Source of the DNA: Batillaria attramentaria
Lineage: Eukaryota > Mollusca > Gastropoda > Batillariidae
Direction of reading: 5' to 3'
Assembly (NCBI GenBank): GCA_018292915.2
Contig: JACVVK020000015.1
Location: 3,157,001 to 3,221,000 of the forward strand
Length of the DNA: 64,000 nt
Part shown: piece by piece, positions 1-64,000 of the stretch
Layout of the letters: every line of letters begins with the position of its first letter
How positions within the stretch are numbered: position 1 is the stretch's first letter
The notes under the pieces: generated by a model
What the model saw: only the letters and a program-made list of their open reading frames with translations
Database searches by the model: none
What the model was told of the DNA's origin: nothing
Made by a program: the position numbers and the translations under genes

Positions 1-136
1 ACCTACCCAAGCACAATACATGTATTTTCACAAATGTTGCAAGGTGATGTGACAGCAGCTCCGATATCACAATTTGTACAACTGTATTGCTGTTGTGTTT
101 GGATAGTACATGCACCACATTTTTATAACTTACCCC

Positions 137-180
<44 letters not shown>

Positions 181-3028
181 TTTGAAGTGCCAAGCAACAA
201 TGGACCAACAAAGTTGAATTCATTTTCGTATCTGTGGACGTGTCAACAATCATTCTGATAACCCTCGTTCCAACTGCATCAGAACTGATTCCAAAGAAGA
301 TCTGGTTAAGACAAATGCTTGAACTTGGTTATCTAAGAACGAAGATACTTAAATTTTCAAATGCACAAATTGGTCACTTATAGACGCATTCGCAGTTACA
401 GTCATGTGAATTACAGTACCCAGTAGGTTAGGGAAGAAAAAAAAAACGAAAAAAAAAAAAAGAAAGAAAAGAACTATGGTCATATCCAGAGCAGGATTAT
501 AAATGACCGTAGCATGTACAGTGTGTTTTGCCAGAATATACATCCGGCAACATAAGGCCCTTCCACCACAGTGATACACAAAGTATGGGTAGGGATAATC
601 ACAGTTATTGAAGTAAATACAGTACTGAGCTCATTTACCCCTCTCTTTCTCATTTACATGTATGCACACAGAATCAGGCACACACACACACGGAATCAGG
701 TGCAAACACATGCACTTGTAAACATACACAAGTACAGGCTCTGATAAGGAATAGGAGAGAGATAATGGACTTGCACAACCTGTACAATTATACAGATAAC
801 CTTTACCCTCGCTCTTTTGTGCTTATGTAACTAATTAGGACAATAATCTCTCCATGGATCTCCATGCATTTCAATCATATCACTTATCACTTCCCCCATT
901 TTAAAGTGCAAGTTATTCATAGAGTTCAATTTCAGGAAGGCAAAACCTGTAACCACAACACAGGGGTTGTGCTTGAGAAACCCATCCGATGATCTTTGTA
1001 CCTTCCTGGTTCCCAAACCGACTGAGTTGACTTCCTTCAGCACGCACATATGTATATATACATGTGCCACCATTATCACAACTGCTTCAGTTGATAAGTA
1101 TTTTCTGTATCACAAAATCCTTTTTCCCTCCTGAAACAAACTGCAAAAGATGTTTCTTTGCCTTTTTTTGAAGACACTAGGAGGGATTTCTTTCACATGA
1201 GGGAACAGGAAAAACAGAAGGCAAAAAAAAAAAAAAAAAAAAGAAAGAGGGTAGGTGGGGGATGAATTTACATGTTCTCATATTTTTAACATAACATAAA
1301 AACCCTGTCATGAAACAAAATGTACAAGTGCACTGTAGGACATGTACCCAACAACTCTGCTGCTGAGAACACTGCTTGTTGTTTAAGCCGAGTGTGCTCT
1401 TAAAAGTGTACACTTAGAACAGTTAGTATTACATGTACTTGTATCTGAGTGTACTCAAGTACATACATCATCATGCATGCATCATTTCCGAGTATTTCCT
1501 CCACAAGAATTTAGCAAAGGGTGCAACAGTAACAAGCACACAGATCATGTGATACTTTGGCATAGTTTTACGCATTGCAATGAATATATGTTCGCTTTGT
1601 ATCGAATGAATATGAACCTGCATTCTGGTCTTTGCATCAGTCTTTGTCGCATTCAAAAATTCATCTGAATGGATTCCCTCCTCCAAAGCTTTTATGTTTC
1701 ACTGTCTTCAATGCTCAGAATAAATTAGTGTATTTATCATTTTTATAACCGAACATGTATTTTGAAGCAGTATGCGTGATGATGAATGGACAAAGTGGAT
1801 GTGTTAAGTGAAAGATGGCATTTATGCCAGTATAACTTAGTGGAACAGACATTAAAGTCACGCAAGTGCCACATTATAAAGGAAAAAAAAAAAAAGGTTG
1901 ATGACCAAATGAAAACAAAACCCTCAGGTAGAGCTTTATACACCCAGTAGTTAAATAACGTGCAAGGACAAAGTCTGTCTCCAACACACACACAACACAC
2001 ACACACACAAACACACATTCCTGGCAAAAGAGGGTGAAATCGGGAACTGCTACTGTGTCCGACTCCCACTTCAAAGGCTGAAATTAATGTGAGCAGGGAA
2101 ACCAAATCTTCACCATCAGAAGCAATGCAAACATTTCCTTCCAAAGCAACACAATCAACAGGAATTTAAAAAAATAGTGTTCCCACATTTTCCCCCAAAG
2201 GGACTTAGAAGTTAAATACAGTGACTTCACAACAGTCTTCAACAAAATCACACACAAAAAAGTTTGCACAGGTTCTGTGAGGAAAGTGCACTAATTTTGA
2301 AGCATCTGAAAACAAAGTACTCCACCAGTAGCATTAGCAGTCACATCTGCAAAGAGTACTCCTTTACACTCAAGGCATGAGCTTGCACTGCACTGACTAT
2401 CTGGTCAGCCACAAGCGTCAAATGCGCTGATTTAGCTCTGTGCCATCCGAGCCGTGGTCCACTTCACTCCAGCACTGTCTAAGGCAGTCACTTGGTTTGT
2501 ACAGGTCATGTGGTCCCTGACGTGTAGTCTACAAACTACAGATAAACTAGGGATGCACTGGTCAGACCTTTTGCTTTGCAGTGTTCGCAGCACTGAATTC
2601 ATTTCCGTGGTCTGCCAAGTAATCTGTTGCTTACCTGTCCACCTTCAGCAAGCGGCAAGTTTCACACACCCATGCAAAAAAAAAAAAAAAGAAGAAGAAA
2701 TGAAACACAGTTGTTCTGAATATCTGCGAAACGCCAACTGTCAACTTGCGAAATTCAGGAACTGTCAACAACATGATGTGCATCACCTTAGTGGAGAAAA
2801 CCTTCGCTGTGGCAACAGATGTTTGCAGTGAACTTCACCGTTCCCCCTGCCTGTCGTGGGTAAATCGAACGACACTGCACAGAAAGTATCAAGAGTACCA
2901 GGCACTGTTTTGCTGAACGGCAGAAACGCTAACAAAGAGGTGCAGACTCCAGGCTCCACAGTCTGCGGACCCACTCCCTTACCGAGTCAGTTGTAACGGT
3001 TTGGCACGCGCGATTTTTCACCGGTCCA
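1..3028. other. non-coding stretch 3' of GOLGA2
   Basis: This is A/T-rich non-coding sequence lying downstream of the minus-strand GOLGA2 stop codon. It probably contains that gene's 3' UTR and flank. It holds a (CA)n run at 139-178, a broken A-rich tract near 437-471, A-tracts near 1225-1242 and 2676-2690, and shorter (CA)n pieces near 1985-2010. Open frames here are short, rich in low-complexity sequence and lack recognisable domains. I saw no canonical AATAAA on the minus strand, so the transcript end is not placed. Confidence 0.5.
139..178. repeat. (CA)n microsatellite
   Basis: An uninterrupted run of about 20 CA units. It makes an apparent plus-strand ORF that is only a Thr-His repeat and is not treated as a gene. 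Confidence 0.95.
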
Positions 3029-6000
3029 CTACACGATTTGCACGGCCCCTTTACAGTATTTACAGGGTAGAAAGTTCCTGTCCGGAAACGACACTTGCTT
3101 GACCAAGTTGGAATGTCCGATTTCTGACAGCAGGTTCAGGATGCGGTGAGCTGTTGGGTCATCATCCTGAGCGACGCCGATGCTGGCACTGGTGCTGCCC
3201 GCCACAGAGTGCGACCCAGTGGAATGTGTGCGTTGTCGGCCTTGGTGGTGCTGGTGGTGGTGGTGGTGGTGTTGATGATGATGCATGTGGCTGTGGCCGG
3301 GCTTGGCTGCCGCGGCATCGGAAGACTCAGGGTGAAGGCTGGGAGGGTTGGACGTGTCGCTGGAGGGGGAGGGGGGAATCTCGGCCCCGCCCACAATCGG
3401 CTCGACCTCGCTCTCCGTATCGGACTCGGAGCTGGTGTAATCTGGCCAGTCTGTAGGAGAGATGGTACAAATATGAGAACAGTGGGAGTGAGAAAAGCCA
3501 AAATAACACCACTGTTTAGCTTACACTGTTGGAATAGTTAGTTAGTTATTTAGGGCTTAACGCCGCGCAAGCACCAAAGACTATTTTGCGGCTATACAGG
3601 GTCCCTTACTGCTGGGTCCATTAAAACAAAGTATGTCCAGCTGAAAACATGATGTAAATTTTTTTTTACACTGTTGGAATAAAAGCACATGCAGGAAATA
3701 ATAATAATGCCTAACAAATGCAACAACCTCCAGACACTGCCAGTATCGACTACTATATCACAGCTCTGTTGCTGAGAGAACAGATGGTCAAATTTATCAA
3801 TTCTTTAGTGCACATGGACGCACACACACACACACACACAAGTTTTCCAAACATCTGCAACACACAACAAACCACCCACCTGTATAGTTATTCGCCACTG
3901 GTCCATTCGTCAAACCATGGGCCTTCTTGGCAGACAGATGTGGTTGAATGGTTCCATCTGGTGGAGCGTGCTTATGGGCATGACTGTGTGCGTGGGCGTG
4001 ACCGTTGTGCGTAAGCATCTGACTGGCCGACTCCTCGTGGTAGCTGTGCAGCATGTTGCGCTCTCCTAGCAGCTGCATGACTAGTGCCTGCAGTTCCCCA
4101 AGCTTGTCCTGATGTGAAAGACACAGCATGAGAAATTTCTTCATCTGCTATCTGACAAGTAGAGGGTTAATACTAGAGGGTGGAACGGGCACGATTTCTC
4201 AAACTGGTTTTTAACCGGTTTCTCCAATAGAAAACTGTGGTTTAAAACCGGTTAACCGGCTATGTATACGTCATCTATTGTTTCTAACGTTTCCCCAAGA
4301 GATGGAAGGAGGGAAGGGAGGGGGGTCTCCTAGTACTCCGGCTTCCTGTACCCCTGCGTTGGAAATGTTCAGCCAACAAGGGTGGGTGGATGGGTGTTTG
4401 GGAGTTTAACGTCCTTTTCCACCACATACGGATGATATCAAAGACGAGGCAACGATGAAAAAGCCAGCACAAATATTTGGCCCTAGCCGGGATTTGAACT
4501 CACGACCCTGAAGTTGGAAGTCCAACGCTCTACCATTCGGCCACCCCGGTTTCCCTGTTCAGCCAACAACAACAACATGATGATGATGATGGTAAGGAGG
4601 AGGGGGAGGAGGAGGGTGTCTTGTAATGGGCTGAAAAACGACGAGTGATGTCCCTTCGAAAAACCGCGGTTTTCCGTGTTTTTAAGGCCAAACCAGTTTA
4701 CTGAACCGTGAGAAAGTCGGACCGATTCTTACCGGAAAACCGGTAAAACCGAACACCCCTAGTTAATACTGTACCTGTACCAGGCAGTTTACTCTCCCAG
4801 ACAGGATGGGCCATTTCGAGACCATACTTGATATTTATCAACGTGCGTATACGAAAGCATTGTAAGTAAGCTTGTAGATGAATTTTGTCTAAAATTTGGA
4901 CTGGAGTTAAATTCTGTCTGTCAGACCAGACCCCCCCCCCCCCCCCCCCCCCCCCCCCACAGGGGAATCAAAGACAAACCTAGGTTCTCAGTGTACTACT
5001 GAACTGCCTTGCCAATGAGGTAAGTCCTCTTGATCATGAAAACCCCCGCAATATATAAGTTAAATGATGATACTACCAACAGTCCTACACTTTACCTGTA
5101 GGTGCTCCCTGTCACTGGCCAGCTGGGCAATATACTCGTTCTTGTGCTGTTCTCGCTGCTGCAGCAATGCCCTCTGGTGGTGGTACAAGGAGATGTACTC
5201 TCCTGAAGACATCAAAAAGGCATGATAAACCAAGACAATGACAGCAAGCGAGGAAGAGAGCTGGCACAGCACTGAGGACAACTCTCCGACTTTGCTGCCT
5301 CCCATAAGCAACATGACATTTACAGCACAGTGGTAACTCATGGTCGTGAACAGTAATTAGCACGGTGCTGGTAGTGCGGGGCAACTCAAGTATTGCTGCT
5401 TGAAGCAAAAGACCGCCAGTGTGTTTGTTACCTATTGTGTCCGTCTCTCCTTGAAGCTGCACCACAAGATGCTCCAGCTGATCCGCCTTGTCTGACAGCT
5501 CTGCTTTGTCGCGCATCACCCGCATATACTTCTCCTGAAAGTCAGATCAGGGGAAAAACCAGTGAAGTGTTTGTTATCAATTCTACATCATACAAAATTT
5601 ACTGATATAGCAGCAGTCTGCCTCCAAGTGTGAAGACTTAACAATGACAGAAAAATTGAATTTGGTTGGGTTTCTGACTCCGAGTCAGGTATGCTTTATT
5701 TTATTGGCAAACAGACTGCAGTTGCCATGGACATGAAGCTGTACATGTAGACAAAAATCAGCCACTCAATCCACCACTTCAAAATACATGTACCGTAATT
5801 CATGTAATAGTAGAAGACAGGGGTTGAAGTGAAAGACATGCTCTGCCAACTGCTTACCTGAATCATCTCCATGGCTGTTTTAAGTTGTTCATACTCTGAG
5901 CGAGTGATTTTGTCGTTGTCTGTGTAGTCCGATGCTGCACAAACACAAGAGGCTCAAGTCAGTGTCTTATTTTACCGATTGACAACAATAATCTAGTGCG

Positions 6001-9000
6001 TTATTCAGTCAAATTTGAATGAAGCAAAACAAAACAACAACAAAAAAGTATTTGCACTTAATTTTTTTCATCTGATTTCCAGCAACTAGATCTTTATCAA
6101 AATGAATCCAAAACTGATTTCTCACATTTTCGTATGACCTCTTCCTGCAGGTCAGCGACCTTGACACTCAGGTTATCCGAAAGATGGCGCTGTTCTTTCA
6201 GGTGCTCATACAGCTGTCCTCGCTCCATTTCCAGCTGCTTGATGGTTGCTGTCAGGCTGTCAATCTGCAACACAACCATGCATGATAAATGATGAAAATG
6301 ATCACCATCTTTATTACTGTGAAGACCGACATAGCTCTCTCGTATGTTTAACCTGTAGATGTACTGACAGTCTGAAAATAATGGCCTTTTATTTTAAGGA
6401 CCCCGACACCCCTTCAACACTGACACACAAATCTTTTCACAGCTCATATTTGAGTGCTTACCAAATCGTCAGTCTGCGACTTTTCTCCACTGTCGCTGCT
6501 GTTCTCAGAGCGAGGCTTCACCTCTGTTGCCTTGATCAACATCGTGCGGAGCTCGCTGTTTTGCGTAGTCAGAGCTTCCATCATGTCCTGCACAGTGAAA
6601 AGGTAAGGTGAAAGTATGACTGCCTCTGTAAAGAAACTCAGTGACAGGCAAGCCAGGTGGGAAACTGGTGACTGGAGGTTGGGACAGGTCACTCCGGAGT
6701 CACCTGCCAGGCTAACTCACTGGGGAAAACGAGTCAATATAGAGTTATCTCTCTTGCTGACTGAAGTCATGGGGGTTAAGGCGGAATCTCCTACAGTATC
6801 ATGTCATGTGGTATAAACGTAGGAGAAACTCTGCGATACTGAAGAATCTCTGTCACACACACACAACTATGCACTTCAGTTCAGTTAAGTGGCAACGCTG
6901 CACTTGGCAAAACTCAAACGTGCTCTATCATATCCCTCAGAAGCCTCACCAGTGCTGTTTTTGAAACTGTTCCTAATCCTATGTTTGTTTGGTTACTTAA
7001 CCATGCGCACAGTGTAAGACTAACAGCAATTTGTTTTTGCGGACCTTTACAAGTGGTTTCAGGTGGAAAAGTGCCTGCACTTGGAGATGCTATCCTGCTT
7101 CGTTACCTGTGCAGCAGTAAGCTCGTTCTGCAGCGTGTCCACTAGCTGGGCCTGTGCCTCGTAGTGCCGTAGTCTGTCCTGTATCTGGTCCTGCTGGTAC
7201 TGCTGTCTCTCTGCCACCTGGGACTTCTCTTGCAGCTTTTGAACCTCTGCCTCCTTCTTGGACAACTGTAGTAGGTTAAAGAAGAGTAAACATAAACAGG
7301 GTAAAACAAGTGTGCGTTTATTTATTTGCGTTTAAAGTAGAGCTCTGCTGTAGTTTATTCTACTGGTGCTGTATGCTCTTCTACCACCACGCACCACTGA
7401 AAGTGTGAGGCACTGGAAAAGAGCCAGGGGTAGAAATGACCAAGGATGAAAAAAAAAAGATCCATAAAGCCACAACCATGCAGCACCAAGGTGTTGTGCG
7501 CTAGGAGGTCCCAGGGGCATGCTCCCCTGGACATGTTTTAAAATTCCGCATCCGATTTTATTTTTTTCCTAGCCTAAGTTTTCTTTCTACCAGTGGAAAA
7601 CGATGTCACAAATGTGAAAATCTGCACAACTGCTGAATATTTTCACCCCAGAAGAGCTCTGTCCCCATCACATGTAGTCTCAACTCCTATGCTCAGCATC
7701 CACAGGATGGTGATGTTTGCGACTTGTGGTCCGATTACATAGTGGGCATGGGTAGGGCAAGAGGAACGCCACTTGAGCATTACATAGATGTGTGAGCTTA
7801 CGGTTGGTAATGTCAGGAAATGAAGTAACCTTACTGTCCCTCCTATTTCAAGCCATTTCCCATTGCCCTGGTATCATGCAAGTGAGCTGACCCTAAAGAG
7901 CCAGCTGTGACTGTGCTGGTAAGATTACCGTTTCTCGAAGATCGGTTAACTCGTCCTCCTGCTGGGCAAGGCGAGCAGCCAGATCATTTGTGTTGTGCTC
8001 TGTTCCTTGAAGTTTGGTCACCAGCTCCATATTGTCGTTGCTCTGCGAGGAAATTAAAAAAATAAATGTTAAACAGTGCAATACTATGATGCACTCACAC
8101 ACACAAATCATGTCTTTAAGCAGCAAATAGTCCTTCAATGCATGTGTGTTGTGTGTGCTTGTATGCAGATATGTGTGCACGTTTGACCTTACCTGTTATC
8201 AGTATGGTTTGTCATCTGTTCATATGTGAGTTTTGCATATGTCATACCAAGCCCTTTTGAGCTGCTATTTGGTTAGGACCTACGTGTATAACCCACCAGT
8301 TTGACAAAGCCGTTCTGCAGTTCTGCCAGCTGCGACTTCAGCTCCCTGTTCTGAGTGAGGGCGCGGGACAGGGCGGTGCGGTCACTCTGTACACTCTCCA
8401 GCAGCTGGGTTCGATCCTCCACCTGGGATCCCATCTGCTCCACCTGCCTCTCCAGACCAACACCACATTCTCACGCTCCTCCAGAAATCTAGGGGGAAAA
8501 AGAGGGGTGTTTTGGAACATATGTTAAACCTGTTTAGGGTGGCAACCTGTACACAGCGATCACCTGACTACAGCAGCTACTAATTTCTGGCTTGCTGGTC
8601 TTGTTTATGCAATCTACTATAACTGGACATTTTTTCCCAAAAGTTAAGAGGCATAAAAGCACCTGCTGTGTCTCACTCAAGCACAGCCTGGCAGGATCAG
8701 CCTCGCCCTCACTTACAAAAAGCCATCTATACCACCGAAGGATGACAAAAAAAACAAAAAAAACACAAAAAACCCAACCAAACAGCTCCCACAGAAGCTC
8801 ATCCTCTGTCTTCATTCTGGTACCTTGCTGCAGCCTGCCGTCTTACAATGTTGCCCTCAATTTATATCACCTATACCAGCCATCTGCAACCTGTTCTCAA
8901 CTGCTCCTTTCTACCTAGTGCTGTCGCTGGCAGCAAAAACTTGGATATCCGTCTGCCCATAACATTAGAGTTTCCAATTTTTACAATACTACAAACCGTG

Positions 9001-10910
9001 AAACTGGGTACATTATTTACGCACAATCTGAAGCAGCTGACACACAAACCTGCTGAGCTGTGCGTTGTCACGTATCTGGGCTTCGTGTCGCTGATGCAGC
9101 TCATGGAGGTCTGACCTCAACTGCTCCAGTTCCTCCACCAGGTGTTTCTGGGCAGCATGGTCGACCTCATGGTGGTTTTCTTGTTGTTGCTGCTGTTTTT
9201 GAGTAGAACTGTCTTCTGCCGGCAGAAAGGACAGCATCACAGACTCTCATCTCACAGAAAGTATCATACAATGCACTACTATCTGCCAGCATGATGACGT
9301 ACTTCAGAGATGCAGCAACAGACAAGGATGGTGAGCTGACATGCATTTCATGTGTGTGTGTGTGTGGGGGTGGGTGCCACAATGCTCTGATCTTGAGTAG
9401 ATAATGTTTTGATCTTCTGCCACACTACATGATGTATGGAAAGCATTTGCTTATCAGCCCCAGTAGAAGGGTTTAATGCCAAACAGCACAATCAGCAACA
9501 CTCATGCACAGTGGCATTTCCTATCACGACAAGACACCAAAGCATACCTAATTTTCGTTGTAACTCAAACAGAGCCCCCTCCAGATCATGCTGTCGTGCT
9601 AGCAACTGCTCTCTCTCTTCTGACAGTGACGACACCTGAAATGGAAAATGACTGGTGAGTAAATAGGGAAAAGGTAACATAACCCACTTGCACACACGTA
9701 ATCTTTGATACTGGAAAGACACATTCCACATGTTCATACCAAACATTTAAAAAAGTCAAGGCTACGCAAAAGGATATCTTTGTCTCAGAAGGAAAAAGAA
9801 GTGCTTTAAAAAAAAAAGAAGTACCTGTTGTGTAAACTGCTGTATCTGTGAAGTGAGCTGTTCAGTCTGTTGTTGATAGTGGTCGCTTATCTGGTCCCGT
9901 TCTTGGCGAACAGACTGCACTGTTTCCTCAAACTGCACCAGGGGGGGAAAAAACAAAACAACTGAGTTGAAAGGAACTACAGTTTACAATCTACAAGCCT
10001 ACCAGAGTTAGTTTAAGGGATCAAGGTTTTGCAAAGCAGTAATACTCTGAAAAAAAAAAGAAGAAGGGTCAAACAGCTTTTCAGCACAAACAAAAGATAA
10101 GCATCAACGTCCACAGAGAAATAAATTACTCCACATACTAGAAATGGCTACTTTATCCTTGATTACTTAAATTTGTCATTACATTCATCCATAACAGGCA
10201 TGAGGTTGATGCTATTCTTGACCATTTTCACAAAACGGGAGGGGGGTACCTGTTTTATGCGTAGCAGCAGGTTATCCCTTTCTGTCTGAAGGTCCGTCAG
10301 CATCTTCATTGTGTCCGCTGAGCCCTCACTCTCACTTGACAACTGAAAAGTAACATGGTGTCCACATGTATACATTTGCTAAAGGATACATGCTTCCATT
10401 CCATGGCGACCAGTAGTGACACATACTTCACAGAAATGCAGAAGAATTTCCGTAACAGCAGAAAATTTGAAAATCCAGATGAAAAACGAAACCAATACCA
10501 TGCAGAAATTCATTCGGTTTCTTGTCTCCTTCTAGGCTAATTCCTATGATTCTGCCTGTCTATTCTGTTTTATCATCTGCACAAATAAATAAACAGACCC
10601 AGTACCTGACCCGATTACATACAAGTCTTAAAATACACAGCAAAATTCTGAGCACAGCTTACAGCCAAATTTCGAACAAGTCTGACAGCTTAATACTATA
10701 TTACCACAGATGTACATTTACAAACAGCGTGTGTGTACCTGTTGTGCGTAGATCTCTGCCATTTCCAATCTTTTTCTGAGATCCTCGACTGTCTGTTCAA
10801 GAGCTGAAGCTTCTGAAGCCTGCGAACACAGCAAATGCCCATGCATGAATGGGTGTCCGAGAATTTTGAGGTGCAACATTTTGTCCATCTTGATGGTAAT
10901 TTCAAGAGGG

Positions 10911-10945
<35 letters not shown>

Positions 10946-12543
10946 CGCGCACGTCTGCATGTGTGTGTTTTGATGCTGCCAGCGCTACATGTAATAAACA
11001 AGTGCATCAATACAAGACTCACCTTTGCGTGCAGTTTTTCTGTCAACTCTGAGATTTGTTGTTTGCTTTCCTCTGAGGACTTCCTGCACACAGCAAACAG
11101 AACTCATCATATCATATCCATCTATAACAAATGGCAGTTTTGATTTCGATAAGAACCAAACGAAAAAGTAACACGCATTTATACTGAACCATTGGCTTGA
11201 TATTCTGTTGTTTCTGAAACTAGTGACGACCTTTTCCTATGTACAACTGAATCTACACCACACCCCCTACACTCTCTCTCTCTCGCACACACACACACAC
11301 GTGGGTGCGTGCAAACACACACACGCACAAACTTTCATAACTCACGTTATTTTATACAGTTCCAGCTTCAACCGGTCGACCTCCTTGACATTTTCCTTAT
11401 TTGCCTGTGACAACAAAGCCAGATAAACCTATAACTCATACGGATACATGACACATTAAACACAGAGGAAAGCCTACCAGTACTTCATGCACTGAGGGCA
11501 TGGTCTTGAACAAACTGCTAGGTATGCTACAGCACAACTGCTTCCCAACCCAACTCTTCAAAAGATTCTACACACTACATGATAAGAAGTGCAGACCTAA
11601 ACAAATGTATAATCAGTAAACACATATTTGAGAAAAGATTAAATTGCACTTCCTGTAGCAGTACCTGTAAGAATCACTAAACACAAAGGAACAGGTGTAC
11701 TTCATGTGTAATACAAAACTACTTTTACCAAAACCACAACTAAGATGATCACAATGCATCTTGTCTGACAAAGTACGTGTATCTAGTCTGATTAGCGAAC
11801 ACAGACAGACAGACAGAGAGACAGACAGACACCAGTACAGTACCCTTCTTGGGTATACCCCACAAGACTCAGTTAATCTTTGAGCCGACTGATAACTACT
11901 GAAGCAGCAGAGACTGTGGACTACATGTACTAGTAAGACTACTACTTCGCCAATACTATCCCAAGTGGAAAACGGGGACGTGCACCGGAAGCTTTCTCTA
12001 CCATCAGGTGCAACAACCAGTACCATGCACACAGACAGCTGCAATTTACCATTCATGAACCGACAGCACCTTGCCGTAAGTAAGTAAGTATCGGAGCAGG
12101 ACTCTACAGGAACCAGCCAAGTATTACAACTACACAGCAACAGATGCACTAAGCAAACTGACACCACACCCCTTTGTAAACCTACATGGAGACCTTCCCC
12201 AAACTACAAACGTGGACTCACCTCTTCCAACTAAATCATGCAGGAACAAGAATGAAACCCATACAAACATTTCAACACCACTGAGGACGATCTACACTCT
12301 CTTTGACTAATGCCTGATACATATATATACTCAAGGTTACATGTCTGCTGAGCTGCTTGTGACAGTTAACAAGGATTTCTGTCCGACTCAAGAAGGGGCC
12401 TTCTCTCTTCATAGAAACAATAGCTGACACTTTTTAATGACTGAAAAGAAACATTTGATCTCTTTGTGGAGAAACACTCTTGATCAGAATGCGGCAAATT
12501 TTCACACTGAAAAACAAACAAAACTAAACAACAACACCAGCAC

Positions 12544-12593
<50 letters not shown>

Positions 12594-15500
12594 AAGCCAC
12601 ATACACACAGTACAAAAGCAACATACACAAATGTTACTTATGAGCTAAACTGCACATGCTGGGGCGGATGAATTACAGGACATAAAACATCTTCAAACCT
12701 TTTCAAGCTGTTGACCAGACTGTGATGAGGTAGACAGGCTGCGCTCCAAGTCAGCAACGCGTTGCCGTGATGCTTTCAACCGTCCGCTGAGCTCCTCTAT
12801 CTCCTCTGAAATGAATCATTGAACAGTTGTTACTTGAGTAAAATACTGGTACTGCGGTAGCACACTTCTTCTTAAGCTGGTGTGTGGAGTGGGTGAGTGG
12901 CATGGGTGGGTGGCGTGGGGAGAGGGGGTGGGGGGGGAAGACTTTTGCTTTTAACAGTACACAGGCATACTCCCACATACATGCTACTATTAAAAATCTA
13001 TTTAAAAAATGTAATTCACTACGTAATCTACCGGACAACTCTCACCCAAGCTTATTTGCTGTGAGTTTTATTCACTGATTCATGTTGTATGCCATCCTTG
13101 AATATTTTAAATTAAAAAAAAAAAAAAAATCTGTTTATCCTGCAAATTTACTATAGGATACGAATGACAGAAAACAAAGCAAGAACTTTATCACTGTTTA
13201 CCTATTCGCTGTTCAGCTATTCTCTGTGACTGCCCGACCTGCGACTGTAGCTCTGTTTTCTCTGCTACTAAGATGCCTATTGTCTGTATATGCACCTGCA
13301 AACAAACAACAAAGCTGAGACCCCACAGTCACACACTGAGAAGATGCTACACATTGAGCAACTGTTGTTTCTTTGTGCAAGTGAAAGTGTAACATGCGGA
13401 ACTTGTTCTTTCCTCTCATACCTTTATCAAGATCCAACAGGCTTCACCTCAGTATCAACCATACATCTCCCACATCGTCTCCCTCAAGTTCAAAAATAAG
13501 GTCAAAACTAAATCATAGATCTATCTGCAAGTCTTGAGCCATACCCATGACTAGAGTTGAAAACGTTTCTAGAGATTTGTTTAGAAGAGTAATAAACAGA
13601 TGTGGAGTACCTGCAGCTGCTCTTTCAAAGCACCAATATCCTTTTTGTGCCTCTCGTGGAAAGAATTTCTCTCTGCCTCCAGCTGCTCCTGTAGATTCTG
13701 AGCATGGTCCCTCTGCAACATGTAACACTTTATTTAAAATCGCGAATAGATACATCTCTGCCTGTTGTAAGTAATCTGCATCCGGACCTGGGGTCAACTG
13801 TGTAGCTCTCAAAACAGAAACTGGCTAAGTCCAGTCATGATCTCAACACCTTTATGGCCTTTCATCTATAATGTGAAGGTGGCTATACTTGGTTGAAAAT
13901 GACCTTTAGTATCATGTCATCTGGTATATCCATACGAGAAATGACCTCAAGTGTCCTACAGTAGAAGCATAATGTTCGCTGCCAAAGTTCATAGACTGGC
14001 ATACTACATTCAACCCCTTACTCAAAATCAGCATGCAAAACACATCGGAAAACTATACACGTACATGTAATCATTTACTCACCAACTGCTGGTTTTGAGT
14101 ATTCAGCTGTTCGTTGGCTTGGGAATGCTTTTCAAGCAAGGCTGCGAGCTCCCTGTTTCTTCTCTGAAAATAAAGATTAGCAAAGAGCATTATATGGCAG
14201 ATAAAAAAATACAGGGATGCAGATCACACAAATAATAGCCTCAACTTTGCTTCCAGGTTAGGCACATTTGTGGGAACGGTTCACTACGACATCTGCTTAT
14301 CAGCTTATTAAACATGAACCAATAGTACATGTATAATATTCATAATCATACTCTGTCACGGAGAAAACTGTGTTAATCGTGGGGGAAACAAAAGCTGATC
14401 CACAATACCTCAAGTTCCTCTAGACTTGAGTTTCCATGGTCCTCTGAATTAGCAGCACAATCATTACTCTGAAAAACAAGAGCAAACGCATTACAGCAAA
14501 ATCAATCTAATCTACAAAAATTTACACTTAACTATACTACAAGCACTAACAGTAACAACAAAGATAAGCATCGGCTCAAATTTCCGAAGTTACACTTGTA
14601 CACATGCACATTTACTTTGAATTTGTCAAGGGCTGAATACATCCAGATTTTCCTGACCTATAAATATTATTATTATTATTATCATGTACAGTATTGAGAG
14701 TGAGACCACAGGTTGACTACAATCTTTCACCACTTTTCATCTTAAAATTTATACATGTACATGGTATCAGTCACTTCTATTAGGTTGTCTGTTGTAAACC
14801 CAAAAAGTTTGGCTGAACAATACCAACAAAACAAGACCATGCGAATTCACAGAAGAATCATTCACCTCTGCTAGCAACCCGTTCAGCTGCCTTGATAATT
14901 GCTGTAGACTTTCTGTAGAGGCTGTCGTCCTATGGAAAACACAAGCAAAAACATGTCTATTAGTATTACTCTACGTCAAAGGCATGGAGCCGAACACAGC
15001 ATCAAACACTGAAGGCAGCTCATAACTCCTCTCTCTTATCTTCAAATCTGCTATTAATATGTATTAACATGTTATGCATCAGAACCCCCCCCCAAAAAAA
15101 AAAAAAAAAAAATCTGAGAGCCACCTGGCACTTGAAGTTGAATGCCACAGCTAACCAAGTTGATGGGTACAATTACATTACCTTAACCTATCAATGTTGC
15201 TACCATGTTTACTACTTCGTTCTGTGCAGTCAAAACTGTGTAAGCAACTGTGCAAGCCAAACTTTCTGTGCATTTGGCACTGTAATTGCTGCCATTATGT
15301 GTAAATCATTTGTACACAGCAACACATACATGCTTATGTACAACCAGGCACACAGCAATCCTTTAAGAGTGTAAATGATTCTAACAAGCAGCCTTACACA
15401 ATAACATTACATTTCTATTTGAACCAATCAATGGCTTTGGAATACAGATACCCAATTAAACAAATAAAAAAAAAGTAACTTGATGAATTCTTTCAAACAT

Positions 15501-18500
15501 TTATTAGCATTACAAACAAACGTGCATCATCTCCATTCAGTTCAGCTGGAAGACCCCCCCCCCCCCCCCAAATCCTTTTTTACTTTCCGTGAACATGTAT
15601 TAATTGTAAAAAGGGAATACAAGTAATTTATGCTTGATTCCGAAAGTAAGAAGGGTCACAACATTCAGAACAGAAAAAGAAAAGGAAAGACTGTAAATTG
15701 CCTAACATGTCTACAGCCCATACAGAATACTTGCAAGTCAGAATTTCATTGTCAGTAATTGAATACATGGGGCTGAGAGAGGTTGCTTGGTGCACAACTA
15801 TGACTTGTCTACAGGACTAAAAGGATTAAGCCACAGGAAGACACACGAAAAAGTCTATGATAAACACAAGAAAAAGTTACAACAGCTACTGATTTCACAC
15901 CTGAGAAGAGCAAGAACTGATTTAAAACAAGGAGACCCCCTCTGGGAAGGAAATATCTGTGCAAATGCAAATGACCCCGATGTAAAAAGACTACTGCTAA
16001 AGAGTAGGAAAAGACAAACTACATGTAATTAAGATCATAACTACGCGAAAACAATGAAAAGTATAGGTCAAAGGGGGGTATTTGTGAAGAATGTGGGTAC
16101 ATGTACATGTATTATCCATCTCAGAGGCCTACTTCTAGCCCCAATTCACAGGGCCGTCTTCCAATATTTGCAGGCTCACAGATCATTTGGAGCTAAACAG
16201 GTGGTGTCTTGCAACGTACCAGTTAGACATGCACAGTTACAGCCTCGCACGGACTGGCAATGTGCCAAAAGACTGAATTAAACACGAGCTGAAATGCACA
16301 GCATCTACCAAAGTCTGGCCCAAACAGCTTCAGGTTGTACCACTTCTTGTCCACACCACCAGCAGACATCATTAAGATTAAAGTATTTCTAGCATACACG
16401 GTCGTGTACAAGACAACAGGTGCAAATATTTTTTAAAAAGTTGTTCTAGATCCGTGAAGCCTGGTACATGTATCTTACAACTGGTGCCTTTAATTACAGA
16501 ATGCAGGTACCGGTATGCTCAGAGGTGGAAAAGTAAGGACTAATTCAAGGTACAGTACAACTACATGTTTGACAGATCCAGAACTGCAAACAAGTCATAC
16601 GCAGAGAAATGCAAGCTAAACATGTACAGTATCTCAAGCTCTGCTACAGAGAAAAGCAGAAGGGTGCTGAACACCGCAGGCAAGGCAGACCAAACTGGGA
16701 AGAGGCAATTTGTTCCCATGAGACAGAACCAACTTTTCTCTACCTTCCAAAGTTCATCCAGGGCGAGTCTAACACTGTTTCGCTTTTGTTTTCAGCGTTT
16801 GTACTGAGGGGAAATCTGTTTGACCAAAACATGTTCAAAAAAAATTGTTTTGAAAATCACACACTCAAGCAAAGCTGACAAGCAAGGGAAAAAGCAAAAT
16901 GGAAACGAATGAACTGCTTGATCTAGCAATGACTGTTGCAGTTAATACTCAAAGTGCTGCAACTAAATTCACAAGTTTTGCAAAACTGGATGTCACAATG
17001 GGATCGGAATATCACTATCTGAAGACCTTGTCTGTTTTCATAAATTTGCAAGGTGATGAAATGAGAGGCGTTGTATAGGTGGCGATTAAATTTGATTTGA
17101 AGTTGAATTCAATTTTGAAAATTGAATTTGTTGTACATGTATCATAATATAATCTCCAAACTAGGTTTAGATCAAGAATATGAGATACCAACCCACGAAG
17201 ACCAAACAAAGAACCCACTGCCACTGCTACTGATTAATGATACAATGTATACTTTATTACATATGGATAGTATTACTGTTTACAAGATGAAACCCATTAC
17301 ATCCATTATGAACTCTGGTAGAATTCTGGAAACCATGGAACTGTGCATCTATCAAATACAATGCTGAGACAAAACAGACTACAGACACAAATAAGTTTCA
17401 TGCCTCTATTATTACCTTGGTTCAACTTGCTCTGGTGGCTTTGAGTTTTCTGGTGACCTGTTCACTGGACGACCTCTTGTGTGCAAATCTGTAGAAGGCT
17501 GCAAGACACATTACACAGGACAGTCATATTAAGCGAGGATGTCACATATGTGATATGAAAAGAAAAAACATTTGGAGTGATATAAAGCAATGGTAGGTGA
17601 GCTCGGATTTGGAAAGTGTTTGTTGCAAACGCAGAGTAACTTAATAGTAAACCACACACACAAAGACACTTCTATGCCTTTTTGAGGCAACAGAAACTAC
17701 ATAAGCATGTTTAATTTTAAAAAAAAGAAAAAGTATGTTTTAGGTGTCATGGCAATAAAAGTTAATAGGTAGAGCTTTTTCTGAATCCAGAGCATTACCC
17801 TAATTTCTTTATTCATATTTCTATGTCATTTATTACAAGATGCTGCAAATTTCACACATTTATCCTTTAATAATTATAATATAAAACGGGATTTTATTAT
17901 ACTACTATTACTTTTGCATGCTAAAAAAATGTTTAGACTGCAAAGAAGCGAATAAAACATGGTCAGCCAAGAAACCCACAAGCACACATTTTTCATTTTA
18001 TTGGTCGTCTTAATTCTAATCACATAATGTAGTGGCTAGTGCCAAAAAAAAAAAAAAAAAAAAAGTGCAAAGATCCTGACCTGTTCTGGTACAGGAGAAA
18101 CGCTACGCCGAGACTTCTGTTCTGGCGGCTGATCCTTTGTGCTGTCAACGCTACCCGGGCTGTTTCGTGCGTTTGGGGCTGGAGATCGGCTTGGCGTCCG
18201 ACCAGACCGCTGCTGAAACTGCTTGAGCTGCAACAGAAACAAAAATATCCAAACCTGCTGTAGAGTAGTGCTGAGAACCAGATAATTTCAGACATGACCT
18301 CATAAATAAAATAATGATCATCATCCCTCTAAGAGCTCTAAGCAGTTTACAAAATTGGAATAAACATTTATTAGCCAAAATTATTCTCACACTAGTACTA
18401 GGTATTGCATGCTAGTTTCACGGACTGATGGAGCACAGCAGAACCCAAATGGAAAAGTGATCGTCAGTCCCCAGGGTCCATACAGGTTCACAGTCTCAAA

Positions 18501-20086
18501 AATTCATGACTTTTCCAAGCCAACTCTCTTGTTTTCCATGACAACTTCCTCGCACTCTTTCACACTGACACACATGAGGGTAGAAATTATGAGCTTATCC
18601 AAGATATCGCAGTCAGCAAGACCAATGTTCAGAGTTAGTCATTAGCCTTATGGGAAGGCAGTTTGTGGGTATTTTTGGCGATCTGTCCAGTGAGTAATCA
18701 CCAAGCTGACCATTTCACTGTTGGGCTCAAAATGGCTTCCATGAAATTCCAAAATTCCATGACTTTTCATGACTCTTAGATAATTTCATGACTTTCCAGG
18801 CCTGGAAAAGCTATTTCCAAATTCCATGACTTTTCCAGGATTCCATGACCTGTATGGACCCTGAGTCCCAGCGGTGGTCTGATTTTCTAGTATAAAACTG
18901 TACTTTTCAGGTATAGTATTATACAATTTTGCTTATTAATAATAATAAAAAAACAAAACAGTCTCTTGAAAAGAAAAAAAGACATTAGGTTACAGATATA
19001 GTTAGGTAAAATTAAAACGTTAGCTAAAAGTTAGTAAATTTGTATGTGGTACTCTGCGTCAATTGTTAAAAATTATAACATGGGTTAGTCCAGGGATACA
19101 GTGGAATATGATTTATATTATTATTAGCAACCACACGTGCAACTTTCAAACCTAATGAATCAAGCCCTTCATTTGTACTTGTGCAATACTGATTCATACT
19201 CCACCTTTGACTAAAGCTCATTTGGGTATACAAGTTTAATTTTTTTCAAAAAGTCTGCAATCACACAGCAAATTATTACCCAAACACCAATACAGAGAAA
19301 TTATAAATAATATACACTGAATAATCGACAAATAACCGTAGAGCCAAATTTGAAGTGGTTCAGCAACACCACAATTTGCGCTTGCATAACCATTAATCAA
19401 AATATTGCAGGTTCTTACTAATACTTCTGACTGAATTGCAAATCACCTCAAATTAGTACAATGCAGATCATGTTGTTCGGAAACTACAGTAACTGAGTAA
19501 GACTTATTGTGTGCTTTCGCTACTGCACAGTTATAATGACATCATCATCAAAGGGTTTGAAAGGGGAAAACAAAACACTAGCAACTTACAATGTCAATGA
19601 GATGAAAAGTGTGTGGCAGGTTTAGCAGAATTTCACAGATCTCTAGTGTCAGTCTGGGTTAGTTGTCAGTTCACCAACACCCACAACATTCGAATGCGTG
19701 CTTGGCAGTCTTTAGAACACCTACAACAATGACAGATTCAACCCAAGCAGTGACTACCAGCAATCATTCGTGGGTACCCTATCACAAATCACCTACAGTA
19801 ATGTTTCTTTCCTAACAAGCGCTGAAATATATAGATGTATCTTAACACACGCCCTATCGCCCAAAATGCCGTCTGCTTAGAACACGTCAAGAGCTGATAA
19901 ATGCTTCCGTATTTTATGCAGGTATGGGGGATATCACGAGCTAAGCGATTAACAAGACACGATTTGGAATAGGAAACGCACCGGGTTAGTAGTCCCTTGA
20001 TCAAATAACTAGTCAAAGTGTAAATCAACAAGCCCTACCTTCTTTTTAGCAGCAGCTATCTTCTCTTTTTTGCTGTTGTCGGCCAT
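3029..20086 (-). CDS. GOLGA2: GOLGA2/GM130 cis-Golgi matrix protein, 26 exons
   Basis: This is the golgin GM130, a long coiled-coil tether of the cis-Golgi that binds p115 and GRASP65. Exons: 20086-20039, 18227-18081, 17498-17416, 14929-14866, 14468-14409, 14163-14083, 13712-13611, 13295-13202, 12805-12699, 11404-11346, 11083-11023, 10819-10739, 10342-10250, 9932-9825, 9635-9548, 9215-9050, 8488-8297, 8042-7929, 7265-7107, 6587-6462, 6264-6126, 5934-5858, 5534-5432, 5202-5096, 4108-3880, 3450-3029. They total 3,110 nt, one short of 1,037 codons; human GM130 is about 1,000 residues. Family signatures are a short basic N-terminus (IAAAKKK, the p115/importin-binding region), [35 protein letters not shown], and GETDTIGEYISLY near the end. 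The C-terminus is hydrophobic (AVQIV), as expected for GRASP PDZ binding. All introns are GT-AG with matching phases. Oddities are an apparent one-base deletion near 8,460 and two His-rich stretches in the last two exons. The gene assignment is firm; individual boundaries are by eye. Confidence 0.93.
3540..3650. repeat. dispersed repeat fragment, tagttagttatttagggctt type
   Basis: A GOLGA2 intron segment begins with a short tandem (tagt)n head and continues with tatttagggctt and cgcgcaag. A related head occurs at 54,327-54,380, with (gagt)n followed by tatttagggctt and gcgcaagta. The shared sequence in two unrelated places indicates a dispersed repeat, possibly a SINE or LINE end. Class and true borders are uncertain. 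Confidence 0.45.
4174..4761. mobile_element. hAT-like MITE with 8-bp target-site duplication
   Basis: This 588-bp element in a GOLGA2 intron is flanked by the perfect 8-bp direct repeat GTTAATAC at 4166-4173 and 4762-4769. The left end (TAGAGGGTGGAACGG) and the reverse complement of the right end (TAGGGGTGTTCGG) are imperfect terminal inverted repeats. Both arms are rich in ccggtt/aaccgg. An 8-bp duplication is characteristic of hAT transposons. No transposase is present, so it is non-autonomous. A SINE is nested inside at 4380-4555. Confidence 0.75.
4380..4555 (-). mobile_element. tRNA-derived SINE nested in the hAT-like element
   Basis: Read on the minus strand, it starts with a tRNA-like head containing an A box (GTGGCCGAATGGTAGAGC) and a B box (GAGTTCAAATCCCGGC), followed by a body ending near GTTAAACTCCCAAACACCC. 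It is flanked by a 14-bp perfect direct repeat (tgttcagccaacaa at 4366-4379 and 4556-4569), the footprint of LINE-driven insertion. Related copies lie at 45,528-45,704 and, more degraded, at 44,609-44,765. Confidence 0.82.
4931..4958. repeat. poly-C tract
   Basis: A run of 28 C in a GOLGA2 intron. Similar shorter C runs occur near 15,555 and 33,386. Homopolymers this long are also prone to sequencing-length error. Confidence 0.95.
18472..18863. mobile_element. hAT-like MITE (CAGGGTCCATACAGGT ends)
   Basis: The 392-bp segment opens with CAGGGTCCATACAGGT and closes with ACCTGTATGGACCCTG, a perfect 16-bp terminal inverted repeat. Six bases (agtccc) are repeated directly at both flanks (18466-18471 and 18864-18869). 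The inside repeats phrases such as ttccatgactttt. CAGGG-type ends are typical of hAT elements. No transposase reading frame is present. It lies in GOLGA2 intron 1, between exons 1 and 2. Confidence 0.78.
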
Positions 20087-20702
20087 TTTCGGCTCAGTGC
20101 TGCGTGCGCATCTTGACACGCAAACTGTAGTTCCGCACTGAAAGAAATTAAATAATGTTTGCTTCCAAAGATATCTTCATTTACAGAGAAAAATAGTGTA
20201 TTTAATTTCAAATACTTGAGAGCCAACGCAGGTCGAAACAAAGGACTCTACTGCAAACAGTTTGCTGTGAATCCCACGAGGTCCTCGTTGGCTCAGAGGA
20301 TGAATAGAAACTTCCCCAGTGGCTCAGTGGTACTGTTCCTCACCCCTGACGTCGACATTCAGCACACAAACATTATTATACTCCTGTCTGAACTGGAAGT
20401 CTAGATTGATTTCCAAGCTGGCTGGATAGAAACTGCAACTTTTTCTCATAAAACTGAACCTTGATGGTTTCTTGCTCTTCTCCTCTGGTACTGTTGACAA
20501 CTGTAAACTGAATTAATTAGAATCTCATGGTTGTGTATGCACTTTTACTCAAGTTCTTTCTTATGTCTCTGAAGGTCAAAGTGTTTATTGGATGAACCCT
20601 TACACAATCTTGGGTATATATATGTTTGTGCGGGCGCACACATACAGCTATGTAATAAAAGCAGATGAAAACACATGCAAACAACTGCGGCTTAAAACAA
20701 AT

Positions 20703-20708
20703 TTTATT
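20703..20708 (-). promoter_or_regulatory. candidate polyadenylation signal of SMG7
   Basis: AATAAA on the minus strand, downstream of the SMG7 stop and about 620 nt before the GOLGA2 start codon. A second AATAAA lies at 20584-20589. Either could be used; the hexamer alone is weak evidence. Confidence 0.35.
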
Positions 20709-21605
20709 TCCTCCATCATCGATCGTATTCATCATTTTTTTTCTTTTCTTTCTTCTCTTTTTTAAAATATTTTTTTTTCTGTTTTAAATGTGGATCACAC
20801 ACTCCCCATACACAAAGCAAGCACTCAGTCCTACCTGTACAAACGGGTGACAGCAAACCTGTACTGTACAACAAAATGTTTTTTTCACCTGGCCGCTGTC
20901 CACAAACCTTGGAAGAAGCCTTGCTCACATGCATTTTTACAACACTGCACTACAATCACATTATCTCTCTACAGCGTCAGCTCATTCAAGGCGCTGAACA
21001 CTGCTGAACTCTGAAGACGTTTGCTCACAGAATACACAAAGTTGGGACCATCACACATTATGTGATTATATGTACAAGTATCATAAAAACCAAAGTAAGA
21101 CGAAGAATTTAAAAAGACGACAGAAAGATGGGGAATTGACATGACAAGAACAGCAACAGCTCAGAAGTGATGGTCAAATTCAGTAAGGTTTGTGTACAGT
21201 TTACTGGAAAGATAATGCATGCCTTTGGTTCATTTCTTTAAACTCACAAACCAAACAGAGGCCTTCACAATTTGATATCAGACAAAAAAAAAAAAAGAAA
21301 AAAAAAAAGAAATCGGGGGTGGGGGGAGGGAGAAGGAAAATTATAAAAAGGTACTGGCTTTCAACTACTGCCTCCTGCTGTCATCCTCCTCCTTCAGAGG
21401 CCTTTTTAATTTCCAAAGACGAATACATGTACTGACAAAACTGCTCGGATGACAAAGGCAAGTACCAGGGAAAGTAACTACATGTACATGACAAAAGTGA
21501 TAGCCCTTCTTACCAAAATAATACTAACAGGGATGTATTTCTGTAAGTCTTTCTGTAAGGATGTGACAAAAAAACGTATTTTTAAATTGTAAATTGTCTT
21601 TCTCG

Positions 21606-21650
21606 TAGGTAATTACCAGATGACATCATGTCACCTGGTATAACCGTAGG
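21606..21650. repeat. dispersed imperfect palindrome
   Basis: The core at 21614-21640 is a near-palindrome with arms TACCAG.TGAC and GTCA.CTGGTA, and the similarity continues outward. Related cores (atcatgtcat.tggtata) occur at 6790-6824 and 13908-13938 in GOLGA2 introns, so this is a small repeat family, probably from a short inverted-repeat transposon. Element borders are not resolved. Confidence 0.5.
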
Positions 21651-24590
21651 AAAAAGCCTATACATGTATTTACATTAGGTGATGCATGAGTTCATTAACT
21701 GAGCTGGTTATCGTCCCTGGAAACCTTCGGGTAAGTTGCGGGCAAGAGGAGGGGGAGGGGGGAATGAAGGAATGGGGGTCTCTGAAAACATAAGATTAGT
21801 GAAAAAAAGAAAAAGGAAAAAAAAAAAAAAAAAAAAGGATCAAACTTTACAGATATGTGATACTGTTCAAACCACATCTGCACAAACTCATATCCATACT
21901 TATATATATATACGCAAACATCCCCTAAAACAAGAAAAAAGTGGGATTGATTTCTTTTCCATCTGTACAGCCCACTTTGCTTTTTCATGGTCTACACAGC
22001 TTAAAAAGAAAAAAAAGAAAAAAGAAGAAAGAAGCTTTTTCCTTTGCTAGTGTCATCACCACACAACACAATCAAAAAATTCAAACAAACAAACAAACAA
22101 AACAGAAAAACACCCAGGAAAACAAACAACCCAACAGTGAAGGATCAAAGGCAGAAATCACGCCACGTTATCTGAAAAAGTCTTGTCTGTTTAGTGTTTA
22201 AAAAACCCGCACGTTCCGTTCACAGGTCTTAGATATGGAAGAATCCTTCATTTTCCGAATTTACATTTGACAAGTCCACTCTTCACACAGCAATGACTTT
22301 ACTGTCAACAAGTACAGCGGGCAATCCGGTTACAAAGACAAGTTACATGTATTAAAAACAAACATTTTAGTACACTCCCCTCACTGGGCTTTGGGTAAGA
22401 TGTGCATGTGTGTGTGTGTGTGTGCGCGCATGCATTCTCTCTTAGTGGCAAGTGTGACAGTGTATATTTTGGTGTATGTGCCTGTGTGCGTGCGAGCATG
22501 TGTGTGTGTGAGTGCGTGCATGTGTGAGTGCGTGCATGTGTGAGTGTGTGCATGCATTCTCTCTCCCATAATGGCACATGCGTATTTTGGTACAGAGGCA
22601 TTAACCCCTCTCCCATTAAATTTTCACACACACACATACACATAAACAAAAGATGCACACACTTACTGCCATTGCTTTCGCTCAGCTTGGACATGTCACA
22701 GTTACATGTACCTTCAAGCCGGTCACTAATCAAGCTTGTCTGTGCATGATCACACAATGCCAGGCTTTCAGTTCTCTCACAGTGGGCATGAAGAACGATG
22801 AAAGCTTTACTTGCTTCCTTCCCACAAACAGAACGTGCCACAACCAGAACTTCCTCATCGGCACCTGCGCTCTACGGGACAGAATTCGGCAGGCGCAGAA
22901 CAGGTTCGTTCGTGAACATTTCTGACTGCAAGTGCTAACATTGCCTTTTAGTCATTGGGACTGGTTGTCTGCTGGCAAGTCATCTAGGAAGTCTTCAATT
23001 TGCTGGAAACAAGTCCATTTAGAAAGCTGGCTGGCACATGATTGAAATCTACACAGCAAGACATAAAAACACCAACCAAAAAAAAACAAACAACAAACCC
23101 CACACGCAGGACACTGAAACCAAGTGAACTCTGATACCGAATTCACTTACAGCCGTACATACTGGTGAAAGGCTACATCCTACATCAATACGTGTTGACA
23201 GTTCTGCCTCTTTCACGCAGCGACTCTCTCAAATGCAGACAATGTGAAAACACGATGGTCTGTCACAGCAAAAGCACCATAACTAAAAGCAAGTACATGC
23301 ATCACAGCTCTAGTGCGTGGTATGGCAACTCTGCATTTTCCTCAGGAGATTTTCTTCATGGAACTCGAGTGTGACCGACGATACTCGGTGCACACAGAAT
23401 GCCTGGCAATGCTGGTGAAAACAATTACCTACTGGTCATTGTTGATTATGGCAAGTGTCTTCCAACGCACTGCTTTAGATGTACATGCACTTGGTTCTTT
23501 GGGCTGCATGGCAATCACTAAACTGCAGCTAGATTGTTCATAAATATTCAGGCCACCCGATAATACAAATTACAGTGCCCGTGGGAAGCCACAAGGTCAG
23601 TCTAGCAAATGCCCTCTACAGGGTGGGACTGGAAAGGCATGAGTGTGGGAAGCAGGAGGGTGGGGGGGGGGGGGTTTCAGGTAAAAAAAAATCCCAGACA
23701 TCCCCCCCCCCCCCCCAAAAAAAAAGAAAAAAAAAAAAAGAAAAAAAAAAAAAGAAAGAAGAAACCAACACAAGAACACCTCAAACCAACCCCAAAGCCA
23801 CCCACTACCAGCACAGCCGACAATTTCTCCAATGGAAGAATCATGGTTGCAAGCTGAAAAAAGTCAAAATTGGGGTGTCTGTCAACTTGCAGTGCAAGTC
23901 AGTTCATTGTGAAAGGCGGTTGCGCAGGAAGGGCACACAAAAACAATGCTGACAATAGTAAAAAGAGTGAAACAATCAAATTGTTGTGGTGTCCACAACT
24001 TTCCACTCTTCCTCAAAGTGAAAAAAAGCTTCACTAGATGTGGTGACGTTTCCTATACATGAAGTCTTCCTTTCTTCAAGCCTCTATGAATTATCACCTT
24101 ACATAATGCTCATCAGATACGTCCACCTTTGTGTGCATCACTCGACTGTTGATGAAGCACTCTTGATTTAGATATAGATACAGAACACTCCTGATCACTG
24201 AAGTCAGTTCGCAGTGTTTGTATCATTACCTGTAAACCACAGATTTCATCTTCATCACATGCAACAACGTTGCTTCGTATATATCGTAGAGCACTAGTGC
24301 TCTCGCTCACACACACTGTCATTAATTTGTGAAATCATATAATGTACTGAACACCGCGTGAAGCCCAGCTAACAAGCAATCCTCCGGTTGAAAGCCGACT
24401 CACTGCACTGGCTCCATGACGTAAGCAAGCGTTAGCCCCAGCTTGTATCCGAATCCTTTCTAGTGCCTGATGCTCTTCATCTGTTGGCTGACGCAGCCAG
24501 GGTTTCTGAAGGATTGTTCATCCTCAGATTTGGCAGACATGACAGTCTGCACGACCTTTGTGTATCCTTGACCTCTGCAGTCAGACGATT

Positions 24591-27500
24591 TCAGTGTGGG
24601 TCGGTCTGCCGCTGCAGACGCTGCTGCTCCAGAAGACGCTCAAGAGGCGTCATCGACGGCGCATCTGCCCACATCAACTGAAACACAGAAAGAACAAGCA
24701 TTATTTTACAAATGCATCCAACGTAAATAGACAGAGACAGTTACCAAGCCCTCAAAATGCAATCTGTAACTACAAACACAAACACACACCAAAAAAAAAA
24801 AAAAAAAAAGAAGAAGGAAAATGAGAAACAAAAGAAGAGTTTCAGTGGTTTCCCCATCAGAAAACCCAAGTTTGCAGTAGTCTAGGAGGTTATAGTGTCT
24901 ATGGTAATTAAGTCTCCAATGATTTCTGGCCATAACTTTTATGGAGCCGCTTCAAATAACTATCAAAGAGAAATAGTAGATGCTTCACTTGAAAGTGAAA
25001 TAGGCGGCAGACGCATGTTTTGGCTCATATCTTAGCAGCAACAGCCCCAAAATGGCTCCTATTTTGCAGACATCTAAGTGGTATCATGTTCTTGTCACAA
25101 TTACAAGCCAAGGTCAGCCTGTGAACCCCAAAAAACCTGCAGGATGTATCTTTAATAGATAAAGTCACTGATACGTACCTGTGCATTACCAGGATGCTGA
25201 CCCCTGCCCTTGACCTCTTCGTGACCAGCACCTTGACCCATCCAGTTCTCAGCCTGCTGGCCACGGTAGCGCATGGAAGCATCGTACGCGGCATTCGCTG
25301 GCTGGTCAAAGCCGACAATCGGTGAGTTGCGCATACTGCCCTCTTGGGAAGAGAACGGTGATGAGGTGAGACCTGGGATTAAAAGTGGTAATGGTTTTAT
25401 ATGATATATATATATCAAATGATCAGTGCACATTTTTTTTTTTTTTAAAGTGCATATATGCTGTTCATATGCTCATATCCACAGACACACAGACAGGCAC
25501 TCACACAGATACACACAAAAACCCAAAAAAGAAAAAACCAACAACCAGCCTTATAAAGTACAAGTCATGCATGCCAAATACACCTGCAGTTTTCACTGTA
25601 TTTACCCATGAATTTTAAAACTGCTTACTCTCCATTATAAAGTCTTTTTGGTTTTTTTTTAATACATGCATCAGTGAAATTATGGATCACATTTTTTTTA
25701 AAAATGGTCAGTCAGTGGTAAAAGGACTATACAGACTGTGAACAGCCTCTGCTTCATTCAAAATACAGGCAATGAAATGAACTTCGCTAAGCGCTTACTT
25801 TTAGATTCAGACCCAGAATTGAGCGGCATGGACCAAGGGGAAGAACTGGCGAAGAGAGAGTACTCGCCACTTGGCTGTGCCACTGGCATCTCCACACGTC
25901 GTATGACTGGTTCCCCCTCTCTGAAACATAAAGATGACAAACACTTCATTTACCAAGCTTGAATTTAAGGTAGAACAGCACTCAAGTCTAAATTAGCAAA
26001 ATTTAGAAAGTCTAAGCAAGAGCAGATTACGACAACCCAAAACAAGCATTACCGTTTTTCTGGTGCAAATCCCTCTGTCTTGTCTGGTTTGGGAGTACCC
26101 TGAAAAAAGAAAAGAAAAGAAGTACAATGCAGTGATGATAACAATAATTGTTAACTCATTGCTGACCTTGTCCGCGCATAGTGGAATTCCCCTGTGACCC
26201 AGGCACTGTGTGCGAGCACAACCCTTGCCAACCAGGTGATTTTTGCAATTTTCTGATTTTTTTTTTAAAAGACGTCTTTCTCATATGTTTCCTATTCCTG
26301 TTTGGTATGGTTTGAAAGATAATAATAAGCACTTTCGTGGAAAAATATTGTTGATTGGAAAAACTGGGCACACTGGCGACAGTGAGAGCGGAGATAACGT
26401 GGGTTGTGGGTGCTTGGTAACAGCGTCCTCACGCGTCAGCGCCCGGGGTCTAGGTGTGTGGTTGGCAACGGTATGCAAGTGCTCTGTACAAACACTCGGT
26501 GCATGGTCATGAAAAAGTTAAAGCTGGATAATACAAGATAACCAAGACAGTGCATAGTTTCAACTGTATGCAGCTAGATCTGGTTTTAGAATTTGCGCTC
26601 TCTCTCACACACACACATATTTAGCACTTACTTACTTACTTAGGCCCCTGGCTCCACGTGGAGCATAGGCCATCGACAACCCTTCGCCATCGCACTCTGT
26701 TCTGGGCTATTCTTGCCACTATAGTCCAGTTGGTCCCCTGCTTATATAACTCTGCCTCAGTGTCCCGCCTCCAGCTGTTGCGAGGCCGGCCTCTCTTCCT
26801 TTTCCCCTGTGGGTTCCATGTCAGGGCTTGGCGTGTGGTGCTGGATGCTGGCTTCCTGAGGGTGTGTCCAATCCAGCCCCACTTCCTCCGCAGGATCTGC
26901 TTGGTCGCTGGTTCCTGCCCTGCTCGCTCCCACAGCTCTTCGTTCCGGATCTTCTCTGGCCATCGGATGTTGAAGATGCGCCTCAGACAGGTGTTGAGAA
27001 ATGTCTGGATCTTCTGCTGCATCGTCTTCGTTGTCCTCCATGTTTCGCATCCGTAAAGCAGAACTGACTTCACGTTGGAGTTGAAGATGCGAAGTTTGGT
27101 TCTTAACCTGACAACTTTGGATGCCCAGATGTTCTTCAGCATGACCATTGCTGCTCTTGCCTTGCCGATTCTGGCTGTGACGTCTCGGTCTGTGCCTCCC
27201 TGTCCATCAACCACACTCCCCAGGTAGACAAAGGACTCTACCTCCCTGATGGGCTCTCCACCGACTGTGACTGGTGTGTTGGCAGTGGTGTTGATCTTCA
27301 TCAGCTCGGTTTTCCTCCTGTTGATCTTGAGCCCTGTTCCGGCTGATGTGGCTTCCAGGCATGTAGTCTTGTCCTGCATCTGGCTGTGGCTGTGAGACAG
27401 GAGCGCCAGGTCGTCCGCAAAGTCGAGGTCATCCAGCTGCGTCCAGAGTGTCCACTGTATCCCGTTTTTCCTGCCTGTTGTGGTGGTCTTCATGATCCAG

Positions 27501-30500
27501 TCGATGACCAGGAGGAAGAGGAATGGGGACAACAGACATCCCTGGCGGACTCCGGTCTTCACCTCGAAGCTTTCTGACAACTGGCCAGCATGGGCAATCT
27601 TGCAGCTCATGTCTTTGTAGGTGCACTGGATCAGGGAGATGATCTTCCCGGGAACTCCATAGTGCCTTAGCAGCTTCCACAGCGCCTCTCTGTCTACACT
27701 GTCGAAGGCCTTCTCATAGTCTATGAAGTTGATGTAGAGGGGGGAGTTCCACTCCAGTGACTGTTCAACAATGATGCGTAGGCTGGCGATCTGGTCAGCG
27801 CAGGACCTGTTCCTGCGAAAGCCCGCCTGCTGGTCTCGGAGCATAGGGTCGACTGCCTCCCTCATCCTCTCCAGTAGAATTCTGTTGAGAACCTTGCCTG
27901 GCACTGACAGGAGCATGATCCCTCGGTAGTTGCTGCAGTCCCTGAGGTCCCCTTTCTTTGGCAGCTTGATGACGATCCCTTCTTTCCACTGGGCTGGCAC
28001 CTCTTCCTTCTCCCAGATCTTGCTGAATAGGCTGTGCAGCATGTTGACAGCTGTCTCTGTGTCTGCTTTGATGGCTTCTGCTGGTATCTCGTCCGGCCCT
28101 GCAGCTTTCCCATTTCTCAGTGTCATGATGGCTTTCCTGATCTCCGCCTTAGAGGGCTTGTCGCAGTTGATGGGTAGTTCTGTCTCAGCTGGCGGGATGT
28201 CTGGTGGTGTTTCAGGGATGGGGCGATTTAACAGTTCCCTGAAGTGTTCTGCCCATCGCTTCAGCTGTTCCTCAGTTGTTGTCAGTGGGTGCCCGTTCTT
28301 GTCCTTCACTGGTTTGTCTGTCTGCTGAAATTTGCCCGCGAGCTTCTTGGTCACCTGGTACAGGTCTTTTAGGTTCCCTTGTCCGGCTGCTTCCTCTGCT
28401 TGATTGGCCAGGTTGTCGATGTAGTCCCTCTTGTCCTTTCTGGTGCTCTTCTTCACTTCTCTGTCAGCTGCTGTGTATTCTTCCTGTGCCTTTGCCTTAG
28501 CTCTTCTTGTTCGGCTCGTGTTCAGTGCAGTTTTCTTCTTTTTCCTAACTTCCAGCTTCTGGATGGTATCAGCAGAGATCCATTCCTTGTGTTGGGTCTT
28601 TCTCTTGCCAAGGACCTCTTCGCATGTGTCGTGCCAGAGTTTCTTGCTGTGTTCCCACTGTGTCTCGATATCCATTCCACTGTCTTCTATCAGGTCTTGC
28701 AGTGGCTGGAACCTGTTGGAAAGGCTGATCCGGAATGCTGCTTGTGTCTCTGTGTTCCTGAGTAGGCCAACGTTGTAACTGGTCCGTGTGTTGTTGGCGT
28801 TGGTGTGTCTCTTAAGCCGAAGTCTCAATGTTGTTGCAAGAAGGTGGTGGTCTGATGATACATCGGCACCCCTCATCACGCGCACATCTCGCCACGATCT
28901 CCTGAACTTCCTGCTGATGCAGATGTGATCAATCTGGTTCTCCGTGACATGGTCCGGCGATCTCCATGTGGCCTTGTGGATGCGCTTGTGTGGGAAGATG
29001 CTGCCTCCTATCACTAGCTGGTTCAGGGCACAAAAGTCTGCAAAGCGCTCGCCATTTTCGTTCATCTGTCCCAGTCCGTGTGTTCCCATGGTGTTCTCAT
29101 AGCCTGTGTTGTCTGATCCAATCTTGGCGTTGAAGTCTCCCATCAGTATGGTCATGTCCTTGGCTCCTCCTCTATCTATCACTGTCTGCAGTTGTTGGTA
29201 GAAATCATCTTTTTTCTCCTCTTCCGCATCATTGGTGGGAGCGTAGCACTGGATGATGTTTAGCTTGATGTCTTTCTTCTTGGTGATGAATTTGGCTGTG
29301 ATGATGCGGGAGTTGACAGGTTCCCAGCCGATGAGTGCCCGCTGTGCCTCCGGTGCCAGCATCAGGGCCACGCCCTCAGTGTGGGGGGCTCCATCCTCTG
29401 TGTGTCCCGAGTACAGCAATTGCTCTCCCGATGAAAATCTCAGCTGTCCTGTTTGTAGCCACCTTGTCTCACTCAGTCCCAGTACTCCTATCCTGTAGTT
29501 CTTCATCTCTCTCGCTACTTGTATGGTCCTTCCTACTTCATACATTGTCCTGATGTTCCATGTGGCTACTCTCGTCGTTGTCCTGGGTGTTAGAAGGGGG
29601 GTCGGCCTTGCAGCTTCCTTTCAGCTTTCACTGCAATGCGTCATAGGTCTCCGGGATGGAAAACCTTCCTCGCCCAGGTGAATGTTTTGGTTTGTTGCTG
29701 TCGATGCTTCTGTAACTTTTATGTTTTTTACAGGTAGGGCTGTTAACCCATTTAGCCTCTTGGAGAGGTGGTCCACATTCGTCTGACCTCTACCCTTCGA
29801 CCTGTCCAGCTTGGGTGACCCTGCCAGGAGCACGTGCTCCCGCTGGCGAAGCTCTCTGGGTCATTGAGGTACACAAGCCACTACCCCACGACAAGGGTTG
29901 GACCATGTAGGGATATTTAGCACTACACAGACTATATCCACACAGCAGCACACACCCATACACCTTGACCCACTCTGACCCTGAACATGACCAACGTACC
30001 TCCGCATGACCTTGGAAGCTGGTGCTGATCCGTGTGTCAGGAGGTGAGGGCTTGGGCGGCTGTAGGAAAGATCAACAATAAAAACAAAAAATCACGCCAG
30101 AGCCATGATAATGAAGACGTGAGTAATCACAACTCCAAAAGTCCCATGTAAAATTATCTGTGTTGTTCGATACTCCAATCAGAATACAATGTTAGTACAA
30201 AACAAAATCTTGAATACAAAATGTGCTTCGGCTGTTCATCAGCAAGTTCCCTTAACAACTGCGGTTGAAGAAAGAGTGTGAATGCAAAACTAAACATCAA
30301 ATCTCTGTGCAAGTTTGACAAACAGATAAAGTTTCCAATTCACATACCTGTATGGTAAGAGGAGATAGAGCCTGGTAACCCCTCCCTGACTCCGCCCCCT
30401 GACCTTTCACCTCCTCCTTGAACAGCTGATGGGCCAGGCCTGGAAACCCCGCCCCCGACGTCAGCGACTGGTGGCCTGGCATGGGGATGGGAGGTGGGGG

Positions 30501-32657
30501 ATGGTGAGGGGCAGCTGGGCCCTGACCGCTCCCCATCTCATGTGCTCGCTGACCCCCCATGGCCATCGGGCCCTGCATGTGGGGGTGGGGGTGGGGCTGG
30601 GGGTGAGAGGTGGGTCCCATGTTCTGCATCATGTCCCCGGGACCCTGTGGGAAGGCCATGCCGGCTGCGGGGTGGTACGGGTGTGGCATGCCGGAGGGGA
30701 ACTGTCCCATATTGGGCCCACTGACTGGGTTGTGGCCCACGCTGGGCCCATGTCCCATCATCGGAGCTCTCTGCAGGGGGCCACGAGGCATCCCATGCTG
30801 CTGCTGCAGCTGCTGCTCCTGCAGATGAAGTTGTTGCTGCTGTCGCTGATGTGGTTGGGGTTGCTGCTGCTGCTGGAGCTGATGTGGTGGTTGCTGTTGT
30901 GGTTGTGGAGGGGAGAGATGAGCGCCACCCATACCAAGCTGCTGCTGCTGCTGCTGTTGATGCTGTGAAATCTGACTAGCCAGCCGCAGTGCAGACAGCA
31001 TCTCCTGGTTCAAAGCATGGCTAGCACCGGCAGGGGGGCGCACACCTTGAGGGCTGACGGGACTTTGGGTAACACTGGCTGCTGCTGACCCAGACTGAGG
31101 CTGCTGGAAATGAGGCAACCTGGGAACGTCGGCAGGACCTCGAGGACCCATTCCCGGGACGGGCATTCTGTACCTGTCATTCCCGACTCCCTGAAACGGC
31201 ATCTGGAAGGGCGGCAAAGGTCCGGTGTTCTCTTGAGCCTGACCAGCTTGAGATGGTGGAGGTGCCTCACTTCTGAGACCTTGACCTGGCATCCCAGGCA
31301 TTCCTTGACCCTGACCTTGGTAGGAGTGAATCTGTGGATGCAGCTGGCTCTGGCCTTGAGGGATGTGACTCTGACCTGGAGGCAAGTGGCTCTGGCTGGG
31401 CACTGTGTGACCCTGACCTGATCCAACTTGACCTTGGCCTGCATGACCTTGACCTTGAAAGGCAAGGCCACCCTGAAAGACGTGCTGAGGGCCGGGACCT
31501 CTCTCTGCAGTGGGAGCTGGAGCAGGGGAGGCTGAAATGGGGAAACGCGCTCCCAATGGGTGGGGACCACGCAAGTGAGCTTGGGTGCCAACGCCAAAGT
31601 GTGGTTGCTGTTGCTGCTGTTGTTGCTGAAGCTGCTGGTGCTGGGCGGGGAATGGTTGCTGTTTCTGTGGAAGGGTTTGCTTCATCAACTGCGGCTGCTG
31701 CATCTGCTGGGCCAACGGCGGTGACAACTGTTGCGGCTGTTGTTGCTGTACATGGACCACCTGCTGCTGCGCTTGTGCCTGGGTAGGGGGTAGAGGAGAA
31801 GCACCCCTGGCCTGGACCGGCATGGGGGACGCTCCACATGGAGACGGTGCGAACCCGGGCAGAGGTGACGAGCCCCCACGTTGTGGGGACTGACCACGGC
31901 GCGCGAGGGAAGATGGGGAGGGCTGTGGGGAAGGCTGCAGGCGGGAGGAACTGCCTGTACCCCCGCCACTGTATGCAGTGACTCCTCCATGTTTCATGAA
32001 CTGCGGCTCGCTGGTGACGGTTCCCAGCAGGTACTTCGGGGACGACTGGCCGGACAGTGTACCCGATTCCTTGTCACTCCCTTTCCCCTGCACACACAGG
32101 CAGATGAGAAAATGCAAACAACATGACAACACCCAATGGTACCTAGACTTTCTAGATTACTCACTTCCGTGATTCCACAACCACGGGAAGTGAATAAATA
32201 AATGCTAAGTGTAAATAAATGTAAATGATCTTTTTTGGGGGACAAATTTCAGAAGAGAGCTTAAGAAAGGGCAAAAATCAAACTTAGCTTAAGAAAGGGC
32301 AAAAATCAAACTTAACTTAAATACAAATGACTAATGTACAAACCAACCACAACAAAAAATAAATAAATAAAACATAATACACTGAGAGAAAGAAAAATAT
32401 AGTCACTCTCACCAGTTCTGTGTGATCATTCTGTCCATGTTTCATGATAGCCTGAAATGTAAAAAAAAGTTGACAGAGGCTTGAAATTAAATGTTGAAAC
32501 AAAATGAGAAAACAGAACACCACACAGCAGAGAGTGTAGAATGTTTGATCATTTACACAAACAATTGTTATTCAACATGCAACAAGTCTGAAAACCCCTC
32601 AGAAGATTTAGGTTTCAGTCCAAACCATTAGGGTCAGTGTGTAAAGGTTTGTGTATG

Positions 32658-32731
<74 letters not shown>

Positions 32732-32928
32732 CGCGCTTTGGGGTCGGAGAGAGGCAAGTGGCCTCACACAAAATACTGAGCAGACTTACCTGCATTGCAA
32801 CATTCTGCTTGGAGCGACGTTCCTGAGGGGAAGGTATCAATGTTTCACCACCTGTTGATAGAATAAAAAGTTTACAACTGTTGACCACAAAAAGACAATA
32901 AACCCTGTAAACAAACCCTCACCCCCCA

Positions 32929-32964
<36 letters not shown>

Positions 32965-35869
32965 ACCAGTAACCAAATTATTACCTTTTCGATTTTCCGG
33001 AGCAGAGAAGTTGACATAATCAATCTCCTGGATGGCTGACAGCTTCAGTCTGAACACAGAAAAATATTATGAGAAAAAAAATTGCATGTCATCAAAATGT
33101 AAGCTTGGTATAGAGTAAGAGAAATAGAAAGAGAGGGAAACAGAGAGAGAGAGAGAGAGAATTACTTACTCAGGAAACTCCTCAGCGATACTTTTGCCCT
33201 GGTTGACAAGTCTCACGCTGCGCACAAGCTCCTCCACACCACGAGGAAAACCATCCAATGGGATTCTGCTGAAGCTGTATTTGCTGTAGCAAACAGAATA
33301 CACATATACATGTAACTGCCAACAACTGCTCTGCTAAAAAAAAAAAAAAAAGCACCAATTGGAAACACCAATAAAACTGCCAACCCCCCCCCCCCCCCCA
33401 ACACACACACACTTCCCCGACTCACAAATTGAGTATTTGCATATGATAAGAAAAACAAACTTTTACAGTAAAATTAAATATTCCTGCAAAATATTTAGCC
33501 AATGGTGTTACATTGTATTACTGAAGTAACACCATCAGAGAATGTATTTTTAAGGAAAAAACGTATTTTTACAGTAAAATTAATTTTCCCTTAAAAAAAA
33601 ACACCTGATGGTGTTACTCTAGTAGTAACACCATCGGGGAATGTATTTTTAAAGAAGAAACATTTTACTGTTTTTGAATTTGGCGTAACTGCACTCAGAC
33701 ATGCACTGTACACTTCTCTTTGTTATTCTCAACATGAAGTTACACACTATTTCCATGATGTGTGCAGAAATGCACAATGCACGTGCATGTTCAGTACAAA
33801 TCCAGTCACTAGGAAAGCAAACTCTGAGAGGAAGCACTGTCTTAGGATGACAAGGCTAAAAGAAGTCAAGAGTACCTGTGTGCCTTCTCAATGGGCTGGA
33901 AACATCGCAGTTCTGTATCCTCAGGGAGAGGTACCTCCTCATCTGCAAAGAAACAGAAGAAAGTTCGGCAAGTGCAATTAAGTCACGCGGTTGGGAGGTG
34001 TGCAGTTAGGGGCAGCAGGTAGGGAGGGGGAAGTGCACGACACCTTATTATGGAGGAGGAACAACAGTGATTACTTACATTTGTTTAGGTCTGGCTTGGG
34101 TTTGTCCCCAGCAAACTGCTGTATGACATTCAGGATCTTTGCAAGATGTCCCCAAATGCTGAAAACAAACCAACCAATTAAAAAAACACACACGTTTACA
34201 AGTTAACCACTTTGTGGGCGTGGTACTGTGGTAGACAGCCTTCAGCTGAATCCAGTTAGTGTTCCAAACTCATTGATACACAATACAGAATTTACAACTG
34301 TGTTTTACCTGTATATACTTTGTTGTTATTGTTTTCTGTGCTGAATACATCCCTCGTGAAGGGAGAGGAAGCTAATATTTAGAATAATAATTGAATTAAT
34401 ATAAGCACTTTATGATTTATCCCAAATATTTGGTACAAAGTGCCATGAGATTAACCTAACACGCATGCTCACATGCATTCTCTCAGACAATGGACATAAA
34501 CACACAGCAATCACATGCTGACTTTCGTGGCCCGAACATTTCCAAAGTAGAGGGAGCTGGAGTACCCAGAGAGAACACCCGATGGTTGGCCCGAAGGAGC
34601 GGTGCCACATACGCGAAAGAAAAATTCTTCGCCCTAGTGGGACTCGAACCTGACCTCTGGCATTGGTGACAAAGTACCATTAGATCACCGACCGCCCCAC
34701 GCTGGAATGTAAGTAAAAAAAATCCAGTCCCCAAAAAGGTGGGCTCAATCCCACAAGCCCCCCCCACTGGTGAAAGGAGTATTACTATTACAACTCCTCC
34801 TACTTACTTGGAGGTGCTGAAGGGCGGGTTGGCGATGATGTCTGGGGAGTGTCTCAACCAGTCTAGCAGCACCTGAATGGCAGGTAACGTTGGACTTTCT
34901 CGCGCCTTCACTGGCAGACGTGGTGTGTGCTGCACCAGCAACTCCAACACAGATGCTGCAATAAATAAATAGGTATAGAAAAACAAAACAAAAACACATG
35001 AGAAGTAGCATTCAGTGATGTCATCCAGCATAAGAGGATGCTAAATAGTACTTGGGGTATAAATTTGGAAACTTGAATAGCTGAGCTGACCCTTAACCCC
35101 TTGTTGCTATCATCGTTATTAAACAGACTGGTGAGTGATGGCACAGCTTGAAGCAATCTGACCATGACACCATTGTCCTGAGAGTGGTGCCTACCGGCCT
35201 CCAGTTACACAAAGTCTTCTTATTTAATGAAGTGAGATAAGGTGACTTGGAACGTCACTTGTTTAATAACCGATCATATAGAACATGAACAGTATTCACC
35301 CACCAGTGAAACCAAGAATGATATCCACACTCTTCTGCTCATCATCGCTCAGCAGCACCTCAGCCTTCGGCCTGGATGACGATTCATCAGTGTTTTTCTT
35401 CCCTTCGCCGTCGCCGCCCCCGCCACTTTCGTCCATCTTGTTGCTGACAGTCGTACCGCTCTCACCGCCAGACGGGACGTGGCGCACGTGGTTCAGTGTG
35501 AAAATGGTGATGGCGATGCACTGCACGAGAACGCTTGCACTGAAAGTTTGAGACATGAGGTGGGCCGGAAGGCAGGCAAGGATCCGGCTACACAGGTAGG
35601 AAGCTCGGTTGAAATCTGCATTAAAAAAAGGAAAAAAAAAGAAAGAAAAAAAAAAGAAGGAAAATTAGACATCTTGAATATATACAGGCACATCAAAATA
35701 AAACTTTCAAGATTGGCTAGGTATGATGAAACTATTTGTACATGTATGTATCCTTAAAAATAAAATGGTTTATGGTTTGAAGCACTGATTTCTCACATCC
35801 ACTCTTTTCTTCTCATAGTTCCAGTCCTACCGCAATCCAAAATCAGAGAGAGAGAGAGATACACAGAGA

Positions 35870-35924
<55 letters not shown>

Positions 35925-38900
35925 GTCAGTAATAGCAGGCTGGGGAATTGCTGAGCAAAAAAAAAAAGACTGAAGCCTAGGCTGGGATGCAGAGGAAGTG
36001 TCCTGCTGTGGGAACACAGGGGCAATGCCCCACTTAAGAAAACAAAGGCACACCATAGCCTCTCCTGGCACCCAAAAGTAAAATACTGCCTTGATACTGA
36101 CATACAAGTCTTCAAAAATGAAGTTAGACTGTCCCATATGGCACTACATGTAACATGACAGTGTGTGCAACCTTTTCCCTCCTACCTTTTCTTTGGCTGA
36201 AACTGACATATTTTGGCTGAAAATAGGAAATTTGGCTGAAAATTGCCACATGACTGAAAATTCCCCAGCCTGTCACAGATCCTAGAAAGAAATGTGCTCT
36301 ATACCTGCCGCTAAGTGTAGCAAAGCCTGGAACTGAAGAAACGCATTGACAAACTCGTTCTGGGCCATCTTCCCTTTGAACTCTGACCTGAAAACAGAAG
36401 AAAAAAAAATTACAGTTTTGTTTATTACTATTAGACACTGGTTGACAGAATGTACATTTCAATCTTTGAGTCTGATCTCTTACAACAGCACCCATAGCTT
36501 TTTTTTAAAGTATGGGCAATACAGGCTCCATGGTAAAACATGACAATTCACGAAACAGAAAGTGTTCAATAACAAAAGGCAGACGTGTGATACAGACACA
36601 CATGAAATAAGTGAGTTGCTATGAAAACACTTTCACAACATCTCTGAGGGATAATGCTACATACGTGTCCTTGATCAGTTTGCTGTAGAATTTCTCAAGA
36701 TTGGTTGCTGCCACAGGGAAGGGGTGTCGCACAGCCAGGCTCCTCACGTAGTAAAACACTGATGACAGTTTGTTGTTGCGGTTCACCTCCAGAATGGCCA
36801 GCTGGTTGTATGGCTGGCCTAAAACGTGTAAATACAAAACACTGTAAGTCGCAGAGAACTGCAGCCTTTGCAACTGACTGTCAAAACCCACTGTAAAGAC
36901 TAGCACTTTATAGATTTTTTAAACTGCAGTAAAAAAAATATTGTTGAGGATATTAAAATAGGATTTGTCCTCAGACAGACAGACACACACATGCACAAAC
37001 ATACACACACCTTCACTAAACAAATGTTGCACGGTTTGTATCAATTGAACCCTGGTCTTGCTGAATTGATTTGTCGTGTGCTGAAAAAGCCATAGAGGTA
37101 GTCCGGAATATTCCCTTCTCAGCACCAACAGTGTCAAGTTGTAAAGATGAATAATTTGAATTCAGAAGCTGAAACAGCTTTTTGACTGAACAAATACACA
37201 CCATTTTGGGGTGAGAGGTTGACTGCATGCCTGTAGTACGTCTGGGCTTGCTCCACTTGCTGCCTGTATCGGGCTGAAAATGAGATATCGATAAAAAACT
37301 AGTACATGCTGGATGTCTAATGGTGTGTATAACTAGGATTACATAGCCCAAGACGACTTTAAAATGCAGTATACCAACAAGTTTCTGGCAAGTTTTTTTT
37401 TATTTTTTATTTTGTGTCTTTTCTTTTCATAAATGGTGCTAGGTTTTTTCTTATTTTCTTCATTCTCAAGGTTTAGATATGAGCCTGCAATACCTACAAC
37501 TTACATTGAGATCTTTACAGTACACAGGATGAGACACTGTTTTGCATATATATATATACATGTATACTGAAAACTGAAGTTCACAGGCCTAATGGTGCTG
37601 TAATTGACCTCTTGTACACATGGAAACAATAAAGGGCTTAAAATTGCCCAAAAGGAGGAAAAGTTTATAGCATTCAGTGGCGAAGTGGCAAAGCCATGGG
37701 TGCGCATCTGCTAAGCAGAAGGAGGAATTTTTTTTTTTTTAAGCCAACAGAGGAAATCCTCCGAATGGAGCAAGATTTTAAGCCCTGTTAATACCAAAGA
37801 CGACTTGTATGAGGAATAGAGAATGAGGTAGCCTATGACTGAGTTAGTCTGACCATGAGAAACTCACCAATGTCACCAAGATGTACCAGACAGTACTGGC
37901 AGATGTACAGGCAGGAGCTTTTCTTGGGCGGTGTGATCTTTGAGCGCAGCTGGCATTTCTCTGTACACAAATAATAACAGTGAGTCAACCCAGCAACATC
38001 AATGTATATATATATTGCCTTTACCACTTGGTGGCCATTAACACAAACAGTTCACTAACAAATGAATTAAGTGCCATCAGACAAATGCAAAACAAGTTAC
38101 AAGTGATAACACAAGAGTAAAGATAGGAAATAACAGCTTAGTGTTTTGGTATGAACACACACACACACACACACCAACAGACAGTAACCACTTCCATGAT
38201 AAACCACTAAAACCAGCGTACCTTTCATCACACCAAAGGCAGCTGACTTGCGCCTGAACGGCAGATCTAACCTGAATGTTGAACATATTAACTGCAGGAA
38301 CTGAAACAGATGAGAGGAGAAAACATTCTTGATGCTGACAGAGAATACCAATGTATATATATCCATAATTTATCACTACAGTAGTGGGTATTCACAATGA
38401 CACATATAATATCTAGCATTGAATGGAAAAAAAAAATTTATTACAAAGATCCATTAAAAAAAAAAAGGGGTGGGGGTGGGGGTAAATAATTACCTGAAGA
38501 TAGAATCCACTTGCAGTTTCAAGAAACAGGTTCAGGTTTGCCTGTACCTCTGTCTTCTTAGGATTCTGTTGACAGAGACAACACCATGGATGTTACAGCG
38601 CTTGTTAACTTAGCAAATTTTACCATTCTCTTTACTCATACTGCAGTTTCTGTATGACCATGCCTGGAGGGTACGAAATACCCAGGAGCCCTGCATAAAA
38701 GCTTGCGTATCTTAGTCCAGACACTCTACTGTATCCACTGTGACCTGAGTGAACCCATTATATTGTCTGCTTTCCCCCCTGACAAGGCAGCCAGTGAACA
38801 AGATACATGTAGGTACAATTCTACCTGGCTACGCTAAATTCTGTTACATCTTGAAAATGTGACACTGTTACATGTGTATAGATCTGACCAGGGAGAACTT

Positions 38901-40362
38901 AATTCAGTGAGGAAATTACAGAACCCTGCATTTGAAGCTTAACTCAGAGTCAGAAAGTCTACCACAATTTATGACTTTTGAGAGATGAGCTTTTCCCTGC
39001 AACCCTTGTTTGTTATACTAGCACACAAGTTGTATTCCACTGAACCCACAGTTTGCAAACAGCTCAGCTGTGAATATAGGGACAGGCTAGCAAAGACGGT
39101 GTTATCCCAATTGGATTCTATATATCCTATTCAGTTGTAATGTAAGGCCTACACAACTTATGTTCACAGCGGTTAATTAAGAGTTATACATTTGTCCTTT
39201 GCAACTGCTAATGAAGTGCTATATACACTTACACTTTTGTCCTTTGCCTGGGTTTGCAGTGCTGTGATCTGATTCTTGAATGCATGGTTCCATCTGAAAC
39301 GGACAAGCATGTTGAGACAAACAGGATGATGAAAACTGAAACACAAGCATCAACTTGGAAGAAGTGGTGTACCTTTTGCACAGCTAGACCCTTTACAGTG
39401 ATCTAAAATAGATGGGTGCCCACTACAATGCAACTTTCTCTCAACTTGGGCACTCAGCAGGAAGGTGCTACCTCTACGTTAAAGAAGTAATTTAACACCT
39501 GTCTGGACTGTCTAGCAGCGCAGAATCCAGTAACTGAACTACAAGTGGTTAACTTGAAATCATGCACGCATGAAGTTTTATCAATGGAGTACTCACAGAT
39601 CCTGCTCAACCTTCTTGTCAAGAGCATACTCCAGGTCCATCAGTAGCAGACGCTTGTAGAGATCTTCCAGCCGCTGGCGTGTCACCCAGAGGTCGGAGAT
39701 GCTCTTCCCACTCTCTGAGATTGTCGCCTTTAGGCTTTCTGCTTGTCTGCAAACAACAGACAATGTTAAAGCCAAACAACCTGTGATCTGTTATCCCTTT
39801 TTTCCCTGTGCATTGAATTATTTGTGTTCCATTCACTCAGGTTTGGCGGGTGTTCTTTTTTTTTGGAAAGACTGATCTGAGATCTTTGATGTGCACAACT
39901 GATGAATACCATGTTCATACAGACAATGGTGTTCACATCTATTAAACAACTGTATAAATATACTTGAAAATACAATAAGTTCCTTAGAGTGAACCTGCAA
40001 AACTGCAAGCAGTGTCATCACTGATAGTCGTGAAGTCGGAGCTCACGTGTAAGGTATTGTGAAAAAAAAACTTTACACAAAGGCTGCGGATTTCCTTGAA
40101 CTCTCGAAGTCCTCACATGCCACTTCAAATCAAGATGTCATTTTTTCATTGATGTGACACACATGCGTGTGTTTTACTTCGGCACTGAAAGATTCAATGA
40201 TACGCAAAAACTGATGACTTCCTACTTTCAGTATGACGTATATAACTGAGAATGACCGGACTAATCATGTTTTCCAAACATGGGATAGCTCTTTGTACAC
40301 CTTTTCAATCATCCCATGCCTGAATCCGTAACTTACCTCAGAACTTGAGCAGCTGAACTCAT
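24591..40362 (-). CDS. SMG7: SMG7 (EST1C) nonsense-mediated decay factor, 23 exons
   Basis: SMG7 binds phosphorylated UPF1 and recruits mRNA decay enzymes in the cytoplasm. Exons: 40362-40337, 39746-39597, 39293-39233, 38565-38494, 38300-38222, 37960-37868, 37273-37202, 36818-36665, 36387-36305, 35615-35304, 34955-34808, 34158-34079, 33942-33876, 33283-33170, 33049-32985, 32851-32790, 32451-32413, 32087-30348, 30059-30000, 26099-26053, 25920-25799, 25372-25179, 24677-24591. They sum to 3,927 nt, in frame, 1,308 residues; human SMG7 is about 1,137. The N-terminal 14-3-3-like/TPR domain shows DLEYALDKKVEQDLWNHAFK and YYRHAVNLSPQNGQPYNQLA. Lys65 and Arg162 match the human phosphoserine-binding Lys66 and Arg163. 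A 580-codon exon encodes a Gln/Pro/Gly-rich low-complexity region, larger than in vertebrates. The C-terminus keeps the GEYSLFASSSPW and TPLERLLEQQ motifs of the family. The intron between 30,000 and 26,099 contains an RTE element. The gene lies upstream of GOLGA2 and is divergent from the NAT-like gene. Confidence 0.95.
26151..26521. mobile_element. piggyBac-like MITE (TTAA-flanked)
   Basis: This 371-bp segment in an SMG7 intron begins TTAACTCATTGCTGACC. Its end, read on the other strand, is TTAACTTTTTCATGACC, so the two ends match at most positions, including TTAA and TGACC. TTAA target sites are characteristic of piggyBac-type transposons. No transposase is present. Assignment rests on the ends only. 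Confidence 0.5.
26636..29545 (-). CDS. RTE endonuclease-reverse transcriptase ORF
   Basis: A 969-residue protein that makes the nick and copies element RNA at the target site. The N-terminal apurinic-type endonuclease has LSETRW (Glu26), MGDFNAKIG (Asp137, Asn139) and SDHHLL. The central reverse transcriptase shows GVRQGCLLSPFLF and the FADD variant of the catalytic YADD box. The C-terminal tail ends near RVRWRRVVDGLCSTWSQGPK, a common ending of this animal RTE group. I see no internal stop or frameshift. Codons upstream of this ATG stay in frame and still look like endonuclease (RVATWNIRT) back to a TGA at 29621-29623, so translation may start upstream or use a different initiation mode. This belongs to the transposon, not to SMG7. 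Confidence 0.93.
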   Translation of the reverse strand: MYEVGRTIQVAREMKNYRIGVLGLSETRWLQTGQLRFSSGEQLLYSGHTEDGAPHTEGVALMLAPEAQRALIGWEPVNSRIITAKFITKKKDIKLNIIQCYAPTNDAEEEKKDDFYQQLQTVIDRGGAKDMTILMGDFNAKIGSDNTGYENTMGTHGLGQMNENGERFADFCALNQLVIGGSIFPHKRIHKATWRSPDHVTENQIDHICISRKFRRSWRDVRVMRGADVSSDHHLLATTLRLRLKRHTNANNTRTSYNVGLLRNTETQAAFRISLSNRFQPLQDLIEDSGMDIETQWEHSKKLWHDTCEEVLGKRKTQHKEWISADTIQKLEVRKKKKTALNTSRTRRAKAKAQEEYTAADREVKKSTRKDKRDYIDNLANQAEEAAGQGNLKDLYQVTKKLAGKFQQTDKPVKDKNGHPLTTTEEQLKRWAEHFRELLNRPIPETPPDIPPAETELPINCDKPSKAEIRKAIMTLRNGKAAGPDEIPAEAIKADTETAVNMLHSLFSKIWEKEEVPAQWKEGIVIKLPKKGDLRDCSNYRGIMLLSVPGKVLNRILLERMREAVDPMLRDQQAGFRRNRSCADQIASLRIIVEQSLEWNSPLYINFIDYEKAFDSVDREALWKLLRHYGVPGKIISLIQCTYKDMSCKIAHAGQLSESFEVKTGVRQGCLLSPFLFLLVIDWIMKTTTTGRKNGIQWTLWTQLDDLDFADDLALLSHSHSQMQDKTTCLEATSAGTGLKINRRKTELMKINTTANTPVTVGGEPIREVESFVYLGSVVDGQGGTDRDVTARIGKARAAMVMLKNIWASKVVRLRTKLRIFNSNVKSVLLYGCETWRTTKTMQQKIQTFLNTCLRRIFNIRWPEKIRNEELWERAGQEPATKQILRRKWGWIGHTLRKPASSTTRQALTWNPQGKRKRGRPRNSWRRDTEAELYKQGTNWTIVARIAQNRVRWRRVVDGLCSTWSQGPK
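29621..29833 (-). CDS. short ORF in the RTE 5' region
   Basis: A 70-codon reading frame within the 5' part of the RTE element. It has no domain I recognise and is rich in charged and Thr/Ser residues. It is in the same frame as the endonuclease-RT ORF and separated from it by one TGA and 25 codons. It may be a leader ORF, or the two may once have been a single ORF before a stop arose. Function unknown. Confidence 0.35.
   Translation of the reverse strand: MLLAGSPKLDRSKGRGQTNVDHLSKRLNGLTALPVKNIKVTEASTATNQNIHLGEEGFPSRRPMTHCSES
32661..32736. repeat. (GT)n(GC)n microsatellite in SMG7 intron
   Basis: About 31 GT units followed by about seven GC units, all alternating purine-pyrimidine and therefore a candidate Z-DNA tract. 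It lies about 50 bp beyond the donor of the 32851-32790 exon. Confidence 0.95.
33502..33660. repeat. two tandem hairpin-forming repeats in SMG7 intron
   Basis: Two copies of a short unit each contain an inverted repeat, atggtgttac/gtaacaccat at 33502-33511 with 33526-33535, and gatggtgttac/gtaacaccatc at 33607-33617 with 33625-33635. Each is followed by gaatgtatttttaa and an A-rich tail. The pattern suggests a duplicated small inverted-repeat element. No coding potential. Confidence 0.6.
34505..34712 (-). mobile_element. tRNA-derived SINE, second type
   Basis: On the minus strand a tRNA-like head carries an A box (GTGATCTAATGG) and a perfect B box (GGTTCGAGTCC), followed by an unrelated body that includes gtactccagctccctctac. 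The body differs from the SINE at 4,380, so it is a different family or subfamily. It sits in an SMG7 intron. Ends are approximate. Confidence 0.6.
35845..35921. repeat. (GA)n microsatellite
   Basis: A GA run interrupted by two or three GATA/ACAC units, in the SMG7 intron between the 36387-36305 and 35615-35304 exons. Confidence 0.93.
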
Positions 40363-42143
40363 TTTGTACGGCCATTCTAGTCCCATACACAGACCATACT
40401 TAAGCATCTGAGATTCAAAATTTTACAGCGATATGGGCAACCTAGATTAGTGCTAAACTCAAGTCCAGCTTGTCGTCGCCATTTTCCTTGAGAATTGACG
40501 TTAGGGGAAATCACTCCGTGGATCAGAAGTGTTACGTCCCCTGAGGGGCACAGTAAAGCACAGTTAGAAACACATACTTTTTAGAATACACTTATAATAC
40601 AGTGCACCGAATTGTGCAGTCGGTAATAATACAATACTCATTTACAACTTGTTTACAGGGAAACATTTTTTACAAGGAATTATGCATATTTAGTCCATGG
40701 ATTCATGAATACTGCACATGTTTGTCAGTGCGTTTGTCAGTTAGTCCCGGCGACTGCACTGACTCAGTGACTGGAGTCAGTCAGTGGTAAGGCCGGGCAT
40801 GACAGCCGGAGATTGTAGATGGCATAGCGTTTGCAGGCACTAGACGTACATACTGACTATGACACAGCCCCTCGTTCACATCAGTGAAATGCATGATATC
40901 AGTTACAAAGTCAGTCAGTCGGCAGTACTGACAGACTGACGAGGCTCTCGGACGGCAAAAGCCGCCGTTTTAAGCCAGGCGGCAGTGACACATTTTCACA
41001 GGGAACGTCTAATACGTATGGGGCACATGGGACGTAGCAACAGCCTGTGTGACATGTGTGTGGCACTACTGATGTCACACGTATGCTGATATACATCCCC
41101 CACAATGGGTGAGCTCTTTAGCCGGTTTACCGTAGTTCATTGGTGCGCAGTACAAGTTCAAGTTCATCGCGATAACCCCGATAAACCAGGGTCAGGGCTA
41201 TAATTATGAGTCAGTTGCGCCCAAAACAGAGAAGCCGCACCGGCAGATCTCGACTGACTCCACTGCACTGAGAAACTCGACCGGCACAGTTGTAGTCCGG
41301 TTTGCACTGCGCTTTGAACACCAAGGACGTACATTTAGGGTCCATGTGAACACCGACGTCAGGGTGACTCACAGTGTAACTGCAGGTACTGTGGCTACTG
41401 ATTTTGATAAATTGACTGACTCAGCTTGACTGACACTGACATCAAAGACCTTGGAATCAGATCTTTGCTGACATTTCGCTAACGTGAATGTGGTCTAAGC
41501 CCGGCTTTGCCAACATTTGCATATTACCATTTCAGTTCCACAGCGGAGAGTGTCCGGCAAGGGAAGCCGGGTCACAGTAGTCAGTCTACTCGGCATCACT
41601 GCCGGAGTTGAGGTGCTCGTAAGGTATAGTGTACAGCCTCTTCATGACCGGCTGCCGCATGCACCGTCAGGTCCGGTCGTCAGCCGCCAGTTAGTTCAGT
41701 TCGTTTCCGTCATTTGCTCACCTAAAATTTAGATCCCGTACTTGACACGGCGGCCGTGACTGAACTTACTGACGACACCTGTTTTCAGTGGGTGTTGTTA
41801 GCCGACCGTGCCTGTTCAGCAGCCATGTATTATTCGTCTAGTGTAGACCTACCTTTTGTCAGGACCATCCAGGCAGCCGTGCTACTGGTGAGTTGGCCGG
41901 CGTTTCCAACTCAAAGAGAAAGCACAGAGAGTTCAGGGATGGCCGGATCAGTGCGTCTTCACTGATGCATCAGTGCTTCGTGTATTTTCGACATGCGTCA
42001 GCCGCGGCGTTCACTGGAAGTTAGGGCCACATCATCTTACAACAGGATAGTCACAGTGAAACTTAGGTCAATCACAATAATTATTATATTGTTTCAGGAC
42101 ACAGCCGGAGTGACCGACCGTGTAGTACTCAGGCGCCGAAAAC
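40363..42143. other. divergent intergenic region SMG7 / NAT-like
   Basis: This 1.8-kb stretch separates the SMG7 start (minus) from the NAT-like start (plus) and should contain both promoters. No core promoter motif stands out. It is unusually rich in short cagtcagt/gactgact words (for example 40,720-40,790, 40,905-40,945, 41,410-41,445). A plausible splice acceptor, tattgtttcag, ends at 42,097, so the NAT-like gene may have an untranslated first exon in this region. Confidence 0.45.
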
Positions 42144-43058
42144 ATGTTCACGAAGGAGGAAGCGACCTGTCTGCTAGAGGAGCGATGGGGGTTACAGAAC
42201 GTCAGGCAGAGACTCCAGCAAGACAGGCACGGGCTTCTGGACGACATCGTGGTGACCGTGCAAGCCAAGGTCCCCTTTCAGAACCTCACGCTCATGGCCA
42301 CACCGCCCGCCCAGCGCAGGAGGCCAATGGAGGAGGACATCAAGCGAGACTGCCTCTCTGGATATGGAGGTCTGTGCTACACTCTGAATGTCTTCACGTT
42401 TAACCTTTTGAAAGCTCTGTGTTACGATGCAGCTCTGTGTCACGCCACCTGCACCTCCACAGTGGGCTTCCCTGACAACCACGTGTTTGTCCTCGTGCAG
42501 AACCTGCGTAACCGGGGGGACAGATATCTGGTCGAGGCTGGGGTAGGCTTCCCAACCTACAGAGCTGTTCCTCTGGATTTCACAGACGAGTCCCCTACAT
42601 ACGTGGACTCGTTCCTCGAATACAAATACATCAAGCACGAGAATCTTCTTCTGCGCATGCACAGACGAGGCGACACTGCGCCACGCCCGCACCCACCACG
42701 ACCAGACATTGACTTCTACATCGGAGAGTGGCGTCGGTTTTATTTCTCCGACATGAAGCCTCACCTGAGCGTTTCAGAGTTTGACGAATGTTTCGACACC
42801 GTCTACACAAACCCTAAAGCCTCGAATTTCCACAACGCTCCAAGAGCGCTGATGTTTCCCGATAAGCTCGCCTGCATTTTGTCCAGCAACCGGATGACGT
42901 TGGAGAAAGATGACGGAGAGGTCGTCCGGCAGGTGTTCCCTGATGACGAAGACGATGACGTCATCGTGCGTCGGTACCAGGACCATTTTCCTCAGATCAG
43001 CGGGGACATTGTCCTTAGAGCCTACCAGGAATGGAGGCGGGTAAAGTCAGGATGCTAA
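42144..43058 (+). CDS. arylamine N-acetyltransferase-like protein
   Basis: A 304-residue intronless coding region of the arylamine N-acetyltransferase (NAT) family, cytosolic enzymes that move acetyl from acetyl-CoA to aromatic amines via a Cys-His-Asp triad. The catalytic Cys lies in SGYGGLCYTLN (Cys78), matching the family RGGxC motif. The His is in DNHVFVLV (His113). The third position, normally Asp in a V-D-x-G-x-G loop, is Glu131 in YLVEAGVG. Length is close to the 290 residues of typical NATs. The C-terminal part carries an acidic patch (PDDEDDD). The start is favoured because it directly follows a plausible acceptor and gives the full fold. The last roughly 20 codons have been duplicated downstream in a tandem array. 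The family call is good; substrate and activity are unknown. Confidence 0.85.
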   Translation: MFTKEEATCLLEERWGLQNVRQRLQQDRHGLLDDIVVTVQAKVPFQNLTLMATPPAQRRRPMEEDIKRDCLSGYGGLCYTLNVFTFNLLKALCYDAALCHATCTSTVGFPDNHVFVLVQNLRNRGDRYLVEAGVGFPTYRAVPLDFTDESPTYVDSFLEYKYIKHENLLLRMHRRGDTAPRPHPPRPDIDFYIGEWRRFYFSDMKPHLSVSEFDECFDTVYTNPKASNFHNAPRALMFPDKLACILSSNRMTLEKDDGEVVRQVFPDDEDDDVIVRRYQDHFPQISGDIVLRAYQEWRRVKSGC

Positions 43059-43596
43059 TCGTGGGTATGAAAAGAACACCCACGGTTAAGTGGACAAAGG
43101 TTACTATGTCTGCATAGATCAGCCGCGGGGTCGTTGTCCTTAGAGCCTACCAGGAATGGAAACGGGTAAAGTCAGGATGCTAATCGTGGGTATGAAGAGA
43201 ACAAACTTGACTTTGCTTTGTCTCTAGAATGCAGAAAAGACTTCACCCACGGTTAAGTGGACAAAGGTTACTATGTCTGCATAGATCAGCGGGGTCGTTG
43301 ACCTTAGAGCTTACCAGGAATGGCTACGGGTCAGGATGCTAATCGTGGGTATGAAGAGAACAAACTTGACTTTACTGTGAATCTAGAATGCAGAAAAGAC
43401 TTCACCCGCGGTTAAGTGGACAAAGGTTACTATGTCTGCATAGATCACGGGGTCGTTGACCTTAGAGCTTACCAGGAATGGCTACGGGTCAGGATGCTAA
43501 TTGTGGGTATGAAGAGAACAAACTTGACTTTGCTTTGTCTCTAGAAATGCAGAAAAGACTTCACCCGCGGTTAAGTGGACAAAGGTTACTACGGCG
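42993..43596. repeat. four-copy degenerate tandem array including the NAT-like 3' end
   Basis: Four units of about 125-165 bp begin near 42,993, 43,117, 43,285 and 43,443. Each contains gatcagc/cac, gggg, ccttagagc.taccaggaatgg, gtcaggatgctaat, gtgggtatga and ggttaagtggacaaaggttac. The first unit lacks about 55 bp found in the others. It includes the last roughly 20 codons and the stop of the NAT-like gene, so the array arose by duplication of coding and 3' UTR sequence together. Confidence 0.88.
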
Positions 43597-44049
43597 TAAA
43601 TGAAGTATTATAAACATAGTTATGTAAAGGAAGGACTCAGTATCCTTTCATTTTTCCGTCTTGGTTTATTCGGATGAACTATGAACTTTCGCTTTGTTTT
43701 TCGAGCTCCGTTAATCCTCAACTAACTACCTAACCTAACTAACTAACTAACTACCTAACCTAACTAACTCTGATCATTCTATAACTCTGATTCTACCGCA
43801 TAAGCGAGGTACTGAGATGAAACAGTTGCTGTGTTTCGGATAGTGCAGCGATATATTCAGGCAGATACCCACATTCTTCCTTTGCAAGACAACCAGACAT
43901 TGTATATCAGTACATGTATAAGTATCCAGTGTGTCTGAGTCTGTTCATAACACTTGTTCCTAGAAAGGTTTAAGCTCTTCAGATTAGACACTTGGAGTAA
44001 CTATTGTGTTTCAGCTATTCTGTCCAACTTTGTTAGCATTGTGTGTTCC

Positions 44050-44050
<1 letters not shown>

Positions 44051-44109
<59 letters not shown>

Positions 44110-44175
44110 ATCGAATCACTTTAAATTTGGTTCATTTTCGCAGGTCACACAGGACAGTTTTCTATTTCTCCTCTA

Positions 44176-44239
<64 letters not shown>

Positions 44240-44266
44240 TCTCTATCTCACACACACATTCTCTGT

Positions 44267-44331
<65 letters not shown>

Positions 44332-44340
44332 TCTCTATCT

Positions 44341-44368
<28 letters not shown>
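44051..44368. repeat. compound (GT)n ... (CA)n microsatellite
   Basis: A (GT)n run at 44051-44107 is followed by three (CA)n runs (44179-44238, 44269-44330, 44340-44368) separated by ttctctatct-like spacers. Opposed GT and CA runs are self-complementary on one strand and could form a hairpin. Confidence 0.95.
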
Positions 44369-44371
<3 letters not shown>

Positions 44372-44608
44372 AAACCAAACACACACACAACTTCCCAACA
44401 GAGTGTATTGTGATGAGCACCAATTACTACAGTATGCAAAAAACAACAACACCAACTACAACAAAACCCCCAAAAAACGTTTCGCCACGCGAATATAGGC
44501 TCCATTGAATATCATTATTTTTAAAACCCAACAAAACACCCAAGCACCAACAGCTCACGGTCGTTACACCAGAGAGTTTTTGAGCGCAAAGTTACAAAGT
44601 TCGAAACA

Positions 44609-44765
44609 ATTGAATCAGATGAACCCATGACTCATGCGGGGAACCGTCAGCTCTTGAGTCGGAAGTTCGAATCCCAGTTGGGAGCCAGACACTTGTGCTG
44701 GCCCTTTCCTGGTCGCCTCCTCTTCAGTATCATCTTTGACGCTAGACTCGCAAACGGTCACCAAC
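44609..44765 (+). mobile_element. degraded tRNA-derived SINE copy
   Basis: The segment carries a B-box-like ttcgaatcccagttggg, then gccagacacttgtgctggcc and ctggtcgcctcct, matching the body of the SINE at 45,528-45,704. The A-box region is weak. Ends approximate. Confidence 0.55.
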
Positions 44766-44867
44766 CAACCGACACCATGCAGACTGTTCCTTGTTGTTTC
44801 AACGTCATTTGGTCAAGGCCAGCAACCCAGCCGAACTGTGACGTAACTGTATAATGTGAAGTTCAAT

Positions 44868-47397
44868 CTACTGGGTCAAGGTGACCCAGATCAGCTGTGC
44901 AGTGGCACGTGACATGGCGTGCAGCCTGCCCATCCCAATGTCTCCCGCCCTCAACGGCCCTCTCTGAAGCCACACGACTACTTTCCGTTCCATCCCGCTG
45001 ACAGTACGCGCGTTTGCGGCCAGGACCTGGTCGAGCCCCGCCATCAGCGCCACATCTCGCGAGAACCCGGCGGTGTCACCGCGTGCCAACACCTTGACCG
45101 GGACTCCAGCCTGGCGCAGACCTCGCACCACGCCGCTAGCGCGCCTCACTACGTTGCCGGCGGCGTCTCTTTCCTCCTCGACAATGGTGTCGTCATCCCA
45201 GGCAGTCAGAAGAAACACGTCGCGGTACGTCAGAGGCGCTGGAATGGTTCTGATGGCCCCGGCAGCAGTATTATGAGATGTAATGTGACCTGCAAGTACA
45301 ATGTAACCGTTTAAAAAAAAGTACCATAGAAAACAAACAATTAGATAAGCTTACGCAGGCAATAGTACAGTTTAGGTTATCTAACAGTGCAGTAATGTAT
45401 AGAAGCGATAGAAACTGCTGACGCAGTAATAAAATATATACCGAGCAACAAAAGAAAGGTGATTTCTTTGGTTTACTGATAAAACTTGCGAGTAGTCTCA
45501 GAGGCTCGGAGACTCTTCGGGCACTGAGGGAGCCGGGATAGCCGAATGGTAAAGCCGCGTTGGACTTTCGATGTTCAGATCGTGAGTTCGAATCCCGGCT
45601 GAGGCCAAGTGTCTGTGCTGGCCTTTCTCTCGTTGCCTGGTCTTTGGTATCACCCCATACGTGGCAGCAAAGGACGGTAAACTCCCAAACACCCACACCC
45701 ACAAACTTCGGGTGCTGCTGACGCAAGGACACAAATTGACCGTGGGGTCATGATTGGTGTTTTTTTTAGGTACTTTATTTGGCAAGTGTGCTAGTCTGTA
45801 GTGATTTTTGTTGTCATAAAAAAGCGTGATTTTCGTGATTTTTGTGTTAGGTAGGTCGAGGTGCTTGCCAGGCGGTCACAAAAAGGGGCAAGCTGCCAGT
45901 GAAGCCGGGACTTTTTGCACAGAGGTGGGACACAAGTGAGGCAAGCGGATTTGTGCGAACTGCCTCTCTGGCCTAAGCAGAAAGGAGACGTACATTACTC
46001 CATTGAAGCCTTTGGGGGGGGGGGGGGGGGCTTGCCTATGATGCCTGAGGCTAATAGGGAATATATAGGCATTTTGAGGCCCTGTATATTCAGTTGTGTC
46101 CTTCAGTTCGGCCTGCTGACGATTCTCTCACCCGTCAAACTGACGCGCAGTTCTTGCAAGACGCGGGCCACCTCCGCTCCGCACAGCTCGCAGTCTTCGG
46201 GCTTGCCCCCACTGTGCCCGGGGCCTGCGTGGTACAGAACCCTGAGGGACGGGCCGTCAGCTGGCAGAGGGGCTGAGCCAGGCGTGTAGGCACGGACGCG
46301 TTTACTTATGTGAATGATGGGCGACTCCTGCACGTGTCTGGTGACGACTGGAGGCGTCCTGAGTGGCTCCGTCATGGGAACCTCTGTCAGGGAGGGCGGT
46401 TTGTCTCCATGGAACAAACTGGCGGCCCAAACGCGGAGATCATGTACGCGCTTGTGTAGCTCGGTGCAGACTTCGATGAAGTCCCTGTAAGCGAGAACAT
46501 TGTATGAGTTTATATTTGAATCTGTTAAAACAAACCAACAAACAAACAAACAAACAAACAAAAAACACCCCAAACAAACAACAACAACAAAAAATAATAT
46601 AACAATTAAACAACAGCAACAACGTGCCAACAACACCAACAACAAACCACTTGTGTGTCCACAACAAAAACAAAACAAAAAACAACAGCAACTGGACTCG
46701 TGTTAGGATTTCCATGTACGACCGTGCACTAGGTACGAGCTCAACAGCGTCCAACACTATAATGTATACATGCGAGTGTATACGAAATTCTTTCTCTTTC
46801 TCTCTTTCAAACAAAGGTCAGTGTTAGTGTTTACTTTGTTCACAGCACGCATGGGAACTTACCGATGCACCTCATCCGCCACCAGGCACAGCGGGCCCTG
46901 ACTGGCGGCCGCCACGAGGCAGTTGACAGCGGCTTTCATCTGACCCTGCTCCTCGAAGTCGAACAGGTGAAGATGCACGCGCTGTCCGGCGGAGTCGCCA
47001 GTACTCTGCTGCACCTGTTGAGAGGATGGAACAGGCTTGTGTGCATCGTACTGTGTGAATGCAAAGTACTAAACAGAGAAACGTACCATGTTGCGTATCA
47101 TGTTAAGACTCAGAAATAGCAGCTAGGTTTGCATAGGACCCTCTCTCCCAACCCTTATCCAACGCTAAGCTATATGCTTATTATGCATGTGTACACAATG
47201 ATGAGCGTATGTACCCACACTCCACCCCTAAGAAGGGCGGGAAAAGAAAAAAAAAAAAAAAAGAAAAGAAGAGAAAACGAGGGAGGAAAAAGAGAAAGAA
47301 AAGAAAAAAGAAATATTTTAAGGGCGGGAATTAAACAAAACAATGGGATTAGTGAGAATGGGGGAAAGAAAAACAAAGGGCGAGGTGGTGGGGGTGC

Positions 47398-47493
<96 letters not shown>

Positions 47494-47581
47494 CATTAAC
47501 AACGAGAACAAGAACAACAAAAGAAAACAACAACAACAAATGAAAGAAAGAAAGAATGCCCCCCTCCCTCCCCGAAAACAA

Positions 47582-47659
<78 letters not shown>

Positions 47660-48878
47660 CAACAACAACAAACACAAAACCAACCAACCAAACAAAAAAC
47701 AAAAACAAAACAACAACAACAAAAAACCAAAGCAAAATTAATGAACAACAAAAAAAAAAACAACAACACCAAAAACCCCCCACCCGAACCTGATGCGCGA
47801 TAAGGTGTGACGCCGCCATGCTGTTCTTCCACGTACTGAGAACATGCACGTGCCATCCTTGCTGCCACCAGTCGTGAGCTCTTACGACCAGCACCAAGGT
47901 TTTTCCAGTACCCGGGGGTCCGCACAGCCAGACCAGCGGCAAGTGCATGTTGAGGACGTCCAACTGCTCGGGGTGAAGGACGACGCGGGTGAACCGGCGT
48001 GACGTCTCCGCCACCCCCTCCCCTTCCCCACGGAGGAAGTGGAGAGGAGGTTTGGTGACGCAGAATACTTCCACGGTGGTCGCCGGTCCGCAGAACCTGT
48101 ACAATACACGGAACTTAGAGACTCAATACGTATGACACACATCGTGTGGAAAACTTTTCATCTAATGCGCTGACTCTGTGCATCAGAACCAATCACTTGG
48201 ATCACGACGTAGCATCTGAAATCATTGTAGTGACTTTGGTTGGCGTGTATGTTGTTCTGCACGTGCACCGCGTACTGAGCAGACAACGTTATTTGGTTGC
48301 AGACTGAGGACCAGCTAGACGGCGTTGACTGGTAGCTATTTTTAGAAGATTTGTATAGTCCCAGTCTGTTCAAGAACGGACGGTAGGCTCAAAGGAAGTC
48401 GTATTTCTCTACTATTAGAAAATCACGAAAACGGTCGCGATGGGCAAATGATACACCGTTAGAGCTTCGAAAGCGGCAGGTTTTCATCTCAGTCTCGGTG
48501 GCGTTGGGAACATACGGGCTTTAAGCGTCGTTTGTCTGGCAGCCAAAACTCACAAAATTCGTCCTCCATTTATTCAGCGAAATCTCAGCTGCAGCTTGTA
48601 GGCGTACGAGGAACAGGTGTCTCAGTCCTCTTGGCTGCGGTCATGTTAGAACATCAGATCGGCGTAGTCTACACTAAGGCTCTGATCAAGCGTTCTGACA
48701 TGGGCTGCGCTTTGCTATCATCAGACATTATTCATTCCCAAAGTTTTTTGTTAAGAAAAAGTGTTGTTGGAATAAGATTATAAGGGATCTACGTTTGTTA
48801 GTTCCACACAAGGCAAAACACACCAGTTTGTTAATGTTCCGAGCTGCAGAAAACACAGCAGCAACAACAAGCCAAACT

Positions 48879-48965
<87 letters not shown>

Positions 48966-50542
48966 CCAAAAACCCCATCCAACATACAAACAACAAAAAC
49001 AAAACCAAGACCCCCCCGCAAAAAAAAACCCCAAAAAAACCCAACCCAACCCAAACCAAACCAAGCCAAAACAAAACAAAACAAAACAACAAAAACTACA
49101 AACAACAAAAACTACAAAACAACAACAACAAAACAACAATAAATAAACAAACAAACACACAAAAACAGCAAAACAAAGAAAAGCTTTGATCAGTCCTACC
49201 TTGCGACAAGATCTTCATAGTCCGCATCTGCCATAGAAATAAGAGGTCCCGCCACCCGCCTGGTCCACCACACAGACAACCTCTCAATGACGTCACTACT
49301 GACGTCCCAAGGCGTGGTGCTGTCTGAAAGGTCATCATGACACAGGCACAGGTCAACAGGGTCAGCTGGCGCCTGAAGGTCAAGGCACTGGCACAGCTCC
49401 TGATAGAGAGAGAAAAGATGTATACTCTGTTTCAAAAGAAACGCAGAAAGCTCTGGCCTGAGCACCGAAACTTGAAATACACTGCATACAACAACAAAAT
49501 CTAGGATGATTCTAGTAGAGTATCCGTCCATGTACTACATCGCCCCCCCCCCCCTTCCCCCCTTTAGCATTATCAGTGAATGAGATGCATAGTACAAAAC
49601 AGGCCTCAATCTTATTCTTTACAAAATCTGACATAGCACGCTCTCCGGGAATCGGAATTACTTAGATGGTGGTGGATCTAAATCCCGATATATAAATTAT
49701 GTAGATCTCAAATTTCTGCTGAGCTGTTCCCAGTGCTTCCTTCTTTGAAATCACTATTCTGGTGGACAGAGAAAACTAAACACCAGTGCAGTTCACCCAC
49801 CCACACCCATCCACACACCCACTCCCACACCAACCTGTCTAACTTGATGGTGGGCGTCAAGTACACGCTGTAGCCGACACCGGGTGATGTTGGGCAGCAT
49901 AAGGGTTTTTCGCACCCTGGGTGGATTCTGCATGTCAGAAACCAGGTGAGTCAGAACTTTTTCAGCTTTGTCCAGCTGTTTCAACGCCGTTAGCACTCTT
50001 TTGGCCACCGAGTCATCCTGTTGCTGCTCCGTCAGACCTGAACAAGAAAAGTTGTCGCCAACAGCTTTGATTTCGGCAACGACCAGACCGTAGTGCTTGT
50101 GCATGATGAGAAGATCAAAGTCTCCTCTGTGTTTGTTCTCCTTCTTCAGGTCGATGGGTCTGGGCAACATACTGGCGGCTGCAGCGTAACACGGCTTGTT
50201 GAGATAGTCACCGAACAGCAGCTGCGATACGACCACCATAGGTTCGTCCTGTGTCTCTGCCAGCTTCTGAACACAGTGTAGGATGCGTTGTTGGGTTTGG
50301 TCTTCACGGGCCGTGCTCTTGTGTAAGGCTGGCGGGGAGTTAGCGGGCGGTTTCTCCAAAGGAGTCTGCGTCATGTCGACGTTTAGTCCGGCAAACTGCA
50401 CTGTCTGGTAGGGCACCCTGTTCATGTACACAGGGGGAACAAAGTAGGCACGCTTGTGGAGTCTGGGAAACCAATGGCGCACACACAGTCGCCATAGCAA
50501 CATGTCAGGATGTGGCGGTGACCCTTGACCTCCCTGAGCCAT
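44868..50542 (-). CDS. PD-(D/E)XK-like nuclease fused to SF1 helicase
   Basis: Six exons (50542-49835, 49399-49200, 48096-47790, 47014-46863, 46484-46132, 45289-44868) join in frame to 713 residues plus stop, all with GT-AG introns. The N-terminal part has a PD-(D/E)XK-type signature, GDFDLLIM (Asp141, Asp143) followed by VVAEIKA (Glu157, Lys159), as in NERD-like nucleases. The C-terminal half is a superfamily 1 helicase: Walker A GPPGTGKT (362-369) preceded by a Q-motif-like HPEQLDVL, Walker B LCLVADEVH (Asp452-Glu453), motif V-like GMERKVVVWL and motif VI-like LHAMSRATAQLIWV (Arg701). The likely action is ATP-driven movement on nucleic acid coupled to cleavage. I do not recognise a named vertebrate ortholog. 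The layout recalls bacterial nuclease-helicase defence proteins and, loosely, Schlafen proteins. An acceptor-like TTTACAG just upstream of the ATG suggests a 5' UTR exon. Catalytic assignment is by motif only. Confidence 0.8.
45528..45704 (+). mobile_element. tRNA-derived SINE
   Basis: The head has A box (GATAGCCGAATGGTAAAGC) and B box (GAGTTCGAATCCCGGC), then a body ending aaactcccaaacaccc. It closely matches the SINE at 4,380-4,555. Imperfect flanking repeats (cttcgggcactg and cttcgggtgctg) may be its target-site duplication. It lies in the intron between the last two nuclease-helicase exons. The tRNA-like part is not a functional tRNA gene. Confidence 0.78.
47395..47492. repeat. (GC)n(GT)n microsatellite
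   Basis: About nine GC units (47395-47412) followed by about 40 GT units with one CA interruption, in a nuclease-helicase intron. It is alternating purine-pyrimidine throughout. Confidence 0.95.
47583..47658. repeat. (CA)n microsatellite opposed to the (GT)n at 47,413
   Basis: About 38 CA units, 90 bp from the (GT)n tract and complementary to it on the same strand, in the same intron and about 130 bp from the exon at 47,790. Confidence 0.95.
48881..48964. repeat. (CA)n microsatellite
   Basis: About 42 CA units in a nuclease-helicase intron, followed by an A/C-rich low-complexity stretch (aaacc, aaaac, caacaa words) to about 49,180. The whole 48,870-49,180 region has no coding content. Confidence 0.95.
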
Positions 50543-50599
50543 GTTTGTCCGCACTCACCTGCTGTAAATCAAGCGTGTACATGACTAGAAACGCAGTAG

Positions 50600-50791
50600 C
50601 AGGGTTGCACATTTTCCACAGCTTCTAAGGACAAAGTGTCCTGGAAACAGCAAAGTGATAGGACACTGTCCTGGCCACTTAGTGGCAATAAAAATTTTAA
50701 CAGGACAAATGTCCGCTTGAGGTGGGAAAAATTGGACATTTGAAATTTTTATAGGCCAATGTCTTGGGACCGACTTAAATGTGCAACCCTG
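50600..50791. mobile_element. short hAT-like MITE (CAGGGTTGCACATTT ends)
   Basis: A 192-bp segment starting CAGGGTTGCACATTTT and ending AAATGTGCAACCCTG, giving a perfect 15-bp terminal inverted repeat. The inside has paired gtcct/aggac words. Flanks do not give a clean 8-bp duplication. CAGGG ends point to hAT. It sits just upstream of the nuclease-helicase start, within its likely promoter region. Confidence 0.75.
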
Positions 50792-51931
50792 CAGCAGATT
50801 AATACTGGAACTGATTCATTCGATTCTCGCTAAGGTCTTCCTTCCACAAATACCCTCAGGCTAATTTAACTCAAAATTGAACAGCATCTGGGAGTGAAAA
50901 TTAAGTATACTCAGTAGGGGATTGCTTACAATTTGGGATCGTCTTTACAAGAAGTCGGACACCGTCTCGATACCGGATCATACTCATACTAAGTGTGTCG
51001 AGTTAACTGCTCACGGGAAAATTCGATTAAAAAACAACAACAACCAAAAAACAACACCACTTGTCTAACCAATAAACTGACGCGCATGCATAACATGGTA
51101 GAAACCACTGAGCACTATATTATTTCATTATCATTACTTCCTTTTTTGTCACACCTGACATTTCAAGTTAACCAACTTAAAATTTCAGAGACATACATAA
51201 CGGATGAAAATTCCAAGTCACAGCGTTCGAGCGCCGCTGTAGCCGGTAGTGCGGGTTTGATCAGCCGTCGGGCGGCACACCGACATCCAACCCGCCGCTG
51301 TGAAGAGAAGCGTAAATTAATGTCTGCTCGGCCGGTGAGTAATATCATTATATTTGTGATTAGTAACCATCACATGTCACTGTCTCATGACGTCAGTCCC
51401 AACAGAAATATTACAGACATCCTTACCTTATCGTAACTAAAATCGAACACTGAGAGGAAAAGACCTGTAGTCAGTACAGGCTTCAGTCAATGCCGGCAGC
51501 AGCCGCCGGTCCGGCTCAGTATCCTCTGCCCGCTTCCGCACAAGTATAATGTCTTGAGTTCATTTGACCACTGGTTTCGTAGATACTGCTCTCAGAGTGA
51601 ACAAAGCTGACAGACTCTCAGTCGACAAATCCCTTTCATTGTTACGTGTAACGTGGCACAAAGTTTTGTGTGGAAGAGTTGATCCAGCATGCCCGTTTTA
51701 GTAACGGGAATTCCCGAAACCTAAATGCGAAACCGAACCAGTGCACATCAATGTACGGGAGAGAACTCTTCCTCTCAACGTAGCCCCGGTGGCCCACGGT
51801 CTTACGCTAGTAATCTTAAAAGTACAATGTACCGTGTTCAGTAGTATAGTAAGTAGTATAGTGTATACACGTAAAAGATGGACACATCACTGGGCCACCC
51901 CCGGGCCTAAACCGGCATCTGAGGAGAAGAG

Positions 51932-52568
51932 TTAAGGCTCGTTTCCATGCATCCGTTTTTGCTGACCGGCAAACCGCATCCGGCAAAACCGGCAAACCGG
52001 CAAACTAACGAACAAGTAAAGAAAAAGAACGGCTGTACCCATGTTCCGTTCCGTCAATCCGTTAATCCGTTTATCTGCCCGTTTAACATGTCCGGCAATG
52101 GCGAACGGTTGCTCTTCCGTTCCAAAGCAAAAACGGATTGCCGTGCCGGGTGATGGGAGATAATTCTCGGAGAAAACTCTGTGCTATATTCTCCCGCCAT
52201 TTTCATTTTTCAACATGAAGAATGGAAAATACGACGCCGGTGTCATAGAGAAACTTATTAATATTGTGAGGCAACACCCCATGTTGTATGATGCAGCCGA
52301 CGACAACTACAGCAACCAAAAACAAAACACCACCAAAACACCCTGCTGAACCACCCTTGATTGCACTGGCGCCATGCTTGCACACAAAAAAAAGGAAAAT
52401 ATGGCGGGAAATCTATTGCACCTCCCAGCTGACGAACAGAGAGGCTGGCGGTGTAAACGGTGAACATGGAAACAGACAGCCCGTCATACGGCAATCCGTT
52501 TTTCCAGCAAGTGACGGTTTGACGGATTGACGGATGTCTTTGCCGGTTACATGGAAACGGAACTTTAA
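51932..52568. mobile_element. Harbinger-like element with TTAA ends
   Basis: The left end (TTAAGGCTCGTTTCCATG) and the reverse-complemented right end (TTAAAGTTCCGTTTCCATG) are terminal inverted repeats. Both arms are filled with ccggcaa and tccgtt words in opposite orientation. The inside carries a fragment of a MADF-type protein. PIF/Harbinger transposons encode such Myb/MADF-like accessory proteins and use a TTA/TAA target. No DDE transposase is present, so this copy is non-autonomous. Confidence 0.65.
52215..52349 (+). pseudogene. MADF-domain fragment inside the Harbinger-like element
   Basis: A 44-codon frame whose first 35 residues look like the start of a MADF (Myb/SANT-like) DNA-binding domain: VIEKLINIVRQHPMLYD then DDNYSNQ. 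It then runs into A/C-rich sequence and a TGA, so it is truncated. Plausibly the remnant of the accessory DNA-binding protein of the parent transposon. Confidence 0.6.
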
Positions 52569-53758
52569 CCGCCGTGCCCGGCACTGACTGACATGAACCG
52601 GAAATCGGTGTGGCCGGCACTTGATAACTTGACTCTCTACCAGTCAGTGAGGGAGTTCAAGAATAAGCTAAAAATATTTGACGGGGGGAAGTCAGATATG
52701 ACGGGAGTCTAAAGATTTCACGACACCGACATGCACACTAGCTCGCGGCCTTACCACGGAGTGAGGTCCTCACTGCACAAAGACGGGCCAAACTTGAACT
52801 AGCGTACAGCCAGTTTTGCCCGGCCCAGCCGCGGTCAAGCCGGTTCAGTCTACACGTACCCCATTATCCCACAGTTCGAGTTCTTGAAAGAGTCCAGCTT
52901 GTTTTTATACTGAAAATCTAGTCTCTCATGCAGTATGGGCTTTCTTTAACCTACCCAGCTTCGAGATTTTTGATGAACATGTTTATCTTCTCGGAAACTG
53001 ATTCTTTTTTTTAACATCAGTCTTGTTTTACTGAATAGCTTTTTACCCTTTTAACGACATGGCTTAGCCGCGAATTAGTCTTTGTTGCTTGCGCGGCGTT
53101 ACTGAAGCTCTAAATAAGTAACTAACCTTATTATCAGACAGACATAGAGGCCAGGTCACAAAACGTTTTTGAATTGTTTGTTAACAGTTGTTGAGACCCA
53201 CTGACTGGGCCAGTCTTTCGAGAGCAAAGTTGGTGTAGTTTTACAATGAGTGTGCTTTCGGTTTCGTTTCAGTGCTGACTGAGGTTCCGGGTCGTCAGAC
53301 GGTCAGTGTCGCCATGTCATTGGTGTCTTATCAGTGCGGCATACTTCTCTCCGTTCATACTAAAAACTAAACTCAGTTTACATGTTACTCCCACCTCCAC
53401 CCCTCCTCACCCCCTTCAAGCCCCGCCCGTCTACCCGGCATCCACGGCCGCGCCGGGATGGGTTGGCCGGCTTGGCGCCAAAGTCACTCAGTGACAGGCT
53501 GAACCGACTGAAACACAGCTACATGTAAAATCATGTATTTGAGTGTCCAGTCCAGTCGCTGTTTACGTCAGTACTGACTTGCCTGCAGACATGCTTGTGC
53601 GTCAGCATTAGTAGAATCGATCAGTTGAATTACTAGTAATGCAATGGTTAAGTGACTCACTCCGTCAAGTTTTGCCGTGTTTGTGGGCTTTAGATGTCTA
53701 GAGAATAGATGCTCACCCTACCAAGAGACAGTCGCCGGAAAGACTTGAACATTCTAAG

Positions 53759-53759
<1 letters not shown>

Positions 53760-53851
<92 letters not shown>
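53760..53851. repeat. (CA)n microsatellite
   Basis: About 46 uninterrupted CA units, one of the longest pure dinucleotide tracts in the window. Confidence 0.95.
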
Positions 53852-53853
<2 letters not shown>

Positions 53854-54434
53854 GATAACACAGGAGTGTAGTGTTGCCTCTTTGTTTGTCAGTAGATCAA
53901 AAAGTTCTGCAACAAAATGCAACTACGTTTCTCTTTAGAATGTTTAAATAATTGGGTGTACAATCTGAAGCGAAATTGTTTTTAGCACAGAGTCAGTTCA
54001 GGATTGTCATTTTTATTTTCATGTCAGTGTGACACTGACCTCAGTGACTCGGTGTGTAGACAAACCTTGCTCAGTCATATGCTTAGCGGTATAGCAGGAC
54101 TTTAAAAAAACAAACAAAAAAACCCCAGATGATAGAAGTATTGCTATCTGTTATCAGCACACCGAAAATGATAATCCCTCATCAGTCGAGTGTACTATGT
54201 AGAGTCAGAGACAGACACGGGCATACTGACACAGTCGTCTATATATCTCTGGTACAATGTACCGGGAGAGATAAAAACAGTGAACTGTTATACTGATTAT
54301 GCGATCGATACCCGTCAGTATGAACTGAGTGAGTGAGTGAGTATTTAGGGCTTTTCGCTGCGCAAGTAACCGTTGCCTTTGGAAAGGCGTCAGTATTAGG
54401 AAAGAGCACAGAATCTGTGCAAGAATAACGCAGG

Positions 54435-54437
<3 letters not shown>

Positions 54438-54520
<83 letters not shown>
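54438..54520. repeat. (GT)n microsatellite
   Basis: About 41 GT units, roughly 190 bp upstream of the TRIM-NHR start codon and probably within an intron of its 5' UTR or the promoter region. Confidence 0.95.
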
Positions 54521-54521
<1 letters not shown>

Positions 54522-54709
54522 CGTCGCGCCAGAGAAGAATTTATTTTTAGTGTTTGTATTAAAAAATGACGAAACTGTGTGCCATTTACTGACCTTGTCA
54601 AACGGCGTTACATCCTTGACTGAAGATATCGCATGTTAGTACTAAACCTCATGACCATGTATTTAATGTAGATATCTACCCATTTGCCTGTTTCAGAAAC
54701 GAGAAAAAG

Positions 54710-56748
54710 ATGGCGACTGCCGCAGTATCAGCAGAACCCAGTGACATGGAGTGTCCAGTCTGTAACGAGCATTTCACTGAACCCAAAATCCTGCCCTGTG
54801 CTCACATCCTCTGTAAACACTGCCTGGTATCTTGGCTACGGTCTGAACCAAGCGCACAGTGTCCCATTTGTCGCTGTAAGATAGCTGATGGCGAGAAACC
54901 AGCCTCTAAAACGTCTGAAGACATCGCCAACGAGCTGCCCACCGACCTGGCCATGGCGGGTTTAGTCCACAGCTCACAGACACTCAGCAAGAGCCACGCG
55001 TGTTGTGTACACCCAGGTGTCGCTGCTTCATCCATCTGTCTGAACTGTAACGACATGCTGTGTCAGCCATGTGCCGCAGGCCACAAAAAGTTATCGATGT
55101 CACGTGATCACAAGGTCGAGGACCTGACGTCACTGACCCCAGAACGTCTGGCCGCCAGCATGCCTGCTACATGCTCCACACACCCAGACCAGACTTGCGA
55201 GTTCTTCTGTCGTACTCACAACACTGTCGTCTGCCAGTCTTGCGTCCTGCTAAAGCACCGAGCATGTCCAGAAGTAACGAAAGCGGAAGAGAAGGCACAG
55301 GAAGCACGTGCGGTACTTACTAAGTTGTCGGCCACGCTGAGAGCGAGAGAGTCGGCATTGGAGCAAGCCATCAGTCAGCTGGACCAAGAGTTGATACAGA
55401 CGGACAAAACAACACAGGAAAATCTGCAAGAGATAAACGATGCTTTCACCCGTCTGGAAAAGACCATGAAGCAGCACCGACAGCGTCTGACAGACCTCCA
55501 GCAGACCGAAAACTCGGACGCCAAGGGAGTCATCAACAAAAAGAAGGCGGTGTTCTTGGAGCGGCGTGGGAAGCTGACGTCACACCGATGTCTGGTTGAC
55601 CGTGTTGGAGAGACAGTTTCCTGTTCAGATCTGTTTGACATGACTACAACCCTTCAGGAGACAGTCAACGTCTTGGATACAGGAATCATCCTACCAGATG
55701 ATGTCCAGGCCTCTGGTTTAGCCACAGTGAAAATAAGCCACGAGGTGCTGTCTCACATAGAACGAAAATTTGCAGATTTACTTGAGAAGGTAAATGTCGT
55801 TTATGATGTTCCTGCTTCGAGCTTGGTAAGTTTTATGTGTGTAGACTGTAGATAGTGCACACTAAACTGAAAACAAACATAAGCTGGTTTATCACTTCCG
55901 CTGACTATGTATTTATTTAGGCAGAAAAAGAATGTTCTATACAGCAGAAAGCATACATTTATTAAAACAAACCGCAAAAACCCTGAGGTACATGTATAAA
56001 GAACTCTGTCTGTCTCAGTGTCTGTCTGTCTCTCTGTTTCGCTCTTTCTCTCTGTCTGTCTGATTCTCTCACTCTGTGATATTTCACTTGATATGGCTTT
56101 CCTCACCCCGCTTTCAAAAACCAACTATAAAAAAACAAAGAAATCGTTGGGATATACTTCAGTGTGGTTGCTACTTGTAATCTCAGTTATGACGCGATGC
56201 ACCCAAAATTGTGGTGTAGATTTTTGAACCTCGAAACGTATGCATAGACAATAAGATCCTGAAGATCCCCGTTTATTTGTTTAGCCAAGGCCGGTTTTTC
56301 GCTTCCACGCGAACCATGGTGTAAACATCAAGCTGAGTAACAACCAGCAGACGGCGGAGAGTGTGCAGAGGGTGCGTAGTGGTTGTGACGGGATTGTTGT
56401 GTCGTGTGATACCATGGAGACCAACTATCTGTATGAGGTACTGGAAATACTTACTTCTGAGAAATGCGCCCACACTGTCTGTTTTTAAGAGCAATCTTAA
56501 AGCGTTCCTCTTTTGTAAAGCTTTCCAGTAATTTCCCGTGTCAGCAACTAGTCAGTTTCACCAGTGTATGTCTGTCCACTGTTTGTAAAATGTGCGTGAG
56601 TGTCGGTAAGTGATAGGCGCATTGAGTTTATACCAAAGAAATGCGCCCTACAAATGCCATTTATTATTATTATTATTTTGTTTTTTTTCCCATTCTTTCG
56701 TTGACAGAGCCAAGACGCAACTAGCAGAACTAAATATAACTTGTGTTG

Positions 56749-56828
<80 letters not shown>

Positions 56829-57238
56829 GTAGTGGTGGATCAGGCAAAAGGGAAACGCTGCTGTATGTTGCTGGGTGTTTGTGTTGATGATGTAGCCAAC
56901 GTCAGGATTCCCTCTACTAGTGGAGGATGGCAGTCTGCTGTTGCCATTTCCAGTACTAACGTCAAAGCCCGCGGCACGGTTAGTGCAGGATTTCTTGTTT
57001 AACTGGGTTACAGCAGTCTGGTTCTCATAAGCTTACTCGGGTAATAATAGTGTAGATACAATGCTGTATACACGTAAATAATTATTGTGATGTTTCCAGT
57101 TATAGCGGCCGTGATAATGTATTCATTAGCTGTCTGACGAGCTCTTTCACAAGGTGTTTTAGTCATTTATTTTTACTACTGTTATTACTAGTGTGTTTTT
57201 AAAAAAATGTAATTCATTTACTCTGGTGCTGCTGCAGC

Positions 57239-57324
<86 letters not shown>

Positions 57325-58979
57325 TAAGCCCAGACTCCTTGTGTGGTATCATGTGATTATTCGTTTACTTGTCGGTGAAGCCGGAGACAAATTTCCTCAG
57401 TGTTATGGACAATAACGTTATCTGTATATTGAATAGTGTATACTTAATGCGTCCTTCAAACAAAATGATTATAAAAAAATGATAACTGTTTGCGATTTGT
57501 ACACTGCATGGTATGTCTGTGCACGAGTATGTTAGACTTGTGCTGCAACTGTACTTACCAAAAAAACCCTGCGCGACTGACAACAATCGTGCATTGCAGA
57601 TGGGACAGCTTCAGACATTCAACAGCGTGGGAAAAGAACTGGACAATGTACGTGTCGGGAGTCGTGTCGGGGTGCTGATTGACGCCGCCAGGTGTCTCCA
57701 CTTGTATATTGACGGAGTTGATCGGAGAGTTGCCGCCCTTGGTGTGCCGCAGACATGTTATGCATTTTTTCATGTGTTTGACGATTGTGAGAAGGTTAGT
57801 CTCTTCATAGTATTACAAATCACACCCACACAGAGAAACAAGAAGAGACAAATTTTCGTCACGCTCTGTGGAAATCTCATGTCTGCAAGTGAAAATTTCA
57901 GCACGTCTTATAGTTCTGATACCTCTTTAACATTATCAGTATTACTTTCAGGCGTGCTAGTTTCTCAGGTCTAGCACCTTTTTCGGTCAGGTTTTTGAAA
58001 ATTTCTCTAGAGGGAGAATCCAGTTTCTGTGAAAAAAAACCAAACCGATGTAGGTTTTACTGCGCGCCCGATCCATCTTTTTCTTTTGCTCATACGGACG
58101 GGAAGCGCTGTTGTATGGCTACACTCATCCCTGTACCGGGTCCGCGGTTCTCTTGGTCCCTGCGACGACGCCCAAATCGGGCTAACCGAGCTAAGAGATA
58201 CCTAAGAAGGAAAAAAAAAAAAATACTCGGTGACAAGGAAAGTGGACAGTTGCGAACAACTTTGAGGTCCCCGTGTTGTTTCACAATGTGCACAGAAGCG
58301 GTGAAAATTGTCGCATTCACCAGCACAGCACATTTTGAGATTTTAGAGATTTTGTTTAGAGACTATTGCCTGCATGAGTTCTCACCCGTGCATACACAGA
58401 CCCGCAGCATGCATGCATTTTTTGTGGCAGCATTGTGCTCTGCCACAAAAAATGCGTGTTTGTTTCGGCACGGGAGACACTGACGCCACTGGTCGCCCTT
58501 GCTGGGGCGTCTTCGGCGGTACGCCAGCAGTCGTGGCTTCGCCACTCCTTCCCTGGACTTTCAGGATTTTGAAAATTTGTTGGTGTGGAAGTATTTGCAA
58601 ACTGAAGGGATTCTTTGTTGATGTGAAACGCATTCTGAATGATTTCATTTTTCACCATTAAGAGCCACAGATTTCAAACAGGCTGACAGACGCACACACT
58701 GAGGTGAAATGACTTCATGGATTTTTAGCGACAATGATTATCAGACTTATATTAGTTAGTTTACTTCCTGCATCGTGCTGTTACTGACAGACTCATGACA
58801 GAAACAGTCAGATCAGAGAATTTCTGTTAGAAGGTGTTTGAACACAGCAACTGACTTTTTTTGGCGGTTGGTCAGCGCATTCTCTTTTTATGAAGTTAGA
58901 AGTTGTATCCTCATTTTCCTTCTCCGACCTTTCTCCTTCTTCTTAGGTGACTGCGCTGCCCCCGACATCTATCCAGTAG
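54710..58979 (+). CDS. RING/B-box/coiled-coil protein with NHR domain (copy A)
   Basis: Five exons (54710-55825, 56285-56437, 56829-56978, 57600-57794, 58947-58979) join in frame to 548 residues. A C3HC4 RING is complete (Cys15, Cys18, Cys30, His32, Cys35, Cys38, Cys51, Cys54), so E3 ubiquitin ligase activity is expected. Two B-box-like Cys/His clusters follow (about 97-140 and 153-190), then a coiled coil to about 290. The last four exons (373-548) encode a Neuralized homology repeat: FRFHANHGVNIKLSNNQQTA, a variable middle, then VRVGSRVGVLIDAARCLHLY and IDGVDRRVAALGVP. Vertebrate TRIM proteins usually end in SPRY or NHL rather than NHR. The NHR is a SPRY-like beta-sandwich, so a ligand-sensing role is plausible by analogy. 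An acceptor 13 nt before the ATG indicates a 5' UTR exon. A nearly identical copy starts at 61,563. Partner and pathway are unknown. Confidence 0.88.
56752..56826. repeat. (GT)n microsatellite abutting a TRIM-NHR splice acceptor
   Basis: About 37 GT units run straight into the cag acceptor of the exon starting at 56,829, so the usual pyrimidine tract is replaced by a GT repeat. A length change here could affect splicing. Confidence 0.93.
57241..57320. repeat. (GA)n microsatellite
   Basis: About 40 pure GA units in the intron before the 57,600 exon. Purine-only on this strand, so a triplex-forming candidate. Confidence 0.95.
58415..58455. repeat. perfect 16-bp hairpin in TRIM-NHR intron 4
   Basis: Arms gcattttttgtggcag (58415-58430) and ctgccacaaaaaatgc (58440-58455) are perfect reverse complements with a 9-base loop. 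Partial pairing continues outward. A second weaker pair (gctggggcgt/acgccagc) follows at about 58,501-58,530. Likely the core of a small foldback element. Confidence 0.65.
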
Positions 58980-59157
58980 ATGGCGCTGCAAGTGACGGTC
59001 AAGTGATTGGTCTTCCACGTTTTTGTGTTGGATCAACTGTCGGCCATTGGTCCCAGACACCAGACAAACACTCAGCTAGGACAGTTGATTTGTTGACAGT
59101 TGACAGTTGAACACTACATCACAGTTACACTTACAGTCTGGTGTCCTTGCCCTTCGT

Positions 59158-59268
59158 ACATCCGAGAAGGTCAAGGATATTTCATCATGAGTACATAAGA
59201 GTAGGTAATATTCGTTATGGATCCGGAGTCCTGCAACATTCATTCCTCCACTGAAGAATATTTTACAT
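59158..59268 (+). repeat. 110-bp direct repeat, copy 1
   Basis: Matches 59,862-59,973 with only a few differences. The shared phrases include gagaaggtcaaggatatttc, taagagtaggtaatattcg and cactgaagaatatttt. The second copy abuts the end of a LINE fragment. Confidence 0.85.
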
Positions 59269-59476
59269 CACGGTCAGTCAGTGTCGTAGTGCACAGTAAA
59301 CAAGGAGGAATGGACACATCCCATCAAGTTGTTTCTCCGAAAATCATTCTATTTCGACTGTTTCGTTGATATTGCCGGTGTTTTTTTTTCCTCTTTATTT
59401 TTCTTTCTCTCTTTAAATCTGTCAGACCTACCAAAGATTCGCTTCACTATAGAGGATCCAGAATCAAGACAACAAG

Positions 59477-59539
59477 GCTGCTGCGCGCAGTGAAATCTGC
59501 TCCATCCCATAACGTTGTTCATCTATAGAGAAACAACTT
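59477..59539 (-). repeat. foldback-type repeat, inverted relative to 63,344
   Basis: On the minus strand it reads aagttgtttctctataga, then gatggagcagatttcactgc and gcgcagcagc. The same sequence with a few changes is on the plus strand at 63,344-63,407, so this is a dispersed repeat present in both orientations. Confidence 0.7.
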
Positions 59540-59701
59540 AAAAAGGGAAACTCGAAAAGACTGTTGAACAATACTACTGTCTTGTAGATAGTCAGCTGTG
59601 TGATGAAGCTTTGGGTTTGTTGTTGTTGTTGTTGTTATTTTGTTTTTCAAGTAGATCGAGAGATTCCTGGTCAGGATGCTCTGATGCTCTAAGTCTGTGT
59701 T

Positions 59702-59857
59702 GTTTACCTTCCACCCGAGGGATAAAAGTATATAAATAAAGATGCTTTTGGAGATTTAGAAGAAGCTCTTATCAACTTTGGTGTGGAAAATGACTATATG
59801 TGTTTCCTTGGTGATTTCAATGCTGGCACAGGCAACCTTATGGATGTAGTTGGGTGA
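59702..59857 (+). pseudogene. decayed LINE endonuclease fragment
   Basis: The frame reads VYLPPEG, a stop, then KYINKDAF, and further on FLGDFNAGTG, the Asp/Asn box of an apurinic-type LINE endonuclease. It ends in TGA exactly where the second 110-bp direct repeat begins. It differs from the RTE at 26.6 kb and looks more like a CR1/Jockey-type endonuclease. Only about 50 codons survive. Confidence 0.6.
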
Positions 59858-59861
59858 ACCC

Positions 59862-59973
59862 TACATTCGAGAAGGTCAAGGATATTTCATCATGAGTACA
59901 TAAGAGTAGGTAATATTCGTTATGGATCCGGAACACTGCAACATTCATTCCTCTACTGAAGAATATTTTGTAT
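59862..59973 (+). repeat. 110-bp direct repeat, copy 2
   Basis: Second copy of the 59,158-59,268 repeat, about 704 bp further on. Confidence 0.85.
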
Positions 59974-60220
59974 CAATGGCATGCTTTACGTTTATGTGTT
60001 AACTTCTTTAGGTGGCTATTTATAAATTTCAACTTCAGAGTTGTCCAGAAGTTGTTCCTTCTTATTTTGTACAGCTGCTATTTGCTGAACCTTTTAAATG
60101 TACCTTTATTTGCCTGCCATGATATATTTTCAATACAATAAAGTTGACATTAGATGTATGTGTATCAAGTGTGAAAACCATCGGGTGAATCCGATTATAC
60201 CACAACTTGCCTGGACATAG

Positions 60221-60222
<2 letters not shown>

Positions 60223-60295
<73 letters not shown>

Positions 60296-60302
60296 CGTGT
60301 GT
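60223..60302. repeat. (GT)n(GC)n microsatellite
   Basis: About 36 GT units followed by a short GC/GT mixture, between the two TRIM-NHR genes. Confidence 0.95.
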
Positions 60303-61168
60303 GGACTTAAAACTAACAGTCATTAAGTATGGTATACGACATGCATACATAATAATGCAAATAACAAACTATGTATACACACTGCGATGCTGAGTAATGA
60401 ATACAATAGTTGATAATAAGGATCTCGGCTCCATGGCCGGATGTATAAGGGTACAGGCAAACGTATATCTGCACGTATCAACAGTTCAGAGATAAAACGT
60501 TTCCTCTGATTCTACTGACGCATGCTGTTTTAGAGTCCTAGTGCACCCATTAACTGACACATTTACCTCAGTATCACGTGACCAGCAGGTCACGACACCG
60601 CGACAAGGAAGTACCCGTTGCCTTCATCAGCACAGCGTGTGTGAATCGTGCTGACAGCTTCTGCTGATGACTTGCCGTGGTTAATGTACAACTGACACTG
60701 GGACCAGAAATCTGCTTGAAATGTAAGTGATGCTTTGTGGTTATCACGACGACATAGACAGTTTGTTTGGGTCTTGTGCGACCAGTGTGACAAATAAAGA
60801 CCGTAAAGGTGTAGTATACAGTTTAGTGTTTTCGGTTTCGTTTTACTTTGGTCACGGTCGTCGCCATGTTTGTAATGGCATACCTGTACGGGTACCGCTG
60901 ACAGGGACAGCTATGGGCCTTATTGAGACGTATAAGAAAGTACAGTTCAGCCAGTACATCGTGCTCCATGCTGACAATAATGTGTTGTAGACGAGATATG
61001 ATTCATTACTTGCGTTTCCTCCGATTGTGATTTTTACCCGTCAGTGTAGGATACAAAACACACATTTGAAGGCATGTCGCGGCGTGTTTCTAATACCGCC
61101 TATAATATGCTGGCACTGACTGACATTGCGTGACACTGCAAAGATGACAATGTATCGTTTCAAAGGGG

Positions 61169-61170
<2 letters not shown>

Positions 61171-61215
<45 letters not shown>
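61171..61215. repeat. (GT)n microsatellite
   Basis: About 22 GT units, 350 bp upstream of TRIM-NHR copy B. Confidence 0.95.
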
Positions 61216-61216
<1 letters not shown>

Positions 61217-61562
61217 CTGTGAGCGGATCCAATTGTCACATTCTTTCTTTAGTACGTTTATCGTGCATTTTATTCCGGGAAAATCGGGTTGTGCGTCGCC
61301 GACATGCACGGCTACTAGTACCCACCGACATATGTTGAATTACTGATGACAGTGTAAAATTGTGAAAGTGTATCAGTAATGCCACTATCAGCGTGTCTAT
61401 TCAATACAGCTGTAATTGATGCTTGAAATTGTCAGTATGCAAATATAGAGAACATGTTACCTTTTCCCCTCCGATCTGGATGATGACAAATTGCATCACC
61501 GTCACTCATGGTCAGTTTTCGCACTGACAGTACTTCTTGGCCTTTTACAGAACTGACACAAG

Positions 61563-63306
61563 ATGGCGACTGCCGCAGTATCAGCTGAACCCAGTGACAT
61601 GGAGTGTCCAGTCTGTAACGAGCATTTCACTGAACCCAAAATCCTGCCCTGTGCTCACATCCTGTGTAAACACTGCCTGGTCTCTTGGCTACAGACTGAA
61701 CCAAACGCACAGTGTCCCATTTGTCGCTGTAAGATAGCAGATGGCAAGACACGAGCCTCTAAAACACCTGAAGACATCGCCAACGCGCTTCCCACCGACC
61801 TGGCCATGGCGGCTTTAGTCGACAGCGCACAGACACTCAGCAAGGACCACGTGTGTTGTGTACACCCAGGTGTCGCTGCTACATCCATCTGTCTGAACTG
61901 TAACGACATGCTGTGTCAGCCATGCGCCGCAGGCCACAAAAAGTTATCGATGTCACGTGGTCACAAGGTCGAGGACCTGACGTCACTAACTCCAGAACGT
62001 TTGGCCGCCAGCAGGCCTGCTACATGCTCCACTCACCCAGACCAGACTTGCGAGTTCTTCTGTCGTACTCACAACACTATCGTCTGCCAGTCTTGCGTCC
62101 TGCTAAAGCACCGCGCATGTCCAGAAGTAACGGAAGCGGAAGAGAAAGCAAAGGGAGCACGTGCGGTACTCACTAAGTTGTCGGCCACGTTGAGAGCGAG
62201 AGAGACCGCACTGGAGCGAGCCATCAGTCAGCTGGACCAAGAGCTGATACAGACGGACAAAACAACACAGGAAAACCTGAAGGTGAGAAACGATGCTTTC
62301 ACCCGTCTGGAAAAGACAATGAAGCAGAATCGACAACGTCTGAGAGACCTCCAGCAGACCGAAAACTCGGACGCCAAGGAAGTCATCAACAAAAAGAAGG
62401 CGGTGTTCTTGGAGCGGCGTGGGAAGCTGACGTCACACCGACGTATGGTTGACCGTGTTGGAGAGACAGTTTCCTGTTCAGATCTGTTTGACATGACTAC
62501 AACCCTTCAGGAGACAGTCAATGTCTTGGATACAGGAATCGTCCTGCCAGACGATGTCCAGACCTCTGGTTTAGCCACAATGACAATAAGCCACGAGATG
62601 CTGTCTCACATAGAACGAAAATTTGCAGATTTACTTGAGAAAGTAAATGTCGCTCATGATGTTCCTGCTTCGAGCTCGGTAAGTCTTATGAAGTTATGTG
62701 TGTAGACTGTAGATAGTGCAAAAACTGAAAACAACCATAAGCTGGTTTATCACTTCCGCTGACTATGTATTTATTTAGACAGAAAAGGAATGTTCTATAC
62801 AGCATTAAGCATACATTCATAAAAAAACTGAGGTACATGTGTAAAGATTTCTGTCTGTCTCAATGTCTGTCTGTCTGTCTGTCTCTCTGTTTCGCTCTTT
62901 CTCTCTGTCTCTGTCTGTCTGACTCTCTCACTCTGTGATATTTCACTTGGAATGACTTTCCTCACTCCGCTGTCAAAAACCAACTTTAAAAAACCCAAAG
63001 AAATCGTTTGGATATACTGTATATACTTCAGTGTGGTTGCTACTCGTAATCTCAGTTATGACGCGATGCACCCAAAATTGTGTAGATTTTTTTAAAACCT
63101 CGAAACGTATGCATGGCCAATAAGATCCTGACGATCCCTGTTTATTTGTTTAGCCAAGGCCGGGTTTTCGCTTCCACGCGAACCATGGTGTAAACATCAA
63201 GCTGAGTAACAACCAGCAGACGGCGGAGAGAGTGCAGAGGGCGATGAGTCGTGATGACGGGATTGTTGTGTCGTGTGATCCCATGGAGACCAACTATCTG
63301 TATGAG
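61563..63306 (+). CDS. RING/B-box/coiled-coil NHR protein (copy B), partial at right edge
   Basis: Tandem paralog of the gene at 54,710. Visible exons are 61563-62678 (372 codons) and 63154-63306 (51 codons), the same lengths and phase as copy A. In the first exon I count 38 differing residues of 372, about 90% identity. All eight RING zinc ligands and the B-box Cys/His residues are kept. The second exon encodes the first NHR strands (FRFHANHGVNIKLSNN). Intron 1 is also clearly alike between copies, so the duplication is recent and covered genomic DNA. In copy A the next exon starts 392 bp later; here no such exon appears in the remaining 694 bp, where the intron contains a repeat insertion. 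The rest probably lies beyond the window, but a truncated gene cannot be excluded. The 5' exon sequence before the ATG differs from copy A. Confidence 0.85.
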
Positions 63307-64000
63307 GTACTGGAAATACTTACTTCTCTGTGTGTGTGTTTTTAAGTTGTTTCTCTATAGAGAAACAACTTTATACGATGGGGCAGATTTTGCTACGCGC
63401 AGCAGCAAGTTTCAGTAGTACAAAACAAGGCTGTGACGTTTCTCCAGACAATACATACTTTCCCCGCACACTGTGACGTAACGAAATCTGCATCATAGAC
63501 ACTTGACGTGCACACTATGCTGCTGCGTTCTTTTTGGCGGGAGTTGTGAGACGTGTGTATGTCCGTGTGTGTATGTGTGTGTGTGTGGACGGATGTAATG
63601 ATGGCTATCTCCTAAACCACCTCGCTGGAGGCCTTTTTACTTTGAGATAAAATGGGAATTCACCTTCTCCAGAGCTACCTTTCACGATTTTTAGCCTGCC
63701 GCATTTTCAGAAGAGTTATCGCCGATTTTAAAAAATCGGTCATGTTACGAATTTTTTCGAAAAAGGTGTTCAAATTAGTTCATTTTCTAGACTTTGGAAG
63801 TTCACCCAATCACACTGCCTGTATTCGTGCTATAGCTCTGTAGTTCTGACTGGATTTGTGTAAACAAAATATTTCCGAGGTAGGGGTAGTTTGCACAAAA
63901 GATCAAATATCTATGAAAAGACTACTGCAAATTACTTATCATCCCGGCGTTTTTGTCTAGTGTGACAATTGCACATATGACAGGAACTACTACACTATTA
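63307..64000. other. intron 2 of TRIM-NHR copy B with repeat insertion
   Basis: Starts with the donor gtactgg. At about 63,344 the sequence departs from the copy A intron and enters repeat-like DNA: a 24-bp palindrome (gttgtttctcta/tagagaaacaac) at 63,346-63,369, then sequence with gtgtatgtgtgtgtg and later gccgattttaaaaaatcgg. No NHR exon 3 is recognisable before the window ends. Confidence 0.5.
63344..63407 (+). repeat. foldback-type repeat, plus-strand copy
   Basis: Begins with a palindrome and continues gatggggcagattttgct and cgcgcagcagc. It matches the reverse complement of 59,477-59,539. It probably marks one end of a mobile element inserted in the intron of copy B. Confidence 0.7.

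Follow-up and report, generated by a model that had tools for sequence, protein, structure and literature searches.

A predicted NERD-type nuclease joined to an SF1 helicase in Batillaria attramentaria belongs to a gene family expanded in caenogastropod snails

In a 64,000-nucleotide stretch of the Batillaria attramentaria genome, here called the window, we identified a gene for a protein in which a predicted metal-dependent NERD domain of the PD-(D/E)XK type is followed, after a short linker, by a compact SF1 helicase/translocase with a His-His-Cys-Cys insert in its second lobe. The gene is a member of a family expanded in Caenogastropoda, which probably consists of ATP-driven nucleases, with an N-terminal NERD nuclease and an SF1 motor, acting on viral or transposon nucleic acid. 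The motor would engage such nucleic acid in single-stranded or damaged form, ATP binding and hydrolysis would license or position the nuclease, perhaps with the Cys/His insert aiding recognition, and the NERD domain would cut the strand, DNA being the more likely substrate than RNA. Growth in copy number and swapping of accessory modules would diversify sensing. Catalysis, substrate and a role in defence are inferred; the parallels with bacterial NERD proteins and PADLOC models, the expansion, the conserved active sites and the exchange of modules together favour nucleic-acid surveillance. The first-pass annotation had proposed a candidate animal factor for nucleic-acid defence or surveillance, and its interpretation as a whole is partly supported. 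Such a factor would give animals a large uncharacterised nuclease-helicase family built on a plan known otherwise from bacterial defence.

The gene model was built by inspecting the region, the stop-to-stop open reading frames of both strands and the splice sites. The gene lies on the minus strand and has six exons (Table 1) that splice in frame, as had been proposed from the letters; the joined frame of 2142 bases encodes 713 amino acids and ends in a single terminal stop, and all five introns are GT-AG. Protein P0003 of the family (715 aa), which comes from a different source, aligns to the window protein over 98% of the length with 51% identity (E 1.1e-214). It is encoded on a contig of 2,506 bases, which is short for a gene with such introns, and P0003 is therefore probably cDNA-derived. 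This alignment and the motif residues kept across the family confirm that the gene and its motifs are real and far above chance. A tblastn search of the window with the window protein returned its own exons and pieces at E >= 4.4, hence no second copy. The window also gave no match to Rfam and none in a tRNA scan.

Table 1. Exons and sequence motifs of the nuclease-helicase gene (positions in the window; row counts refer to the family alignment)
Feature	Position	Strand	Content or conservation
Exon 1	50542-49835	-	aa 1-236: N-terminal region and NERD-type PD-(D/E)XK nuclease domain
Exon 2	49399-49200	-	aa 237-302: between nuclease and helicase
Exon 3	48096-47790	-	aa 303-405: Q-motif-like Gln347 and Walker A
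Exon 4	47014-46863	-	aa 406-455: Walker B DE at aa 452-453
Exon 5	46484-46132	-	aa 456-573: motif IV (LRTPP) and His-His-Cys-Cys insert
Exon 6	45289-44868	-	aa 574-713 and stop: second RecA lobe, motifs V and VI
GDFD, aa 140-143	50114..50125	-	Predicted catalytic Asp D143; D143 in 93/94 rows with a residue
E-x-K, aa 157-159	50066..50074	-	E157 in 86/94 rows, K159 in 91/93
Q189, Gln after the E-x-K strand	49976..49978	-	93/94 rows
Motif I / Walker A GPPGTGKT, aa 362-369	47898..47921	-	K368 in 87/87 rows
Putative metal site H541, H546, C554, C557 (aa 541-557)	46181..46231	-	77/79, 74/77, 77/77 and 77/78 rows
Motif V GMERK, aa 672-676	44982..44996	-	Family consensus GLERK; E674 in 72/75 rows, R675 in 73/75
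Motif VI SRATAQL, aa 700-706	44892..44912	-	Family consensus SRCTxQL; R701 in 68/72 rows

Several other open frames were seen in the window. On the plus strand, a 310-aa frame (42126-43058) matches arylamine N-acetyltransferase (PF00797, E 1e-10), and two TRIM-type frames with RING and B-box (54620-55855 and 61557-62705), very alike by eye, stand in tandem about 6 kb apart near the nuclease-helicase gene. The minus strand carries a 994-aa non-LTR retrotransposon frame with endonuclease, reverse transcriptase and DUF6451 (26636-29620) and a 619-aa Gln/Pro-rich frame without a Pfam match at E <= 0.001 (30297-32156).

The nuclease domain contains the complete residue set of PD-(D/E)XK/NERD enzymes, D143, E157 and K159 together with Q189, the Gln in the next helix; the Asp-x-Asp and Glu-x-Lys noticed at first pass are GDFD and EIK. 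An AF2 model of exon 1 alone (pLDDT 88.3, pTM 0.81) predicts the restriction-endonuclease-like fold on which the first-pass annotation had staked its reading. Among the VIA neighbours of this model, 40 of the 50 rows listed are PD-(D/E)XK proteins by our own classification, every one with Z < 8, and Foldseek returned no match to it at E <= 0.001. Among relatives, the Pfam NERD profile (PF08378) matches 15 of 35 at E <= 0.1, and it scores above the cut-off in P0011 and P0092. The window protein has the D-ExK-Q set in common with Pfam NERD, but no match to the profile at E <= 1.

The C-terminal part of the protein is identified as an SF1 helicase by two RecA-like lobes and motifs I, II, IV, V and VI. 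All main SF1 motifs had been claimed; these five are present, whereas motif III proper was not identified, its region holding a conserved Trp475 (W in 80 of 81 rows). The Walker B residues are kept (D in 85 and E in 82 of 86 rows), as is R498 of motif IV (aa 497-501; 77 of 79 rows), and the helicase residues are retained in 61 of the 65 full-span rows. Arg701 of motif VI is a candidate arginine finger, and H541, H546, C554 and C557 may bind a metal. Searched alone against Pfam and PDB, the window protein gave nothing significant beyond the P-loop region; NCBIfam and PHROGs assigned scattered P-loop or helicase names to the 35 relatives, and a viral fold library returned general helicases for the model.

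Protein searches yielded a family of 95 proteins (P0001-P0095; 90%-identity clusters that include some isoforms, such as P0065-P0067 from one gene). Of these, 44 are from Littorina, 16 from Batillaria, 15 from Pomacea, 8 from Babylonia and 8 from Nucella. All five named species belong to Caenogastropoda; each search scored about 8,000 word-sharing candidates, so that relatives elsewhere may be missed. A 17-row profile search found 25 proteins, of which 22 are family members and three (P0096-P0098, E 0.095 to 0.9) were taken as chance P-loop matches and dropped. Closest to the window protein is P0001, predicted in Batillaria attramentaria and 94% identical to it over 433 family-alignment columns (94.7% over 132 exon-1 columns and 86% over a gapped stretch of 376 columns). 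P0001 lacks most of the region from the nuclease strand to Walker A and therefore seems to be an inferior model of this gene or of one very similar to it.

A tree was made from the 87 rows that span 60% or more of the 713 columns, which dropped 9 of 96 rows including 4 of the 15 from Pomacea. A branch with support 89 separates the 11 remaining Pomacea rows from all others, several clades consist of Littorina alone, and the window gene groups in a set of 14 rows (98*) whose other members include 11 from Batillaria. Taken together, the labels need 19 changes on this tree compared with 42.1 when shuffled. Hence, what had been suggested as a possible lineage expansion is indeed one. In Littorina, 16 of the 44 proteins are encoded on one contig of 74,745,493 bases and 9 on another of 55,500,463 bases, in line with local duplication. 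A separate clade of longer proteins (P0073 and P0076-P0080; 899-1,099 aa) contains three Littorina, two Batillaria and one Babylonia rows; it may be a less expanded branch, and the members read have long charged inserts before motif VI. The Batillaria protein P0074 has a foreign-looking, partly repeated stretch in its middle, which could stem from an inserted mobile element or from an error in the gene model.

Accessory modules differ between relatives in layouts that are gene predictions, with fused neighbours possible. An arrangement of Ig domain and hydrophobic stretch occurs in three Pomacea genes. In P0065 and P0072, Ig domains above the Pfam cut-off are followed by a hydrophobic stretch (mean hydropathy > 3) and the nuclease domain, in which the E is replaced, and the proteins end before the helicase; P0066 and P0067, by name isoforms of the P0065 gene, have the same hydrophobic stretch. 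In P0086, an Ig V-set below the cut-off (21.4 v 26) and a hydrophobic stretch precede nuclease and helicase, with E-x-K and motif VI altered. P0065, P0072 and P0086 are thus predicted to be transmembrane proteins of Ig type that carry the nuclease, and in P0086 also the helicase, after the hydrophobic stretch. Three of the 35 relatives match KH_1 at E <= 0.1; the match is just above the cut-off in P0039 (21.7 v 21.5), whereas a zinc knuckle in P0007 stays below its own (16.8 v 20.8). In the 1790-aa Pomacea protein P0087, a single nuclease is predicted together with two units of the helicase and, at the C-terminus, a ZU5 domain above the cut-off.

We also compared the protein with Schlafens. 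The Foldseek search proposed at first pass gave SLFN11 as best match (E 2.1e-15), starting at SLFN11 residue 381-384, past the Slfn core (residues 1-353 according to the excerpted text of PMC9482658), and in the whole-model VIA list UvrD (24.3) and SLFN11 (23.4) tie within one Z unit. PF09848, the SLFN-type SF1 helicase profile, matches 11 of 35 relatives (best 4.5e-5) and not the window protein. One 60-row whole-length profile retrieved SLFN5 at E 3.5e-5 overall (0.84 and 0.37 per stretch) beside the unrelated ArsA ATPase at 3.4e-5, and another gave 1.3e-5 and 1.6e-5, respectively. Against PDB at E <= 10, profiles of the nuclease only (14 rows) and of the second lobe only (16 rows) each retrieved three chance chains and no Schlafen. 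As single-domain profiles miss Schlafens and the whole profile ranks SLFN5 equal to ArsA, the link is one of fold and domain order. Membership in the Schlafen family was rejected: the Slfn core nuclease is missing, the N-terminal domain being NERD-type, and both SWAVDL and SWA are absent from the window protein, so the snail protein is not a Schlafen.

Could the family instead consist of Schlafen-like regulators that act on RNA, either tRNA or that of viruses, and whose ATPase serves as a gate and does not drive unwinding? The Foldseek result, GLER and SR motifs in register with human SLFN5 and the KH domains of some Pomacea relatives agree with this, as do excerpted accounts of SLFN14 without ATPase or helicase activity (PMC12499436) and of SLFN11 and SLFN5 without observed ATPase (PMC9482658, PMC8789055). 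We nevertheless consider it unlikely, given that the tRNA-cutting core is absent, that the helicase residues are retained and that NERD domains of bacterial defence are discussed as DNA-cutting in the excerpted text of PMC12839542. A housekeeping repair or recombination enzyme, AddAB- or Dna2-like and multiplied in snails, is a decidedly unlikely reading; AddAB and UvrD are structural neighbours and the 899-1,099-aa clade could be its conserved branch, but named homologues all come from five caenogastropod genera, expansion is strongly lineage-specific and the fused modules vary.

It is most improbable that the gene was spread by, or derived from, mobile elements and is kept for the element and not the host. 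Although the family is multiplied and a LINE-type reverse transcriptase frame lies about 15 kb off in the window, the gene is multi-exon with conserved active sites, and the fused KH, ZU5 and Ig are host-type parts. Among the Pfam families listed (for the 35 relatives, the first 25 of 46), the sole name from mobile elements is IstB, the helper ATPase of IS21 (4 of 35 relatives), and two NCBIfam ATPase/transposase names were taken as P-loop matches.

The layout has parallels in bacteria. The excerpted PMC12839542 discusses the NERD domain of a bacterial defence protein as a DNA-targeting effector, and PADLOC names show NERD and helicase in one bacterial chain. The models Nhi, C3a187 'NERD+UvrD' and RTasNERD-Hel match some snail relatives, but these matches are partial and weak (Nhi, 21 of 35 relatives at E <= 0.1, best E 4.2e-7, the stretches listed being partial). 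No bacterial homologue was recovered by searches that lay outside whole bacterial genomes; with tblastn, neither P0039 queried against plasmids nor P0003 against phages gave a match at E <= 1, and the 600 stretches that a pattern scan picked out of viral contigs included no relative. In the openly licensed literature we found no report on a NERD domain in molluscs or gastropods, nor on an invertebrate nuclease-related domain with a helicase.

Compared with UvrD/Rep helicases, whose chains have about 620-660 residues, the snail motor of about 360 residues is small and differs by its His-His-Cys-Cys insert and attached nuclease. The predicted snail fold resembles the rear part of the antiviral human Schlafens. 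From the vertebrate group III Schlafens (SLFN5, SLFN11 and SLFN14) the protein differs in lacking Slfn core and SWAVDL and in relative domain orientation (large rmsd). The excerpts of PMC9482658 and PMC8789055 divide SLFN11 and SLFN5 into three parts, with the linker (354-576 and 337-552, respectively) between Slfn core and helicase; one of the two calls the linker's function unknown. The snail domain matching this linker has a complete D-ExK set, and the linker position is occupied by a seemingly active nuclease. On fold and domain order, we propose a common origin of linker and NERD domain, a link absent from the excerpted PMC12839542; a search of openly licensed papers for Schlafen linker domains with a restriction-endonuclease fold gave none. 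Tentatively, the Schlafen SWAVDL linker could be a decayed PD-(D/E)XK domain, with snails keeping an active NERD next to a Schlafen-type helicase and Pomacea carrying the module inside Ig-type receptors; we hold this full scenario to be possible, with the odds somewhat against it. If true, the Pomacea Ig-transmembrane fusions would be a new receptor layout. The proposal gives the middle domain of human Schlafens, so far unexplained, an origin that can be tested, and the logic of Schlafen autoinhibition and DNA binding could be studied in snails if a catalytically intact counterpart lives there.
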